Source of the DNA: Thermoanaerobacter wiegelii Rt8.B1
GTDB lineage: Bacteria; Bacillota; Thermoanaerobacteria; Thermoanaerobacterales; Thermoanaerobacteraceae
DNA length: 64,000 nt
NCBI RefSeq assembly: GCF_000147695.2
Contig: NC_015958.1
Coordinates: 2,711,501 to 2,775,500, forward strand
Reading direction: 5' to 3'
Shown here: one piece after another, positions 1-64,000 of the stretch
Layout of the letters: every line of letters begins with the position of its first letter
Position numbering within the stretch: the stretch's first letter is position 1
Made by a program: the position numbers and the translations under genes
Notes under the pieces: generated by a model
Told to the model about the DNA's origin: nothing
Seen by the model: only the letters and a program-made list of their open reading frames with translations
Database searches by the model: none

Positions 1-51
1 CTTTAATAAACCAAGAAAAAACTTATAGCTTTTATCCCCCACCTTCCCCAT
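1..51 (-). CDS. N-terminus of an unidentified protein (runs off the window)
   Basis: On the minus strand an ATG is preceded by a good ribosome-binding site (AGAAAGGAG, about 8 bases upstream) and opens a frame of 17 codons that is still open at the window edge. The visible residues are MGKVGDKSYKFFLGLL. A short basic start running into hydrophobic residues would fit a small membrane protein such as a YtxH-type protein, but too little is visible to name it. Confidence 0.4.
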   Translation of the reverse strand, partial: MGKVGDKSYKFFLGLLK

Positions 52-241
52 AGTATTCTCCTTTCTTCTGTTAATCTTTTTTAATTATACCATACTTTTT
101 TGTAAAACCAAATTTTAATTAATGAAATTTTTAGCATCTTTCTATATTGTATGTTATACTTCAAACTAATATTCCTATATATACTTATTTAATTTAACAA
201 TATACTCAAATATTCCGATAATTATGTTAAATTCTTTTCAA

Positions 242-270
242 TTGAAGAGGCTATTTCGCTGTGTTATAAT
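242..270 (+). promoter_or_regulatory. sigma-A type promoter of the dnaD-dnaC pair
   Basis: TTGAAG and a perfect TATAAT are separated by 17 bases. The predicted start of transcription, about seven bases past the -10 box, leaves a leader of only about a dozen bases that consists mostly of the ribosome-binding site of dnaD. Confidence 0.6.
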
Positions 271-288
271 ATATTCGAGGTGGGGAGG

Positions 289-1263
289 ATGAGCGTTTTT
301 AGATTTTTAAACGAAAATGACGATTGGGGAAGTACTCCCATCAGCAATTATTTTATAAATCATTTCATGTTGGATGCCCCAGGCGAATATGTCAAAGTAT
401 ATATTTTGGGATTGAAATATTGCTATTATGGTAATGAAATACCTTTGAAAACTTTAGCAGATAAATTATTTATGTCAGATATAGAAATTGACAGAGCTTT
501 GAAGTATTGGGAAAAATCAGGCTTAGTTAAATTAAAATACATAGATGGTGAATACACAGTTGAATATTTCCCGGTTATTCCACAACCAACCTCAAATCAC
601 AGCGTGTCCTTACAGGACCCTCAAGTAAAACAAATGTTTGAAGCAATTGAATTGACTTTAGGAAGGCCTTTAACCCCCACAGAAATGGAAACATATTTAA
701 GCTGGATAGATGAATACGGCTTTTCCTTGGAAATAATAACGATGTTAGTAAGTTATTGCGCTTCTAAAAACAAAACTTCTTTAAGATATATGGAAAAGGT
801 AGCAATAGCCTGGCATGACGCAGGTCTTAAAACCGCATTAGATGTAGAAGAATACTTAAAAGCAGAAAACAAAAGATGGCAAAATTATAGAAAGATTTTA
901 AATGCTTTAGGCCTTAAAGAGGATGAATTAATGGAATCCCACAAAGAGATGATGGACCGCTGGATGGACGATTTAGGTTTTGATGTAGATGTGATAATAA
1001 AAGCCTGCAACGAATGTACTCTTAAATTGAATGAACCCAGTTTCCCTTATATAAATAAAATACTAATCAACTGGTTTAATGAAGGTATAAGAACAGTAGA
1101 AGATTTAGAAAATAAAAAGTCCTCTACAAAGAAAAAAACTCCTGTTACCTCAGGTTTTAAAGCTCCTAAAAACTACTTCAACAGCTACTCTCAGAGAAGT
1201 TACGACATAGAAGATTTGGAGAAAAAGCTTTTAGCCCATTCAAGGAGTGAATTAAATGAATGA
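289..1263 (+). CDS. dnaD: DnaD-domain replication initiation protein
   Basis: DnaD-type proteins remodel origin DNA and help load the replicative helicase in Bacillota. The protein of about 324 residues has an N-terminal winged-helix-like part and two alpha-helical DnaB/DnaD C-terminal repeats, near residues 110-185 and 195-265 (each ending in an I.NW.. or IAW-type helix), followed by a basic, Ser/Lys-rich tail. The ATG at 289 is preferred over an in-frame GTG nine bases upstream because GAGGTGG lies at the right distance from it. The gene overlaps the next by eight bases, so the two are translationally coupled, and the partner is the helicase loader. The family assignment rests on length, helical pattern and this pairing. 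Confidence 0.85.
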   Translation: MSVFRFLNENDDWGSTPISNYFINHFMLDAPGEYVKVYILGLKYCYYGNEIPLKTLADKLFMSDIEIDRALKYWEKSGLVKLKYIDGEYTVEYFPVIPQPTSNHSVSLQDPQVKQMFEAIELTLGRPLTPTEMETYLSWIDEYGFSLEIITMLVSYCASKNKTSLRYMEKVAIAWHDAGLKTALDVEEYLKAENKRWQNYRKILNALGLKEDELMESHKEMMDRWMDDLGFDVDVIIKACNECTLKLNEPSFPYINKILINWFNEGIRTVEDLENKKSSTKKKTPVTSGFKAPKNYFNSYSQRSYDIEDLEKKLLAHSRSELNE

Positions 1264-2239
1264 AAACATCATCCATGAAATCCTTAAAGAATATGAAATG
1301 AAAAGAGATAAGGCTTTGCAAGAAGCCCTTTACCGTAAAAACAAACTTTATAAAAAAATTCCTGAACTTGAAAAAATTGAGGAAGAGATTAAGAACGTAG
1401 GAATCGAAATAACTCAATCAATTTTTAAAGAACCTGAAAAGGGAAGAGAACTTTTAAATCTTTTAAAAGAGAGGTTAAATAAATTAAAAAAGAAGAAGGC
1501 TTATCTCTTAGAATCTAATGGATACCCTGAAGATTATCTAGAACCTAAATACGAATGCAACATATGCAAAGATACAGGATATGTAAATGGAAAGCGATGT
1601 AAATGTTTTGACCAAAAGCTTATAAATATTTATTATAAACAATCAAGTATAGCCGAAATACTTAAAAAAGAAAATTTCTCTAATTTTAATTTCGAATATT
1701 ATTCAGACAAACCCTATGGAGATAAGCCTTCCCCAAGAAGCAACATGAAAAATATTGTAGAGTTTTCTCTTAATTTTATAAAAAATTTTGATACTACCGC
1801 TGAAAGTCTTTTTTTCTATGGAGACTCGGGTCTTGGTAAAACATTCCTTGCTAATTGTATAGCAAAGGAATTATTAGATAGAGGTAAAAGTGTGATATAT
1901 CGAACAGCGCCAGATTTAATTGAAGGTTTGAGAATAAACAAGCTTAATGCTGATGGCAGTAGTTATAATGAATATTTGGAATTGTTAAAAGAATGTGACC
2001 TCCTTATAATCGACGATTTGGGAACAGAATCTATAACTGCTTTTAGTTTGCAGGAATTTTTTAATATTTTAAATACAAGATTGTTGCTTGGCAAAAAATT
2101 TATTATTTCTACAAATTTACCTCTATCGGAAATAATGGCAATTTATCCCGAAAGAATTTATTCACGAATATTCGGCCATTTTAAATTGCTTAATTTCTAC
2201 GGTGAAGATATAAGACTAAAACGAAAAATGATAATTTAA
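1256..2239 (+). CDS. dnaC: helicase loader, DnaC/DnaI-type AAA+ ATPase
   Basis: This 327-residue AAA+ ATPase would load the DnaB helicase onto DNA during initiation and restart. The N-terminal 100 residues are a charged helical region. A zinc-binding-like cluster follows with Cys 101, 104, 115 and 117 (CNICKDTGY...CKC), as in DnaI. The Walker A motif GDSGLGKT is at residues 189-196 and the Walker B LLIIDDLG at about 249-256. The stop codon overlaps the stop of the converging peptidase gene, so no terminator separates the two. Confidence 0.9.
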   Translation: MNENIIHEILKEYEMKRDKALQEALYRKNKLYKKIPELEKIEEEIKNVGIEITQSIFKEPEKGRELLNLLKERLNKLKKKKAYLLESNGYPEDYLEPKYECNICKDTGYVNGKRCKCFDQKLINIYYKQSSIAEILKKENFSNFNFEYYSDKPYGDKPSPRSNMKNIVEFSLNFIKNFDTTAESLFFYGDSGLGKTFLANCIAKELLDRGKSVIYRTAPDLIEGLRINKLNADGSSYNEYLELLKECDLLIIDDLGTESITAFSLQEFFNILNTRLLLGKKFIISTNLPLSEIMAIYPERIYSRIFGHFKLLNFYGEDIRLKRKMII

Positions 2240-3678
2240 TAGAACCACTCTTGGAAAAATCCACCTGTATCTTTGCCTGTCACACTGTCCACTACGTCAA
2301 TTAAGTCTTGCGTAGTGGCAATTTTATATTTATATTTATCGTAATAATTTTGAAGCACTTTTTTGAATTCTTCGTCACCTACCAGATTCCTCAGATTATA
2401 AAATACCATTGCTCCTTTGTTATAAGCTATATTAGTGTATTCCTTCCACTCTTTAAAATCTGCCAAAGTCTTAGCAAAAGAAATATCTGAATTGGTATTT
2501 AGAAATTTATTAAATTCCCCCTCTATAACAAGCCTATAAATCTCATCAGCTGTTGCCTTACCGTAATACCTTTCTATATACATAATTGTAGTGTACTCCG
2601 TCAATCCCTCATCAAGCCAAGATTCTTTTATTTGGTTGTTTCCCACAGCACCATACCACCACTGATGAGCAGTCTCGTGAGCAATTACATATTCTAAATG
2701 AAACAAATTAGCTTTTGTATACAAATCCTTTGATATCATTACAAGATTAGGATATTCCATGCCTCCCATGTAAAAATCAGTCTGTACAACAGAATATTGT
2801 TTATAAGGATACTTGCCAATATAATCATTGTAAAACTTAATTGCATCTACAGCAAATTTAAGAGCTTTGTCTCCATATCCTTCCGTAAAATAATAGGATT
2901 TAACTTTTATGCCATCTACCTGTTGCTCTGCTATCTTAAATTTCGTACTTAACACCATAGCAAAATCCCTTACTTTTTGTGCTTCAATAACTAATTCTTT
3001 GGAATCTCCATAGTTTTTCTCTTCTTTTATTTCTCCAGTGGAAGCAACTATCATGTTTTTAGGTACTGACAATTTTACTTTGTAATTTGCTATATTACTA
3101 TAAAAAGGATCTCCAAAAATGTAGTACGGATCATTATTCCAGCCATTTTTATCATATACAGAGAGTATAGGATACCAATTTCCTATCTGTACGGTATTGT
3201 TCCCATAGCCAAATCTACTTCTACAAGGTGGAATTTGTACTTTGTAGGTCATATTGATTTCTATTGTTTCTCCTTTTTTTAATTCTTTAGGCAAATTTAT
3301 TTTTAAAATTTCCTCATTAGGTTCTTCCAATTCGTAAGTAGCTGGAATGTCTTTATCAAAAGTAACTTTTTCAATCTCTATAAATCCCGGTTGAAAACCA
3401 TCAGGATAGGCAAAAGGGAGCTCTCCCTTCGTAAAAGGCAAATTCTCTTGTGTCTTGAAAGCATTTGGATATAAATGAAAGTATATTTCTTTTAAAGGAA
3501 TATCATTAGTATTTATATATTTTACTGTTTGAGTAGCATAAATTATTTTATTTTGGTCATCATATTTTGCTTCAATTGTGTAAGATGTAAGTTGACTCTC
3601 TTCAGGCAAAAGATAAAGCACTAAACCGATAATTACAATTATAGCTAAACCCAATAGTGCTTTTTGTTTTATTTTCAT
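2236..3678 (-). CDS. membrane-anchored M1 family metallopeptidase
   Basis: A predicted zinc aminopeptidase of the gluzincin (M1) clan, acting on the outer face of the membrane. Residues 6-25 form an uncleaved signal/anchor segment. The zinc site is HETAH at 334-338, with the third ligand Glu 357 in DEGLTEY, at the spacing expected for M1. GGMEYP at 305-310 stands in place of the GAMEN substrate-binding motif. At 480 residues it is shorter than canonical M1 enzymes and appears to lack the C-terminal helical domain, as in M1-like peptidases of clostridia. It converges on dnaC with a four-base overlap. The substrate cannot be told from the sequence. Confidence 0.85.
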   Translation of the reverse strand: MKIKQKALLGLAIIVIIGLVLYLLPEESQLTSYTIEAKYDDQNKIIYATQTVKYINTNDIPLKEIYFHLYPNAFKTQENLPFTKGELPFAYPDGFQPGFIEIEKVTFDKDIPATYELEEPNEEILKINLPKELKKGETIEINMTYKVQIPPCRSRFGYGNNTVQIGNWYPILSVYDKNGWNNDPYYIFGDPFYSNIANYKVKLSVPKNMIVASTGEIKEEKNYGDSKELVIEAQKVRDFAMVLSTKFKIAEQQVDGIKVKSYYFTEGYGDKALKFAVDAIKFYNDYIGKYPYKQYSVVQTDFYMGGMEYPNLVMISKDLYTKANLFHLEYVIAHETAHQWWYGAVGNNQIKESWLDEGLTEYTTIMYIERYYGKATADEIYRLVIEGEFNKFLNTNSDISFAKTLADFKEWKEYTNIAYNKGAMVFYNLRNLVGDEEFKKVLQNYYDKYKYKIATTQDLIDVVDSVTGKDTGGFFQEWFY

Positions 3679-3756
3679 ATAACCAGCTCCCCTAAATTAT
3701 CCTTCAATATATATTAGTACAAATTTTTAAATAATAGAACTTTTTCACTTAAAAAA

Positions 3757-3788
3757 TAAAAAGCACCTTAAAATGAAAAGGTGCTTTT
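3757..3788 (-). terminator. rho-independent terminator of the DUF1015 gene
   Basis: AAAAGCACCTT and AAGGTGCTTTT form an 11-bp stem that overlaps the stop codon. It is followed on the minus strand by a T-rich run. Confidence 0.8.
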
Positions 3789-5034
3789 AGCTCAATTCGT
3801 GAATAAATAATCCGCTTCTTAGTTTAGGCTCAAACCAGGTAGACTTAGGAGGCATTATCATTCCCGCATCGGCAACAGCAATTAAATCTTCAACTGTTGT
3901 CGGGTGCATAGAAAAAGCTACTTTCATGTCTTCCTTAACTCTTCTTTCTAATTCTTCTAAGCCTCTAATTCCTCCTACAAAATCAATCCTTTTGTCAGTT
4001 CTCGGATCTTTTATTCCCAAAATAGGATCCAAAAGATTTTTTTGTAAGATGGATACATCTAAACTTTCTATCGGATCCGATGGATTAAAAGTACCTTCTT
4101 TGGCAGTAAGTTTGTACCAATTTCCTGATAGATACATGCCAAAAGTGTGCTTTTGCGAAGGATTGAAAGGCTGACCTTCATTACATTTCTCTACTTCAAA
4201 TTTCTCTTCTATTTTTTCGATAAATTCACTTTCGGAATAGCCGTTTAAATCCTTTACCACTCTATTATATGGCATGATAAAAACTTCATCATTGGGCACT
4301 AACACTGCTAAAAAATAGTTAAACTCCTCATCTCCTTTATAATCACGATTTTGTTCTCGCCTCTTTAAGCCTACTTTTACAGAAGCAGCAGCCCGATGAT
4401 GTCCATCTGCAATGTAAAGATAGTCTATTTCCTTAAAAACAGAAGTAATTTTATTTATTAAAGATTTGTCATCTATAATCCATACTGTATGTCTTATTTC
4501 ATCCTCTGATGTAAAATCATATATAGGATCTTTGCTCCCCATCCAGCTATTTAACAACTTTTTAAGCTCTTGATTGGCTTTGTACGTTAAAAAAACTGGA
4601 CTGGTGTGAGCATCACAGTAATCCATGTGATTTATTCTATCCTGTTCTTTCTCCGGCAGAGTAAGCTCATGCTTTTTAATTATTCCTTCTAAATACTCAT
4701 CAATCGAAACAGTCGCTACCAATCCCACTTGACTCCTGCCATTCATTATTTCTCTATAGATGTAATAGTTCTCCTCATTATCTTTTATTAACAGCCCTTT
4801 TTTAAGCATTCTGTCAAAATTTTCTCTCGCTTTTTCATAAACTATTTCATCGTAAGGATTTATAGAAGGAGCTAAATCTATTTCTGCTCTATCCACATGA
4901 AGAAATGAATAAGGATTATCTTTCGCCAAATTCCTCGCTTCTTCGGTATTTACGACGTCATAAGGCAAGGACACTATTTTATTTGCCAATCCTGGTGCAG
5001 GCCTTATTGCCTTAAAGGGTTTTACTGTAGCCAT
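3787..5034 (-). CDS. DUF1015 family protein
   Basis: A cytoplasmic protein of 415 residues of the DUF1015 family, which has no established function. The recognisable signatures are the N-terminal MATVKPFKAIRP with PYDVVN shortly after, the central IADGHHRAAAS and the C-terminal MPPKSTWFEPKLRSGLFI. The invariant ADGHHR block suggests a binding or catalytic site, but no reaction is known. The ATG chosen has AGGAGG seven bases upstream; the frame stays open 12 codons further but without a ribosome-binding site. The gene is a single unit with its own promoter and terminator. Confidence 0.85.
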   Translation of the reverse strand: MATVKPFKAIRPAPGLANKIVSLPYDVVNTEEARNLAKDNPYSFLHVDRAEIDLAPSINPYDEIVYEKARENFDRMLKKGLLIKDNEENYYIYREIMNGRSQVGLVATVSIDEYLEGIIKKHELTLPEKEQDRINHMDYCDAHTSPVFLTYKANQELKKLLNSWMGSKDPIYDFTSEDEIRHTVWIIDDKSLINKITSVFKEIDYLYIADGHHRAAASVKVGLKRREQNRDYKGDEEFNYFLAVLVPNDEVFIMPYNRVVKDLNGYSESEFIEKIEEKFEVEKCNEGQPFNPSQKHTFGMYLSGNWYKLTAKEGTFNPSDPIESLDVSILQKNLLDPILGIKDPRTDKRIDFVGGIRGLEELERRVKEDMKVAFSMHPTTVEDLIAVADAGMIMPPKSTWFEPKLRSGLFIHELS

Positions 5035-5077
5035 AATAATCCTCCTAAAAATTTTTTCAACTGGTTTCAATGCTTTT

Positions 5078-5105
5078 ATTATATCATATCACTTTATAAA
5101 TGCAA
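5078..5105 (-). promoter_or_regulatory. promoter of the DUF1015 gene
   Basis: On the minus strand TTGCAT and a perfect TATAAT are spaced by 16 bases, with the start codon about 45 bases downstream. The -35 box ends close to the edge of the neighbouring transposon. Confidence 0.55.
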
Positions 5106-6420
5106 TGTATTAAACTGACACACTCTCTCCACTAAAGTGGAGAGGTTCTTTAAGCGAAGATTGATAGTCTATGCTACCCTTATTCGCTTGGGGTTGCCAA
5201 ACCCTCTACCCCTATCCAATCTCGGATTCAGGGTTACTCTCTTTAATATGTTCACTGCACCGTTTATATCTGCATTCATTACTGTCCTACACCTACTGCA
5301 AACATATAATCCTCTGTATATGCGATTATTCTTCTCCACTATACCGCATACAGAACATGTTTGAGAAGTATATGCTTCTTCTACTTTTTTTGCCTCTATC
5401 CCATATTCTCTAGCTTTGTATTTTATCATATCAAACAATCTACCAAATGGTATTTTGTGCAGTTTCTCGTTATTCTTATGTCCTATATCCATATCTCTTA
5501 TTCCGTCACTCATTCCACCTATTATTATTTTGCTTACTCCGTTCTGCCTCGCCAGTTCTATTATATACCTTGAAACTTTATGTATGTAGTCTTTTACAAA
5601 GTTCTTCTCTTTGATTATTAAATTGTGAAGCTTATACGATGTTTTGTATCCTTGTTTTGAAATTACAGATTGGATTCTCGCTTTTTCCTTGGCTAATAAT
5701 CTTAATCTTGAGATAAGATAACCGCCATCAATAATAAATGTTTCTGGATTTTCTTCTATAACTATTGCTGCAAAATTCTTTATTCCAAAATCTATTCCCA
5801 TCATTTTTTTATCTGCAGGTTCGACTTCTGGTATATCTTTTTTATAAACGATATGAACAAAATATGTAGTATGTCCATACAAAGTTTTTGGAACAATTTC
5901 AATTTCCTGTACAGTATTGAGCGATAGATTTTTCGGTAAATCTATCCATAGATATTTGGACTCAATACCGTACTTTTCTTTTAAATATTGCTTTGTTTGT
6001 GTGGACAATGATAGTCTGATTTTGTTATTAATTATTTTTATGCCATTTTTCTTCCATCTTACAGGGATATGCCCGTTTTTGGGTTGATACTTCGGCTTTT
6101 TAGTATATCCATCAAAAAAATTCTTCCAAGCTATCTGTAGTTTTTGCAGTATTGCTTGTGCAGATTGTGAATGCAAGTTTTTATACCAGAAATTATCCTT
6201 TAAGCACTTTTCTAACTGATTTACTGATATTTCTCTGTTCTGAACAGCGTAGTTTGCGACGTTCCACAGTTTTGATGCTGAGTATGTTAAATGTCCCAAT
6301 ATTATTCTGTGTTCTCTGCTGCAGTGAGAAAGTTGAAATACTATAACTCTTGTTACTTCCATTTTTCTCACCTCCTTCCTGTTTTAACTCTACTTTATTT
6401 TATCACATTTTTTACCGCCT
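5106..6420 (-). mobile_element. stand-alone TnpB element of the IS200/IS605 group
   Basis: A single tnpB gene with short flanks and no tnpA. The 3' flank contains a nine-base-pair hairpin, CTCTCCACT-AA-AGTGGAGAG (5125-5144), of the kind found in the right end of IS605-type elements. The outer boundaries are approximate because these elements have no inverted ends or target duplication. Mobilisation would need a TnpA from elsewhere. Confidence 0.5.
5169..6362 (-). CDS. tnpB: TnpB, RNA-guided nuclease of IS200/IS605-type transposons
   Basis: TnpB proteins are RuvC-fold nucleases guided by an RNA from the element's right end; they cut empty donor sites and so favour retention of the transposon. 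The 397-residue protein has the helical N-terminal domain (about 1-180), the first RuvC aspartate in MMGIDFGIKN, the glutamate in VEEAYTSQTCSVCG, a four-cysteine zinc finger (CSVCG...CSRC) and the final aspartate in MNADINGAVN, so all catalytic positions are present. The ATG at 6362 has GGAGGT seven bases upstream; an in-frame GTG three codons earlier lies inside that site. The last ~100 bases of the gene plus the 3' flank are the expected source of the guide RNA. Confidence 0.9.
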   Translation of the reverse strand: MEVTRVIVFQLSHCSREHRIILGHLTYSASKLWNVANYAVQNREISVNQLEKCLKDNFWYKNLHSQSAQAILQKLQIAWKNFFDGYTKKPKYQPKNGHIPVRWKKNGIKIINNKIRLSLSTQTKQYLKEKYGIESKYLWIDLPKNLSLNTVQEIEIVPKTLYGHTTYFVHIVYKKDIPEVEPADKKMMGIDFGIKNFAAIVIEENPETFIIDGGYLISRLRLLAKEKARIQSVISKQGYKTSYKLHNLIIKEKNFVKDYIHKVSRYIIELARQNGVSKIIIGGMSDGIRDMDIGHKNNEKLHKIPFGRLFDMIKYKAREYGIEAKKVEEAYTSQTCSVCGIVEKNNRIYRGLYVCSRCRTVMNADINGAVNILKRVTLNPRLDRGRGFGNPKRIRVA

Positions 6421-6467
6421 TTCATCTCTCAATAAATTGGAAAGCGTTCTCGGCGGATGATCGTAAA

Positions 6468-7424
6468 TTATCTTTTAATCTCACTTCCCGACAAATAATC
6501 ACCCGGCTCTACATTAAAATTTATAGTTTTGCCATCACTTACTGCAATTACAGTCCCACATTCATCTGTTCTATATACTATTATTCCTAATGACCTAAGC
6601 TTTTTCATTGTTTCTTTGTGGGGATGACCATAGTCATTGTATTTACCGCAAGATATAACAGCATATTTAGGATGTACTGCCTTTAAAAATGCCCACGTAG
6701 AAGCTGAAGAACTGCCATGATGTCCAATTTTTAATACGTCAGCTTTTAAATTATATCCTTCACTTAGCATTTCCTTTTCAGATTGTTCACCAGCATCTCC
6801 TGTAAACAAAAAAGAGGTATTACCATACGTAATTTTTACTACTGCACTATAATTATTTAAGTCCTCGTAATGGGAACTATTTGGCGCAAGCATTTTTGCA
6901 ATTATGCCATCTCCAAGGTCAATTACTACTCCTGCTTTTGCAACATTTATCGAAAGTCCTTTTGATTTTGCTGCCTTTAGAACTTCTTCAAATGTCCTTG
7001 TTGTCGTCGTTACTTTAGGCATATAAAACTTTACTATTTTGAAGGTTTTTATAACTTCTACTATACCACCTATGTGGTCATTATGAGGGTGAGTTCCGAT
7101 AAGTATATCAATTTTATTGATTCCGCGGCTTTTTATGTAATTTACAACTTTACTGCCCATTTCAGGCGTTCCTGCATCTATTAATATCGTTTTGCCTGAT
7201 GGAGTTTGTACAAATATACTGTCTCCTTGTCCTACGTCTATATAATTTATTGTTAAACTATCTGTTTCGGATTTTTTAACTGTTTCTTGCTGGCTTTTTG
7301 TCCCCTCATCCTGTAAAAGTTGTTGAACTTCATGAGTAGATGTATTGTCAAATATTGTACAGCCTGTCAATATAAATGCAAATAGTATTAATATAAAGGG
7401 CAACAGTAATCTCTTCTTGTACAT
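6468..7424 (-). CDS. ComEC/Rec2-like metallo-beta-lactamase lipoprotein
   Basis: A 318-residue protein with a lipoprotein signal peptide (hydrophobic residues 6-20, lipobox LTGC with Cys 22). A metallo-beta-lactamase fold follows, with THPHNDHIGG as metal site and GHHGSSSAST further on. The fold matches the extracytoplasmic nuclease-like domain of the DNA uptake channel ComEC, here free-standing without the channel domain, as is common in clostridia. It is predicted to be a surface-anchored hydrolase, possibly a nuclease; the substrate is not evident. It is flanked by TnpB and a non-coding stretch, so context does not help. Confidence 0.8.
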   Translation of the reverse strand: MYKKRLLLPFILILFAFILTGCTIFDNTSTHEVQQLLQDEGTKSQQETVKKSETDSLTINYIDVGQGDSIFVQTPSGKTILIDAGTPEMGSKVVNYIKSRGINKIDILIGTHPHNDHIGGIVEVIKTFKIVKFYMPKVTTTTRTFEEVLKAAKSKGLSINVAKAGVVIDLGDGIIAKMLAPNSSHYEDLNNYSAVVKITYGNTSFLFTGDAGEQSEKEMLSEGYNLKADVLKIGHHGSSSASTWAFLKAVHPKYAVISCGKYNDYGHPHKETMKKLRSLGIIVYRTDECGTVIAVSDGKTINFNVEPGDYLSGSEIKR

Positions 7425-7873
7425 GCCTAAAATCTCTCCTTCAAATTATTCACTTTTTTAACATTTATCCATCTTTATCATCTTTAAATAAGTCCTTTGC
7501 CAAATCTTCAATAGACTACTATCTACAACACAAATTTCATTTTCTTTAGGCATTATTATCGCCTCTTTAAAAAATAATTAATTCTTTTTTCGAATGAACG
7601 AAGCCAAAAGACCCTGATTTCATAAGGCTAATTTTTGTTTTGAGCAAAACGAAAATGAAAAATTACAAAGTGGTGAGGTGGATAAAAAATCATTCATAAA
7701 AAATAGTGAACTTATTCTAAATGCCTGCTATAAAAGGAGCATAAGAATAAAAGCATATAAATTATATCACAAAATTTCTGCAAGATGTCACGACGATTAT
7801 ATGCTTCAGTTTAAAACTAAAGGGTAGGCATTCAGAAAAATACCCACCCCAACTCTTGACAAAGAGTCCACAA
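7425..7873. other. 449-bp stretch without a recognisable gene
   Basis: AT-rich sequence with stop codons in all frames. A weak inverted repeat (ACTCTT/AAGAGT) near the right end may act as terminator for the VOC gene. A possible GAGGTG site is not followed by an open frame. Nothing else recognised. Confidence 0.4.
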
Positions 7874-8281
7874 TCAATATTGGTAATTTAAATCCCAAGT
7901 TATTCCAAACTTATCAGTAACTTTCGCATATTTAGCATTCCAAAAAGTTTTTTGAAGCTCCATATGTATCTTACCACCCTCTGATAAGGCAGTATAAGCC
8001 TTATCAATAGCCTCTTCTGTGTCAAACTCAAGTGTTAAAGATACATTAGTTCCTTTTTCAACCTTCTGTCCCTGGAATGTGTCAGATAAATATAAAATAA
8101 ATGATTTATGTTCAAGTCTTGCATGCAATATTTTATCCTTATATTCTTCCTTAACTGGCATCTGTGAATCTCCATATCTTATAACATTAGATTTTTCTCC
8201 GCCAAATACATCGCTGTAGAAGTTTAATGCTTCTTCTGCATTTCCTTCAAACACTAAATATGGCACAATTTTCTTAATCAT
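7874..8281 (-). CDS. VOC (glyoxalase/PhnB-like) family protein
   Basis: A 135-residue cytoplasmic protein with the paired beta-alpha-beta-beta-beta arrangement of the vicinal oxygen chelate superfamily. The PhnB-like N-terminus reads VPYLVFEGNAEEALNFYSDV, with the typical FGG and NLNY end. Relatives bind a metal or small substrate, or act as resistance proteins. No substrate can be assigned. The gene is single, with a decayed IS immediately upstream. Confidence 0.8.
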   Translation of the reverse strand: MIKKIVPYLVFEGNAEEALNFYSDVFGGEKSNVIRYGDSQMPVKEEYKDKILHARLEHKSFILYLSDTFQGQKVEKGTNVSLTLEFDTEEAIDKAYTALSEGGKIHMELQKTFWNAKYAKVTDKFGITWDLNYQY

Positions 8282-8302
8282 TATTTATCCACTCCTTAGT
8301 TA

Positions 8303-8525
8303 ATTATACGTTGGCTTGTGCATAATTTAAAAGCCTTCATTTAAGCCATTCCTAGGATGTACTTTTTATTATCATTCCTAAATTTCTTATCTTTTATGTA
8401 GGATTTCCTCCCTTATTTATCGAATTATTTCTATTCTTCTATGTTTGAAAATCTTGATCTATCTCCAATGCTGAATTTCCTTCTTCCACCCCCAGCCGTA
8501 AAGATTATACTTCATCATTATATTT
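8303..8525 (+). mobile_element. internally deleted remnant of the DDE insertion sequence found at 40861-42506
   Basis: From GGCTTGTGCATAATTTAAAA onward the sequence follows the left end of the complete copy at 40861: terminal repeat, leader with TGTAGGATTTCCTCCC, then a jump to the segment encoding FYSSMF and the residues after it. The ribosome-binding site and start codon lie in the deleted part. After about 220 bases the similarity stops. Confidence 0.7.
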
Positions 8526-8545
8526 TCTTTGTCCTCTTGGCATTT

Positions 8546-8604
8546 TGTAGACACTTCCTCTCTTTATATTTTTATTTTATCCTGTTCGAGTTAAAGTGTC
8601 TACA
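8546..8604. repeat. 59-bp unit bounded by an 11-bp inverted repeat
   Basis: TGTAGACACTT and AAGTGTCTACA are perfect inverted copies separated by 37 AT-rich bases. They could be the ends of a collapsed insertion element or a hairpin. No coding capacity is present. Confidence 0.5.
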
Positions 8605-8643
8605 ATAATATACTAACACCACAACAAATATAATATAAAAAAG

Positions 8644-8699
8644 TTGACAAAATGAATATGCATAGTTTAAAATAAAATTGATAATGATTATCATAATCA
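8644..8699 (+). promoter_or_regulatory. iron-regulated promoter with Fur box
   Basis: TTGACA and TAAAAT, 18 bases apart, form a plus-strand promoter. It is followed at the expected start of transcription by GATAATGATTATCATAATC, which matches the 19-base Fur consensus at 17 positions. The sequence downstream (about 150 bases) contains no gene before the IS110-type element. The first plus-strand gene beyond it is the FTR1 iron permease, so the promoter probably served that gene before the insertion. Confidence 0.75.
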
Positions 8700-8847
8700 T
8701 ATAAGTATTTCGGTAATATGTCAAGAGGGTGATAAAAAAATTCAAAAAAAAATTTAATAATATAACCTAAAAAATGGCATAGCAAAGCTAACCATCACGC
8801 AATAAGCTGATGGAAATTAATGTAAAATATGGTTATGGGATAATATG

Positions 8848-10107
8848 TTAACTTATACAATCATCTCCTTTCATTATTGGGGATTTATAAAGTTTTTCTT
8901 CGCGCAGCAGAGCGAAGACTAACCTTACAGTTTTACGTGCAGTCAATACAAGAGCACGTTTATGCTTGTGAGTTTTGCTTTCTTTAAATTTGCGAGCATA
9001 GTATTGTGAGAACTCAGGTAAATACTTCCTGAGTTGGTCAGCTGCTTGAATAAAATAATATCTGAGATACTCATTACCAGTACGCTTGAGATATGTGTCC
9101 TCCGCTTTAAAATCAGCAGACTGGTATTCTGACCAATAAAGGCCGGAAAACTTTGCAAGGGCATTATCATTATCAAACCTTGAAATTCCGCCTATCTCAG
9201 ATATTAAGCCGGCTGCGATGGTTGGGCCAATACCTTTTACTGATGTAAGACAAAGAAATTCATTGTTAAATCCTTTTACCTCATTAATAATGGCTTTTTC
9301 TACAGCTTTCTTCTGTTTTTCAAGGGACTGTAGATTATCAAAGCAAGACTTGATAACAAAGTTTAAAGAATCATCTACAGTAGCATTAATTCTATAAGAC
9401 TTGCGAACAGCCTCTTGAAGCAATTTAGCTGTAGCTTCTGGATCATCAAAGCGATCTTTACTCTTATCAACCAAAAAGCCGGCAAGCTCATCAAGCGGTC
9501 GAGCCGCAATATCATCAAGGGTGAAAAACTCATTAAACATTTCAGTAGCAGTTGCTCCAAAATTATTACTAAAGACTTTATTTTGGCACAAACCGCTAAA
9601 CTTAAGGAACAAATTGCTGAGTAAATAATTTTTTTCTCTAACAATACTATTAACAATGTGAAAGCGATGGCGAGTAAGCCTCTGGAGAGCAAGATATCTA
9701 AAATCTACAGAACAAGATTTAGGGAGTCTACCGAATCTCAGTTTTTCAGCAATAGCAAAGGCATCCATCCAGTCATTTTTAGGCAAATTGCCGAGAGACT
9801 TTTTAAAAGCATTAATAATATTAGCATTAAAAGTAGTAATAGAAGGTTGATAAGGCTTAAGAGCAAAATGATCAGCCAAATAATACTGGAGGTGCCAGCC
9901 ATAGACTGAGGTAGATTCCAAACCAATAAAGACCTTTTGGATATTGTATTTATTACAACACTCCAAGATACGTGATACTATAACATCACAACCATGAGGG
10001 TTATTTTCTACAGAAAAACGAGAGGAAGCATCATTACCCTCCTGGTCGAGAATATGAACCTTGACATCATTCAGGCTTACATCCATACCAACAAAAAGCT
10101 TATTCAA
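8848..10107 (-). CDS. IS110-family transposase (DEDD recombinase)
   Basis: IS110-type recombinases combine an N-terminal RuvC-like DEDD domain with a C-terminal serine-containing Tnp domain and use a bridge RNA from the element's own non-coding end. This 419-residue protein shows GMDVSLNDVKVH, the glutamate in IGLESTS and NDWMDAFAIAEK in the first domain. The helix-hairpin-helix SVKGIGPTIAAGL and FSGLYWSEYQSADF mark the second. A TTG start is chosen because GGAGGT lies nine bases upstream; an earlier TTG would put that site inside the gene. The frame is intact, so the element may be active. Confidence 0.88.
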   Translation of the reverse strand: MNKLFVGMDVSLNDVKVHILDQEGNDASSRFSVENNPHGCDVIVSRILECCNKYNIQKVFIGLESTSVYGWHLQYYLADHFALKPYQPSITTFNANIINAFKKSLGNLPKNDWMDAFAIAEKLRFGRLPKSCSVDFRYLALQRLTRHRFHIVNSIVREKNYLLSNLFLKFSGLCQNKVFSNNFGATATEMFNEFFTLDDIAARPLDELAGFLVDKSKDRFDDPEATAKLLQEAVRKSYRINATVDDSLNFVIKSCFDNLQSLEKQKKAVEKAIINEVKGFNNEFLCLTSVKGIGPTIAAGLISEIGGISRFDNDNALAKFSGLYWSEYQSADFKAEDTYLKRTGNEYLRYYFIQAADQLRKYLPEFSQYYARKFKESKTHKHKRALVLTARKTVRLVFALLREEKLYKSPIMKGDDCIS

Positions 10108-10153
10108 GATTGTTACACCTCCTTTCAAAAGTGATAAAGTAAGTAAAAGTTAA

Positions 10154-10383
10154 TTTGAGATAACCCTAGCAACCAGATTATGTAGCAACCTCGCAATTAG
10201 CTCTTAATATATAAGCCTGAATCCTCTGCTGCCAGGGGCTTATATATGACAAAGCAGATTTCGCGTAAGAAAAGGCAAATCTGGTGTAGGGACCACACTT
10301 AAAAGAGCGGTCAAGCCGCATGGAGGACGAAAGCCTGTCCCACATTAACTTTACAGTATAATAATGCTACAAGTTATCTCAAA
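10154..10383 (-). ncRNA. structured upstream region of the IS110 element, candidate bridge RNA
   Basis: About 230 bases upstream of the transposase start are enclosed by an 11-bp inverted repeat (TTTGAGATAAC and GTTATCTCAAA). They contain a second strong stem, ATATATAAGCC/GGCTTATATAT, around a GC-rich loop, and a third, CAGATTT/AAATCTG. Bridge RNAs of the IS110 group come from this position. Transcription and guide loops are not shown by the sequence alone. Confidence 0.45.
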
Positions 10384-10420
10384 AGTAAATAATAAGGCCG
10401 AAAAAAGATGAGACGGCCGC

Positions 10421-10462
10421 GCCATGAATCCTGCATATTGCGCAATATTACGGATTCATGGC
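10421..10462. repeat. strong stem-loop between the IS110 element and ftr1
   Basis: GCCATGAATCC and GGATTCATGGC form an 11-bp stem, and the loop contains the 14-base palindrome ATATTGCGCAATAT. It may mark the element's outer end or be a separate small repeat. No T-run follows on either strand. Confidence 0.5.
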
Positions 10463-10586
10463 AATAGATAAGATTTTAGACAAGATGAGAATATTAAAGA
10501 TTTCCAGTTATAAATTTGCTTTATTAAATTTTAAGAAGTGAGACAAATTTATTGCCTTTAAAATTAATTATACGAGGAGGGTTTTT

Positions 10587-11380
10587 ATGTTAGCAGGTAT
10601 ATTAATTACAATCCGCGAAGGACTCGAGGCTTTTTTAGTCATAGGTATACTATTAGGATACCTTACAAAAATCAACCAAAAAAGTACTTTAAACACGTAT
10701 GGCTAGGTGCTATTGGTGCTATAGTTTTGAGTGTTGTTATTTCGTTTATATTCCAGGCTTTAAAAATTAGTTTTGAAGGCGAAAGTGCTGAATTATTTGA
10801 AATAGTTGTTGCAGCGATAGCCATTATTATCCTTTCATATATGGTTGTCTGGATGCAAAAGCAGAGCAAGAACATCAGAGGTGTGCTTCAAGCAAAAGTT
10901 GATGAAGCTTTGTCAAATAATCAGGTATGGGGTATAACGATATTAGCATTTGTAACAGTGATAAGAGAAGGGATAGAAACGGCACTATTCTTAACCGCCT
11001 TAAAAGGTGAAAGTTTATTATTAGGCTCATTTATGGGGTTATTTATAGCTGCAATAATATCTATATTATTATACAAAACAACAATAAAATTGAATTTAAG
11101 GAAATTCTTTATGATAACTAGCTGGCTTTTGATATTCATTGCAGCAGGTTTGACATCTCATGCAATTCATGCATTAGGAGAATTAGGAATAATATCTCCA
11201 ATAATTGAAAAAGTATGGAGCCTAGAATGGTTAATTCCAGATGAAAGTTTGTTAGGTAAGTTACTGCACGCGTTTATTGGATACGAAAGCACTCCGTCTT
11301 TAATGCAGGTCATTGCGTATAGTGCTTATATATTGATTGTAGGTAAAATGTTTATGAATAGTTCGAAAGAAACCACCTAA
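10587..11380 (+). pseudogene. FTR1 family iron permease, frameshifted near the N-terminus
   Basis: FTR1 permeases import iron through the membrane. The ATG has a strong GAGGAGG site. The first 30 codons encode the first REGLEAF motif, then the frame is lost at a run of six A's near 10676. Adding one base restores a protein of 264 residues with several membrane segments. The second motif, REGIETALF, and the rest are intact in the shifted frame. Both Glu motifs needed for iron binding are therefore present. Loss could be real, reversible (slippage at the A-run) or a sequencing error. The gene has probably lost its Fur-controlled promoter to the IS110 insertion upstream. Confidence 0.75.
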
Positions 11381-11410
11381 TACATTGGGAGAAACCTCCA
11401 AAGGTCGGAG

Positions 11411-11580
11411 GTGTGTGAAAACGAAATAGTAAGGTTGATTAAACTTGTAGAACAGCTGAAATATTTTACAGATATAGAAAATAACGATATTAAACTAAAT
11501 GTGGGAAAGTTTGGTATGACTGAGCTTTTAAACGAGATCGTGGGTAGCTTTGAATATCAGATTAAAATGTGGCAAAATTT
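11411..11580 (+). pseudogene. fragment of a sensor histidine kinase
   Basis: About 55 codons resemble the segment just after the H-box of histidine kinases: RLIKLVEQLKYFTDIENND, then KFGMTELLNEIVGSFEYQI. No phosphoacceptor histidine, ATPase domain or membrane segment is present. Beyond about 11580 the frame runs into sequence antisense to the adjacent methyltransferase. It is a remnant at a junction, not a working gene. Confidence 0.45.
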
Positions 11581-11625
11581 CCCAAAAACACTTTGCCTTC
11601 TTAAAACGGTTAACGTAATGCAAAG

Positions 11626-12248
11626 CTATTTTATAGGTTTTGCTTTTATAAGTTTAACAATGTCAAGAAACAGGTTATCTTCATAAATTATTTGAAAATC
11701 GGTTTTTTTATATTATCGATAGTATTTCTGTTGATATTAGCTCCATATATTCTGACAACTAAAGGGTTTATAGTATCCATAAATGTACCTAAGGGTTCTA
11801 TATTACTTCTTACATGTTCAAGCATGATTAATTCACCGTCTTTTCGTAGGACCCTATTTATCTCATTTAGCCCTTTAATAGGGTCCGGTACAGAACAAAA
11901 GACAAAAGCTGTTATAACCACATCAAAGGAGTTCTCAGGGAAATCTAGCTGTTGAGCATCCATTAATTTAAGCATTATATTTAAACCCAGTTTATTTGCC
12001 CTTGCTATTGCTTTTTCAAGCATCTTTGGACTAAAATCTATTGCTGTGATATTCATCTCCTTGGGATAATAAGGCATGTTTTTGCCCGTCCACACACCGA
12101 TTTCCAGAATATCGTGGCCCTTTACATGATTAAATAGTTCTTTTCTCTATTTAGATATCCACATTTTTTCCATCATGTCCTCAATTCTATCATAGTATTT
12201 TGCCGCCCTATCGTATCTCTTTCTTATGATTTCTGTTGCGTCTTTCAC
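11626..12248 (-). pseudogene. class I SAM-dependent methyltransferase, broken by three changes
   Basis: Read from a GTG start with GGAGG six bases upstream, the frame encodes a UbiE-like methyltransferase: KRYDRAAKYYDRIEDMM, then ILEIGVWTGKN where a GxGxG motif is expected, AIDFSPKMLEKA and LMDAQQLDFPENSFDVV. It contains an in-frame TAG at 12147-12149 (probably a former TGG), a Trp in place of the middle Gly of motif I, and a frameshift at an A-run near 11695 before the last 20 residues. With that corrected the reading ends in LFLDIVKLIKAKP. It is unlikely to make an active enzyme. The substrate is unknown. Confidence 0.75.
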
Positions 12249-12290
12249 ATACAGTCCTCCTTTTGACTATTTTTTGTTTATTCTGACAAT

Positions 12291-12384
12291 AATTCTAGCA
12301 TATATTTCTCTAGAATTATATGATAATACGATTTTATGGAGAAAATATGAAGATTCATTCTTATTCTTCATATTTTCTCCATAA
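12291..12384 (+). promoter_or_regulatory. two inverted repeats upstream of the pspA-like gene
   Basis: The first is AATTCTAG/CTAGAATT with 11 bases between the arms (12291-12317). The second is a perfect 20-bp repeat, TTATGGAGAAAATATGAAGA and its complement, with an 11-base loop (12334-12384), starting 17 bases after the first. No T-run follows, so a terminator is less likely than an operator or leader structure. The pspA-like gene starts 50 bases downstream. Confidence 0.5.
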
Positions 12385-12434
12385 TTAAATTGTATGATGT
12401 GTATGTGAGAAAAAATCAAAGGAGGTAAATAAAA

Positions 12435-13130
12435 ATGGGATTGGTCGATAGGGTAAAGTCAATTTTTAAGGCAAAGGCAAATTCAATATTGAATGAATTA
12501 GAAGACCCTGAAGAAGCTTTGGAACTGTCTCTTGAAGAACTAAGAGAGCAATTAAATAAGATAAATAAATCGCTTATTGAGGTTACTACGGTTAAGAAAA
12601 GACTTGAAAGCAACTTGTCGGATATAAGGGATAAAATAAGATTGGCTCAAGAACAGGCTGATCTATCAATTGCTTCTCACCGAGAAGATTTAGCACAAGC
12701 GGCATTAGCTAAAAAGATGGATCTTACAGAACAAGAAGAACGGATTTCTAAAGAATTGAAGCAATTAGAAGAAAAGATAAAGATGATCACGGCAAATAAA
12801 GAAAAATTGGAGAGGTATATTTACGATCTGCAGAACAAAAAAGAGGAATTGATTGCCATGAATCGTGCAGCTGATGCTCAAATAATGGTTAAGGAAGCTA
12901 TTGCAGGCGTCTCCAGTGATATTTTAAATATAAATCAGAGAATAGCCAGGGCGCAAGAGAAGATAAAAGAGAAAAATAATAAGGTAGCTGCTATGGATGA
13001 ACTTATTGAGATAAATGCACTGGATGTATTGGATGAAACGGATCCTATCCAGGAAGAGCTGGATAAGATCCAGAGAGAAGAGAAGATAAAGCAAGAGTTA
13101 GAACAACTGAAAAAGAAGAAAGGGGTGTAA
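12435..13130 (+). CDS. pspA: PspA/IM30 family membrane-stress protein
   Basis: PspA/IM30 proteins are peripheral membrane proteins that polymerise on damaged membranes and limit proton leakage. The 231-residue product begins with the amphipathic helix MGLVDRVKSIFKAKANSILN, followed by EDPEEALELSLEELREQL and a long coiled coil to residue 215, ending in a lysine-rich tail. The length is usual for the family. AAAGGAGGT precedes the ATG. The next gene starts five bases after the stop, so the two form an operon. The paired inverted repeats upstream are candidates for stress control. Confidence 0.9.
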   Translation: MGLVDRVKSIFKAKANSILNELEDPEEALELSLEELREQLNKINKSLIEVTTVKKRLESNLSDIRDKIRLAQEQADLSIASHREDLAQAALAKKMDLTEQEERISKELKQLEEKIKMITANKEKLERYIYDLQNKKEELIAMNRAADAQIMVKEAIAGVSSDILNINQRIARAQEKIKEKNNKVAAMDELIEINALDVLDETDPIQEELDKIQREEKIKQELEQLKKKKGV

Positions 13131-13135
13131 TAATA

Positions 13136-13765
13136 ATGGGATGCGGTGGTGGATTGTTTAGGATATTTGATTATTATGGATTTCCGAGAAGCCGTGGAAG
13201 TTATATAGGTAACTCGTGCGATAGCTATATTCAAGATGATTTTGAAGAAAAGATGACGTTACTAAAAAGGATATACGCAGAAGGGATTATTGATGACAAA
13301 CAATTCGGAATGTATAAACAGATGATATATAATAACGCCATAAGCTTTGAAGAATTAATGGATATTAGGATGCGCAACTTAAATAAGACAAAACAACCAG
13401 AACAGAATAGAAATAACGACAGCACTGATAGCGACTTTGATGCGAAAATGCAAAAATTACAGCAAGCCAGGTTTAAAGTGCTGCAAGTTAGGGATAAATT
13501 GCAACAGAGGATTGATGAGCTTAAGGCGGAAAAAGATAAGATGGAAAGTATGGCAGAAAATGTAATAAAAATCAGTGAAGAAAAAACCGAGGAATTTATT
13601 AGCAGAAAGATCGAGATAGAAGAAAGCATACAGAGATTAGTAAAGCAAGACAATGAGTTGGAGAAGCAGATAGAAGAAATAGATGAGATGATCAAAGAAC
13701 TTCAGACAAAAGAGTTGGAATATGAGGCTATAAAACTTAAAGAGGAGATACAAAATTTAAAATAA
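13136..13765 (+). CDS. coiled-coil protein co-transcribed with pspA
   Basis: A 209-residue protein of unknown function. The N-terminus is glycine-rich (MGCGGGLFRIFDYYG). Residues 35-70 (EKMTLLKRIYAEGIIDDKQF) resemble the short oligomerisation motif SHOCT. Residues 95-205 form a highly charged coiled coil. No membrane segment or signal peptide is present. Its position right after pspA suggests a partner in membrane-stress sensing; this is inferred from context only. Confidence 0.7.
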   Translation: MGCGGGLFRIFDYYGFPRSRGSYIGNSCDSYIQDDFEEKMTLLKRIYAEGIIDDKQFGMYKQMIYNNAISFEELMDIRMRNLNKTKQPEQNRNNDSTDSDFDAKMQKLQQARFKVLQVRDKLQQRIDELKAEKDKMESMAENVIKISEEKTEEFISRKIEIEESIQRLVKQDNELEKQIEEIDEMIKELQTKELEYEAIKLKEEIQNLK

Positions 13766-13796
13766 TTGAAAATAGCATTTCTGTATACTAATGGAA

Positions 13797-13820
13797 GGTA
13801 ACTTTAAACCTAAAGTTGCC
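13797..13820. repeat. small hairpin downstream of the pspA operon
   Basis: GGTAACTTTA and TAAAGTTGCC pair over ten bases (one wobble) around a four-base loop. No T-run follows, so a terminator role is uncertain. Confidence 0.35.
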
Positions 13821-13955
13821 GGAGGGAGGTGTTGTCTTGTTTTAAAAAGCTTTCATCCAGAAACAACGTAGAAACAGTTTAAGTTTAGCGAAAGAATGAG
13901 ATTTTAAAAGTTTAATTGAGTTAATCACAAAATATTGAAATAGGAGGAATATGTT

Positions 13956-14147
13956 ATGGTAAAAGATCCGGTTTGTGGTATGATGGTTAAAGAAGAGGAG
14001 GCAGTAGCGAAGTCGGAATATAAAGGTAAAGCTTATTATTTCTGCTCAAATCACTGCAAAATGGAGTTTGACAAAAATCCTGAAAAATATGTCAGAGATG
14101 AAATGGGTCACGGCCACCACGAGCATGAAAATCATGGCTGCTGCTGA
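13956..14147 (+). CDS. YHS-domain metal-binding protein with His/Cys-rich tail
   Basis: A 63-residue protein almost wholly made of a YHS (TRASH-like) domain: DPVCGMMV, YKGKAYYFCSNHCKMEF and NPEKYV. The cysteines in CGM and CSNHC are the usual metal ligands. After it comes a tail rich in His and ending in two cysteines (GHGHHEHENHGCC), a second likely metal site. Such domains accompany heavy-metal ATPases and copper or iron handling proteins; none is adjacent here, although the iron permease remnant is within 3 kb. TAGGAGGA precedes the ATG. Confidence 0.85.
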   Translation: MVKDPVCGMMVKEEEAVAKSEYKGKAYYFCSNHCKMEFDKNPEKYVRDEMGHGHHEHENHGCC

Positions 14148-14428
14148 GTAAAAATCACTGCAATTATGCGGCGATTCTTCACAATTAAAGTGTAGTATTA
14201 AAGTAACCAAATAAAAAAGGTGAGATTTTTATGAGGATAATAATAGCAACAAATGTATACGGAGGGACAGAAAAGTAGAGGCAATAAACAATGGAATAGA
14301 GGAAAACCTTTTGAAGAAATATTGAAAATAAATAAAACTACCAATTTCTATAGGTTAATAGATGCAATGTAGCAGAATCTGGTTAGTTGAATTTTTTCAA
14401 TCTTTAAAGTATCGTTAATGCAGATTTG
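14148..14428 (+). other. non-coding stretch with possible gene debris
   Basis: A ribosome-binding site and ATG at 14231 open only 15 codons (MRIIIATNVYGG) before a stop. The start resembles that of NifX/NifB-type iron-molybdenum cofactor proteins, and a further piece around 14500 could encode GNAGATKAFKSNIA from the same kind of protein. Both frames are riddled with stops. If real, this is a decayed gene; the similarity is weak. Confidence 0.25.
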
Positions 14429-14454
14429 AGCGCAGGAATTATCCTGTGCTTTTT
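14429..14454 (+). terminator. rho-independent terminator, plus strand
   Basis: AGCGCAGGA-ATTA-TCCTGTGCT followed by TTTT. It closes transcription from the pspA/YHS side. Confidence 0.6.
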
Positions 14455-14573
14455 GGTTATTTAAAAAGCTATATGAAGGTAAATGTTATGCAGTAATGGA
14501 AATGCAGGTGCAACAAAAGCATTTAAATCCAATATAGCTATCGATGTTGTCATTTTGTTGTCACCAACACTAA

Positions 14574-14603
14574 AATAAAAAAGCAAGGTACTTAAAAGCC
14601 TTG
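14574..14603 (-). terminator. terminator downstream of the tRNA gene
   Basis: On the minus strand CAAGG-(10-base loop)-CCTTG is followed by CTTTTTTATTTTA. Confidence 0.6.
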
Positions 14604-14621
14604 ACTTTTTGACAAAAAAAA

Positions 14622-14697
14622 TGGAGCTGGCGAAAGGACTTGAACCTTCAACCTGCTGATTACAAGTCAGCTGCTCTGCCTATTGAGCTACGCCAGC
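14622..14697 (-). tRNA. tRNA-Thr (anticodon TGT)
   Basis: The cloverleaf is complete: acceptor GCTGGCG/CGCCAGC, D-arm GCTCAATAGGCAGAGC, anticodon stem GCTGA/TCAGC with loop CTTGTAA (anticodon TGT), and T-arm GAAGG-TTCAAGT-CCTTT. The discriminator T is followed by an encoded CCA end. It lies downstream of purA on the same strand, about 110 bases away. Confidence 0.95.
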
Positions 14698-14806
14698 ACC
14701 TTTATTAGCTATCCAATTGTCCTGACATTTATATATTATACTTAGAGCAACAGTATATGTCAAGCTTTTTTATAAAATTTTTTGTAAAAGAGCCTCAATC
14801 ACTTTA

Positions 14807-16102
<1,296 letters not shown>

Positions 16103-17485
16103 TTACTTAACTCTTTCCAATATTTCTCTTGCAACTACAACGCCAGATACAGAGGCCTGTGCTAATCCTCTTGTAATGCCTGCTCCATCTCCCGCCGCAA
16201 ATAGATTTTGGATTTGCGTTTCAAATTTGTCAGTAAGCTTTACTCGCGAGGAATAAAACTTTACCTCAACACCGTATAAAAGCGTATGTTTAGAGTATAC
16301 CCCTGGAGATACTTTGTCCAAAGCTTGCAACATCTCAATTATGGACTGCAAAAATCTATAAGGTAACACCAAGCTTAAATCTCCTGGCGTTGCATCTTTT
16401 AAAGTTGGTTCCACAAGGCCTCTCTTAATCCTTTCTGGAGTAGAACGCCTTCCCGCCAGTAAATCTCCTAATCTTTGCACAATTACTCCATCTCCTAACA
16501 TATTGGCAAGTTCTGCTATATAACGGCCATATTCTATGGGTCTATTAAAAGGATGGGTAAATTCTTTGCTAACAAGTATTGCAAAATTTGTATTATCTGT
16601 TTTTATATCTTTGTAGCTATGTCCATTTACTGTTTTAATTCCGTTATTATTTTCTATTACAACTTCACCATAAGGATTCATACAAAAAGTCCTTACTCTA
16701 TCATCAAAGGACTTAGAATAATATATAAATTTCGATTCGTATATTTCCTTTGTTATATCTTCCATAACAACAGCAGGAATTTCTACTCGCACTCCTATAT
16801 CGACAGCGTTATTTTTTGTTTCCAATCCAATTCTGTCAGCTTCTCTTTTAAACCATTCAGCCCCTTCTCTTCCAGGTACAACAACTATATATTTCCCGTA
16901 ATATTCTTCTCCTTTTTCTGTAACTACTCCTTTTGCCTTACCATTTTCTACAATTATCTCAGCAACAGGTGTCTCTGTTTTTATCTCCACCTTTTGCCCA
17001 ATATAATCTCTCATGTTTTTTATAATGTCAAAGCATTTTTCTGTACCTAAATGTTTTATTACTGCAGGAATCAATTTTAAATCTGCAGCTTGGGCTCTTT
17101 TTTCTATTTCTCTGATTTTTTCTCTATCTGTACCGTGAACTTCTGTTGTCCCTCCAAATTTTACGTATATACTGTCAACATAATTTATAAGATCGTTAAG
17201 CTGCGACTTAGGCATGTATTCATCTAAAACTCCACCAAACTCTGACGTCAAAGTCAGTTTCCCATCACTAAATGCCCCTGCGCCCCCTATTCCAGAAGTA
17301 ATAGCGCAGGGTTTACAATTAGCACACTTTGAACCATAGGCATTAATAGGGCAAATTCTTTTTTGTATATCTTTCCCTTTTTCTAACAGCAATATGTCTA
17401 ATCCATCTTTTTTACCGATTAGTTCCAATGCGGTAAAAAGTCCCGCAGGACCTCCTCCAACGATAATGACGTCGTACACTCTCAT
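16103..17485 (-). CDS. FAD-dependent dehydrogenase (COG2509-type)
   Basis: A 460-residue flavoprotein with the dinucleotide-binding motif GGGPAGLFTALEL at the N-terminus. A cluster of four cysteines follows (45, 54, 57 and 60, in CPINAYGSKCANCKPC), and NLFAAGDGAGITRGLAQAS near the C-terminus binds the FAD. The Cys cluster is typical of this family of uncharacterised dehydrogenases and could hold a metal or act as redox centre. Co-transcription with purA is likely from the 15-base spacing. No substrate is known. Confidence 0.85.
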   Translation of the reverse strand: MRVYDVIIVGGGPAGLFTALELIGKKDGLDILLLEKGKDIQKRICPINAYGSKCANCKPCAITSGIGGAGAFSDGKLTLTSEFGGVLDEYMPKSQLNDLINYVDSIYVKFGGTTEVHGTDREKIREIEKRAQAADLKLIPAVIKHLGTEKCFDIIKNMRDYIGQKVEIKTETPVAEIIVENGKAKGVVTEKGEEYYGKYIVVVPGREGAEWFKREADRIGLETKNNAVDIGVRVEIPAVVMEDITKEIYESKFIYYSKSFDDRVRTFCMNPYGEVVIENNNGIKTVNGHSYKDIKTDNTNFAILVSKEFTHPFNRPIEYGRYIAELANMLGDGVIVQRLGDLLAGRRSTPERIKRGLVEPTLKDATPGDLSLVLPYRFLQSIIEMLQALDKVSPGVYSKHTLLYGVEVKFYSSRVKLTDKFETQIQNLFAAGDGAGITRGLAQASVSGVVVAREILERVK

Positions 17486-17651
17486 AAAGATAACCCCTTT
17501 TACCTAGTATGTGAAAAACAAAAACCCGTAATATATATTACCAGAAAAAAAGCATAAATCAATTAAAATACGAATTTTATTTTTGAAATTATATTAAAAG
17601 TTCGCTTTTGTCCACAAGAATTTTTATTATAATCTTAAATCTTATAAAGCA

Positions 17652-17688
17652 ATAAAAAATAAAAGACAGGCTTTTTTAGCTCTGTCTT
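17652..17688 (-). terminator. terminator of the chemotaxis receptor gene
   Basis: AAGACAG-(12-base loop)-CTGTCTT followed on the minus strand by TTTATTTTTTATT. Confidence 0.75.
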
Positions 17689-17698
17689 AGTTTCAGTT

Positions 17699-18946
17699 TT
17701 ATGCTGAGACAACAAGTTTTGATAATATATTTTCAAGGGCAGCAACTGACTTTAAAAGATTTTCCGAACTTTCTTTTATCTCCTCAATAAATTTCATGTG
17801 CTCTTCTGTAGATGCGGCAACTTCTTCGGTGGAAGCAGCAGTCTCTTCTGACACTGCTGTAATATTTGCTATAGAACCTATTATTTCATCTTTATACCTT
17901 GCAAGTTCCATCATTGCATTATTTAACATATGTATATTTTCAGTAATAGTATCTATTGAATTCTTAATCTCATTAAAAGCAGCATATGTAGTTTCCACTT
18001 GATGCGCTTGGTCTTCCGCAATTTCCTTTACCACATTTGCTTTTTCAACTGTCTTGTCTGTCTTTTGTTCTATTTCACTTATAATCTTGGCTATTTCACT
18101 GGCAGCTTGTCTCGATTGCTCTGCTAAATTTCGAACTTCTTCTGCAACAACTGCAAACCCACGACCTGCCTCGCCGGCTCTTGCTGCCTCAATAGCAGCA
18201 TTTAAGGCAAGCAAATTGGTCTGGTCTGCAATTCCCGTTATCACCTCTATAATCTTTTCAATATGATGAGAATTTGCTTGCAACTCATTTATCGCACTAA
18301 CAACTTCGTCAATTGACTCTTTTGTAACATCAGTTTTTTCTTTTAAAGAATTTACTGTGTGCATGCCATTTTGACTAAGTTTATCAGCATTTATAGTAGA
18401 CTCTTCTACGGCTTTGAAAAATTTAGCGGAATCATCAATACTATTCCCAATATTCTGCACCATATCGGCTGCATTAGAAGTATCTTTTGCTTGTTCAGAA
18501 GCTCCATTTGCAATCTCTTCCACTGCCTTAGAAATTTGTTCAAAAGTCATATTCCCTTGTTCAATAGATTTAAAAAGAGCATTTGCCGTATCTTTAGTGT
18601 TTTGAGCAAAAGTAGAGACATCTTGTAAAATTGCTCTAACATTTTCCATCATCGTATTAAAAGTCGTTATTAATGTACCAATCTCATCTTTTCTCTTTAA
18701 ATCTACCTTAGCTGTAAAATCTCCTTCTTGTGCTTTTTTAAGTTCTTCAATTAATTTTTTAATAGGTCTTGTAATATTTAATGAAATAATTACTGATAAA
18801 ATTAATGACAAAGCAAAACTAACACTTGCTACTGTAACAAAGAGATGCATTACTTTATCGTCAACCGCAAAATAATAGATAGCCCCCACCGGTATGGCTG
18901 CTACTATAAAAAATGAAATAATGAGTCGCCAAAATATGCTTCTCAT
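17699..18946 (-). CDS. methyl-accepting chemotaxis protein without a large sensor domain
   Basis: A 415-residue receptor. Two membrane segments (about 7-26 and 34-57) are separated by only a handful of residues, so there is no extracytoplasmic ligand domain. A HAMP domain follows ([16 protein letters not shown]...), then the signalling coiled coil with the conserved hairpin tip [20 protein letters not shown] and [18 protein letters not shown]. It would signal to CheA/CheW, sensing through the membrane, cytoplasmic state or a partner. No chemotaxis genes are adjacent. It has its own terminator. Confidence 0.92.
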
Positions 18947-19005
18947 ATGTGTTCCCCCCTTTTATAGATTATGTTTTCACCCCACCACCCTGCTACTTTA
19001 AGACT

Positions 19006-19176
19006 TCACCTACCAATCAATTTAAGGATGTATTCAAACAATACTCCCCCAAGGTAAATTCCTATAATGCCAGCTATTCCTGGTAATACATTCGGAGCAG
19101 GGAGTGGCAATTTTAAAGATGAAAAAATTAATCCTACAATCATTCCAGTAACTAATGCTAACAATGTCTCTTTCAC
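19006..19176 (-). CDS. XapX domain-containing small membrane protein
   Basis: A 56-residue protein from a GTG start with GAGGTG seven bases upstream. Two hydrophobic segments (about 3-19 and 30-52) frame the proline-rich turn SLKLPLPAPNVLPG. This combination, ending in GIIGIYLGG, is the XapX/DUF1427 signature. The family is of unknown function. The gene is small enough to be missed by length-based gene finding; the frame, start and motif together support it. Confidence 0.8.
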   Translation of the reverse strand: MKETLLALVTGMIVGLIFSSLKLPLPAPNVLPGIAGIIGIYLGGVLFEYILKLIGR

Positions 19177-19304
19177 ATTAACACCTCGCTTTATTTTTAT
19201 CGGTATTTTTATTATTTACTTTAACCAATTTTATATTATATCACAATTTTTTGTTATTTGTCAGACGTCTAATCACTTTTTAGAAAAATAAGATGTGTAC
19301 AGCA

Positions 19305-20024
19305 TTAATGAATCGACCTCTTTTGCAATTTACCTCCTAAAACATCGTAGACATCATGTATGGTAACAAAGGCTCCTTCGTCATGTTTCTTCACAATCAT
19401 TTTTAACTTAGCAATCTCCAAGCGGCTAACTACAGCATACAAAATTCCTTTTGTTCCTTTAGTATAACCACCCTTCCCTTCCCAAAGCGTAACACTTCGT
19501 CCTAAACGGGCTATTATAGTTTCTGCAATCTCATCTGCTTTCTCTGTAACTATCATAACAGCTTTCGCTTCATCTAAACCTTCTATAGTCAAATCAATAA
19601 CCTTAAAAGCAATAAAATAAGTGATGAGAGAATACATGGCTCTATCCCAAGTAAAAACTATTCCAGCACTTCCAAGAATAAAAATATTAAAAAATAATAC
19701 AATTTCTCCTACAGAAAAACCACTCCACTCTGAAATTACCACTGCTACAATTTCTGTTCCATCCATTGAACCTCCATATCTTATTATAAGCCCTACTCCA
19801 ATTCCCAAAATGATACCTCCAAAAACAGAAGCCAGCAAAGTATCACTTGTAAGAGAAGGGATTTTCTCTAAAAAAGTGACCCCTATAGAAAGAATCGTAA
19901 CAGCAAAAAAAGTAGAAATTACAAAACTCTTACCTATTTGTTTATAACCAAAAACTAAGAAGGGAATATTTAATAGAAAAATAAAAGCTCCAAGAGGCAA
20001 TTTTGTTAAATAGCTTAATTCCAA
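19305..20024 (-). pseudogene. YitT family membrane protein, N-terminally truncated
   Basis: The 239 residues match the YitT/DUF2179 family from within its first third onward: LPLGAFIFLLNIPF, GGSMDGTEIVAV and the C-terminal soluble DUF2179 domain (TEKADEIAETII, GRSVTLWEGKGGY). Family members usually have about 45 more residues with the first membrane segment and a PNKIA..G loop; here the reading frame begins after it, from a TTG with no convincing ribosome-binding site, directly behind the terminator of the neighbouring gene. A truncated or non-functional gene is the best reading, although a short form could still insert in the membrane. Confidence 0.65.
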
Positions 20025-20057
20025 ATGCCTGGTTAAGTCGAGATTTTTAAAACATAT

Positions 20058-20094
20058 AAAAAGGTCCTACCATGAATATAGGTAAGACCTTTTT
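20058..20094 (-). terminator. terminator of the CoA-disulfide reductase gene
   Basis: AAAAAGGTC...GACCTTTTT with additional pairing inside forms a long stem directly after the stop codon. It is palindromic and could stop transcription on either strand. Confidence 0.75.
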
Positions 20095-20099
20095 GATCG

Positions 20100-21455
20100 T
20101 TATTTTTCTCTTTGTGCTACTGTCGCTGCTTGTTGGAGAGGATCCCACACTGAGTTATATGGAGGTGCATAGGCAAGGTCCAAGGCCTGAAGGTCATCAA
20201 TTGTCATACCATGGAAAAGCGCTGTAGCAAGAACATCAATTCGCTTGTCTACCCCAGCACCTCCTGCAATTTGTCCTCCTAAAAGCTTGCGGTTGTCTTT
20301 ATTAAAGTGGAGACGAATAGTCAAAACTTCATCTTCCCAGGGATAATAATGACTTATAGGTCTTGCCTTAATAGAAACAGTCTGATATGGAAGACCTAAA
20401 GCTTCGCATTCCCTTTCCCCTAAACCGCTTCTTGCAATCGTCCTATCAAAAACCTTCACAATCGCTGTACCGACAATACCTGCAAATTTTGCATCTCCAC
20501 CCGCCATGTTAATTCCAGCAATTCGCCCTTGTTTATTAGCCGTTGTCCCTAATGGCACATAATCTGGCGCATTTTTTATGCGATGAAAATGAGTAGCGCA
20601 ATCCCCCGCGGCAAAAATGTCTGGAATATTTGTTTGTAGGCGTTCATTTACAAGAATCGCATTTCGAGGGCCTAACTCTATACCAGCTTCTCTGGCAAGC
20701 TCACTAACTGGGCGAACTCCTATAGAAATAATGACTAAATCGGCTGGGAAAGAATCATTTTTTGTCACAACAGCCCGTACGCCTTTTTCATCTCCTTCTA
20801 ACCCCACAACTTCTTCATTTAAATGAATTTCTACCCCATGCCTTTTAAGAACATCCTGTGCAATTTCAGCAATAACTGAATCAAAAGTTGGTATAAGTTG
20901 GGGTGCTAGATCTAAAACAGTTACTTTGAAACCTCTATTATGTAAGGCTTCTGCTGCTTCTAAACCAATATATCCCCCACCAATTACCACTGCTTTATTA
21001 GGAGTATGAGTTTCAAGCCAAGACAAGAGCTTTTCTGCATCTCCCATTGTCTTCAAAGTAAAAACTCCAGGCAAATTTCTACCTTCCCATGGCGGTACAA
21101 TCGCTGCACTTCCTGTCCCAATTAAAAGCACATCATAAGGCACTGTAATTTCATCTTTTTCTTCCCGGCGATATACGCGAATCTGCTTCTTTTGAGGTAT
21201 AATCTGTGTAACCTCATGATAAAGCTTTACATCGATATTATAGCGAGTGTAAAACTCTTCAGCTGTTCGCGCAATAAGCTTTTTCCTTTCAGCTACTACT
21301 CCCCCTATCCAGTAGGGAAGACCACATTGAGCATAAGAAATGACCCTCTCTTTTTCAAAGACAAGAATTTCTCCTTCAGGGTCCTGTCTTCTAATTTGAG
21401 AAGCTGCACTCATTCCAGCAGCATCGCCGCCAACAATTACATAACGCTTGGCCAT
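20100..21455 (-). CDS. CoA-disulfide reductase / NADH oxidase-type flavoprotein
   Basis: A 451-residue member of the pyridine nucleotide-disulfide oxidoreductase family. It has the FAD motif VIVGGDAAGMSAAS, the single active-site Cys 44 in SYAQCGLPYW (the CoADR pattern SxxxC), an NAD-binding motif VVIGGGYIGLEAAEAL and the second FAD motif NIPDIFAAGDCA. Such enzymes keep coenzyme A reduced or reduce oxygen, polysulfide or peroxide in anaerobes. Which of these applies here cannot be read from the sequence. AGGAGG precedes the ATG. The gene is a single unit. Confidence 0.9.
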   Translation of the reverse strand: MAKRYVIVGGDAAGMSAASQIRRQDPEGEILVFEKERVISYAQCGLPYWIGGVVAERKKLIARTAEEFYTRYNIDVKLYHEVTQIIPQKKQIRVYRREEKDEITVPYDVLLIGTGSAAIVPPWEGRNLPGVFTLKTMGDAEKLLSWLETHTPNKAVVIGGGYIGLEAAEALHNRGFKVTVLDLAPQLIPTFDSVIAEIAQDVLKRHGVEIHLNEEVVGLEGDEKGVRAVVTKNDSFPADLVIISIGVRPVSELAREAGIELGPRNAILVNERLQTNIPDIFAAGDCATHFHRIKNAPDYVPLGTTANKQGRIAGINMAGGDAKFAGIVGTAIVKVFDRTIARSGLGERECEALGLPYQTVSIKARPISHYYPWEDEVLTIRLHFNKDNRKLLGGQIAGGAGVDKRIDVLATALFHGMTIDDLQALDLAYAPPYNSVWDPLQQAATVAQREK

Positions 21456-21541
21456 TTTTTCTCCTCCTTTTTTGCACTTATGTCCATATTTCCATTATAC
21501 TCTTACCTGCTTATTTTTTCAAACCAAAAGCTTCTTGAAGT

Positions 21542-22627
21542 TTAATTTACCCACTTTGATAACATTTCAATCTTTTTTAATACCCTCTCTTTTTCTTCCC
21601 CTTCTAAAATAACCGGTTTATAGTCATTCCTATCTTTTTGTGAAGAAATAGAAACAGGTATTATGTTCATCTCTACTTTTACTATTTCTCTTTTGTCATT
21701 AAAAAGAAAAATTTGTTGTAAAATTATAGAATCCTTATCTTTTGGATTTCTATTACCTCCGAAAGAAAAATTCCCAAGAGAATATGCAATATACCTATCT
21801 TTATACTTCTCTATTCCCTGTAACACATGGGGATGATGACCAATTACTAAGTCTGCCCCTTCATCTATTACAAAATGCCCTAAATCCCTTTGAATCTTAT
21901 TTGGATAGTATCTATTTTCTTCCCCCCAGTGAAAACTGACAATCAAAATATCTACACTGGGCCTCAACTTCTCAATATCTTTTTTAATTTGATTTTTAGT
22001 CCATTTGCTATTGTCAAAACCTGTATACCCTAATATTCCAATTTTTATCCCTTTTACAGTCATAATATACTGATACCCATATCCAAAATACCCAATTCCT
22101 TCTTTCTTTAAGGCTTTTACAGTGTCTTCAAAGCCTTCTTTCAAATAATCAAAAGTGTGATTATTAGCCAAATTCACAACTTCAACGCTTCCTTCTTTCA
22201 AAATCTTGGCATAGGAAGGGTCCCCTTTAAAAGCATACTCCTTTTCAGCCCGCTTGGTTGCATTAGTAAGAGTTGTCTCTAAATTGGCGATGGTCAAATC
22301 ATCCTTTTCTAATACACTCTTTACATTTTCAAAAAAATATCCATAGTCATAATTATGTTTTTTAAATTCTTCATCAAAAGTGCCATATTTCCCATAAGAC
22401 TCATCTGAGCCTAAAACGCAATCCCCTACTGCACTTATGACTATTTTTGTATAATTATCTTCCTTATGAACATCTTCTTGAGGAAGACTTTGTGGCTTTT
22501 CTTCCACAATAAATTCCTTTAAAAGAGTTTCCGAAATCCCCAGATTTACTGTCTTCAATGGAATAGCAATTATTGCCATTATGAGAAAAACAAAAACTAA
22601 AATTTTAGTCACCATTTTTCCTTTCAT
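21542..22627 (-). CDS. CapA family metallophosphatase-like membrane protein
   Basis: A protein of about 361 residues with one N-terminal membrane segment (around residues 7-25) and an extracytoplasmic CapA domain: SAVGDCVLGSDE, NLETTLT, VVNLANNHTFDY, FHWGEE and GHHPHVLQGIE are the family's metal-site motifs. CapA proteins take part in poly-gamma-glutamate export or, in clostridia, are of unknown role. The start at 22627 is chosen because the promoter predicted at 22660-22688 lies inside the longer frame; another ATG four codons on, with AAAGGA upstream, is also possible. A group II intron sits directly upstream. Confidence 0.8.
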   Translation of the reverse strand: MKGKMVTKILVFVFLIMAIIAIPLKTVNLGISETLLKEFIVEEKPQSLPQEDVHKEDNYTKIVISAVGDCVLGSDESYGKYGTFDEEFKKHNYDYGYFFENVKSVLEKDDLTIANLETTLTNATKRAEKEYAFKGDPSYAKILKEGSVEVVNLANNHTFDYLKEGFEDTVKALKKEGIGYFGYGYQYIMTVKGIKIGILGYTGFDNSKWTKNQIKKDIEKLRPSVDILIVSFHWGEENRYYPNKIQRDLGHFVIDEGADLVIGHHPHVLQGIEKYKDRYIAYSLGNFSFGGNRNPKDKDSIILQQIFLFNDKREIVKVEMNIIPVSISSQKDRNDYKPVILEGEEKERVLKKIEMLSKWVN

Positions 22628-22659
22628 ATCCACTGCCCTCTTCTTAACATTCTGTAACA

Positions 22660-22688
22660 ATTTTACACATTCATACAAAATAAATCAA
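22660..22688 (-). promoter_or_regulatory. promoter of capA reaching into the group II intron end
   Basis: TTGATT and TAAAAT, with a 17-base spacer, precede capA. The first T of the -35 box is the last base of the intron, so the promoter is split by the insertion junction and may have been kept or created by it. Confidence 0.45.
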
Positions 22689-24599
22689 TCGAGTAGGAGC
22701 TGAATAATTATTTTATTCAGCGTCCTCTCACACCACCGTACGTACCGTTCGGTATACGGCGGTTCATTAGGAATTGTGTACAATTAGATATCTTTGGGAT
22801 AAACTCTTATAACCTATGCTTTCAAAGTATTTATTTGTAAGAGTCTTATTTAGGATTGGGCTATTGGATATTCTCCAGTAGCCTTTCCTTGTATTGGCGT
22901 ATTCCCAGGCTTTTTGTTCTTCTACTCCTAGTTTTACTAAGTTATCATGCTTCGTTTTTATCTTCTTCCATTGTTTCCATATACATGCCCTTAGTCTTCG
23001 CCTTATCCATTCGTCAAGGGTTTTCATTATGCTTTTCGCGTCTGCTAATCCAAAATAGTTGACCCATCCTGTTGTTATTTGATTTAGTCTTTTTATTCTG
23101 TTTTCCATGCTTATTCCCTTGTTCCGATTGGTTATTTCTCTTACTTTTTCCTTAAACCTTTTGATGGATTTTTCATGGATTCTTATTCTTACTTCGTTTT
23201 CTTTTGTATAGAATGAAAATCCAAGAAATTTTCTTCTCCATGGTCTATCTACAGCACTTTTTGCTTCGTTGACTTTTAGTTTTAATTTGCTTTCTATGAA
23301 TTTCTTTATGCTCTTCATTACTCTGTTTCCTGCAGACCTGCTTTTTACATATATGTTGCAGTCATCTGCATATCGGCAGAATTTATGCCCTCGTTTCTCA
23401 AGTTCTTTGTCTAGTTCGTCCAACATTATGTTTGCTAATAGGGGACTTAATGGCCCTCCTTGGGGTGTCCCTTCTTCTGTTGATACTTTGATTCCGTTTA
23501 TCATTACTCCTGATTCTAGGTATCTTCGTATTAACTTTAGTACCCTTTTATCTCCTATCCGCTTTTCTAGTTTGGACATTATTATGTCGTGGTTTACTCT
23601 GTCAAAGAACTTTTCTAAGTCCATATCTACAACCCATGTGTATCCTTCATTTATGTATGCTTCTGCGGCTTTTATTGCGTCTTTTGCACTGCGTCCTGGT
23701 CTGAATCCATAACTGCTATCAGAAAATGTATGGTTGTAGACTTTATTTAGTATTTGGGCTATTGCTTGTTGTATTAGTCTGTCTAGTACTGTAGGTATTC
23801 CTAGTAGTCTTTTTCCTCCATCAGGTTTGGGAATTTCTACTCTTCGCACTGGTTGTGGTTTGTATTTCCCCTCCAGCAGTTGTTGTTTTATGGTTGCCCA
23901 GTTTTCTTTGAGATACGGTAGAAGTTCATCTACTCCCATCCCATCGACTCCATGGCTTCCTTTATTTGCAACAACGCGCTTGTATGCTGCTTCCATGTTC
24001 CCTCGTTCTACTATCATTTCAAGCATCTTGCCGGTATATCTTTGTACTTCGTTTCTTCCATCTTCCGACGCCGATGATATACTATGCACTTCCGTTGTCT
24101 TTTGAAATTCCATTTCTCTATTCAACGGATAGCCTCTTTGTTGAGTTGTCTGCAGTCTTCGCATATCTTTCGAGTCCATAAGATTTCCAAAACCTCCTAA
24201 CGTTCGGTCCTTCCTTATCTATTCATGTCTAGATAAGTACTATGACCTCTGCTGACTTCTCAAGGTTCAGCCATACATCACTGCATGGGTTGTCACTTCA
24301 GATTTTACTTCCATGACTTATCCTTGAGACCTCCCCGGGTAAGAACGATAACTTTCATCTCATATATCTGCCAGATTTACTGTATGGGATTCGGGTAGTG
24401 TTGGACTTCGTTTTGTTACGCAAACTCATCCATCCCAATTCAGCCTCTTATCTGGTTCTTGTTCATCAGACCGAGATTTTGCCTTAAGCTTCCTTCAGAT
24501 TCCACCTCACGATGGACACCCTTGCTCTTGGCTAGTGGTTCCCACTACCAAGCCCACAGCGGACTTTCACCGCCTAGTTATCGCCCATGCCGGGCGCAC
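22688..24599 (-). mobile_element. group II intron (class C type) with its maturase gene
   Basis: Read on the minus strand the intron begins with GTGCGCCCGGCATGGGCGA, a typical group II 5' end. Its 3' part has a domain V-like hairpin (CGCCGTATACCG...GTACGTACGGTGG), GTGTGAGAGGACG and a domain VI stem, GCTGAATAA/TTATTCAGC, followed by CTCCTACTCGAT. The A seven bases from the 3' end would be the branch point. The 5' end lies a few bases after the T-run of the phosphoglucomutase terminator, the known preference of class C introns. About 420 bases before the maturase form domains I-IV. Confidence 0.85.
22767..24179 (-). CDS. ltrA: group II intron reverse transcriptase/maturase
   Basis: A 470-residue multifunctional protein that splices its host intron and copies it into DNA. 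The reverse transcriptase domain occupies about residues 60-300: RRVEIPKPDGGKRLLGIPT, the YGFRPGRSAKDA block, EEGTPQGGPLSPLLANI and the active site FCRYADDCNI. The maturase (X) domain follows (KRLNQITTGWVNYFG). No HNH endonuclease domain is present, as usual for class C. The frame is intact. GGAGG lies about 12 bases upstream of the ATG. Confidence 0.95.
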   Translation of the reverse strand: MDSKDMRRLQTTQQRGYPLNREMEFQKTTEVHSISSASEDGRNEVQRYTGKMLEMIVERGNMEAAYKRVVANKGSHGVDGMGVDELLPYLKENWATIKQQLLEGKYKPQPVRRVEIPKPDGGKRLLGIPTVLDRLIQQAIAQILNKVYNHTFSDSSYGFRPGRSAKDAIKAAEAYINEGYTWVVDMDLEKFFDRVNHDIIMSKLEKRIGDKRVLKLIRRYLESGVMINGIKVSTEEGTPQGGPLSPLLANIMLDELDKELEKRGHKFCRYADDCNIYVKSRSAGNRVMKSIKKFIESKLKLKVNEAKSAVDRPWRRKFLGFSFYTKENEVRIRIHEKSIKRFKEKVREITNRNKGISMENRIKRLNQITTGWVNYFGLADAKSIMKTLDEWIRRRLRACIWKQWKKIKTKHDNLVKLGVEEQKAWEYANTRKGYWRISNSPILNKTLTNKYFESIGYKSLSQRYLIVHNS

Positions 24600-24603
24600 A
24601 TAT

Positions 24604-24634
24604 AAAAAGGAAACCACTTATTGTGGTCTCCTTT
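24604..24634 (-). terminator. terminator of the phosphoglucomutase gene, target of the intron
   Basis: AAAGGAGACCAC and GTGGTTTCCTTT pair completely on the minus strand, allowing one G-U pair, and are followed by TTTATAT and then the intron. Confidence 0.85.
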
Positions 24635-24647
24635 GAAATAACTAATC

Positions 24648-26315
24648 TTATAAACCTAAAACTTTTGTAAACTCTTCTTTTGCCTTTTCTAATAGAGATT
24701 TAGCTTCTTCAAAAGTTTCCATATTCATAACCATAAAGTAAAACTTCACTTTTGGCTCTGTCCCTGAAGGCCTTGCATAGACCAAAAGCTTATCTCCAAA
24801 CTCCATCCTCAAAACATCTGAAGGCGGAATTTGTCCATGTCCTTTTAAATAATCTATCATCCCTGTCAGTTTATGTCCCGCAAGATTTTCAATAGGATTT
24901 TCCCTCAACCTTTTCATTATTCTCTTTATCTTTTCTACTCCTGCTCCCCCTTCATACACAGGAGAAAGCTGCCCTTCAAGATAATACCCGTATTTTTTAT
25001 AAATCTCTTCTAAAGCGTCCACCAAAGTCATGCCCTTTTGCTTGTAATAAGCTGCCATTTCACAAGTCACCATTATTGGAGTCCCAGAATCTTTATCGTA
25101 AACAAAATCACCTATATTGTATCCATAGCTTTCCTCATAAGCAAAAAACACTGTCTTGCCTTCTGCTCTCAATCTGTCAGCCTCATTGCAAATCCACTTA
25201 AATCCAGTCAATACTTCAGAAACCTCAACCCCATGAGCCTTTGCAATTTTAGCAAACAACTTTGAAGAAACAATGGACTCTATAACTGCTGGATTTTTAG
25301 GCATGCCCTTTTTTGAATACATCTCCAACAAGAAATTCAAAAAAAGTATCCCCATTTGATTGCCATCTATTCTCACATAATCTCCCTTATGCTTCACTAA
25401 TACTCCCATCCTGTCCGCGTCAGGGTCAGAAGCTACAACTATATCTGCATCAAGCCTTTTCGCATCATCTAAAGCTAACTTAAAGGCGTCATCAAATTCG
25501 GGATTAGGATAATTTACTGTAGGAAAATTTCCATCAGGTACTTGCTGCTCTTTTTGAATGTAAATATCAAAACCCACTTTTTCAAGCAGTGGTGGCACTA
25601 TCTTTATGCCTGTTCCGTGAAGCGGTGTATAGACAATATTTAAATCTTTTGAAGAAATTCCAAAAGAATAAGAAAGTGCTCTTTCAAAATATGCCAAATC
25701 AATTTCCTGACCCACCATTACAACAAGCCCTTTTTTCTTTGCCTCTTCAAAAGGCATCCTCTTTATTTCACCAAAAGATTTTATTTCCTCATATTCTTTT
25801 ATAATCCCCTCATCATGAGGCGGTATCACCTGCGCTCCATTTGACCAATATACCTTGTAACCATTGTACTCTAGAGGATTATGACTTGCAGTAATCATTA
25901 TACCTGCTGTTGTCTTTAAATACCTAACAGCAAATGACAAAAGAGGAGTTGGTCTAAAGTCGTCAAACAAATACACCTTTATGCCATTTGCAGCAAGAAT
26001 TTCTGCCGATTCAATTGCAAAATCCTTAGAAAAATTCCTTGTATCATAAGAAATAGCAACACTTTTTTCTCCTCGTACCGTCTTATTTATGTAATTGGCA
26101 AAAGCTTGTGTTGCTCTACCTACAGTGTAAAAATTCATCCTATTTGCTCCAAGCCCTATAACGCCCCGCATACCTGCTGTGCCAAATTCCAGGTCTTTAA
26201 AAAAAGCATCCTGTATTTCAGATTCATTCATTTTCCTTAAAACTTCTTTATCCTTCTCTGAAATTGAAGGATCATTTAACCATGCTTGATACCTCTCCAT
26301 TGTTTCCTTCTCCAT
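24648..26315 (-). CDS. phosphoglucomutase / phosphomannomutase
   Basis: Interconverts hexose 1- and 6-phosphates (glucose or mannose). The enzyme is an alpha-D-phosphohexomutase of about 555 residues: catalytic serine in GIMITASHNPLEYNGYK, metal loop ASDPDADRMG, sugar loop FAYEESYGYNIG and phosphate-binding RPSGTEPKVKFY. The ATG at 26315 is preferred because an upstream TTG 17 codons earlier has no ribosome-binding site. The gene is monocistronic with a strong terminator. Specificity for glucose over mannose cannot be decided here. Confidence 0.93.
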   Translation of the reverse strand: MEKETMERYQAWLNDPSISEKDKEVLRKMNESEIQDAFFKDLEFGTAGMRGVIGLGANRMNFYTVGRATQAFANYINKTVRGEKSVAISYDTRNFSKDFAIESAEILAANGIKVYLFDDFRPTPLLSFAVRYLKTTAGIMITASHNPLEYNGYKVYWSNGAQVIPPHDEGIIKEYEEIKSFGEIKRMPFEEAKKKGLVVMVGQEIDLAYFERALSYSFGISSKDLNIVYTPLHGTGIKIVPPLLEKVGFDIYIQKEQQVPDGNFPTVNYPNPEFDDAFKLALDDAKRLDADIVVASDPDADRMGVLVKHKGDYVRIDGNQMGILFLNFLLEMYSKKGMPKNPAVIESIVSSKLFAKIAKAHGVEVSEVLTGFKWICNEADRLRAEGKTVFFAYEESYGYNIGDFVYDKDSGTPIMVTCEMAAYYKQKGMTLVDALEEIYKKYGYYLEGQLSPVYEGGAGVEKIKRIMKRLRENPIENLAGHKLTGMIDYLKGHGQIPPSDVLRMEFGDKLLVYARPSGTEPKVKFYFMVMNMETFEEAKSLLEKAKEEFTKVLGL

Positions 26316-26392
26316 CTCATCCACGCCTTTCCTACTACCTATTTTTTGTACTTCTATCTTAACCAATTTAAATTTTATTGTCTACAATTTAT

Positions 26393-26423
26393 AAAAAAAC
26401 TGATACTCAAAGCTGAGTATCAG
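26393..26423 (-). terminator. terminator of pepF
   Basis: CTGATACTC-(6-base loop)-GAGTATCAG followed by TTTTTTAT on the minus strand. Confidence 0.85.
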
Positions 26424-26446
26424 CGAAAATGTCAAGTTTTGTAAAT

Positions 26447-28258
26447 TTATTTTTCTAATTCCTCTGTTAATTTAATTATCTCATCTATTATACTGCCAAT
26501 ATACTGGATTGTATCCAATAACGGCTTTTCTGTTGTTATATCTACTCCCGCCATTTTCGCCAGTTCTACTGGTGTCTTTGTACCGCCAGCTTTTAATACC
26601 TCTTTCCAATCTTCCAATGCCTTTTGCCCTTCCTCTAAATATCTCTTGTTCACTTGGGTGGCTATAGTAAGCCCTGCACTGTAAGTGTAAGGGTAAAGTC
26701 CCATATAATAATGAGGCTGTCTCATCCAAGTGAGTTCTGCTCCTTCGTTTATTTTAACAGCATCTCCCCAGAACTTTTCCAGAACTTCTCTTTTAATCTT
26801 ATTCAAAGTGGGAGCAGTAACAGACCCTCCCTCATCAATTATCCTGTACACTTCTCTTTGATAAGCTGCTTCTAAAAGGTGCGTCACAAAATTGTGGTAA
26901 TATGTCCTGGAAATCAAAGTAGAGAGCACCCATCTCTTCATTCTCTTATCATTGCTATTTTTCTGCATCAAATAATTAGCCATGAGAAGCTCATTCATTG
27001 TGGATGGCGCTTCTATAAAGTAAAGGGATGGCCTTGAATCAAAAATATTTTGATGCTGATGTGCCAAGTAAAAATGCCCAGCATGCCCCAGCTCATGCGC
27101 TAGGACAAACACTTCTCTCATTTTATCCGCCCAGTTTATCAAAACGTACGGGTGAGCACCGTAAGGTGTGGCACAAAAAGCACCTGTAGCCTTTCCTCTA
27201 TTTTCCGCAAAATCTATCCATCTCTCGCTAAAAGCTCTTCTTATCATCTCCCTGTAATCTTCGCCGAAAACTGAAAGCCCCTCTTCTATGTACCTTTTTG
27301 CCTCTTCAATTGTCACTTCTGGCTCAAAATCAGGGTCTACTTCCAGCTTCAAATCGGCAAAAGTCATCTCATCTAACCCGTGTATTCTTTGAAGAAGTTT
27401 AGCAAATTTTCTTATATGAGGTGCAAGATTTTCCATTATAAGGTCAATCTGCCTCTCGTACATATCCCTTTCCACTTTCTGAGGGAAAAGCAAGCTATCA
27501 ATGACAGAATCAAACCCCCTCAAAGTGGCTATAATCTTCTCTTTCTGCACCTGTGCCTGGTAAACAGCTGCTATAGTGTGCTGATATTCCTTTAATTTTC
27601 TGTAAAAAGCTTCAAAGGCAGCTCTTCTGACTTTCGCATCTTTCTCATACTCCCATTTAGTCTCAAATAGTGAAAAGCTCAAAGGGTATTCCTTGTCTTC
27701 AACCTTAAAAGTTCCAAAATCCATATCTGCCAATTTTGCCATATTGTAAATATCTTCAAAAACTTCTAAAACAGGAGATAAAGCAGACAAAGCCTTTTCA
27801 ACTTCGGGATGAAGGGCATGTTTTTTCTTCCTCAAAATTTCTTTCAGATAATTTGCATTTTCCTTCGACCCTTCTATCGCTTTATTTATCACCTCTTCTT
27901 CCTGCTGTATAATCTCAGAATCCACAAAACTTATGCGGCTCTCAATATTTGATGCGACATTTCTAAACTTCATCTGCCTCTGAAGATTTTCTGTATTGGT
28001 CTGGTCAACTGCTACAGCTAGATAAGCATAGCTACCTGCCAGTGTAAGAAGCTCTGCTATACTTCTTAACTTGTCCAGGCACTTATTAATATTTTCCGGA
28101 GTTGTGAGCTTACCTTTAAATTCTTCTTCAAGCTCTTTTGTAAGCTCTTCCGTTTTTTTAACTGTCGCTTCATACTCTTCTTCTGTCTTGAAAATACCCG
28201 ACAAATCCCAAGTCAGCCTTTCATCAACATCCTTTCTATCCAACAAATGTGTACTCAA
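26447..28258 (-). CDS. pepF: oligoendopeptidase F (M3B family)
   Basis: A cytoplasmic zinc peptidase of 603 residues that cleaves oligopeptides. The active site HELGH lies at residues 388-392 in LAHELGHAGHFYLA, with the third ligand glutamate about 25 residues on (FIEAPSTMNE). The C-terminus HYYMGLYPYTYSAG is conserved in M3B. The length is that of the family. The gene is single, with a terminator and a putative start after a weak ribosome-binding site (GGGGGT). It is likely a housekeeping peptide recycler. Confidence 0.95.
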   Translation of the reverse strand: MSTHLLDRKDVDERLTWDLSGIFKTEEEYEATVKKTEELTKELEEEFKGKLTTPENINKCLDKLRSIAELLTLAGSYAYLAVAVDQTNTENLQRQMKFRNVASNIESRISFVDSEIIQQEEEVINKAIEGSKENANYLKEILRKKKHALHPEVEKALSALSPVLEVFEDIYNMAKLADMDFGTFKVEDKEYPLSFSLFETKWEYEKDAKVRRAAFEAFYRKLKEYQHTIAAVYQAQVQKEKIIATLRGFDSVIDSLLFPQKVERDMYERQIDLIMENLAPHIRKFAKLLQRIHGLDEMTFADLKLEVDPDFEPEVTIEEAKRYIEEGLSVFGEDYREMIRRAFSERWIDFAENRGKATGAFCATPYGAHPYVLINWADKMREVFVLAHELGHAGHFYLAHQHQNIFDSRPSLYFIEAPSTMNELLMANYLMQKNSNDKRMKRWVLSTLISRTYYHNFVTHLLEAAYQREVYRIIDEGGSVTAPTLNKIKREVLEKFWGDAVKINEGAELTWMRQPHYYMGLYPYTYSAGLTIATQVNKRYLEEGQKALEDWKEVLKAGGTKTPVELAKMAGVDITTEKPLLDTIQYIGSIIDEIIKLTEELEK

Positions 28259-28369
28259 AAAAATACCCCCCTTTAATTTTGGTAATTATATGATACCCCC
28301 TCAAAAAAATAAAATCAACCCGAATTGATTCTGCATTGATTTCCTTTTTTTGTATTTAGTTTTGTTTTC

Positions 28370-29173
28370 TTATTTACATTTTTGTGCAACAAATAATAAA
28401 TGATTACTTGCTCCGAAAAACTCTGGCTTTTCGCTATAATAAAAATGGAAATTAAGCCACAATTGATAACTCTCATCATCCATGTTGTTTATTTTATCCG
28501 CTAATAATTCACTTAAACCATCGGTTGCAATTTCAGCCACAATTGTCAATCCGGAGTTTTTAAGTAATTCTCTTGCTTGTTGGACTGTTATAAATACAAA
28601 AGGAAAATCTCTTACCTTAAAAGTCTTGCGGTCATAATTACCTTTCCTTAAATAATCAGGTTGATAACACATGGTTTCTGTAACAATAACCATATCATTA
28701 TTAATAAACGCAAAAAGCATCATTCCATCATCTTTACATACCCGTTTTACTTCCTCTATACATTTCAATCGATTCCCTATATCTTCTAAATGATACAATG
28801 GGCCAAGACATAACACAATATCATAGCTATTATTTTCGAATCTAGAAAGATCTAAAGCATTACCTTGAAATATGTCAAGTTTCATATATGGCTTTTTCTT
28901 TTCTTTAATACGTTTTACATGTTTTTCAACCAAATCTACCGCAGTTACTTGATAACCCTTTTCTGCAAAATACAAAGAATATTCTCCAGTGCCTGCTCCT
29001 AAGTCTAAAATTTTCATTCCCGGTTTCAAATATTTTTCAATTTGTCTTACTGTAGTTAAAAATTCAATTCTTGAAGCTTTTGAAGATAACCTGAAATCTT
29101 CATCAAAAATTTCATAAAGAGCTGAAATTCTCTCTTCTTCACTTTCTATTTTTAGTAAGTCTTCCATTTTCAT
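28370..29173 (-). CDS. class I SAM-dependent methyltransferase
   Basis: A 267-residue methyltransferase with motif I KILDLGAGTGEYSLYFAEKG, an acidic residue after VTAVDLVEKHV, and motif IV YDIVLCLGPLYHL. No signal or membrane segment is present. It lies divergent from an ABC-2 exporter operon with about 360 bases between. Methyltransferases of this type are often found beside such exporters in clostridia and might modify the exported compound or confer self-protection, but this is inference from position only. Confidence 0.85.
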   Translation of the reverse strand: MKMEDLLKIESEEERISALYEIFDEDFRLSSKASRIEFLTTVRQIEKYLKPGMKILDLGAGTGEYSLYFAEKGYQVTAVDLVEKHVKRIKEKKKPYMKLDIFQGNALDLSRFENNSYDIVLCLGPLYHLEDIGNRLKCIEEVKRVCKDDGMMLFAFINNDMVIVTETMCYQPDYLRKGNYDRKTFKVRDFPFVFITVQQARELLKNSGLTIVAEIATDGLSELLADKINNMDDESYQLWLNFHFYYSEKPEFFGASNHLLFVAQKCK

Positions 29174-29407
29174 TTATCATTACCCCCATTAAATGGATAG
29201 TTTCATGAATCTTATGATTTTATTCTATCAACTCTACTCTCTTTATCAATAGGGAAATTACTTGATAATTTCATCAGCCAATATACCAATTCTTTCCCTG
29301 GATATTCCATTGTTTTACGTGTTAATTGTATTATACCAATATTTTTAAGATATTTCATTTTCCACTATTATCAATAAAAAACCAAATAGGATAAAAATAT
29401 GTTCCAT

Positions 29408-29437
29408 TTGCCATTACTTAATATGTTATTGTATAAT
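29408..29437 (+). promoter_or_regulatory. promoter of the ABC-2 exporter operon
   Basis: TTGCCA and TATAAT are 18 bases apart, about 100 bases before the first gene. The rest of the 360-base divergent region shows no further clear signal. Confidence 0.5.
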
Positions 29438-29536
29438 ATTGACTGTAAACTGTAAAGACTTTTCCAAAAGTACTTATTTCAAAGAAACCTCTCATAAATA
29501 ATTTAACAGATAAAATAGCCCTCAGGAGGAAAAACA

Positions 29537-30523
29537 GTGGAACCTCAAATAATTGTCAAAAATGTCAGTAAAACCTACAAAGTATATATTAAAGAAAATG
29601 GAATAATAAATATGATTAAAGGATTATTTCGTCGTAAATACAAATATATTGAAGCCGTAAAAGACATTTCTTTTACTGTAAACCCCGGGGAAATACTTGG
29701 ACTAATTGGTCTAAACGGTGCTGGAAAAACCACCACTATTAAATTAGTATCCGGCATCATTAAAGCAGACAAAGGTATTATAAAGGTATTAGGCAGCGAT
29801 CCCTTTTTACGAAGCAAAGATTATAGAAGGAAAGTATCATTAGTCATGGGACAAAAAGGGCAGTTAGATCCTGATTTATCTATTATTGATTCTGTAAAAC
29901 TTTTTGCTTCTATTTACTCTATTGACAAAAAGGAAGCAATTTCAAGAGCAAAATCAATGGCAGAAGAATTGGGCTTGTCAGAAATAGACCTGAAAAAACA
30001 AGTTAGAGCACTCTCTTTAGGACAAAGAATGAAAGGGGAATTAATCTTATCATTTATTCATCTGCCGGTAATCGTTTTTCTTGATGAGCCTACTTTAGGC
30101 TTAGATTTTATCACCCAAAGGGCAATTAGAAACTACTTAAAAAATTACAAGAGAAAATACAATGCATCAATAATACTCACAAGCCATTACATAACTGATA
30201 TTGAAGATTTATGCGACAACATCTATATACTCCACAAAGGTCAAGAGCTATATTATGGAACAATTGAGAAACTGAAAAGTATGATGTCCAACATCAGAAA
30301 GGTTAGATTTAACGCAAGCAATTGTGCAGTTGAAAGAATCAGCAAATATTATAAAGTAGAAAAAGCAAGCGAAGAACAAGAATATTTCATCAGATTTAGC
30401 CCAGATGAAACGATAAATGTAATGAGAGTTTTGTCAAATGAAGCTGAAATTTCAAATATAAATTTTCACGACGATACTCTCGATATTATCATAGAGTCAT
30501 TGTATAAGGGTGCAGAAAAATGA
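29537..30523 (+). CDS. ABC-2 type exporter, ATP-binding protein (COG4586-like)
   Basis: The nucleotide-binding subunit of a multidrug or antibiotic-type exporter, 328 residues long. Walker A GLNGAGKTTTIK, signature ALSLGQRMKGEL, Walker B PVIVFLDEPTLGLD and the switch histidine in LTSHYITD are intact. LSLGQRMK in place of LSGGQ is typical of the COG4586 subgroup. A C-terminal extension of about 80 residues follows the ABC domain. A GTG start is used with AGGAGGA upstream. Its stop overlaps the next start by four bases. Confidence 0.92.
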   Translation: MEPQIIVKNVSKTYKVYIKENGIINMIKGLFRRKYKYIEAVKDISFTVNPGEILGLIGLNGAGKTTTIKLVSGIIKADKGIIKVLGSDPFLRSKDYRRKVSLVMGQKGQLDPDLSIIDSVKLFASIYSIDKKEAISRAKSMAEELGLSEIDLKKQVRALSLGQRMKGELILSFIHLPVIVFLDEPTLGLDFITQRAIRNYLKNYKRKYNASIILTSHYITDIEDLCDNIYILHKGQELYYGTIEKLKSMMSNIRKVRFNASNCAVERISKYYKVEKASEEQEYFIRFSPDETINVMRVLSNEAEISNINFHDDTLDIIIESLYKGAEK

Positions 30524-31314
30524 AGACATTGTATACTTTCATGGGATATTTTGATTGCTCAATAAAAAAACTCTTAATGTATAGAATTTACCTTGTAGGA
30601 GAGCTTTTAAGTTCTCTAATTGTACCAATTGTAATAAGCTCCTTTCTCTGGAGGTCTTTAATTGAAACAAATCCCATAAATTACAGTCTAAAAGAAATGA
30701 TGATTTACATTATCATTTCTAATGTAATGCTTCTATTTACACAAATTCATGCTGAACATGACCTTGAAAAGGATATAAAAACTTACAGATTTGGCCAAAA
30801 GCTTTTACTTCCAGTGGATTATTTGACCAGTATTTCATATAGTCACATATCTTCAAGCCTTGCAAAGTTTGCAACTTTATATTTGCCTGTAATTATTGTA
30901 ATCTCAATTTGGGCAAAAATTGAAATCCCAGCAAACCGGCTATTATACCTGCCTGCAACATTAATTTTGGGTTTTTTACTCAATGCTTTATTTTCCTTTA
31001 TAATAGGCTTGTTATCTTTTTGGCTGACAGAAATCTGGGGCATAGCTGCCATCAGAAACTTACTGACAGGTCTTCTTTCAGGTGCCACTTTCCCTTTAGA
31101 CCTTTTGCCTGGCAAAATTGAATCAATTATGCTAATGACTCCTTTCCCTTATATGACATACATCCCGTCAAAGCTTATATGTGATGCTAATTTTGACATT
31201 GAAATAGTAAATAAAGGATTGTTTATTTCATTAGTTTGGGTGTTAATACTTGGTTTCATTGTTTTTTTACTCATGAAAAATGGATTAAAAAAATACACCT
31301 CTCATGGAGCGTGA
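30520..31314 (+). CDS. ABC-2 type exporter, permease subunit 1 (COG4587-like)
   Basis: A 264-residue integral membrane protein with six predicted membrane segments. The pattern LTGLLSGATFPLDLLPG near residue 185 is the conserved loop of the ABC-2 permease subgroup that pairs with COG4586 ATPases. It is translationally coupled to the ATPase by a four-base overlap. Together with the next gene it would form a heterodimeric channel. The substrate is unknown. Confidence 0.85.
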   Translation: MKTLYTFMGYFDCSIKKLLMYRIYLVGELLSSLIVPIVISSFLWRSLIETNPINYSLKEMMIYIIISNVMLLFTQIHAEHDLEKDIKTYRFGQKLLLPVDYLTSISYSHISSSLAKFATLYLPVIIVISIWAKIEIPANRLLYLPATLILGFLLNALFSFIIGLLSFWLTEIWGIAAIRNLLTGLLSGATFPLDLLPGKIESIMLMTPFPYMTYIPSKLICDANFDIEIVNKGLFISLVWVLILGFIVFLLMKNGLKKYTSHGA

Positions 31315-31318
31315 AAAC

Positions 31319-32077
31319 ATGTTAATAGAATCTATAAGATTTTCAATTAAAAAAGCAATTCAATATCGGGCAAATTTAATCAGCTGGTTTTTGGCAGACT
31401 TATCTTTATATACTGCGACATTTTTAGGCTATTACCTGCTTACTCAAAAAATTGCCGTTTTCGGTAATTACAGCAGAGAAGAAATCCTCTTTTATATAAC
31501 CTGTTTCTTTTTAGTAAACAACCTATACGCAATTTTCTTTGCCGAAGCAGTTTCTAAGTTTGGACAATCAGTGTTAACAGGATATTTTGATTTTGATTTA
31601 TTAAAACCACAACCACTTACAAAATATATAGTGTTAAAAAACTTAAACTTTCCGGCAGCTTTTTCGACACCACTCTTAATAGCCTTAAATATTTACTGCC
31701 TGAAATTGTGTGGGATTAAACTGACGATACCATATATTATTTCAATTTTTAGTGCTGCAATCTTAATGGGGCTGCTGTTTTCTATAGTATACAGTTTCAC
31801 CCTTTTTGGCTTAAGGTCTGAAGCAATTTCTGGAGTAGTCCTGCAGCTTTTAACAGTTGCAGAAAAGCCTGACACGGTTTTCCCGAAAATTGTTCGCAAT
31901 TTACTCATATATGCAATTCCCATTTTCTTATTCAGTGCAATACCTGCAAGGATTGCCCTCGGTAAGAGCAGTATATTTGAAAAGGTATGGTGTTATTTAT
32001 CCCCTGTATTATACTATTTGATTTTAAAAATTTTGCTGCATCAAGGATTAAAAAGATACCAGTCAGGAGCTGAATGA
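31319..32077 (+). CDS. ABC-2 type exporter, permease subunit 2 (COG3694-like)
   Basis: The second permease of the trio, about 252 residues with six predicted membrane segments. It has the features of COG3694: basic start SIRFSIKKAIQYRANLI, a central turn, and the end LKILLHQGLKRYQSGAE. The ATG at 31319 is preferred because GGAG lies nine bases before it and the previous stop four bases before; an ATG five codons earlier has no such site. Immediately downstream, on the opposite strand, lies a broken gene of the same family. Confidence 0.85.
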   Translation: MLIESIRFSIKKAIQYRANLISWFLADLSLYTATFLGYYLLTQKIAVFGNYSREEILFYITCFFLVNNLYAIFFAEAVSKFGQSVLTGYFDFDLLKPQPLTKYIVLKNLNFPAAFSTPLLIALNIYCLKLCGIKLTIPYIISIFSAAILMGLLFSIVYSFTLFGLRSEAISGVVLQLLTVAEKPDTVFPKIVRNLLIYAIPIFLFSAIPARIALGKSSIFEKVWCYLSPVLYYLILKILLHQGLKRYQSGAE

Positions 32078-32104
32078 TAAGTGGTTAGGAAGAAAACTCA
32101 ACAA

Positions 32105-32395
32105 TCAACTGCCTGAGCTTGAATAATGCTTGAGGGCTAAATTCCAAATACTGTATGAAATTACAAAAAAGAGTATTGAAACTAAAGGAGTTAATAACGC
32201 AAACAATAGGCTATACTTATAATCTGTTATGTAAAACAAACTGGGATAAAAAGCTGTAAAACCAATTGGAATTAAAACAGTGAAAACAAATCTGAGTATA
32301 TCGCTGGATATAGTAATTGGGTACTTTGAAAATTCAAAAAGGTCCATTACAAGATTTGATAAACCCGTCTCTTTAATGGTAAAAAAGGAAATCAT
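32105..32395 (-). pseudogene. C-terminal fragment of an ABC-2 permease (COG3694-like)
   Basis: The 96 residues match the last third of the permease family: LVMDLFEFSKYPITI, IPIGFTAFYPSLF and the LKHYSSSGS end, which parallels LKRYQSGAE of the intact gene next door. The front two thirds and any ribosome-binding site are missing. It is a remnant of a second exporter set, now facing the intact one tail to tail. Confidence 0.7.
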
Positions 32396-32582
32396 TGTCT
32401 CATTTTTACCATTGTCAGTAAAGAGTTAAATATAGAGGGTAAGGTCTTATCTGTCCTTATCTCTTACCATTTTTATTTAGACAAGAAAACCGTCACTTTG
32501 TCTATATTTATAACAAATGCGCCTGCGAATTACTAAAAACTATTTCCCTCTTGTTTCCATCCACTATCCAATATTCTATCAA

Positions 32583-32964
32583 CTAGTTAAAATACCCTAA
32601 TATAGAAATAGGGGCTGCCACTTCTACTCCAGGAATACTGCGTATTGTCTCCAAATCTTCAAAAGAGATGCCACCGTAGCTGGCCAGTGGTGTCTGCGGT
32701 GCAACCCACCCATCCCCCAGGGCTTGATATGTTTGGCTGTCCTTGGGATAAACCAGTATGTCATATTGCCAGCGCCAGTGATCTTGTAGGTCCTCTCTTG
32801 CTTTGATAGTAACAACTTCTGTTAGCCTTTGTAATCCAGCATATCCTACACCCAAAATAAATTAAAGTCGCCAAAATAAAGAGAAATATTGGCCATCTTT
32901 GTCGAATAGAAATCTTCAAATATGTAAAGATAGTATATCCCCCATTAAATTTCAAAACATACAT
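32583..32964 (-). pseudogene. N-terminal fragment of a MacB/FtsX-type ABC permease, frameshifted
   Basis: Two overlapping frames give TYLKISIRQRWPIFLFIL (first membrane helix) and then GLQRLTEVVTIKAREDLQ, followed by a stretch typical of the MacB periplasmic core (FEDLETIRSIPGVEVAAP). The shift lies near 32860. The frame ends in a stop after GYFN, so the remaining domain and three membrane helices are absent. It is a dead remnant. Confidence 0.6.
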
Positions 32965-33035
32965 TTTATTTTCTTCTAAATTTTCTTTTTTACTTATTCT
33001 ATTTCCTATATTATACAAAATAAAGAAAACAATTT

Positions 33036-33058
33036 CAACCCGATTTAAATCGGGGTTG
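33036..33058. repeat. copy of a short palindrome containing CAACCCGA
   Basis: CAACCCGATTT and AAATCGGGGTTG pair almost perfectly. Related half-copies (CAACCCGAATTGATTCTG) occur at about 28316 and 42587. Confidence 0.45.
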
Positions 33059-33083
33059 GATGTAAAAAAATGGATATGCGCAT

Positions 33084-33115
33084 AAAAAAATAAGCCCACA
33101 TAAAAGGGCTTATTT
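33084..33115 (-). terminator. terminator of the first ABC exporter gene
   Basis: AAATAAGCCC-(8-base loop)-GGGCTTATTT followed by TTTT on the minus strand, immediately after the stop codon. Confidence 0.85.
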
Positions 33116-33118
33116 AAA

Positions 33119-34804
33119 CTAGCTTACCACTGATAAAACTACACTCGCAGGTGTGAAAATCTCATCAAAAGTACCTATTTTTATTACTTCTCCATCCTCT
33201 ACAAAAATTATCTTGTCATATTTTCTCAACACCTCTTCAGAAGTATTATGAGTAATTACCAATGCTGTCAAACCTTCTATGCTTAAAATAGAATCTTCTA
33301 TGCTGGAGGCTGTCTTTTTATCCAGTGAAGATGTAGGTTCATCTGAAACCAAAATAGGTGTGCCCTTAATTAGTGCCCTCGCAATACTTATTCTCTGCCT
33401 TTCTCCACCTGATAAATTGTTTCCTTTCTCTCCTACTTCAGTGTTTTCTTTTTCAGGTAGTTTCTCTATAAATTCCTTTAAACCAGAGAGAGAAATTGCT
33501 CTTTCTATAATTTTTTCATCATACTCTTTAAAAAGAGTTATATTGTTTTTTATACTAGTATCAAACATAAACACATTTTGATGTATTACAGATATTAAAT
33601 TATTGTACAAATCTTCTGTTTTTATCTTCCTTATATCTATACCGTCAATTAAGATTTTACCCTCAAAATTGTTATAGTATTTCAAAAGAAGTTTTAGTAT
33701 TGTAGATTTTCCGCTGCCACTTGGACCAATAATTGCACATTTTTCTCCTCTTTTTACTGTAAAAGATACATTCTTTAAAACTGGTTCTTTTCTGCTATCA
33801 TAAGAAAAACTAACATTGTCAAACACTATTGCATCATTAAAGTCTTCCTTTGAAACAAATTCCTCTTTTCCGTCTTTCTTGTCCTGCATAATATCTATTA
33901 TTTTCTGCTGTATTGACTCTGTTCCTTTTAAAGCATTTACTTTTTCTATAATTCCTATCATCGGATTTACAATGTTATTCATCAATTGTACTGCAGCTAT
34001 CATCAATCCCGGTTCTATAACATGCTTTATCACAAGATAGGCTCCAACGCCCAGTGAAACAAAAAACATTAAAGATCCAAAAAATTCCGTCAAAGCATTT
34101 GCTAAAGCAAGTATTTTTTCAAAGAAAAATCTAGTGTCTTCTACTTTTTTGTTGTATTTCTGATACTGTTTCTCCACCAATTTTTCCACATTAAAACTTT
34201 TGACTATTTCAAAGCCAGACAATATGTCATTTGTCTGCACTGTCAAATCAGATAAACTATCAGAAAAATCTTTTTTAGCTTTACTTATTTTCTCCCTAAA
34301 AAGATAAGGAATAACTATGAGAAAAATACTTATGACAAAAACTCCTACAGCAATGTAAACATTTAATTTAAAAATCGCCACAGTAGCGATTATAAAAGAA
34401 AATATTTGCTCTAACATTATCAGTATATTCTTAAAATAATCCTGTTCAAGTATTGTGATATCATTATTCAAAGTAGAAATATACGCAGCACTATTGCCCT
34501 TTTGAAACTGGTCTATTTCTCTATTTATGACTTTAGAAAATATGTCATTTTTTAAATTGTAAAGCATTTGTCTTACATAGTTCGCCCTTAAAACTCTCAA
34601 AAAATACCATACAATGAGTACTCCAATTAAATACAATACAAAAATTATACTGGTTCCATAAAGGCTTTCCATATTATATTGTACAGCTGCATCTACAAAA
34701 CTTCCCAAAATAAATGCCACCATAACAGTTAATATACTTTCTGCCAATGTGAAAATTATATTTGCTGTAAGTAGTAACTTATGCTTAAAAAAATACTCCC
34801 TCAT
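33119..34804 (-). CDS. ABC exporter, fused membrane and ATPase domains
   Basis: A 561-residue half-transporter. Six membrane helices occupy about residues 10-300. The ATPase domain has Walker A GPSGSGKSTILK, signature NLSGGERQRISIARAL, Walker B LVSDEPTSSLD and switch TALVITHNT. No N-terminal C39 peptidase domain is present, so any leader must be removed elsewhere. Asp-Glu in SDEPT rather than LDEPT is slightly unusual but keeps the catalytic glutamate. It belongs to an array of similar exporters up to 45 kb and likely exports a peptide or lipid. A small frameshifted membrane gene lies just upstream. Confidence 0.9.
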   Translation of the reverse strand: MREYFFKHKLLLTANIIFTLAESILTVMVAFILGSFVDAAVQYNMESLYGTSIIFVLYLIGVLIVWYFLRVLRANYVRQMLYNLKNDIFSKVINREIDQFQKGNSAAYISTLNNDITILEQDYFKNILIMLEQIFSFIIATVAIFKLNVYIAVGVFVISIFLIVIPYLFREKISKAKKDFSDSLSDLTVQTNDILSGFEIVKSFNVEKLVEKQYQKYNKKVEDTRFFFEKILALANALTEFFGSLMFFVSLGVGAYLVIKHVIEPGLMIAAVQLMNNIVNPMIGIIEKVNALKGTESIQQKIIDIMQDKKDGKEEFVSKEDFNDAIVFDNVSFSYDSRKEPVLKNVSFTVKRGEKCAIIGPSGSGKSTILKLLLKYYNNFEGKILIDGIDIRKIKTEDLYNNLISVIHQNVFMFDTSIKNNITLFKEYDEKIIERAISLSGLKEFIEKLPEKENTEVGEKGNNLSGGERQRISIARALIKGTPILVSDEPTSSLDKKTASSIEDSILSIEGLTALVITHNTSEEVLRKYDKIIFVEDGEVIKIGTFDEIFTPASVVLSVVS

Positions 34805-34808
34805 TCTC

Positions 34809-34951
34809 TCACCTTCCTAAAGCCTCTACTAATACAAATCCCATTTCAACTCCTAAAAACAGACCACCCATGAAATGTCCAAGAAGTATCCTAAACCTGT
34901 ACCAATAAATAAGCATCCTACAAAAATTTTGCCTTTCTTTATAAATCCCAA
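34809..34951 (-). pseudogene. small glycine-rich membrane peptide gene, frameshifted
   Basis: A TTG with AGGGGGG five bases upstream opens MGFIKKGKIFVGCLFIGTG. After LGYF one base is out of register, and the other frame continues GHFMGGLFLGVEMGFVLVEA and stops five bases before the exporter gene. With the shift corrected this would be a 47-residue, very hydrophobic, glycine-rich peptide. It could be a small subunit or an exported peptide of the adjoining transporter; this is inferred from position only. Confidence 0.45.
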
Positions 34952-34974
34952 AGTATCCCCCCTATTTTTCTTAA

Positions 34975-35165
34975 ACTAATCAACACTAATCTTAAATAAT
35001 ACAAATTTAAAATTAATTTTTTTTATTTTTGTTGCTTTAATAATAACATTATTTAAATTTCCAGTAAAATTTATTAAATCACGAAAAACGGCCTTTATTT
35101 CGCATTTAATGAATTTTTCTTATGAATTCTCTAAATTTTAAAGTTTTATTCCTTTTTTCTGTGTA
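34975..35165. repeat. diverged non-coding block, also present at 43060-43250
   Basis: Both blocks share TAATAATAACATTATTTAAA, then AAA(A/C)TTATTAAA and further scattered matches over about 190 bases. In both cases the block lies just upstream, on the minus strand, of an ABC exporter gene or fragment. No open frame is present. Confidence 0.55.
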
Positions 35166-35168
35166 AAT

Positions 35169-35210
35169 TAAAAAAAGCATAGAGTAAAAGCTCTGCAGTT
35201 TACTCTATGC
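35169..35210 (-). terminator. terminator of the MFS gene
   Basis: GCATAGAGTAAA and TTTACTCTATGC form a 12-bp stem overlapping the stop codon, followed by TTTTTTTAA on the minus strand. Confidence 0.85.
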
Positions 35211-36405
35211 TTACTTCTTTTTCCAATACCATTGCCTTTTTAAAGGGTATGCTGGAAATTAAAGCAGTAATCAAAGATAAGAAAAGTGCAGCATTAAGGC
35301 CCATTCTGTCACTTAAGATTCCAAATAAATAAGTGCATAGAATTGTCGAAACACTAATAAACAGACTGTATATTGATATAATCGTAGCACGCTCTGAAGA
35401 TGGTATTAATTTATTAAAATATGGCATAAAAATTGGTGTATGAGCTGAATATATCACTGTATAAATAATATAAGGTATAAATGAATAGCTTGGAATTACA
35501 TACATCATAAATATAAACAATGCCGAGATAATACTTATAATCATTAATGTCCGAAGTAACCCGCCAAATTTTTCAGCTATTCTGTCAGCATAGCGTGGGA
35601 CAATAATGCTAAGTATCATGGTTAACGCTAATATGACTCCAAACCATTCTACAGGTATACCTGCTTTTTCAAAATAGGGCTGCCACAACATTGACAAAAT
35701 TCCCGAAGAAAAAAAGAAGAAAAATGCTCCAATTGTAATAGATAATAAAATCCGATGCTTAAATAGATATCCAGTTCCTTTGGAAATTTTACTAAAATAT
35801 TCTCTATAACTGTATTCTACCTCTTTTTTCTGTGATTTATCTTTTTTGCCTGTTAAAAATACGTAAATAAAAACCAGAAAAATTCCTATACCTTCTATTA
35901 GCCAAATTTCTCTGAAGATGTTATAGCGTACTAAAATACTCCCTCCTAAAAAACCCATTGTGCTTCCCAAGTAATTATAACTTGTAAGACGTCCCCAGTA
36001 TTTTGTAAGGTCTACGTCTTTTTCACTAAAAAGAATCGAATCAGCAAACCAAGATTCAAAGGCCCCAGAGTTGAGGGTAGCTCCAACCCCTGATAAAAAA
36101 TAGAGAAATAATAAAACTGCAAAAGAGGTATTAAAGTATATACCGATAGAAGTCAAACTGCCAATCAACAAAGATAAAAGAACAGAAAATTTTCGACTAT
36201 ATGTATCCGCAAGAGCACCAGTTGGTATTTCAAAAAATGTTACTGCTACGTGATTTACTATTATTAGAAGGGAAATCTGTGCAAAATCTAGATTAATCTT
36301 ATTAAAATATATCACCCAAAATGGTGCCATTAAAGATGTAAAAAAGCTTGAAAATAATGTTACTACTATTAAGAAAAATCGTATATTACCCTTCAAACTT
36401 TGCAT
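35200..36405 (-). CDS. MFS transporter
   Basis: A 401-residue major facilitator with 12 predicted membrane segments. The loop between segments 2 and 3 reads GALADTYSRKFSVL, the family's G-x-x-x-D-x-x-x-R-K/R motif, and an analogous LFGILSDRMGLNAAL stands in the second half. It fits the drug or small-molecule efflux groups; the substrate is unknown. The ATG has AGGAGGA upstream. It stands alone between exporter genes and is flanked upstream by a short repeated palindrome. Confidence 0.85.
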   Translation of the reverse strand: MQSLKGNIRFFLIVVTLFSSFFTSLMAPFWVIYFNKINLDFAQISLLIIVNHVAVTFFEIPTGALADTYSRKFSVLLSLLIGSLTSIGIYFNTSFAVLLFLYFLSGVGATLNSGAFESWFADSILFSEKDVDLTKYWGRLTSYNYLGSTMGFLGGSILVRYNIFREIWLIEGIGIFLVFIYVFLTGKKDKSQKKEVEYSYREYFSKISKGTGYLFKHRILLSITIGAFFFFFSSGILSMLWQPYFEKAGIPVEWFGVILALTMILSIIVPRYADRIAEKFGGLLRTLMIISIISALFIFMMYVIPSYSFIPYIIYTVIYSAHTPIFMPYFNKLIPSSERATIISIYSLFISVSTILCTYLFGILSDRMGLNAALFLSLITALISSIPFKKAMVLEKEVSIE

Positions 36406-36426
36406 TTATTTAAATCCTCCTAAAAA

Positions 36427-36454
36427 CAGACAGGTCCCTGTCCCCTTGTCTTTG
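36427..36454 (-). repeat. REP-like repeat, GGGACAGGGAC type, copy 1
   Basis: Contains GGTCCCTGTCCC within a partly palindromic unit. It is inverted relative to copy 2 at 37185 and lies on the other side of a broken ATPase gene. Confidence 0.6.
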
Positions 36455-36485
36455 AACATTTTCATGTTTTACTGTGGGTGTTTCT

Positions 36486-37184
36486 TTACACCACAAATAT
36501 TCCTTCTTCCCTCACTGGCTCCTCTACTTTATCCAACTTCTCTATATTAAATAAACTGTAAAAATATCCTTTCCTATCTAATAGCTCATCAAATTTCCCA
36601 CTCTCTATTACTTTCCCATCTTTTAATACTATTATCTCATCATATTTCTTCAGTAACTCACTCCATAATCTGTGTGTCACTACTATTGCTGTTATATCTT
36701 TCATCTCCAATATCGTTTTCTCTATTAAATAGGCTGTCTCATTGTCTAACGCTGCTGTCGCCTCATCTAACGCCAAAATCGATGCATTTGTTATTATTGA
36801 CCTGGCTACCGCTATCCTCTGCCTCTCCCCTCCTGATAATAATTTACCTCCTTCCCCTACATCACTGTATATCCCCTCTGGCAATTTCTCTAACAATGGC
36901 CCTAACCCCGCTATCTTTGCTGCTCTTATTACTTCTTCATCTGTGTATTTGTCATTTAAAAAGAGTTATGTTGTCTTTTACTGTGCCGTCAAATATGAAT
37001 ACATTTTGATGTAATAACGTAATTATTTTGAACAAGTCTTTCTTATCTATTTGCCTTAATTCAATCCCATCTAATAATATCTTCCCTTCATAGTTTTCAT
37101 ATTGTTTTAACAATAATTTCAGTATAGTCGATTTTCCTGCCCCACCTGTTCCTACTAAAGCGTATTTTCCACCTTTTTTGATTG
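36486..37184 (-). pseudogene. isolated ATPase domain of an ABC exporter, truncated and frameshifted
   Basis: The sequence is a close copy of the ATPase domain of the exporter at 39097-40829: GKSTILKLLLKQYENYEG, GLGPLLEKLPEGIYSDVG, the signature LLSGGERQRIAVARS, LALDEATAALDNE and the same C-terminus. A shift at an A-run near 36960 breaks the frame, and all membrane helices are missing. Homology begins exactly at the repeat at 37185, so the gene was probably cut by a rearrangement there. Confidence 0.8.
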
Positions 37185-37216
37185 CAGACAAAGGGACAGG
37201 GACTTGTCTTTTGTCT
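37185..37216 (+). repeat. REP-like repeat, GGGACAGGGAC type, copy 2
   Basis: AGACAAAGGGACAGGGACTT with TTGTCT following is imperfectly palindromic. It forms an inverted pair with copy 1 around the broken ATPase domain. Confidence 0.6.
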
Positions 37217-37269
37217 AAATTCTTTCATCTAAATAAATGAAGATATTTAGAAGTAAAATATGGAAATTT

Positions 37270-37304
37270 TCAAACAAAGAGAACCGTCCCTGCCGTTTGT
37301 TTAC
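37270..37304 (+). repeat. REP-like repeat, GAACCGTCCC type
   Basis: CAAACAAAGAGAACCGTCCC with GTTTGTTTAC after it. A related unit lies at 47833. The units resemble short palindromes scattered in clostridial genomes. Confidence 0.55.
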
Positions 37305-37326
37305 TCGTCAATTTTGTGTATTCCCT

Positions 37327-37349
37327 TTTATGGCCATAAATGCTATAAT
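37327..37349 (+). promoter_or_regulatory. promoter and candidate operator of the XRE-TPR regulator
   Basis: The perfect palindrome TTTATGGCCATAAA occupies the spacer just before a perfect TATAAT. The same region, diverged, is seen at 47700-47730. A palindrome there would suit autoregulation by the adjacent regulator. Confidence 0.5.
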
Positions 37350-37394
37350 TATAAAAAACACTTAAACATTTTCATCCCCTCTGGTGGTGAAATT

Positions 37395-38678
37395 ATGCTC
37401 TCTTCTATAGGCGATAAAATTAAAGCTTTGAGACTACAAAAAAATCTCTCACAAAGTGAATTGTGTGGAAATTTTATGAGTAGAGTGGTCTTGAGCAGAA
37501 TTGAAAGCGGGAAAGCACTCCCCTCATTAGAACAGTTAGCTTACCTCGCCGAAAAATTAGAAGTACCTGTAAGTTATTTCTTTAGTGATTCTACAGGAGA
37601 AAAATACATACTTTTTGAGAAAAATTCGTCTTTACTTAAAGACTTGTTTTTAGCCAAAGATTATTACGAAATTATTAAATGGTCCGAGGAAAATCACAAT
37701 GCTTTTTGTGAAGTAGAAGATTCTAATAAATACTACTATCTTGGCATGTCTTATTTTTACTCCAATATCTTTGATAAAGCTTTAAAAATTTTGAAAAAAT
37801 ATATAAATGCTTTTACTAAATCAAGCACAGACTTTAAAAGGGAAAATATAGAAAAATTTTCTGATGCCTTAAACTCTCTTTTTAAAATAATGCTTAAAAA
37901 TAAAAACTATGAAAAGGGAATTCATTACTTAGAGCTTGCAAGAAAGTATCTTTATCAATTTAATGCCTTGAGTTTACCTGTAAGTTTTGCAATACATAAT
38001 AATTTAGCTTACACTTACCTCAAAACGTGTCAGTTCCAAAAAGTAGTAATTATATTGGAAAATTTCATTAATTACAATAATGATATTATAAGCCTTAAAA
38101 TTATGCCAGATATATATACTTCTCTAAATATCGCCTATTACAACTTAGGAAATTATGAAAAAGCCCTTTACTATATAAAAAAAGCGATACTTTTATTTGA
38201 GTTTCAGGGCGATCATTTAGAAGCTGGAAAATGCTACCTGAACTATATAAATACCTTAAGGCACAGTAGCAAATTTAAAGAAGCCTTTGAAGTGCTTGAA
38301 AAAGCTAAGAATGATTACAAAGATGACGCTGAACTTTATCACAAGTTTAAAATTCAAGAGATGATTCTTTATTTTAATATCGGTATGTATGAAAAAGTTA
38401 TTGAACTTTCAGAAAGCATTAATACTTCTTTACTCAGCATGAGAGGGAAAAAAGAGCTCGCTTTCATATTAGGTCATATAAAATACTTGAATAAAGAATT
38501 TGAGGAGGCTTATAGATTTCTTAAAAAATGCGAAAAATATTTTGCTGAAGAGAATTTTTACAATGACCTATCTGTTATCTATGAAGACTTATACGCAATT
38601 CCAGGTGATGTTAATTATAGAGAAAAAGTATTGGCAGTAAAAAATAAATCAGGTAGGAAAAATGTAATTATAAAATAA
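37395..38678 (+). CDS. XRE-TPR transcriptional regulator (RRNPP-like)
   Basis: A 427-residue regulator with an N-terminal helix-turn-helix (IGDKIKALRLQKNLSQSELC ... VVLSRIESGKALPSL, about residues 5-60). About 350 residues of helical TPR repeats follow (YNLGNYEKALYYIKKAILLF and others). This is the architecture of RRNPP receptors (NprR, PlcR, Rgg), which bind small exported peptides. The ATG at 37395 has GGTGGTGA upstream and starts exactly at the helix-turn-helix; the frame extends upstream without a start signal. It points away from the exporter array and sits between copies of the same exporter domain, so the exporters are candidate targets. Confidence 0.85.
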   Translation: MLSSIGDKIKALRLQKNLSQSELCGNFMSRVVLSRIESGKALPSLEQLAYLAEKLEVPVSYFFSDSTGEKYILFEKNSSLLKDLFLAKDYYEIIKWSEENHNAFCEVEDSNKYYYLGMSYFYSNIFDKALKILKKYINAFTKSSTDFKRENIEKFSDALNSLFKIMLKNKNYEKGIHYLELARKYLYQFNALSLPVSFAIHNNLAYTYLKTCQFQKVVIILENFINYNNDIISLKIMPDIYTSLNIAYYNLGNYEKALYYIKKAILLFEFQGDHLEAGKCYLNYINTLRHSSKFKEAFEVLEKAKNDYKDDAELYHKFKIQEMILYFNIGMYEKVIELSESINTSLLSMRGKKELAFILGHIKYLNKEFEEAYRFLKKCEKYFAEENFYNDLSVIYEDLYAIPGDVNYREKVLAVKNKSGRKNVIIK

Positions 38679-38739
38679 GCAAATGTCCTGTATAGCAAAA
38701 AGCAGGAACCCTCCTCATAATAATGAGTTCCTCCTTTAT

Positions 38740-38952
38740 ATGAATCTCCTTATGGAAAAAACAGAGTATTATTTAGCTTTTACTAAATACCTTGAACATT
38801 TAAGAAAGCATATTTATACCACTAATATTATAGAAAGTAATATTATAGAAAGTGTCAATAGCCTGATCAAGAAAACCCGCATAAAAACAGGTGAATATTT
38901 CAATTCCGCTGAGGCCTTGAAATTAATATTTATCTCCAGAGAAAAAATTTAA
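38740..38952 (+). pseudogene. C-terminal fragment of an IS256-type transposase
   Basis: KYLEHLRKHIYTTNIIES and VNSLIKKTRIKTG match the end of mutator-type (IS256) transposases, where YTTNxIESxNxxIKxRT is conserved. A tandem duplication of 15 bases (AATATTATAGAAAGT, twice from 38824) repeats NIIES. No catalytic domain or inverted ends are visible, so this is a fragment. Confidence 0.6.
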
Positions 38953-39096
38953 AACAGACAAAAGGGAAAAAGCCGGTTCCAATGACAAATGGCCATATCT
39001 ATGAAATACAACAACTTTTCCAGTTACGTTACTTTAACCAGACACAAAATTCTTGACAAATCTCCGAGTATACGCCTAGATTAAGAGGCCCTCAAT

Positions 39097-40829
39097 CTAT
39101 ACCACAAATATTCCCCCTTCTTTCACTGGTTCCTCTACCTTATCCAGCTTCTCTATGTTAAATAAACTGTAAAAGTATCCTTTCCTCTCTATTAAATCGT
39201 CAAACTTGCCCCTCTCTACAATCCTACCATCTCTTAATACTATTATCTCATCATATTTCTTTAGTAGCTCACTCCACAACCTGTGTGTCACCACTATCGC
39301 CGTTATGTCCATCTCCAGTATCGTCTTCTCTATTAAATATGCCGTTTCATTGTCCAGTGCCGCTGTTGCCTCATCCAGTGCTAGTATTGACGCATTTGTT
39401 ATTATTGACCTCGCTATCGCTATCCTCTGCCTCTCCCCTCCTGATAGAAGTTTTCCCCCTTCTCCTACATCGCTTAATATGCCCTCTGGCAATTTCTCTA
39501 ACAATGGCCCTAATCCTGCTGTCTTCGCTGCTCTTATTACTTCTTCATCTGTGTATTTGTCATTAAATAGGGTTATGTTATCCTTTACTGTCCCGTCAAA
39601 TATGAATACGTTCTGATGTAATAGCGTAATTATTTTGAATAAGTCTTTCTTGTCTATTCTCCTTAATTCTATCCCATCCAGTTTTATTTCTCCTTCATAG
39701 TTTTCATATTGTTTTAACAATAACTTGAGTATTGTGGATTTCCCTGCTCCACTCGTCCCTACTAATGCGTACTTTCCTCCTTTTTTGATTGTAAAGTTTA
39801 TGTTATCCAAAGCTTTTGTCTCACCTGTGTAGCTAAAAGATACATTTTTAAATTCTATTGAATCGTTAAAAGATTTTACTGGTATATAATTATCCCCCTC
39901 TTCCTTTTCCTGTAATACTTCATTTATCTTCTGTGATATGCTCTTTAAGGAGAGTATCCTATTGAGATTTTGACCCATACTGTATATTGGCATAATTATG
40001 CTATTGCTAAGCTGCACACAGGCAATCATTGTTCCTAAAGTCATCTCTCCTTTTAGGTAAAGTACAAACCTACTGCAAATACAGAGAGGAAAATAAAACT
40101 ACTTAAAATTTCAGACATAGTGTCAGAGGTATTTAAAAGTATGCTGTATTTAAGCTTTTTATCTTCCACATCTTCATTAATTTTTGAAAACTTCTCATGT
40201 ACTTTATCCTCTATCCCGAAGCTCTTTATCACTTCAAGTCCTGTAAGAGTATCTTTAGATTCTATAGTAAAAAGTTCTAAGCTCTCAGAATAATCGTTTC
40301 TCATTTTAGCAATCTTATCATCAAAAATGCGAGGAATTATTACACTAAGAATTGCCATGAGTATTATCATCACAGTTATTTTGTAACTTAATATAAATAG
40401 AGAAATTAATGCAGCCACAAATCCTACTGCACTGCCTAAAAGCCTAAAGAAATTGTTAAAATAATCCTCTTCTACAATCTTTACATCATTTGAAATAATT
40501 GAAATGTACTTACCTGTATTAACTTCATTAAAATGTTCCACATCCTTTTTAATGATTGCTCTAAATAACCTGTCTTTTAGGTATATCAAAGTTTTTTTCA
40601 TGTAATGAAATCGAGTTGTTCTATTTAACCATCCAACTACTGCTTCCAATATGGTAAACATTACTGCGAATTTGACAACAGAATAAAATTTCACCAAATC
40701 ACGTGTAGTTGCTACATCTATGAGTTTTTTATAAATAAAAGCAAAGTAAATATTTATCAATACAGAAGCTACTAAGAAAAATACTGCAAGCACAAACTCT
40801 TTTTTGTACTTGAATAAAAATTCTCTCAT
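39097..40829 (-). pseudogene. ABC exporter, fused membrane and ATPase domains, split by a frameshift
   Basis: Two consecutive frames make up one half-transporter of about 577 residues. Membrane helices are in the first (258 residues, ending FAVGLYFT then a stop). The last helices and the ATPase domain are in the second (MTLGTMIACVQLS..., GTSGAGKSTILK, LLSGGERQRIAIARS, LALDEATAALDNE). Adding one base near 40050 gives FTLKGEMTLGT and a continuous protein. The second frame has AAGGAG only two bases before its ATG, too close for good initiation. No C39 peptidase domain. The ATPase half is nearly identical to the fragment at 36486. Confidence 0.8.
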
Positions 40830-40946
40830 ACAGGTCTTTCACTCCTTTTATATAATAGTTTAGACTTGTGCAAAATTCAAAAGCCTTCATTTAAGCCATT
40901 CCACAGACATGCTTTTTTTCTATCACTCTTGAATTTTTTATCTTTT

Positions 40947-41027
40947 ATGTAGGATTTCCCCTCCCATTTGTCGAATTATTATATATACCGCATGAAAATA
41001 TTTTTTAAGGAGGGGGAAATCCTACAT
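40947..41027 (+). promoter_or_regulatory. inverted repeat that can hide the transposase ribosome-binding site
   Basis: ATGTAGGATTTCCCCTCC (40947-40964) pairs with GGAGGGGGAAATCCTACAT (41009-41027). The second arm contains the ribosome-binding site and the first two bases of the ATG. A transcript entering from outside the element would fold and block translation; one starting within the 44-base loop would not. Confidence 0.6.
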
Positions 41028-42302
41028 GTACCAGCTTCAATTACTTTTAAATATACCTGAACTCTTTACTTCTCTATCTAAAATTGATTTCTATTCTTCT
41101 ATGTTTAAAAATCTAGACTTGTCTTCAATACCTGAATTCCCTTTCTCTAGTCCTGGCCGTAAGGGTTATTCTCATCATGCAATGTTTAGAGCTTTTATTG
41201 TTATTAAGCTTTAAGATTCGGTACAATTTCTGACCTTTTAGATTATCTCCGCAATAATCTTATCATTGCTCATCTTTGTGGCTTTAACATCCTTAAACCT
41301 CTTCCTTCTTATTGGACTTTCCGCCGTTTTATTAATGAGTTCTCTCATGATTATTTGACCTCTATCTTTCAAAATCAAGTCAATATCCTCAAAAATATGG
41401 GCATTATCTCTGGTGAGTTTATTTCCATGGACTCTACCCCTATTAAAGCTAACACTAAGTTAAATAACCCTAAGTCTTTTTCTAAAAATAAATTCTCTAA
41501 AGATAATCAGCCTAAGTCTAATAAGGATTGTAAATTAGGCGTTTATTCTGCTTCTAATGATTCTTCTAATAAACGTTATAAGTTTTATTGGGGCTATAAA
41601 AATCATATTATTGTTGATGCTATCTCTGGATTGCCTATCGCTGAAACTACTACTCCCGCTGATGTCCCCGATTTTGAAGTTGCTTTGTCTTTACTTGAAA
41701 AGACTAATAAGTGGTTTAACCTTAAGTATGTTAATTTTATTGCCGATAAGGGGTATGATGTTAAGAGAGTTTATAATTTTGTTAGAGATACTCTCCATGG
41801 TCATTGTTTTATTCCTCTTAACAAGCGTAATTCTAAAAATCCTCCACTGACTGATGATGGTTATATGGTTTGTGAAGCAGGTATTAAAATGCTCAAAGAC
41901 GGCAAGCAGTATTTTGATGGTTTTATTAAGCAAAAATTTGTTTGCAAGCTCTGTAATTCTAAAGATGACTCTGCCTGCCCTATAAAGCATCCTAAATATT
42001 TTAATGGCAAAAAGCATAGAGGCTGTACTAAGTATGCTATTATATCTTCTGATTATAGGTCTTCTATTAATAGAGACTCCCTATATTTTAAGGCTGTCTA
42101 TAGACTAAGAGTAGAATCAGAAAGATATAATTCTCGATTTAAAGCTCTAGATTTTGAAAAAGCTTATGTTAGAAATATTAATTCTGTCAGCAACCTTAAT
42201 ACTTTTGGCCATATTACTTTGCTTACTGTCGCTATTGTAGCTATTAAACTGGGTAAATTTGATGAGTTTAAGTCTCTTAGTGCTCTGATGCAATCGGCTT
42301 AA
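41026..42302 (+). pseudogene. DDE transposase (IS4/IS5-like), frameshifted
   Basis: The first 62 codons (LLLNIPELFTSLSKIDFYSS ... GRKGYSHHAMFRAF) and a second frame of about 360 codons (ISDLLDYLRNNLIIAHLCG onward) belong to one transposase of about 425 residues. Register is lost near 41212. The catalytic region begins with GEFISMDSTPIKANTK (first Asp), continues FIADKGYD (second) and ends YRLRVESERYNSRFKALDF (Glu). A zinc-like cluster (FVCKLCNSKDDSACP) precedes the last motif. The catalytic residues are present, but the frame break should abolish activity unless bypassed. Confidence 0.8.
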
Positions 42303-42650
42303 CTTTTGCTGAATTTAGTTCATGCCACTTTTTAACATTTGACTTCTACAGGATATTTATGCCCTTTTTTAGCTCCTCTTTTTGTCTTTTCTTTTCCCTT
42401 ATCCCTTACTTTATGTTTGATTGTCAGTCTTGATTACTATATATTGTATGTTATACATATTCTGGCTTTTGGTCGTAACTATTTTAATTAATTTTGCACA
42501 TCCCTAATAATAGTTGACAATTTGTTTGTTTTCCCTTTACTTTCCCTTCTCTTGCCCATATAATATCTGGTAAGTGAAACAATTTCAACCCGAATTGATT
42601 CTGGGTGGTGTGTTAAAAAATTGAAATATATAGAAAAAAGTTATAGTTTA

Positions 42651-42980
42651 CTATAAAATAGAAACATTGCTATTTTTAGTTTCTATAAGTTGCTCCTTAA
42701 TAATTTCTCTGTAGATAGGACATGAACTGGGCAATTCTTCATGAGCTCCATTAGCGACAATTTTCCCTTTATCGAGCACATAAATTTCCTTGCACTGGAG
42801 AACTGTTGATAACCTATGGGAAATCACAATTAAATTTTGGACAATAGTTTTTATGTTTTTAAATATCATACTTTCTGTTTTAGTATCAACCCCTGATAAA
42901 GCTTCATCTAATACTAATAATGTTGGCTTCCTTAAAATTGCCCGCGCTAATGCTAAACGCTGCTTTTCCCCAGTAGACAA
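42651..42980 (-). pseudogene. C-terminal fragment of an ABC ATPase domain
   Basis: The 109 residues run from the signature (STGEKQRLALARAIL, preceded by Leu) through LLVLDEALSGVD and VISHRLSTV to the C-terminus. Walker A and the membrane domain are missing. It differs in sequence from the neighbouring exporters, so it comes from another one, and its flanks resemble those of the exporter at 33119. Confidence 0.7.
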
Positions 42981-43059
42981 ATAAAATCAAATCTATTTGC
43001 TCTTCTCATATATACACATGTTTTTTATATATGGCACTTCTATGCTACTTAAAATCAAT

Positions 43060-43250
43060 CAAATTTAAAATTATATAAATTCTGAATTAATTTTTTTAAA
43101 TTTATCTGCGCTAATAATAACATTATTTAAATTTATAATAAAACTTATTAAAGTATCAAAAAAACACTTTTATCTTTCATTTAATCAATTTAACTCTCAA
43201 TCCCTTTAATTCCCTCAATTTTTCTTTGTTTATCTGCATAAAATAAAAAG
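43060..43250. repeat. diverged copy of the non-coding block at 34975-35165
   Basis: Shares TAATAATAACATTATTTAAA and neighbouring words with the other copy. It lies upstream, on the minus strand, of the broken ATPase gene. The surrounding 460 bases (42981-43441) hold no gene. Confidence 0.55.
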
Positions 43251-43441
43251 CAGAAAGTAAAATTTTATATTCTGCCCTTCTGCTAACTATATAACTATGG
43301 CTCTTCTTCTCTTCAATTGCACATCTTTCATATTTCCAGAAAATACACCAATCTAGATCTCTTACAGCCTATATTAGTGCACCTTTTAAACTATAAATAT
43401 CTCTCTTTTTCGTTTCTCTGGTATTTCACACAAATTCTTTT

Positions 43442-45169
43442 TCATACAGTTTCTTCTACAGTCTCAATCTCTTCTTTCTCATCAATCCCATAATTATACA
43501 TATAATAGAAATACCCTCTCTTCTCTAATAGCTCATCCAATGTGCCTCTTTCAATGATTTCTCCATCTCTCATTACAAATATTTCATCATACCTTTTAAG
43601 TATCTCTGGGTCTAACTTATGGGTTACAGCAAGCACTGTCGCATCTAAATTTATAAGCGTCCTCTCTATATCGCTCGCTGTAACTTTGTCTAAAGCTGCT
43701 GTAGCCTCATCTATCAGCAGTACTTCCGCTTTCTTGATTAGTGCTCTTGCAATTGCTATCCTCTGTCTCTCTCCTCCTGATAGCTCTACTTCCCCTTCTC
43801 CTACTATTGTATCGAGTCCTTTGGGAAGTTTCTCAACAACCTGAACTAAACCAGATTGTCTCAATGCTTCAATGAGTTCCTCTTCCCCACATTCACTGTA
43901 AAGGCAAATGTTATTCTTTAATGTGTCGCTAAACATAAAGACATTCTGCTGTATAATGCTAACTTTCCTGTAATAGGAGGCAGGGTCAAATTCTCTTATG
44001 TCTACTCCGTCAATGAGCACTTGCCCCTCATAATCTGTAATGTGATTTAATAGCACTCTGAGCAGTGTGGTCTTTCCACACCCACTTTCTCCAACTAATG
44101 TATACTTTTTACCTTTATCAAGCTTTATGTTTATGTTTGACAAAGCATTCCTCTTCCCATCGTAAGAAAAGATTAGGTTTTTGATTTCTATAGAATTTTT
44201 AAATTCAAAAGGTTTATCTCCCTGTGAAACTTTCTCCTTGCTTACATCTATTATTTCTTTTTGGATTTTATCTGCTATTTTTTCAACAGATTTTATCTTT
44301 GTAGCATATACAGATGCAGAAATTAAAGGATTTACTATGTAGTTCATAAGCTGTACAGCGGCAATCATAGAACCTACTGTGATATAACCTCTTAAGACCA
44401 AATATGTGGCTACGAGAATATTTACAAAAAACATCGCAAATCCTGACACAATAGACAAAGCTCCTTGAAATCCTTGAAATGCATCGGATTTATACCCTGC
44501 CATTTCTGCATCTTTGTTATCTTTTGATGCCATATTGAGGATTTTGCTCTCTATGTTAAAAGCTTTTATTACTTCAAATCCCTGAGCCATCTCTTTTATC
44601 CTGTTGGTAAACCTCTCAAGTTTTTTAAGGTACTGTCCTTTTAGCTCTTGATTTATTTTTGTGAAAAGCTGAGGTACAATCACTGGAACCCAGCCAAAAA
44701 TGAAAATGACTATAGTGAGATAAACGTTTATTCGAAGTATTAGATATAAAGACACGATAAATAGTAAAACGTCTTCCATAATGTTAATGAGACTTGTTAA
44801 GTAATTACTCTCTATCATTCTCACATCATTGCTAAGTAAAGATATCAATTCTGAACTTGTAATTTTTCTTCTTCTAGAATTTATGAAACTTTCTATGATG
44901 GATTGTTTGTAGTCTATTAATACTTTCTTGTTAAAAGCTGCTGAAGCTGCCTTTGACAAAGTTTCAGCTGTAAATACTGCTATTAAAAACCCTACTGAAT
45001 ACCATATTAAGGCAGAAATACTGTAATTTAAATTTCCAACTGATGTGTCAACAATTATTTTAAAAAGTATCGCCTGCAGGGCTTTAAGGGCTGATACAAA
45101 AATTACAAGTATAGCGTTTACCAGAATTAAAAACTTATACTTTAAGATGTATTTCTTTATCGTCTCCAT
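43442..45169 (-). CDS. ABC exporter next to the radical SAM peptide maturase
   Basis: A 575-residue half-transporter. Six membrane helices lie in about residues 15-310. The ATPase domain has Walker A GESGCGKTTLLR, signature ELSGGERQRIAIARAL, Walker B LLIDEATAALD and switch AVTHKLD. No C39 protease domain. The start codon directly follows the stop of the radical SAM gene, so both are on one transcript with the small peptide gene at 46683. It is the best candidate for exporting the modified peptide. The frame is intact, in contrast to the maturase. Confidence 0.9.
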   Translation of the reverse strand: METIKKYILKYKFLILVNAILVIFVSALKALQAILFKIIVDTSVGNLNYSISALIWYSVGFLIAVFTAETLSKAASAAFNKKVLIDYKQSIIESFINSRRRKITSSELISLLSNDVRMIESNYLTSLINIMEDVLLFIVSLYLILRINVYLTIVIFIFGWVPVIVPQLFTKINQELKGQYLKKLERFTNRIKEMAQGFEVIKAFNIESKILNMASKDNKDAEMAGYKSDAFQGFQGALSIVSGFAMFFVNILVATYLVLRGYITVGSMIAAVQLMNYIVNPLISASVYATKIKSVEKIADKIQKEIIDVSKEKVSQGDKPFEFKNSIEIKNLIFSYDGKRNALSNINIKLDKGKKYTLVGESGCGKTTLLRVLLNHITDYEGQVLIDGVDIREFDPASYYRKVSIIQQNVFMFSDTLKNNICLYSECGEEELIEALRQSGLVQVVEKLPKGLDTIVGEGEVELSGGERQRIAIARALIKKAEVLLIDEATAALDKVTASDIERTLINLDATVLAVTHKLDPEILKRYDEIFVMRDGEIIERGTLDELLEKRGYFYYMYNYGIDEKEEIETVEETV

Positions 45170-46521
45170 TTATATAACCTCCCTGGAATAAAGTTTTTTG
45201 TATTTATTTAGAAATTCCTCAAATCTTCCATTTCTCATTATTTGAAAAAGCTTAGTTAATACTAATTCTGTTAATTTGATATTTCTGTCACAGTCTTCTT
45301 TATCAATAATAAGTTTACCTTTTTCTATAAGGGATTTCGCAGGACATTTTGTACACCAAAAGCTGGCCACACAGTTTCTGCAATCTTCATGAGTTTCTTT
45401 ATTTACTGATTGTAACATTTTACTTATTCTTTTAAAACCTGAGTTGATAGTATATATATCATCATATATGTTACCAATTTTGTAATTCCCCCTACCAATA
45501 TATAGGGGACAAGGCCATATATCTCCATCGGAATCAATTGTTATCTGGTTAATTCCTACATCACAAAAATATGAATATCGTTGTTGCGATAAAACACTGT
45601 TTGTTATAGTATTTAATGAAATATTGTAGTTATATTTTTCTTCAAAAATATCAGAAAAAAATTTTTCACTTCATCATCTATTCTATCCAATCCATTTTCA
45701 TCATCATGTGGAACTTTCAAGTTTTTATCATTTGTTACAACATTAAATACAGAAATTCTTTGAATACCCACTTCATTTTTCAAATGTTCTATAATTTCTG
45801 TTCTACTTAGTTTTTCATAAGCCTGTTTAGTATAAGTAGCCTGAATAAAACCAACATTTTCTTTATTCCTATTTAGTTTTTTTACATTAGTTACAATAGT
45901 AGTATAAGTGCCTCTACCATCTGGATATTTACGATGTACATCATTGATAAATTCTGGTCCATCAATACTTACGGTGACCTTGATATTATATTCCTCAATT
46001 AATTTATGTATTCTTTCGCTATAAATAGTTCTATTTATTTCCATTAAAAAGTTTACTTTTTTATCTTTAAAGTCCCTACATATCGTTTCTATTGCATCTA
46101 CTGCGAGCAATGGTTCTCCACCAAAAAATAGAATAGCTGATAAGTTTGGAAACTTATTTGCAATTTCTTTGCTCAGATTAACAGCTTCTTCTGGTTTCAT
46201 AACTTTTCTTTTTTTCCCATAGCTACCGTATGATGCGTAACAGTACGAGCATCTTAAATTACAGTCGTTACTAACAATAAGCTTTATAGAAGTAATGGTG
46301 CTGGTTGATGGCTCTTTTGTGTAAAAATCATCATTAGGTTTACAAGTATTTTTTATTTTTTCCCATATTTCTTTTTCTTTCTCTGTCAGTGTTTTCTCTT
46401 CAGAAATTTTTCCCAAAACATTGACAAACTCCTCTTCTAATGAAAAAAGTTCCATGTTAGCTACATTAAATAGTAATCTATTATTTAAATCCACAAAGGA
46501 ATTTATCCTGGATAGATACAA
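45170..46521 (-). pseudogene. radical SAM/SPASM peptide maturase, frameshifted
   Basis: With one base added to a seven-base A/T run at 45655-45661 the gene encodes about 450 residues. The radical SAM cluster is C87-NLR-C91-SY-C94, with GGEP at 134-137. The C-terminal SPASM region supplies Cys in SYFCDVG, WPCPLY, CRNC, FWCTKC and DCD for auxiliary iron-sulfur clusters. Such enzymes form thioether or carbon-carbon links in ribosomal peptides (sactipeptides, ranthipeptides). A TTG start follows AAAGGGA. As it stands the protein ends after the radical SAM half at residue 302 and loses the SPASM domain. The same lesion could be a sequencing error. Confidence 0.8.
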
Positions 46522-46643
46522 GATATTCCCTTTCCTTTCACCTATTACATTTTAAAAAGACAAATAAAGAATTTGAATAATTAGTATAATTTTTGATTAT
46601 CATTGTTATTTTACGGAATTTGAGGACTTTTAGTTATAAATTG

Positions 46644-46673
46644 CCTCCAAAGGGCAAAATAACCCTTTGGAGG
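46644..46673 (-). terminator. hairpin between the peptide gene and the maturase gene
   Basis: CCTCCAAAGGG and CCCTTTGGAGG form an 11-bp stem with an 8-base loop, 10 bases after the peptide stop codon. The bases after it (CAATTTATAA) are only weakly T-rich, so it could terminate partly and keep the peptide transcript more abundant than the maturase. Confidence 0.6.
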
Positions 46674-46682
46674 ACCTTTTCT

Positions 46683-46763
46683 TTAACTAATCTTTACACC
46701 ACATCCGGCAAGCCCGAAGCACCAGTGCATTGGAGACACAGAAGAAAATGTTATTTTACTCAT
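46683..46763 (-). CDS. candidate RiPP precursor peptide, two cysteines
   Basis: A 26-residue peptide with a strong ribosome-binding site (GGGGGTG, about five bases before the ATG). It starts MSKITFSS and ends in the presumed core HWCFGLAGCGVKIS, with cysteines 15 and 21 separated by FGLAG. It lies 160 bases upstream of a radical SAM/SPASM gene on the same strand, with an ABC exporter behind that. This order, precursor then partial terminator then maturase then exporter, is typical of radical SAM peptide clusters. I do not recognise a described family. Without the neighbours so short a frame would be unsupported. Confidence 0.6.
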   Translation of the reverse strand: MSKITFSSVSPMHWCFGLAGCGVKIS

Positions 46764-46986
46764 ATTTTCACCCCCTTTCTCATGATTGTGATATTAAAAT
46801 TAAACTTTATTCCTATCTTTAGTGCATTAACTATGATTTTTTCTGTGCAAATACATTTGTGGAAATACTACTATCTTCTTCCAGATAAAAAGAACTAAAC
46901 TTTACATTTAGATGTCTTTTATAAGGTAATGTTTCTCTTATTATTACTTATTTACTATCACCCCCTTAAACAAATTTCTATGCTGA

Positions 46987-47040
46987 GCACATCTTAAAAC
47001 TTTTCTATATTTGTATTTACATCAAAGTTCTAAGATGTGC
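46987..47040. repeat. long hairpin upstream of the peptide gene
   Basis: GCACATCTTAAAACTTT and AAAGTTCTAAGATGTGC pair over 17 bases with one mismatch around a 20-base loop. It sits about 220 bases upstream of the peptide gene in an otherwise gene-free stretch (46764-47218). It could be a terminator of something lost, or a regulatory structure. Confidence 0.5.
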
Positions 47041-47096
47041 CTTCAGCCTGCCTGAAATCTATTTTTGCTTTGCATCTTTTTTATTTATAATAGATT

Positions 47097-47170
47097 GGGG
47101 AAAATTCAAAAGCTTTCATCTAAACCGTTCTATAGATATCTTTTTATCCTTCTTGAGTTTTTATCTTCTA
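47097..47170 (+). mobile_element. short remnant of the left end of the DDE insertion sequence
   Basis: GGGGAAAATTCAAAAGCTTTCATCTAAACCGTTCTATAGA and the CTTCTTGAGTTTTTATCTTC that follows are diverged copies of the left end at 40867-40945. The rest is lost. Confidence 0.55.
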
Positions 47171-47218
47171 CGGTATGTAAGCATTGGATATTAAAAATAT
47201 TTTTCAATTTCTAAGCTT

Positions 47219-47392
47219 CTATCCACCCCATGGATTATTTATATCTCCATGTACCCTTGGTTCTCTTTCTTCTGCTAACATGTATTGTTGCATTACTTTT
47301 TTATCATTTATATAGGAGGGCTTTACGTTAATGTACGTCACTATCCCAAGTAAAAAAGCTACTAATGCCAATAAAGCTATAGCTTTCTTCAA
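47219..47392 (-). CDS. 57-residue peptide with signal/anchor segment, possible signalling peptide precursor
   Basis: A TTG start with GGGAGGTG seven bases upstream opens a 57-residue frame. The N-terminus MKKAIALLALVAFLLGIVTY is a signal or anchor; a polar linker follows (KKVMQQYMLAEEREP) and the end is HGDINNPWGG. No cysteine is present. Its size and layout resemble precursors of the peptides that RRNPP regulators sense, and the decayed 5' end of such a regulator lies 300 bases away in divergent orientation. It may equally be a small membrane protein. The frame is short but start signal and composition look genuine. Confidence 0.5.
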   Translation of the reverse strand: MKKAIALLALVAFLLGIVTYINVKPSYINDKKVMQQYMLAEEREPRVHGDINNPWGG

Positions 47393-47693
47393 TTTTCTTC
47401 ACCTCCCAAATTTTCTTTCAATTTTATCCTACCATTCTTACCTCTTTCCAGTAAAATGGCAAAAATGCTTATAAGCCCTCCCAATATTTCGTTTTGGCGA
47501 AGTTATCTATATTTTCCTTTCTTTTTCTCTTTTTTTCATATATCGCCAGTGAAAAATTTTAATTTTGTAACTGGAAGTTACAATAGGCTAAATTTGTAAA
47601 ATTGCTTCAAAGGCAGTAAAATAAAGAGCTTAATAAGTGATGTTTAAAGTTAATTATCTGAAAATTTAAACTTTATATGTTTATTTTGATTTC

Positions 47694-47795
47694 TTATGTA
47701 TCCCTTTTTGTGGCTATAAACGTTATAATTACAAAACTTTCAATGCTTTTGTTTCCGCCGTTGATGAAATGATGTCTTCTAATAGGCAATAAAAC
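47694..47795 (+). pseudogene. decayed promoter and first codons of a second XRE-TPR regulator
   Basis: The sequence follows 37316-37425 base for base with scattered changes: GTGGCTATAAACGTTATAAT for the promoter with palindrome, then TTGATGAAATGATGTCTTCT and AGGCAATAAAA for the start of the coding region. It breaks off at the terminator hairpin of the downstream gene, so the rest was deleted. Confidence 0.6.
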
Positions 47796-47829
47796 AAAAA
47801 GCTCCCCATCTTCTGGAGAGCTTTTTGTT
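47794..47829 (-). terminator. terminator of the Crp-family gene
   Basis: AACAAAAAGCTC..CCA and TGG..GAGCTTTTTGTT form a long stem with one mismatch and a 5-base loop, T-rich on both sides and usable in both directions. Confidence 0.75.
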
Positions 47830-47832
47830 TCC

Positions 47833-47859
47833 GGACAACAAGAACCGTCCCCGGTGTCT
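47833..47859 (-). repeat. REP-like repeat, GAACCGTCCC type, next to the Crp gene
   Basis: GGACAACAAGAACCGTCCCC followed by GGTGTCT. It overlaps the stop codon of the Crp-family gene by two bases, so it may be part of that gene's 3' end. Confidence 0.5.
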
Positions 47860-48547
47860 ACAACATTTCTCTTAATCTCTCTATATCTTTTATTATTACC
47901 TTATTTCTATTTAATTTAATAATCCCTTCTTTATCCATTTGGCTTAGAACTCTTGTTACAGTTTCTCTAGATATACCTATTATGTTAGCGAGGTCCTGCC
48001 TGTTTAAATTTAGATTTAGCAAAATCCCTTCTTTAACATTTACTCCTCTTTCCTTAGCAAAGGTCAAAAGCACGGAGGCAGTCCTTCCTATTGAATCTCT
48101 TAAAGCAAGGTTCTCTATTATATATGACACATTTTTTAATCTTTTTGCCATAAGCTTTATTATGCTTAAGGCTATTTCAGTATTTTTTAATATTAAATTT
48201 TCTATATCCTTATTTTTTAGCATAATCACTTCGGAGTCCTCTATAGCCTCTGCAGTTGCAGGATATTCTCCACCGGCAAATAGAATAGACTCAGCAAATA
48301 TGTCCCCTTTTTCCATTATTTTAATAATGTACTCTTTCCCGATAGAAGATGTTTTTGATATTTTAACTTTGCCGGATTTTACAAAATATATAGCTTCTCC
48401 CTTTTCCCCCTCTATGAAAATAATAGAGCCTTTTTTAAAAGATTTTATGATAGAAATCTTATGTATCTCTTCAAGGGATTTGTCCTCCAGTTCATTAAAA
48501 TAAGGGACTTTTTTAAGGTAATCAAAATGAGCCATAATGACTTTCAT
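47858..48547 (-). CDS. Crp/Fnr family transcriptional regulator
   Basis: A 229-residue regulator with an N-terminal cyclic nucleotide-binding-like beta-roll (KKGSIIFIEGEKGEAIYFVKSG, about residues 30-120). A C-terminal winged helix follows, with the recognition region LNRQDLANIIGISRETVTRVLSQMDKEGI (residues 182-210). The N-terminus has no cysteine cluster, so an Fnr-type oxygen sensor is unlikely, and the nucleotide-binding arginine pattern is not complete; the effector is unknown. The start is uncertain between 48547 and an ATG four codons later. It is next to dnaB but transcribed as a separate unit. Confidence 0.9.
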   Translation of the reverse strand: MKVIMAHFDYLKKVPYFNELEDKSLEEIHKISIIKSFKKGSIIFIEGEKGEAIYFVKSGKVKISKTSSIGKEYIIKIMEKGDIFAESILFAGGEYPATAEAIEDSEVIMLKNKDIENLILKNTEIALSIIKLMAKRLKNVSYIIENLALRDSIGRTASVLLTFAKERGVNVKEGILLNLNLNRQDLANIIGISRETVTRVLSQMDKEGIIKLNRNKVIIKDIERLREML

Positions 48548-48571
48548 CCCTTCTTAAAAGCAAACTAAAGA

Positions 48572-49900
48572 TTATTCCGTTCTATATTTATCAAGACTTA
48601 CAAATTTTGTATACTGTGCAAGCCATAAAAGTTCCACTGTCCCTGTGGGCCCATTTCTGTGTTTTGCAATTATAACTTCTGCTATGTTTTTCTTTTCAGA
48701 ATCTTTATGATAGTAATCATCTCTGTACAAAAACATTACTATGTCAGCGTCCTGCTCTATTGCTCCAGATTCTCTCAAATCGCTTAAAATAGGTCTGTGG
48801 TCTGACCTGGACTCAGGTGCACGGGAAAGCTGTGAAAGGGTGATTACAGGAACATTGAGTTCTCTTGCTAAACTTTTAAGAGACCTCGATATTTCTGAAA
48901 TTTCTTGTTGCCTGTTTTCTGCCCTTCCTCTTCCCTGCATAAGCTGCAGATAATCTATCATCACCAAGCCCAATCCTTTTTCCAGTTTAAGACGCCGGCA
49001 CTTCGCCCTTATGTCCATTACGCCAATTCCAGGGGTATCATCAATATAGATAGGAGCTTTAGAAAGAGGAGTCATCGCAGCTGCCAGTTTCATCCAGTCA
49101 TCTTCATCAAGGTTTCCTGTCCTAAGCTTTTGGCTATCTATATTGGCAGTAGAACAGATAAGCCTGTTTACCAACTGCTCTTTTGACATCTCTAAGCTAA
49201 ATATGGCAACAGGAAGGCCTGTCAAAAGAGCTGCATTTTGAGCAATATTTAAAGCAAAAGAGGTTTTTCCCATTGAAGGTCTTGCTGCGACTAATATAAA
49301 GTCAGAGGGCTGAAAGCCGGCAGTTTTTAAGTCAAGGTCAGGAAAGCCAGAGGGAATTCCCGTAAGCTGTCCTTTGTTTTTGTAAAGTTCTTCTATTTTA
49401 TAAAAGGTATTCATTAACACGTCTTTTATAGGTGAAAAATTAGTAGTGTTTCTTCCTTGAGCTATATCAAATATTTTTTGTTCTGCTATGTCAAGGACAG
49501 TTTCTACGTCATCCCCTTCGTAACTTAACTCCATAATCTCTGAAGAGGCCTCAATGAGCCTTCTCAATGTGGCCTTTTCTTTTATAAGCTTTGCATAGTA
49601 AGATACGTTAGCAGTGGTAATAACATTGGAAGACAGGCTTGCTATATAATCAATTCCGCCAACAGCCTCCAGCATGTTTCGCTTTCTAAGTTCATCAACT
49701 ACTGTCACAAGGTCAACGGGGATGTCTTTTTCAAACATCTCCATCATTACATCGAATAATTTTTTGTGGGATTCTTTATAAAAGTCGTCGGCTTTTATTA
49801 TTTCAGAAACGTCTATTATAGCATCCCTAGATAAAAGCATTGACCCTAAGACGGATTGTTCAGCTTCTATGTTTTGGGGAGGGATTTTGCTCCACTCCAT
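48572..49900 (-). CDS. dnaB: replicative DNA helicase
   Basis: The replication-fork helicase, 442 residues. The N-terminal domain begins with PPQNIEAEQSVLGSML; the ATPase domain has Walker A ARPSMGKT at 206-213, Walker B LVMIDYLQLMQG, and the arginine-containing LSRAPESRSDHRP. No intein. It follows rplI by 22 bases on the same strand in the order gdpP-rplI-dnaB that is conserved in Bacillota. It would be loaded by the DnaC/DnaI protein encoded at the left end of the window. Confidence 0.97.
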   Translation of the reverse strand: MEWSKIPPQNIEAEQSVLGSMLLSRDAIIDVSEIIKADDFYKESHKKLFDVMMEMFEKDIPVDLVTVVDELRKRNMLEAVGGIDYIASLSSNVITTANVSYYAKLIKEKATLRRLIEASSEIMELSYEGDDVETVLDIAEQKIFDIAQGRNTTNFSPIKDVLMNTFYKIEELYKNKGQLTGIPSGFPDLDLKTAGFQPSDFILVAARPSMGKTSFALNIAQNAALLTGLPVAIFSLEMSKEQLVNRLICSTANIDSQKLRTGNLDEDDWMKLAAAMTPLSKAPIYIDDTPGIGVMDIRAKCRRLKLEKGLGLVMIDYLQLMQGRGRAENRQQEISEISRSLKSLARELNVPVITLSQLSRAPESRSDHRPILSDLRESGAIEQDADIVMFLYRDDYYHKDSEKKNIAEVIIAKHRNGPTGTVELLWLAQYTKFVSLDKYRTE

Positions 49901-49922
49901 CCTTATTCCCCCCTTGCTTTAA

Positions 49923-50366
49923 TTACTCTGCCACAACATCTACCTTCACTTTTGCTATGACTCCTTGATAAAGTTTTATGTCTACATAATAGGTACCTGT
50001 AGTCTTTACAGTCTCGTCAAAAGATATTTTCTTCTTATCAATGTCAAAGCCTTTCTCCTTTAAAGCCTCTTCTACGTCTTTTGAAGTGATAGATCCAAAA
50101 AGTTTACCATTTTCTCCTGCTTTTACTTTTAAAACTAAGCTTAAGTTTGAAAGCTTTTGGGCCATTTCTTTTGCTTCTTCTAATTCTTGCTGTCTCTTTT
50201 TCTCTTCTGCCTTTTTCTTTTCATTAAGCACTTTTATGTTGGATTCTGTAGCCTCTATGGCAAGTCCTCTTGGAAGGAGATAATTTCTCCCATACCCGTC
50301 GCTGACATTTACAATTTCTCCTGCTTTTCCTACATTTTTAACATCTTTTACTAATATAACTTTCAT
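49923..50366 (-). CDS. rplI: 50S ribosomal protein L9
   Basis: 147 residues of normal length. The N-terminal RNA-binding domain [36 protein letters not shown] is followed by the long connecting helix and the C-terminal domain ([14 protein letters not shown]). The start overlaps the stop of gdpP by four bases, so translation is coupled. Confidence 0.98.
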
Positions 50367-52343
50367 TTGTCTTCACCTTCCTCTTCAAAATATTCTTTAA
50401 TAGCATTTTTTAAGTCTTGCAGTACTTCCTCTATAGGCTTTTTGACCTGAGCTCCTGCAACAGTTAAATGTCCTCCTCCACCAAGCTTTTCAAGGATAAC
50501 TTGAACATTTATGTCTCCAAGAGAGCGTCCGCTTATGGCTACATCTTCTTCTCTTTTTAAAAGGACAAAAGAGGCTTGTACTCCCTTTATTGTAAGAAGT
50601 TCATCAGCAGCCTGGGCTATGATGAGATTGTTGGCATTTGGAGGGCTAACTGCTATTGCAATGCCGTTATCCAATATCTCGGCATTTTTCACTATTGAAG
50701 CTTTTATTATGTAAGAATCTAAGTCATTTTGGAAAAGCTGCTTAACAGAGGTTGTATCTGCCCCTTTTCTCCTCAAAAAGGAGGCTGCTTCAAAAGTCCT
50801 GGAACCTGTCCTGAAAGTGAAATTTTTTGTATCCACTGATATTCCTGCCATTAAAGCCTCAGCTTCTATAGGTTTTATGTCAATCTTGTCTACTATATAT
50901 TGCAAAATTTCTGTGACTAATTCGCTAGCAGAAGAAGCATAAGGCTCTAAATAGACAAGCAAGGCTTTATCAATAAACTCTTTCCCTCTTCTATGGTGGT
51001 CTATTACAACTATTCTGTCTATAATATCTACAATTTCGGGATAAGTAAGATAACTGGGTCTATGGGTATCAACAACTATTAAAAGGCTGTTTTGGTCCAC
51101 CATGTTTTTAACTTCACTGCTTTTTATAAATAAATCTTCATAGCCTTTTGTGTTTTGTATTTTCTTTACTAATTCATCTATTGCTACATTAGATTTATCT
51201 AATATTATATAGGCTTTTTTGCCTAAAGACATGCTGGCTCTATACATGCCAATTGCAGCACCTAATGAATCAAAGTCCATAAAGTTGTGACCCATTATGA
51301 AAATGGTAGAGGATTCTTTTATGAGCTCTTTTATAGCGTGGGCAATTACTCTCGCCTTTACTTTTGTCCTCTTTTCAACAGCTTGTGTTCTTCCTCCATA
51401 AAACGAAATTTTATCTCCTCTTTTTATTACTGCTTGGTCTCCTCCTCGCCCTAATGCTAAGTCTAAGGCGCTAGAGGCATATTCATTTAAGGCTAAAAAG
51501 TCATTGGCATCTGCTCCAATTCCTATGCTTAAAGTTAAAGGGATTTTTATCTCTTCTCCAATTTCTCTCACTTTATCCAATATTTCAAATTTATTTTCTT
51601 CTAAGCTTTTTAATCCTTCCTCTTTAAATACGACAAAGTATTTATCATCATCATATTTTTTCATAAAAGCTTTTATTGAGGAAGCCCATTCTGAAAGTTT
51701 TTTTTCTATTTCTGAAGAAACCACCGCTTTTTTAATATCTTCTATTGCCATCATCGCTTCTTCGTAGTTGTCAATTATTATATGCCCTACCACAGGTCTA
51801 TCGAAAGCTAAAGATTTCTTAAGCTGAATGTATTCAGTGTTATCAAGGAATAAAAGAGTACAGCTTAGGTCCTTCCCTTTTTTCTTTTTGCTTGAGAATC
51901 TACTTTTAACACGGAATAGTACCGGCCATTGAACTCTATTTGGTTTTTTTGTCATCTATTTTGTTTCCAGCATATTTTTTTATCAATTTCTTTATCTCTT
52001 CATCTTCATTAAAGACCTGAGAATAGTTTAAGTTATACCACAGGATTTCTCCGTTATCATTTAAAATAACGGCAGGAATTGGCATCTTTGCTAAAACGCT
52101 TTTTGATGCCTTATCAACATTGAAAAATATATTTTCTATATATTTATCCAATTCTAATCGCTTTTTCTTTACGCCATAGTATTCACTTAAAAGCACATAA
52201 AGAAAGATGATTAATGAAATAGAAGCAATTATCTCGTTGTAGTAAAACATTAAAACTATTAATAAAGCTGATAGTAAAATATTTATCACATTGACAGAAG
52301 AAATTATTTTATAAAATTTCTTATCCACAAAAACACCTCTCAT
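50363..52343 (-). CDS. gdpP: cyclic-di-AMP phosphodiesterase GdpP, split by a homopolymer frameshift
   Basis: GdpP degrades the essential messenger c-di-AMP. Two overlapping frames (135 and 530 residues) together match its order: two membrane helices and the start of a PAS domain in the first; then a degenerate GGDEF domain ([10 protein letters not shown]), the DHH phosphodiesterase ([21 protein letters not shown]) and the C-terminal DHHA1 ([12 protein letters not shown]). The frames meet at seven T's (51944-51950). Removing one base fuses them into 659 residues, the family's usual length. A downstream ATG inside the overlap could start the soluble half, so two polypeptides are possible. Sequencing error at the run is the simplest alternative. 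Confidence 0.85.
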
Positions 52344-52346
52344 TTT

Positions 52347-53267
52347 CTAACTCATGTATTTCCTTAAATCCATACTGGTATCTGCAATACCTATTATGGT
52401 AAATAGCCAAGAGGTAAGAGGAAAAAGAAATAAAAATACAAGGATTAAGTTAGCAGCCAATGATTTCATATTCAATTTATGAGTTAAATAATATTTTACT
52501 ACCGCCAAGCCTCCTAAAGTAAAACCTAGAGAAAGCAATACTATTATATTGGTAGTTATTGCTTCTGGTTGCTTTAGAAAATATTGATATAACAACACTC
52601 CAATAAAAATCCATCCTGTGACATAAGGCATTTTCCATTCTTCAAAAGGAGGAAGTGCTTCTATATAGACCCTTTGAGTTTTTAAGATTTTGGATATAAT
52701 TATATAATTAATTAAAATGACAGCTACGACCGCGATTATTATAGATGCAGGTAAAGTCATTTTTAGCATTTCTTCAATTGTTAATAAATTGCTTTTTATA
52801 GCCGAAAAGTTTGGATGTCCCTGATAAATAGATAATACTTCTTTTGTGCTCATATCAATTGCCTTAAAAAACTGATCGAGTGCATTTATTTTGAAAGCCA
52901 CTTTTATGAAATAAAATATTACAATCACACCAAATATTGACACAACAGAAGTATCTATAAGTGTCTCACTAGCTTTACGTTTTTTCGATATTAAATACCC
53001 CATAACAAATCCTTGTAAGGCAAAAAATAAACTTGTAAAAGCTGTACCTATATCTGTAAAAATTACATTTACAATAAATACAGCAAAAGATGATGCAATA
53101 GCATAAGATTCAGAACTTCTTATACAAGTTATAGCAATGGGAGCTGGTATCAAAAAAAATAGCACAAATAAGGGCGGAATATACACTCCTATTAATGTCA
53201 TTACTACAGCCATTGCTGTCATCATTGCCGCATTGGTAAGTTTTCGTAAATCCATTAAATCAATCAC
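52347..53267 (-). CDS. yybS: YybS family (DUF2232) membrane protein
   Basis: A 306-residue protein with about eight predicted membrane segments, matching YybS/DUF2232 in its N-terminus (ALTNAAMMTAMAVVMTLIG-like) and its place between the rpsF operon and gdpP in Bacillota. It resembles ECF transporter S-components in layout, but its role is unknown. It ends three bases before gdpP begins and starts within the end of the MazG-like gene (four-base overlap), so all are on one transcript. Confidence 0.85.
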   Translation of the reverse strand: MIDLMDLRKLTNAAMMTAMAVVMTLIGVYIPPLFVLFFLIPAPIAITCIRSSESYAIASSFAVFIVNVIFTDIGTAFTSLFFALQGFVMGYLISKKRKASETLIDTSVVSIFGVIVIFYFIKVAFKINALDQFFKAIDMSTKEVLSIYQGHPNFSAIKSNLLTIEEMLKMTLPASIIIAVVAVILINYIIISKILKTQRVYIEALPPFEEWKMPYVTGWIFIGVLLYQYFLKQPEAITTNIIVLLSLGFTLGGLAVVKYYLTHKLNMKSLAANLILVFLFLFPLTSWLFTIIGIADTSMDLRKYMS

Positions 53268-53572
53268 TCCCGCTTTCTACCCTTTATGTATCTCTCTAAT
53301 CCAGAAAAATTATATTCTCCTTCAAAGTCTTTATCAATAATTTGAAGTTTGAGTTTTTTTTGAAGCGCTTCATCTATTTCTTCAAAGTCATAGCCTAATT
53401 TCTCTCCTAATAAGTACGCAGAAATTAAAATATCACAAAGATTGTCTACTAACACTTCTCCACTTTCATCTTCATTAAAGGCTTTCAAAAGAGAATATAC
53501 TTTTCCTAAAATTTTTATTTTTAAATTTTCAATACTCCTTATGTTTTTAGCAATCTCAAGATTATTTTTCAT
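53264..53572 (-). CDS. MazG-like family protein
   Basis: A 102-residue helical protein of the MazG-like family (PF12643 type): LEIAKNIRSIENLKIKILGK, DNLCDILISAYLLGEKLGYD and DEALQKKLKLQI. Related nucleotide pyrophosphohydrolases have an EExxE...ExxD motif, but the metal-binding acidic residues are not obvious here, so activity is doubtful. It is the first gene of the segment that continues with yybS and gdpP. Confidence 0.75.
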   Translation of the reverse strand: MKNNLEIAKNIRSIENLKIKILGKVYSLLKAFNEDESGEVLVDNLCDILISAYLLGEKLGYDFEEIDEALQKKLKLQIIDKDFEGEYNFSGLERYIKGRKRE

Positions 53573-53618
53573 ACTTTTATTCCACCTTTATTTTTGACAG
53601 CTTTTTTAAATAGTAAAC

Positions 53619-53640
53619 TAAAAGAGGGCATCGCCCTCTT
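53619..53640 (-). terminator. terminator of the rpsF-ssb-rpsR operon
   Basis: GAGGGC-GAT-GCCCTC, extended by AA/TT, followed by TTTTAGTTT on the minus strand, 13 bases after rpsR. Confidence 0.75.
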
Positions 53641-53652
53641 ATTATTATATCA

Positions 53653-53919
53653 TTATTCTACTGTATATGGTAGTAGTGCAATCTGTCTTGCTCTTTTAAT
53701 AGCTTTTGTAAGCTGCCTTTGATGCCTTGCACAGTTTCCTGTAATTCTTCTCGGCAGAATTTTTCCTCTTTCTGTGATGTACTTGCGGAGCCTTGCTACA
53801 TCTTTGTAATCAATCTTATCTATATTATCTGTGCAAAAAGCACAAACGCGCTTTTTCGCTTTTCTGCCTCTTTTTTTAGTAGCTGCGTTATCTTTCGCCG
53901 TCGTATTAGCTGTTGTCAT
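53653..53919 (-). CDS. rpsR: 30S ribosomal protein S18
   Basis: 88 residues. The conserved core ([39 protein letters not shown] and [20 protein letters not shown]) is complete; the first 20 residues are a lysine-rich extension. It follows ssb by 15 bases in the standard rpsF-ssb-rpsR order. Confidence 0.98.
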
Positions 53920-53934
53920 CCTTCAACCTCCTTT

Positions 53935-54387
53935 TTAAAAAGGTAAATCATCTTCACTCTCTATAGGTGTAAAACCCTCAAACTCTTCCGGTATATCTTC
54001 AAATACACTGTCAAAGTCTTCATCAAAATCTCTATTTTCTTCAGCATTGCCACTGCTGCCAAAACCAGATTTCGGCTCTAAAAATCTCACGTCATCTGCT
54101 ACAACTTCAGTAACCCAATGTCGATTGCCGCTATTATCATCCCATGTTCGGGTTTGAATGCTTCCAGTTACCGCTATTAATCTGCCTTTTTTTAAATTGT
54201 TAGCGCAAATTTCTGCAAGTTTTCTCCAAGTTACGATGGGTATAAAATCTGTAGGCCTTTCCCCGCTTTGACTGACATAATTCCTGTTAACCGCTAACGT
54301 AAATGTAGTAACAGGAACCATGTTAGCACTATACCTCATCACAGGGTCTTTTGTAAGACGGCCTATTAAAATAACCTTATTTAACAT
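53935..54387 (-). CDS. ssb: single-stranded DNA-binding protein
   Basis: 150 residues: an N-terminal OB fold beginning MLNKVILIGRLTKDPVMRYS with the conserved WRKLAE block. A short acidic linker follows and ends in EDDLPF, the docking tip for replication and repair partners. It lies between the two ribosomal protein genes. Confidence 0.97.
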   Translation of the reverse strand: MLNKVILIGRLTKDPVMRYSANMVPVTTFTLAVNRNYVSQSGERPTDFIPIVTWRKLAEICANNLKKGRLIAVTGSIQTRTWDDNSGNRHWVTEVVADDVRFLEPKSGFGSSGNAEENRDFDEDFDSVFEDIPEEFEGFTPIESEDDLPF

Positions 54388-54418
54388 TTTTAACCCACCT
54401 TTTTATATTAATAAACGA

Positions 54419-54706
54419 TCATTCGTCAGTTCTTATTATTAAATATCTCAAAACGCCATCTGTGATCTTATAAACTCTCTCCAATTCCTGAGAAACCTTT
54501 GAGTTGCTGTTAAAGTTCATCAGTACATAATATCCCTCAAGCTTTTTGTCAATTGGATAGGCTAATTTTCTCTTACCCCATTCATCAAAATTGGTTATTT
54601 CTCCACCATTTTCAATGATGAGGTTTTTAAATCTTTCTATTAAGCCTTTTCTTTCCTCTTCACTTAAATCTGGAGAGAGAATGTACATTGTCTCGTATGA
54701 CCTCAT
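54419..54706 (-). CDS. rpsF: 30S ribosomal protein S6
   Basis: 95 residues starting [18 protein letters not shown]. The frame is open 30 codons further upstream, but this ATG has GGAGGTG five bases before it and matches the family's start. [19 protein letters not shown] and the C-terminal [11 protein letters not shown] are conserved. First gene of the S6-SSB-S18 operon. Confidence 0.97.
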
Positions 54707-54775
54707 CTTTTCACCTCCTTTTGGACTAAACGGCCCCAAAAAGGGCAAGGCGGCAATCCATATCCATATTCTATC
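54707..54775 (-). promoter_or_regulatory. leader of rpsF, possible S6:S18 autoregulatory structure
   Basis: The leader contains GATTGCCGCCTTGCCC and GGGGCCG, which could form the CCG-bearing hairpin to which S6:S18 binds in many bacteria. The fold is not strong enough to be sure; position and CCG content are the only evidence. Confidence 0.3.
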
Positions 54776-54989
54776 ATTGTCCAGAGGGATTTTCAACTGT
54801 TTTTAAAATTTTTTTGATGCTCTTTTCAAATTTAGCTCGCGGCATCAAAACCATTCTTCCGCATTTTAGGCATTTTATGCGAATATCCATGCCCACTCTT
54901 AAAATTTCCCATTCGTCAGAACCACAAGGGTGCTTTTTTTTCATCTTTACAATATCTCCTACATGGAGTTCTTTTGGCAAAACAATCAC
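54774..54989 (-). CDS. DUF951 family small zinc-binding-like protein
   Basis: 71 residues: [20 protein letters not shown] then [25 protein letters not shown]. Cysteines in HPCG and CLKCG suggest a zinc site. The family is widely conserved in Bacillota near the rpsF operon; its function is unknown. It overlaps the leader of rpsF and is probably co-transcribed with it. Confidence 0.9.
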
Positions 54990-55058
54990 CTCAATTAATT
55001 TATGAACTTAATAAATCAACTGAAAAGGTGCTTTGATTTTCACACATTACTAACCAAG

Positions 55059-55913
55059 TTATGTGTCAATATTTGTTATTGTAACATCTGTATGCGGATA
55101 TGGAAATGTAATCTTTTCTCTATCAAATACTTTTTTTATCCTGTATCTTATATCCCTTTCAACTTCCCATTGTTTCATAGGCTCTGTTTTCGCAATAATC
55201 GTTATTAAAACTTGCGAGTCCTGAAAATCCGTAATTCCCAAGACTGTAGGGCCCTCTATCACATCATTCCTGGATTTTTTTATATCTTCACAAATTTGTG
55301 TGAGCACATTTATTATTCTATCAATATCTTCCTCATAAGGAATACCTACATTTACAAGCGCTCTCATACTGCCTCGTGTATGGTTTGTTACAGTCTTTAT
55401 TTCTCCATTTGGTATTATATGTAAATCGCCCGAAAAATCCCTTATTTTGCTTGTTCTAAGTCCTACTTCTTCAACAAGACCCGAAAAATTATTTATCGTT
55501 ATATAATCCCCAACTCCAAACTGATCTTCAAATATTATGAAAAACCCCGAAATTACGTCTTTGACTAGATTTTGAGCACCAAAACCTATAGCCAAACTGC
55601 CAATTCCGGCAACTGCCAATATTGATGTCATTTCTATGTTGAAAATTTTTAGTATTGAAGCAGCTGCTATGAAATAAATGACATATCTCAATATATTTTT
55701 GGTAAGAGACATTAAAGTGCCTATCTTTCTTTCAGGAAGCTGTATTTTTCCTTTTGTCTGTAATTTGTAAAACCTTGATATAAGTATGTCTCCTATTTTT
55801 ATACCTATAAAAGCTATAACCAAAATTTTTATGATATCGAAAGTTACTTTTAATATTTTTATATCGTAAAGACTTGAAAATTTTTGGTATAGTTGAGCTA
55901 TTGTCTCCATCAT
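55059..55913 (-). CDS. small-conductance mechanosensitive channel (MscS family)
   Basis: A 284-residue channel that would release solutes on osmotic down-shock. Three membrane segments lie in about residues 20-125. The pore helix contains ILAVAGIGSLAIGFGAQNLVKDVISG, with the glycine/alanine pattern of TM3. The beta domain has GDYITINNFSGLVEEVGLRTSKIRDFSGDLHIIPNGEI. It is similar in size to B. subtilis YkuT. Its neighbours are DUF951 downstream and the divergent yyaC gene upstream. Confidence 0.93.
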   Translation of the reverse strand: MMETIAQLYQKFSSLYDIKILKVTFDIIKILVIAFIGIKIGDILISRFYKLQTKGKIQLPERKIGTLMSLTKNILRYVIYFIAAASILKIFNIEMTSILAVAGIGSLAIGFGAQNLVKDVISGFFIIFEDQFGVGDYITINNFSGLVEEVGLRTSKIRDFSGDLHIIPNGEIKTVTNHTRGSMRALVNVGIPYEEDIDRIINVLTQICEDIKKSRNDVIEGPTVLGITDFQDSQVLITIIAKTEPMKQWEVERDIRYRIKKVFDREKITFPYPHTDVTITNIDT

Positions 55914-56062
55914 ATCACCCGCTTTATTTCCTTTATATTTTATATATTACACAAGTAAGAAAGGTTTTTCAATAATTAAAACCGGAAATTACCTGTATTT
56001 AATTTTACATAGTTGACAAAAATATATTTGTAAGACTTATCAACTTAAGAAAGGAGAAGCAT

Positions 56063-56620
56063 ATGGAGTTAATAAATATTGAAGACAAAAGTGCTGTAGG
56101 GCATTTTTATAAATTTTTCTCTAACTACCTGACAGAACTATATGATTATCGAAAAGAAATAGTTTTGCTGTGTATAGGGACTGATAGGTCCACAGGGGAT
56201 AGCTTGGGACCTTTAATTGGTCATAAACTAAAGCCTCTTCTTAAAGGAAAAGCCCATGTCTTTGGTACTTTAGAAGAACCACTACATGCAAAAAACATAC
56301 ATCAGGTTTTAAAGTACATAAATTTAAATTATGGACGTCCTTTTATGATAGCGATAGACGCTTGTTTGGGTTCTTTAAACCACGTAGGTCATATCTCTGT
56401 TGGAAAAGGACCTATAAAGCCTGGAGCGGGGGTTTCTAAAGACCTGCCTCCTGTAGGAGATATGTTTGTTACAGGAATTGTCAATATCTCTGGTTTTATG
56501 GAATACATGGTGCTTCAAAATACAAGACTTAGAACTGTAATGAAAATGGCAGATATAATTTCTGTGGGAATATACAAGACAATAAATGAAATATATGAAC
56601 AAAATAAGATAAGGGCTTAA
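56063..56620 (+). CDS. yyaC: YyaC family spore protein (germination protease-like)
   Basis: 185 residues with the YyaC/GPR fold signature: LLCIGTDRSTGDSLGPLIGHKL, VFGTLEEPLHAKN, AIDACLGSLNHVG and the glycine-rich GAGVSKDLPPVGD. In spore formers YyaC is a sporulation protein related to the germination protease. It is good evidence that this organism belongs to an endospore-forming group. It faces cphA tail to tail, and the two originally shared a palindromic terminator now split by an inserted element. Confidence 0.88.
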   Translation: MELINIEDKSAVGHFYKFFSNYLTELYDYRKEIVLLCIGTDRSTGDSLGPLIGHKLKPLLKGKAHVFGTLEEPLHAKNIHQVLKYINLNYGRPFMIAIDACLGSLNHVGHISVGKGPIKPGAGVSKDLPPVGDMFVTGIVNISGFMEYMVLQNTRLRTVMKMADIISVGIYKTINEIYEQNKIRA

Positions 56621-56634
56621 ACTCAAGCCCTTTC
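56610..56634 (+). terminator. terminator of yyaC, left copy of a 25-bp direct repeat
   Basis: AAGGGCTTAAACTCAAGCCC and the TTTC after it are palindromic, contain the yyaC stop codon, and are repeated without change at 56899-56923 on the other side of the inserted element. Confidence 0.75.
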
Positions 56635-56898
56635 AGTTTGTTGACAAAGTTAAAAAATATTCAAAGGAGATATTTTGCATCGTCGCTCCGATGTTCCAAA
56701 GCGACAAAACTAAAGCTCGACCTTCGGGCTCCGGCAGGGTACCGGGCACAATCGGCCTCCTTGCCTCAGGTGCCCGCCTTCGCCATCCATGGCTTCGGCC
56801 CTGCCTCCACCCTCGGTCTTGCTAAGTTTTGTTACCGCTTTGTAACAAGTCGCTCCTTATGCAAAATATCTCCTTTACGAAAGTTTGTCTACAGTCTG
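56635..56898. mobile_element. 264-bp GC-rich structured element, copy 1
   Basis: The element is bounded by TTGACAAAGTT and, inverted, TAGACAAACTTTC, followed on each side by a perfect 18-bp inverted match AAAGGAGATATTTTGCAT. The centre is a GC-rich palindromic stretch (GGCAGGGTACCGGGCAC ... GTGCCCGCC). It encodes no plausible protein. A second copy is at 63199-63463. Flanking direct repeats of 25 bp, each a full terminator, suggest a target duplication. The outer stem changes in concert between copies, so it is likely maintained as folded RNA or DNA. Confidence 0.7.
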
Positions 56899-56923
56899 TA
56901 AGGGCTTAAACTCAAGCCCTTTC
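56899..56923 (-). terminator. terminator of cphA, right copy of the 25-bp direct repeat
   Basis: Identical to 56610-56634. On the minus strand it includes the cphA stop codon. Before the insertion one palindrome would have carried both stop codons and terminated both genes. Confidence 0.75.
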
Positions 56924-59542
56924 TAATTTTATTTCAATATTTTTCAAATCTTTGTTTTTGATAAACTCCTCTATCACCTCTATAATTGGCTGATATTTTT
57001 CATAAAAGACTACTATTAAATCTCCTCCTTCAGCATTGTACATAGCCGCCCTTAATGCTTCTGTCTCTTTTAAAATAGTCTTTATTTTTTTCCTATCTAT
57101 ACCCCCTTTTATTGCACCTTGTTCTAATAATTTAGCTACTTCTCCCGGTTTTCTACCTCTTAAATCTAAATCTTCTTTTACATATATAAAGTCAAATCCT
57201 TGACCACAAATTTCTCCTACTTTTAATATGCTAGAATTTATTCTATCTCCTGGAACTCCTATCACACCGATGAGCCTGTTCGCATCAAGTTTTTGTGCTG
57301 CTTCTATTACACTTTTTATTCCAGCTATGTTGTGGCCATAATCTACTAATACACGGAAATTACCTACATTAAACAAGTTAAACCTCCCAGGATTGTGTGT
57401 AGTATCGCAGTAAAATGTCTTTATACCTTTTGCAATAATATTTACAGGCACTTTTACTCCATAAGAAGCAGCGATAGCTGCAAGAGCATTTTCCACGTTG
57501 TACAAAACTTTCCCTGACAAAGCTGCAGGAATCTCCTCTATCTTTACAACAGGAATTATTTGCCCATTCGCTATAACGATGACACCGTCTTTAACGTATA
57601 CTGCTATTCCGCCTTTTTCTATATGTTTTTTTACAGTGAGGTTATTATCGTACCTTGAAAAATATATTATTTTACCTTTTGCCCTTTGGGCCAAATAAGT
57701 GGTCATCGGGTCATCAGCATTTAAAACACTATAACCGTCTTCTTTTACCGCTTCCACCACTAAAGCCTTAACAAAAGCCAAGTCTTCTAAAGTCTCTATC
57801 CCATCAATGCCAAGATGGTCTTCTGAAATATTGGTTATCACCCCTACATCTGCCAAATCGTAACCTAAACCTTCCCTTATAATACCTCCTCTTGCTGTTT
57901 CTAACACTGCAGCATCTATGTTTTTATCAGCAAGACAAGTTCTTGCACTTTTAGGACCAGTATTGTCACCTTTGTAGACACAGGTGTCATCGATATAAAT
58001 GCCGTCAGTACAAGTCATTCCTACAGTATAGCCATAGGTTTTTAAAATATGAGCTGTCATCCTGGTGACTGTAGTTTTCCCGTTTGTACCCGTAATAGAT
58101 ATAATAGGTATGGTAGCTTTGCTTCCTTTAGGGAAAAGCATATCTACAATCGCTTTTGCTACATTTCTAGGTTTACCTTTGCTAGGATAATGGTGCATCC
58201 TTATGCCCGGAGATGCATTTATTTCAATTATTGCTCCATTTTCTTTAGTTAGAGGCTTTTTTATGTCCTCCATTGTAATGTCTATACCAGCTATATCAAG
58301 GCCAATGGCTTTTGCCGCTCTTACAGCAATTTCTATGTTATATGGGTGAATGTCATCTGTTTTGTCTATTGCAATTCCTCCTGTACTTAAGTTTGCGCTT
58401 TCCCTTAAAAACACTTTTTGCCCTTTTTTAGGGATATCTTCTAGATCAAATCCTTGTTTTTTAAGGGTCATTTTAGAAATCGTATCTATTGTGAGTTTGG
58501 TAAGGGGTTTTTCATGGCCTTTTCCTCTTAAAGGATTTTTATTTTCCATTTCTACTAATTCTTCAATAGTATGAATTCCATCTCCTATCACATGGGCAGG
58601 AATTTTTTCAGCTACCGCTACTACTTTTTCACCTACAACTAATACTCTGTAATGTTTTCCCTTTATATGTTTTTCTACAATAACAAGGTCACTGTAAGCT
58701 TTGGCGTTTCTATAAGCTATACTTACTTCTTCTTTATTGGTTATGTTTAAATGAACTCCTTTGCCTTGATTTCCGTTGTAAGGTTTTATAGCGACAGGAT
58801 ATCCAATTTCTTCCGCAATAGCAATCGCTTCTTCTTCATTGTAAGCAACATCTCCTTCCGGCACAGGAAATCCATGGTCTCTTAAAATCTGCTTTGTCAA
58901 GATTTTATCTGATGCTATGTCTACAGCAATACAACTAGTATTTTGTGAAATTGTGCCTTCAATCATTTTTTGATATTTCCCATAACCTAGCCGCAAAATG
59001 CTTCCATTTCCCACCCTTGTAACTGGGATTCCCGCTTTTAAAGCTTCATTTTTTATAGCCATTGTGCTAGGCCCTAGTTCTATCTCAGCAATTATATTGC
59101 GTATTCTTTCTAGTCTTTCTTCTAAATCAAATTCTTCCCCCTGTATAAACTTATTTACCATTTCAACCGCTAATTTCCCCACTCTTATGCCACACTCTTC
59201 TAATCCATATTCATAAATTATATAATACAAATCCCCTTCTATATTTCTCGCTCTTCCAAATTTTACATCATACCCTAGCATATTTTGTAGTTCCAAAATT
59301 ATATGCTCTGTCACATGGGGTAAATAGGTGCCTTCCTCTAATCTCTTTAGAAATCCCCCTTCATATCCGTAAGAACAACTATGTTTTGATAGGCTAGGAA
59401 GCCGTTTTATCAATCTCTCATTAAAGTTGGGTATATCTTTTGTAGGAATATCCAATCTCTCTATATCTACTACCATTTTTATTACAGGTCTATGGCTGTA
59501 TATATTTCTCCCTCGATATACCCTTATATCTTTAATAATCAT
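56912..59542 (-). CDS. cphA: cyanophycin synthetase
   Basis: CphA builds the storage polymer multi-L-arginyl-poly-L-aspartate from ATP, aspartate and arginine. The 876 residues have the usual domains: an N-terminal domain (1-160), an ATP-grasp domain (about 215-470, with GNQGKGVHLN and IIEINASPG) and a Mur ligase domain with GTNGKT at 485-490, GDNTGPKSART and NPGRFNLF. The start overlaps the stop of cyanophycinase by four bases. In clostridia the polymer has been linked to spore formation; here yyaC lies next door. Confidence 0.96.
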   Translation of the reverse strand: MIIKDIRVYRGRNIYSHRPVIKMVVDIERLDIPTKDIPNFNERLIKRLPSLSKHSCSYGYEGGFLKRLEEGTYLPHVTEHIILELQNMLGYDVKFGRARNIEGDLYYIIYEYGLEECGIRVGKLAVEMVNKFIQGEEFDLEERLERIRNIIAEIELGPSTMAIKNEALKAGIPVTRVGNGSILRLGYGKYQKMIEGTISQNTSCIAVDIASDKILTKQILRDHGFPVPEGDVAYNEEEAIAIAEEIGYPVAIKPYNGNQGKGVHLNITNKEEVSIAYRNAKAYSDLVIVEKHIKGKHYRVLVVGEKVVAVAEKIPAHVIGDGIHTIEELVEMENKNPLRGKGHEKPLTKLTIDTISKMTLKKQGFDLEDIPKKGQKVFLRESANLSTGGIAIDKTDDIHPYNIEIAVRAAKAIGLDIAGIDITMEDIKKPLTKENGAIIEINASPGIRMHHYPSKGKPRNVAKAIVDMLFPKGSKATIPIISITGTNGKTTVTRMTAHILKTYGYTVGMTCTDGIYIDDTCVYKGDNTGPKSARTCLADKNIDAAVLETARGGIIREGLGYDLADVGVITNISEDHLGIDGIETLEDLAFVKALVVEAVKEDGYSVLNADDPMTTYLAQRAKGKIIYFSRYDNNLTVKKHIEKGGIAVYVKDGVIVIANGQIIPVVKIEEIPAALSGKVLYNVENALAAIAASYGVKVPVNIIAKGIKTFYCDTTHNPGRFNLFNVGNFRVLVDYGHNIAGIKSVIEAAQKLDANRLIGVIGVPGDRINSSILKVGEICGQGFDFIYVKEDLDLRGRKPGEVAKLLEQGAIKGGIDRKKIKTILKETEALRAAMYNAEGGDLIVVFYEKYQPIIEVIEEFIKNKDLKNIEIKLERA

Positions 59543-60360
59543 ACTTTATCCTCCTTGAGCTTGACTTTGGGTATCCATTTTTCTAAATCATAACCATAAC
59601 CGGATGGCAATATGTGAAGTATAACATTGGTGAGGGCTAAAATTTCATTAGGACTTGATTCAGAAACATTAGAGTGTTTTAGCTTTCTTCCCTCCACTAC
59701 TGTCACAGCATTTGACCCTATTACCCTAAATTCATTTTCTTCTACAACTATGGCAGTATCTTCATCAATCCCTATTCCGAGATTGTTTGGGTTTTGAGCA
59801 ATTGCTGCAAGAAGCCTTCCAATGCGCCCTCTTTGTGCAAAATGTTGGTCAATTATTACATCTTTTAATAAACCTAATCCAGGAGCCATTTTGATAGTGC
59901 ATTTCCTGGGAGAATCTTCATCATTTCCCTCCACAATCATAGTTTGTGACATCACCGAAGCCCCTGCACTTGTACCTACAATCAAAGTTCCTTCTTTGTG
60001 CAATTGTTTTAACAATTTATCTATGCCACTTCCTCCTAAAATACTGGTTATCCTCAATTGGTCACCACCTGTAAAAAAAACGCAACTGCAATCTTCAAGT
60101 ACATCCCTTGCATAGTTTATTTCTTTGTCTTCCCTTGAATTTATGTTTACAACTTTTACATCATTTGCCCCTAATTTTTTAAAAATAGAAATGTACATAT
60201 TGCCCACTTCCACAGGTTTTTCTGTGGCTGTTGTCATTACAACTATTCTACTCTCTCTTCCCCCAGCTAAACCTACAACTTCTCTCAATATTTCACATTT
60301 GTCCTCTTTGTCTTCTGCTCCTCCTATGATAATCAACTTTCCTTTTACTTTCTCCGCCAT
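59539..60360 (-). CDS. cphB: cyanophycinase
   Basis: A 273-residue serine exopeptidase of the S51 family that releases beta-Asp-Arg dipeptides from cyanophycin. The nucleophile Ser 131 lies in VGTSAGASVMS, and FFTGGDQLRI, IIDQHFAQRGRIGRL and GIGIDEDTAIVV complete the family pattern. No signal peptide is seen, so it acts in the cytoplasm on stored polymer. Four-base overlap with cphA makes synthesis and breakdown one operon. Confidence 0.95.
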   Translation of the reverse strand: MAEKVKGKLIIIGGAEDKEDKCEILREVVGLAGGRESRIVVMTTATEKPVEVGNMYISIFKKLGANDVKVVNINSREDKEINYARDVLEDCSCVFFTGGDQLRITSILGGSGIDKLLKQLHKEGTLIVGTSAGASVMSQTMIVEGNDEDSPRKCTIKMAPGLGLLKDVIIDQHFAQRGRIGRLLAAIAQNPNNLGIGIDEDTAIVVEENEFRVIGSNAVTVVEGRKLKHSNVSESSPNEILALTNVILHILPSGYGYDLEKWIPKVKLKEDKV

Positions 60361-60372
60361 TTATCCGCCTCC

Positions 60373-60421
60373 AAAAAATAATAAACTCTCAGGTTTCATA
60401 ATTTATTATTCCTGAGAGTTT
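60373..60421 (-). terminator. terminator of the lipid kinase gene
   Basis: AAACTCTCAGG and CCTGAGAGTTT form an 11-bp stem followed on the minus strand by ATTATTTTTTGG. It separates the kinase from the cyanophycin operon. Confidence 0.75.
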
Positions 60422-60443
60422 AACGCAATATACTCTATTAAAT

Positions 60444-61325
60444 TTACAGAGTGCATAATTTTATTGCATCTTTTTCCACTTTTATTTCCAGGTTTTTGAT
60501 ATATAATATTTCACCATCGACAGTAACAGGTACTTCTCGATCTGCCTCTATTTCTACTTTTTTTGCTCTATAAACTTCTACAATTTTAAGTTTAGTATGG
60601 GTTCCAAAAAGAACTAAGGGCAATAAAACCAATAATTTAATCTTACTTATTTTGTCAACAATCATGACATCTAAATAGCCATCATTAGGATCAGCATCCG
60701 GCAAAAGCTTTAAGCCGCCTCCATAATAGCTTAAAACTCCCGCTGCAAAAATTGTTATTTCTCTATTTAACTCTTTATCATCCATCTTTATCTTTACAGA
60801 ATAGGGCTTGTACTTAAAGAGGACATTTAAAAGGGCAGACAAATAAACCCATATTCCAGATAAAAATTTTTTAAACCGCACAGCCATTGCCGCTGTTTCA
60901 GAAGCGATGCCTGTGCTTGTAATATTTCCAAAAGTTAATATATCGTTTATCACAGCTCCGTCTATAATTTTAATATTACCCATTATAAGCACATCAATAG
61001 CCTCTTCTAACTTTTTAGGTATGTGGAAAAATCTTGCAAAGTCATTTCCTGTCCCTACAGGAATAATTCCCAGTACAGCCTGTGTACCTTTTATTCCATT
61101 TACTACTTCAAGTACAGTACCATCTCCTCCTACTGCCGCCACAACTTTAAATCCACTAAGAGCTGCTTTTCTTGCTAATATTTTCCCTTCCCCCGCATAT
61201 TTTGTTATAAAAATTTTGTAATCGATTAATTTCTTTTTCATAATCCTTCTAATTTCTGGAATCTTCCGATAGGCCCTTCCTCCACCCGCCACTGGGTTCA
61301 CAATAAACGCAATCAAAGTTATCAC
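60444..61325 (-). CDS. diacylglycerol kinase / YegS-type lipid kinase
   Basis: A 293-residue lipid kinase of the DagK family: nucleotide site AVGGDGTVLEVVNGI near residue 65, GTGNDFARFF after it, and YYGGGLKLLPDADPNDGYLDVM near 205. It would phosphorylate diacylglycerol or a related lipid at the membrane inner face. The frame opens at MITLIAFIVNPVAGGG, the family's start. It follows the DUF4446 gene by ten bases. Confidence 0.93.
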   Translation of the reverse strand: MITLIAFIVNPVAGGGRAYRKIPEIRRIMKKKLIDYKIFITKYAGEGKILARKAALSGFKVVAAVGGDGTVLEVVNGIKGTQAVLGIIPVGTGNDFARFFHIPKKLEEAIDVLIMGNIKIIDGAVINDILTFGNITSTGIASETAAMAVRFKKFLSGIWVYLSALLNVLFKYKPYSVKIKMDDKELNREITIFAAGVLSYYGGGLKLLPDADPNDGYLDVMIVDKISKIKLLVLLPLVLFGTHTKLKIVEVYRAKKVEIEADREVPVTVDGEILYIKNLEIKVEKDAIKLCTL

Positions 61326-61335
61326 TCCTTGTTTT

Positions 61336-61854
61336 TTACAAAGCTTTTCTTTTAGCTCTTTCTATAGCTTGTACTTCTTCAGCAGAAAGAGGATATTTAG
61401 ATTGCCCTCTTTCAATAGGTTTTGCAAAAGTAGCCGTCTCATTCCTTCCGTATATTCCAGACAAAACAATACCATCGTCATTGCTATCTAATAGGGCAAT
61501 AGAAAAGCTTAAATCAGAGCCTACATCAGGAAAAGCATTATACCGTACCATTCCCACTTTTTTAATTGCTGTTTTTCCTTCTTTGTCTAAAGAATTTAAA
61601 TCAATTTTTAACTTGTCTAATTTGTTTTTTATCTCTTCATTCTCTGTAAGGATTCTAGAAAAAATATCAAAGACATCTCCTTTTTCCAATGTTTTAATTA
61701 CCTTATTATAAGTCCTGTTTATTCTTAAAAATTTCCCATTAATTATAAGTATGAAAATTAATTCTATAATTGATAAAACTGATAAAAACAAGATAATCAG
61801 CGTAGCATTTTGAGAAATAATGTCTAAAAAATTTTGCATAAGTTTCTCCTCCAA
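61336..61854 (-). CDS. DUF4446 family membrane protein
   Basis: 172 residues: one membrane segment (about 15-35), a coiled-coil region, and the conserved soluble domain KVGMVRYNAFPDVGSDLSFS with IVLSGIYGRNETATFAKPI. This is the DUF4446 family, of unknown function, found in this position (near parB) in many clostridia. It lies between the cysteine desulfurase and the lipid kinase genes with gaps of four and ten bases. Confidence 0.9.
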   Translation of the reverse strand: MEEKLMQNFLDIISQNATLIILFLSVLSIIELIFILIINGKFLRINRTYNKVIKTLEKGDVFDIFSRILTENEEIKNKLDKLKIDLNSLDKEGKTAIKKVGMVRYNAFPDVGSDLSFSIALLDSNDDGIVLSGIYGRNETATFAKPIERGQSKYPLSAEEVQAIERAKRKAL

Positions 61855-61858
61855 TTCG

Positions 61859-63004
61859 TCAGAATGTTTTTCGCGAAATTATTTCAATAGCTTTTATAGC
61901 TTTTTCTACTTCTTCTTCAGTGTTAAAATAGCCAATTCCAAATCTCAAAGTGCCAGTCTTTAGTGTGCCAATTGTTGAATGGGCTAATGGAGCACAGTGT
62001 AATCCCGCTCGAGTAGCTATATCAAAGTCTCTATCCAAAATATAACTTATTTCTCCTACATCTCTATCTTTTAATGTTATTGAAACTACTCCAACTCTTT
62101 CTTCTATTTCTTGTGGACCATATACTTTAACTTCTTTTATTTGCTCCAATCCTTCTATCAACATTTTAGTAAGCTTTCTTTCATGTTGATATATAGCATC
62201 TACACCTATGTTTTTTACAAATTTCACTCCTTCCTTTAGTCCTGCAATCCCTGGAGTATTAGGAGTACCACTTTCTAATTTGTCTGGCATCAAATCAGGT
62301 TGATACATTGACTCTGACTTACTTCCCGTTCCCCCTTCTTCAAGAGGCAATACATCTATACCTTCTCTTACATATAATCCTCCTGTACCTTGAGGGCCGT
62401 ACAATCCTTTGTGGCCAGGAAAAGCTAAAAGGTCGATGTTTTGTCTTTCTACATCTATAGGCAATACTCCCGCCGTCTGAGCTGCATCCACCAAGAAAAT
62501 TAAATTCATTTCCCGGGCAATATTTCCTATTTCCTCAATAGGAATTATCGTACCTGTCACATTGGAAGCATGGGTTATTGCAATCATTTTTGTTTTTTTT
62601 GTAATTGCTTTCTTTATATCCTCAGGGTCAATCTTTCCTTCCTCATTTGCTTTCACAATTGTAACTTCTATTCCTTTTTCTTTCAATGCCATAAGGGGCC
62701 TTATCATAGAATTATGCTCCATACTAGAAGTTATTACATGATCTCCTTCTTTCAAAAGGCCCTTTAAAGCAATATTCAAAGCTTCTGTTGTATTAGATGT
62801 AAATACCACTCTCATAAGGTCTTTAATATTGAAAATGCTGCATATCTCTTGCCTGGCTTCAAAAATAACCCTTCCTGATTCAAGTGCCATTTTGTGTCCG
62901 CCTCTTCCAGGGTTTCCGCAGTTTCTTAAAACTTTCTCTACTTCCCTATACACTTCCTCCGGTTTAGGCCAAGAAGTAGCAGCATTATCAAAATAAATCA
63001 TCAT
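61859..63004 (-). CDS. cysteine desulfurase (class V aminotransferase family)
   Basis: A PLP enzyme of 381 residues. It begins MIYFDNAATSWPKPEEV, Lys 199 in FPGHKGLYGPQG forms the Schiff base, and Cys 337 in RAGLHCAPLAH is the likely sulfur acceptor. TSNTTEALN binds the cofactor. The sequence is of the SufS-like clostridial subgroup. It would provide sulfur for Fe-S clusters or thiocofactors; no scaffold gene is next to it. It is first in the operon with DUF4446 and the lipid kinase. Confidence 0.93.
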   Translation of the reverse strand: MMIYFDNAATSWPKPEEVYREVEKVLRNCGNPGRGGHKMALESGRVIFEARQEICSIFNIKDLMRVVFTSNTTEALNIALKGLLKEGDHVITSSMEHNSMIRPLMALKEKGIEVTIVKANEEGKIDPEDIKKAITKKTKMIAITHASNVTGTIIPIEEIGNIAREMNLIFLVDAAQTAGVLPIDVERQNIDLLAFPGHKGLYGPQGTGGLYVREGIDVLPLEEGGTGSKSESMYQPDLMPDKLESGTPNTPGIAGLKEGVKFVKNIGVDAIYQHERKLTKMLIEGLEQIKEVKVYGPQEIEERVGVVSITLKDRDVGEISYILDRDFDIATRAGLHCAPLAHSTIGTLKTGTLRFGIGYFNTEEEVEKAIKAIEIISRKTF

Positions 63005-63173
63005 CCTATCTCCTTTAAATTAAATCTCCTCCTATTAATATATGTAAATCTACTTTTTAGGGTTCTTAAGTATATTTTATATTTATTTTTTCTCGTTAGC
63101 AATAAAAAACTAATTAAATCCCTTGTTTTACTTTAAAAACGATAAAATTGTTGTAGAATTTGATAAAATTAAA

Positions 63174-63197
63174 AGCCTCCATAAAAATAGGAGACTT
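63174..63197 (-). terminator. terminator hairpin on the distal side of element copy 2
   Basis: On the minus strand AGTCTCC-TATTTTTAT-GGAGGCT is followed by TTTTAATTTT. A near-copy (one substitution, one base longer) lies at 63464-63488 next to parB. The parB terminator thus seems to have been duplicated around the element. Confidence 0.7.
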
Positions 63198-63198
63198 C

Positions 63199-63463
63199 AG
63201 CTTGTTGACAAAGTCAAAAAAATTTTTAAAGCGGATATTTTGCATCGTCACTCCGGAGTTCCAAAGCGACAAAACTAAACTCGACCTTCGGGCTCCGGCA
63301 GGGTTCCGGGCACATTCGGCGTCCTTGCCTCAGGTGCCCGCCTCCGCCGTCCTTGGCTACGGCCCTGCCTTCACCCTCGGTCTCGCTAAGTTTTGTTAGC
63401 GCTTTGTCACAAGTCGCTCCTTATGCAAAATATCCGCTTTCCGAAAGTTTGTCTACAGTCCGA
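63199..63463. mobile_element. 264-bp GC-rich structured element, copy 2
   Basis: About 85 per cent identical to copy 1 by eye, with the same ends (TTGTTGACAAAG ... GTTTGTCTACAGTC). The inner arm reads AAAGCGGATATTTTGCAT on one side and its complement on the other. Where copy 1 has GGAG/CTCC this copy has GCGG/CCGC, so pairing is kept although the bases differ. It lies between parB and the cysteine desulfurase gene, flanked by duplicated terminator hairpins. Confidence 0.7.
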
Positions 63464-63510
63464 AGTCTCCATAAAAAATAGGAGACTTTTATATTTGGCC
63501 TATAATACTT

Positions 63511-64000
63511 TTAGCCCTTTCCATAAATGATTTCAATAATTCTTGTCAAATCTTCCTCACTGTAATATTCTATTTGTATAATTCCTCTATCTTTACTTCT
63601 TTGAGATATTTTTACTTTTGTTCCTAAAAAACTGCATAAATTATCTTCTATTTCCTTAACATGCACATCTATCTTGTCCAACTTTAGTTTTTTCGTGATT
63701 TTTTCATTTTTACGCAATAGATTCTTTACTAAATTTTCTGTTTCTCTTACATTTAAATTTTCTTCAACAACTTTTTTTGCTGCTTCATACTGTAAACTTT
63801 TATTTGGTAAAGAAAGTATAACCTTTGCATGGCCTATTGTTATATCACCTTTCACTAACATTTCTTGCACTCTATCGTCGAGATTGAGAAGTCTTATGCT
63901 ATTTGCAATTACCGAACGGCTCTTGCCAATTTTTTTAGATATCTCTTCTTGTGTAAGATGAAATTGTTCTATCAATGCTTTATATGCTTTAGCTTCCTCG
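63511..64000 (-). CDS. parB: ParB/Noc family chromosome partitioning protein (C-terminal part)
   Basis: ParB proteins bind parS sites near the origin, spread as CTP-dependent clamps and act with Soj/ParA in segregation. The visible 163 residues begin inside the protein (EEAKAYKALIEQFHLTQEEI) and continue to the end. The helix-turn-helix EEISKKIGKSRSVIANSIRLLNL and the C-terminal dimerisation region (HVKEIEDNLCSFLGTKVKIS, GIIQIEYYSEEDLTRIIEII) are seen. The N-terminal CTP-binding domain lies beyond the window edge. Downstream is an interrupted terminator. Confidence 0.92.
   Translation of the reverse strand, partial: EEAKAYKALIEQFHLTQEEISKKIGKSRSVIANSIRLLNLDDRVQEMLVKGDITIGHAKVILSLPNKSLQYEAAKKVVEENLNVRETENLVKNLLRKNEKITKKLKLDKIDVHVKEIEDNLCSFLGTKVKISQRSKDRGIIQIEYYSEEDLTRIIEIIYGKG

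Follow-up and report, generated by a model that had tools for sequence, protein, structure and literature searches.

In streptococci, the RaS-RiPPs under Rgg/SHP control comprise streptide, streptosactin (GGG), NxxC and others (PMC13361665). Gene clusters linked to RRNPP regulators were described in eleven families, none of which is Thermoanaerobacteraceae (Bernard 2023, PMC10075063), and a thuricin CD-like cluster, Tmath_1976/1977, was reported for T. mathranii (Murphy 2011, PMC3132745); the accessible part of the latter paper makes no mention of quorum control for this cluster. Literature searches, covering mostly papers free of subscription, found nothing joining "RRNPP" and "Thermoanaerobacter", and nothing joining Thermoanaerobacter, radical SAM and ranthipeptide.

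The locus considered here is contained in a stretch of 64,000 nucleotides (the window) from Thermoanaerobacter wiegelii Rt8.B1, whose genome is a single 2.785-Mb contig. It fairly probably belongs to a family of radical-SAM RiPP cassettes of this genus that would be controlled by quorum sensing. Gene order, the conservation of the parts, the family assignments and the broken maturase frame can be read from the DNA, while the functional steps are proposed by analogy with RRNPP systems and with the streptococcal Rgg/RaS-RiPPs. The cassette itself is made up of the following features:

46683-46763, minus strand: precursor peptide MSKITFSSVSPMHWCFGLAGCGVKIS, 26 aa, conserved in the related genomes G009, G003 and G004
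46644-46673, minus strand: RNA hairpin CCTCCAAAGGG/CCCTTTGGAGG directly after the precursor stop, z -5.7
45170-46521, minus strand: radical SAM/SPASM maturase region, frameshifted at about 45667, with an intact 450-aa orthologue in G009
43442-45169, minus strand: ABC exporter, 575 aa, membrane domain and ATPase, with orthologues in G009 and G004

The 26-codon frame on the minus strand, followed by its stop codon, had been described as carrying a strong ribosome-binding site, and AGAAAGGGGGTGAAAATATG indeed precedes its start; judging from its conservation as protein, it is a real gene, and likely the substrate of the maturase in a RiPP-type locus. Protein-level conservation of this type-1 precursor is 91% in G009, where the orthologue MSKITFSSVSPMDWCFGLGGCGVVKIN has 27 residues, and 70% in G003 and G004, which carry MQKITFSSVTPMGWCLGFFECGVIDK, with GSG replacing ECG in G003. 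A paralogue (type 2), VRKINFDPIVNPAFCG(F/L)AKICGVEIK, is located directly upstream of a second type of maturase in G001, G003 and G004. In the five precursors compared, which represent both cassette types, M, K, I, F, C, C, G and V are invariant, and the common skeleton is M.KI.F...C.....CGV. Two doubts had been raised beforehand, namely that maturase homologues might lack such a peptide and that the frame might not be conserved in related strains: the frame is conserved, and the precursor adjoins an intact maturase in G009, G001, G003 and G004, all four with the peptide at most about 170 nt upstream. Both cysteines are invariant wherever a maturase adjoins; the type-1 precursor stands without an adjacent maturase in G004 and G003, and the G003 copy, beside which both maturase and exporter are absent, has lost the second Cys. 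Searches with Pfam and NCBIfam models gave no meaningful match for the precursors, and the peptide fits no catalogued precursor family, as had been anticipated. A match to LptM (12 bits) was discarded as noise, and a weak second peptide match in G009 (L008), inside a membrane-protein gene, as chance.

The hairpin noticed right behind the frame was confirmed at 46644-46673; its stem has 12 bp, and the 61-nt stretch containing it folds with -26.7 kcal/mol (z -5.7). A strong hairpin is equally placed after precursor 2, with a sequence unrelated to the first one, and neither has a long T run. This same placement despite unrelated sequence fits an element that would probably set the precursor above the level of the enzyme. 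A strong hairpin directly behind a short frame could also be the switch of an attenuator, the 26-codon frame then being a regulatory leader peptide and not a substrate; this is very improbable, because the amino acids are conserved with no run of a single codon type, the changes between the G004 and window copies include several synonymous ones, and the paralogue maintains the same residue skeleton on unrelated DNA, besides the features of the two hairpins just given.

The exporter begins, as had been stated, directly at the maturase stop, its start being the base right after TAA. A search with domain models found no peptidase domain in it, so leader removal would need another protease. G009 contains an intact co-linear set of a 27-aa precursor, a 450-aa maturase and a 575-aa exporter, and a paralogous precursor-maturase-exporter cassette, with a type-2 maturase 34-36% identical to type 1, is found in G001, G003 and G004. 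The window has only the exporter of this second cassette type, its precursor and maturase being absent:

39097-40829, minus strand: second-cassette-type exporter, split by a 1-bp deletion
41355-42302, plus strand: transposase-like gene between the two exporters, pointing to mobile-element remodelling of the island

G001 has a 444-aa relative of the transposase-like gene in this same region. Outside Thermoanaerobacter, the named maturase matches reach at most 31% identity, and no precursor of the C.....CGV family was seen in seven out-of-genus loci (L035, L037, L043-L045, L051, L052). One of these, L044 (Clostridium rhizosphaerae), resembles the cassette in layout, yet it has a GggB-like maturase and was set aside; a search of a phylum sample at E <= 1e-60, run without a positive control, returned no relative of it.

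The preliminary description had reported a radical SAM/SPASM gene with CNLRCSYC and SPASM cysteines. Both motifs are present, but they lie in different frames, and the single open frame did not hold: the region is split over 45613-46521 and 45170-45649, and DNA comparison with the intact G009 gene (97% identical) revealed a 1-bp deletion at about 45667, the missing base being an A before GAAAAA, outside a long homopolymer. In relatives the CX3CX2C radical SAM motif and the SPASM cysteines are contained in one open enzyme gene, and programmed frameshifting was discarded in view of the single-frame enzyme of G009. The locus could still be as first described, with a product made by the strain, if the frameshift arose in sequencing or assembly: neither precursor nor exporter is damaged, and compared with the conspecific genome G001 the window lacks single bases at several isolated places, two of which fall within T runs in a housekeeping gene of the gdpP type. 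We regard this as doubtful, given the position of the lost base and the pattern of codon changes: behind the deletion there are 11 non-synonymous and 4 synonymous ones, a ratio that is 7:15 in the maturase ahead of it (p = 0.02) and 24:78 in the adjacent exporter (p = 0.0003); in addition, the window maturase has INRT in place of the TNGT of G009, which hardly varies among 13 relatives. On these sequence grounds, namely the excess of non-synonymous changes, INRT for TNGT and the 1-bp deletion in the second exporter, we favour true decay of the maturase over sequencing error. Since the maturase is frameshifted, the cassette is probably non-functional in the window genome, and one would not expect this strain to yield the product lighter by 4 Da, which had been proposed for detection by mass spectrometry, except if the frameshift arose in sequencing.

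Radical SAM or SPASM models are matched by both maturase types, and of the curated models the PapB ranthipeptide maturase NF047865 scores best on both, with 192 and 152 bits, far below its cut-off of 340 bits; the next-scoring models are other peptide maturases including SCIFF (TIGR03974, 145 and 127 bits versus a cut-off of 425), and the enzymes stay below every curated cut-off. The GggB model gives 96 and 84 bits versus a cut-off of 650, which does not correspond to the streptosactin (GGG) type. Among solved structures, the closest in sequence is 5wgg, the SCIFF maturase CteB, and 5why/5wgg are also the top fold matches of a structural model built for the type-2 enzyme (mean pLDDT 70, with a low-scoring N-terminus); the first 70 residues of this model, lying in the low-confidence N-terminus, are arranged as strand-strand-strand-helix-helix, RRE-like. 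As the nearest models and structures are those of Cys-thioether enzymes (PapB, SCIFF/CteB), thioether formation on Cys is the most likely chemistry. Neither a ranthipeptide nor a sactipeptide label is applied, because the scores remain under the cut-off and a comparison of the precursors of both cassette types points to no conserved acceptor apart from the CGV motif. This last point, and the many chemistries performed by similar-scoring SPASM maturases, could be taken to indicate a different reaction, such as epimerization or the formation of a C-C or C-O link, and a separate role for the cysteines. Such an explanation seems unlikely in view of the nearest models and structures, and of the two Cys, which are invariant beside a maturase, whereas one is lost in G003, where neither maturase nor exporter adjoins this precursor. 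Within the preferred thioether chemistry, the proposed links of Cys15 and Cys21 to residues of FGLAG are not supported by conservation; the FGLAG stretch differs in the paralogue. Identity with SCIFF was rejected, the precursor having two Cys instead of six and the maturase scores being under the TIGR03974 cut-off. Separately, the window genome contains at 1188752 another, better-matching candidate for the SCIFF role.

The locus extends beyond what had been recognized at first, which covered precursor, maturase region and exporter and missed a candidate quorum-sensing head, defined as propeptide, regulator, palindrome and leader hairpin:

46987-47040, minus strand: leader hairpin between propeptide and precursor, z -8.3, in 8 of 10 genus genomes
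47219-47392, minus strand: propeptide (L/M)KKAIALLALVAFLLGIVTYINVKPSYINDKKVMQQYMLAEEREPRVHGDINNPWGG, 57 aa, TTG start, secreted-type, candidate pheromone precursor
47565-47583, no strand assigned: perfect palindrome TTGTAACT-NNN-AGTTACAA, candidate regulator operator
37395-38678, plus strand: RegA, HTH_3 and TPR regulator, 427 aa, candidate RRNPP-type receptor

The palindrome lies 173 nt upstream of the propeptide and is the sole site at <= 2 mismatches in the whole genome; in relatives the arms are kept and the spacer is varied. Covariation of the leader hairpin is uninformative, the sequences being too similar, with one double change and no excess over shuffles. The propeptide family is matched in nine of the ten Thermoanaerobacter genomes, some matches being weak, and the first type of propeptide is found ahead of four kinds of radical-SAM cassette: precursor 1 in the window, precursor 2 in G001, G003 and G004, a 39-aa peptide with a radical SAM gene in G001 and, in G006 and G007, a Cys-rich peptide of 59-65 aa together with a radical SAM gene. 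About 460 nt lie between propeptide and precursor in the window, a wider gap than at the paralogous loci, and the resemblance to G009 tapers off some 30 nt ahead of the precursor; both suggest that recombination brought this cassette and the head together. A wider proposal, for which our confidence falls just short of even, is that this is a variable island beside crp-dnaB, in which one quorum-sensing head has recombined with at least four unrelated radical-SAM RiPP tails, and that the C.....CGV tail represents a new class of very short two-cysteine thioether peptides.

Candidate HTH-TPR receptors beside secreted-type propeptides are found in the relatives, at the RegA and RegB loci. RegA is divergent to the first-type propeptide in two G001 loci, while a second propeptide type, e.g., MKKKLLIVFSIVTLLLSSWCFSVMGNVESIGPMGEKDIIDWHSVVVDK, is located about 100 bp from the divergent HTH-TPR gene RegB in about eight loci. 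RegB of G009 passes the RNPP_C model (27.6 bits, cut-off 26.5); RegA matched HTH_3 and TPR only, and no RNPP_C match was found in it. The latter result, the distance of 9 kb between RegA and the non-adjacent propeptide in the window, and a propeptide C-terminus that is mostly identical across genomes (DINNPWGG), unlike fast-diversifying pheromones, might indicate a RiPP locus free of quorum control, in which the propeptide-like gene codes for a small membrane or immunity protein and has no connection with the nearby HTH-TPR genes. The probability of this alternative is low, since two unrelated propeptide types are each repeatedly paired with a divergent regulator, one such partner gives an RNPP_C match above the cut-off, and some propeptide copies differ at the C-terminus only (HGDINNPWGG, HGEPIYQGKN, HGVFQKIE).

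Under the preferred quorum-sensing reading, the propeptide (47219-47392) would be secreted and then trimmed to a C-terminal pheromone. After re-import, an HTH-TPR (RRNPP-type) regulator would bind this pheromone and act at the upstream palindrome, with transcription following through the leader hairpin and on to the precursor, maturase and exporter genes. The enzyme would bind the 26-mer by its conserved N-terminal M.KI.F part, probably via an RRE-like domain at the enzyme's own N-terminus, and would couple one or both of the C.....CGV cysteines to the peptide as thioethers. The product would be sent out by the exporter, the leader being removed by an unlinked protease, and would most likely serve as a narrow-spectrum growth inhibitor, or as a signal.

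Thus, from the initial proposal of an undescribed RiPP locus, the RiPP reading stands and the proposed links do not, and the probable quorum-sensing setting has become its more interesting part. If correct, it would imply that an anaerobic thermophile controls its RiPPs by cell density through peptides, and would extend to such organisms the streptococcal pattern of signal-controlled radical-SAM peptides. It would also provide small thermophile precursor-enzyme pairs (26-27 aa and about 450-460 aa) for thioether enzymology, and a natural modular case for studying how a single signalling head comes to serve different peptide products.

Compared with known systems, the PapB-type ranthipeptide maturase is the best-scoring model for both enzymes, yet far under its cut-off, and the 26-mer has two Cys and lacks the repeated Cys-x3-Asp unit of the freyrasin precursor. 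The SCIFF maturase CteB/ScfB (TIGR03974; PDB 5wgg, 5why) is the best solved relative by both sequence and fold, and its thioether formation on Cys is likely the same for the Thermoanaerobacter maturase; unlike SCIFF, the precursor contains two Cys instead of six, and the maturase is under the cut-off. The thuricin CD-like cluster has a counterpart in G001, a third cassette (L014) situated a few kb away from the second, with an enzyme and a 32-aa two-Cys peptide that match those of T. mathranii (enzyme signature of 453 aa, CNLKCEYC at 101, GGEPLL at 151, TNG at 185; PMC3132745); the maturase studied here differs from it, being about 25% identical, with an unrelated precursor. Like the RRNPP-linked clusters (PMC10075063), the loci of this genus have a divergent HTH-TPR receptor and a secreted-type propeptide beside a RiPP cluster. 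The streptosactin system differs in its enzyme, the Thermoanaerobacter maturase being nearer to PapB than to GggB. With the streptococcal Rgg/SHP RaS-RiPPs in general, the locus shares a signal propeptide, an HTH-TPR-type regulator, a short precursor, a radical SAM/SPASM maturase and an ABC exporter, whereas the families of regulator and propeptide are different, the host is an anaerobic thermophile, and the precursor motif is C.....CGV, in a comparison that left out CGx and CGG precursors.

Two propeptides of relatives, L080:9643-9816 (-) and L077:13426-13593 (+), are nearly identical to that of the window except at the C-terminus, which reads HGEPIYQGKN and HGVFQKIE, respectively; a change confined to this end is what would be expected from pheromone diversification.

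Cassettes of other types also accompany the propeptides. One, at L075:7151-9894 and L077:6540-8543, is formed by a radical SAM gene (MKPSRYNFFFDFPEEPEKIVAYN...) and a Cys-rich peptide of 59-65 aa (MEYLIEGYNKEIGNEIPNDVFPITPCDIIKLPEGPGPCVCWGPYCW...), and is found downstream of either propeptide type. Another, at L076:3523-6720 (-) of G001, a relative of the same species, pairs a peptide of 39 aa (MFKLNDANLYENPDLVDFTEILMEIGETAVSVTGIQIIF) with a radical SAM gene of 418 aa, includes more genes besides, and is preceded by a DINNPWGG propeptide, as in the window.

Additional features of the window are as follows:
22767-24179 (-), reverse transcriptase gene, group II intron-type
33119-34951 (-), additional ABC exporter, 561 aa
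36486-37185 (-), ABC transporter gene remnant
42651-42980 (-), ABC transporter gene remnant
51870-51960, gdpP-type gene with two 1-bp losses versus G001, both in T runs

The 561-aa exporter has 39% identity with that of the second cassette; the short hydrophobic frame at its 5′ side has 47 aa in G001 and is cut to 32 aa in the window because of a 1-bp loss. The two remnants are signs that the island underwent repeated duplication and loss. The reverse transcriptase gene is absent from the corresponding G001 region in the alignment, which is interrupted between 22689 and 24600. The losses that leave the gdpP-type gene in two frames may be either mutations or assembly errors.

In Clostridium rhizosphaerae, L044:2116-8816 contains an HTH-TPR regulator, a secreted-type propeptide, three tandem peptides of 26 aa each (MKKLVTANKTRIQLASSCNFGFCGIG), a maturase resembling GggB, the streptosactin-type enzyme, and an ABC exporter; it is a look-alike, similar in layout to the window cassette and with a maturase from a different branch. 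The third radical-SAM cassette of G001, L014:9739-11281 (-), encodes a 453-aa enzyme and a 32-aa peptide (MLIIEEAKYHIPVGGEPNFICGCFIAPVRTIF), with the HTH-TPR regulator gene RegB divergent to it; this enzyme and peptide match Tmath_1976/1977 as PMC3132745 describes them.
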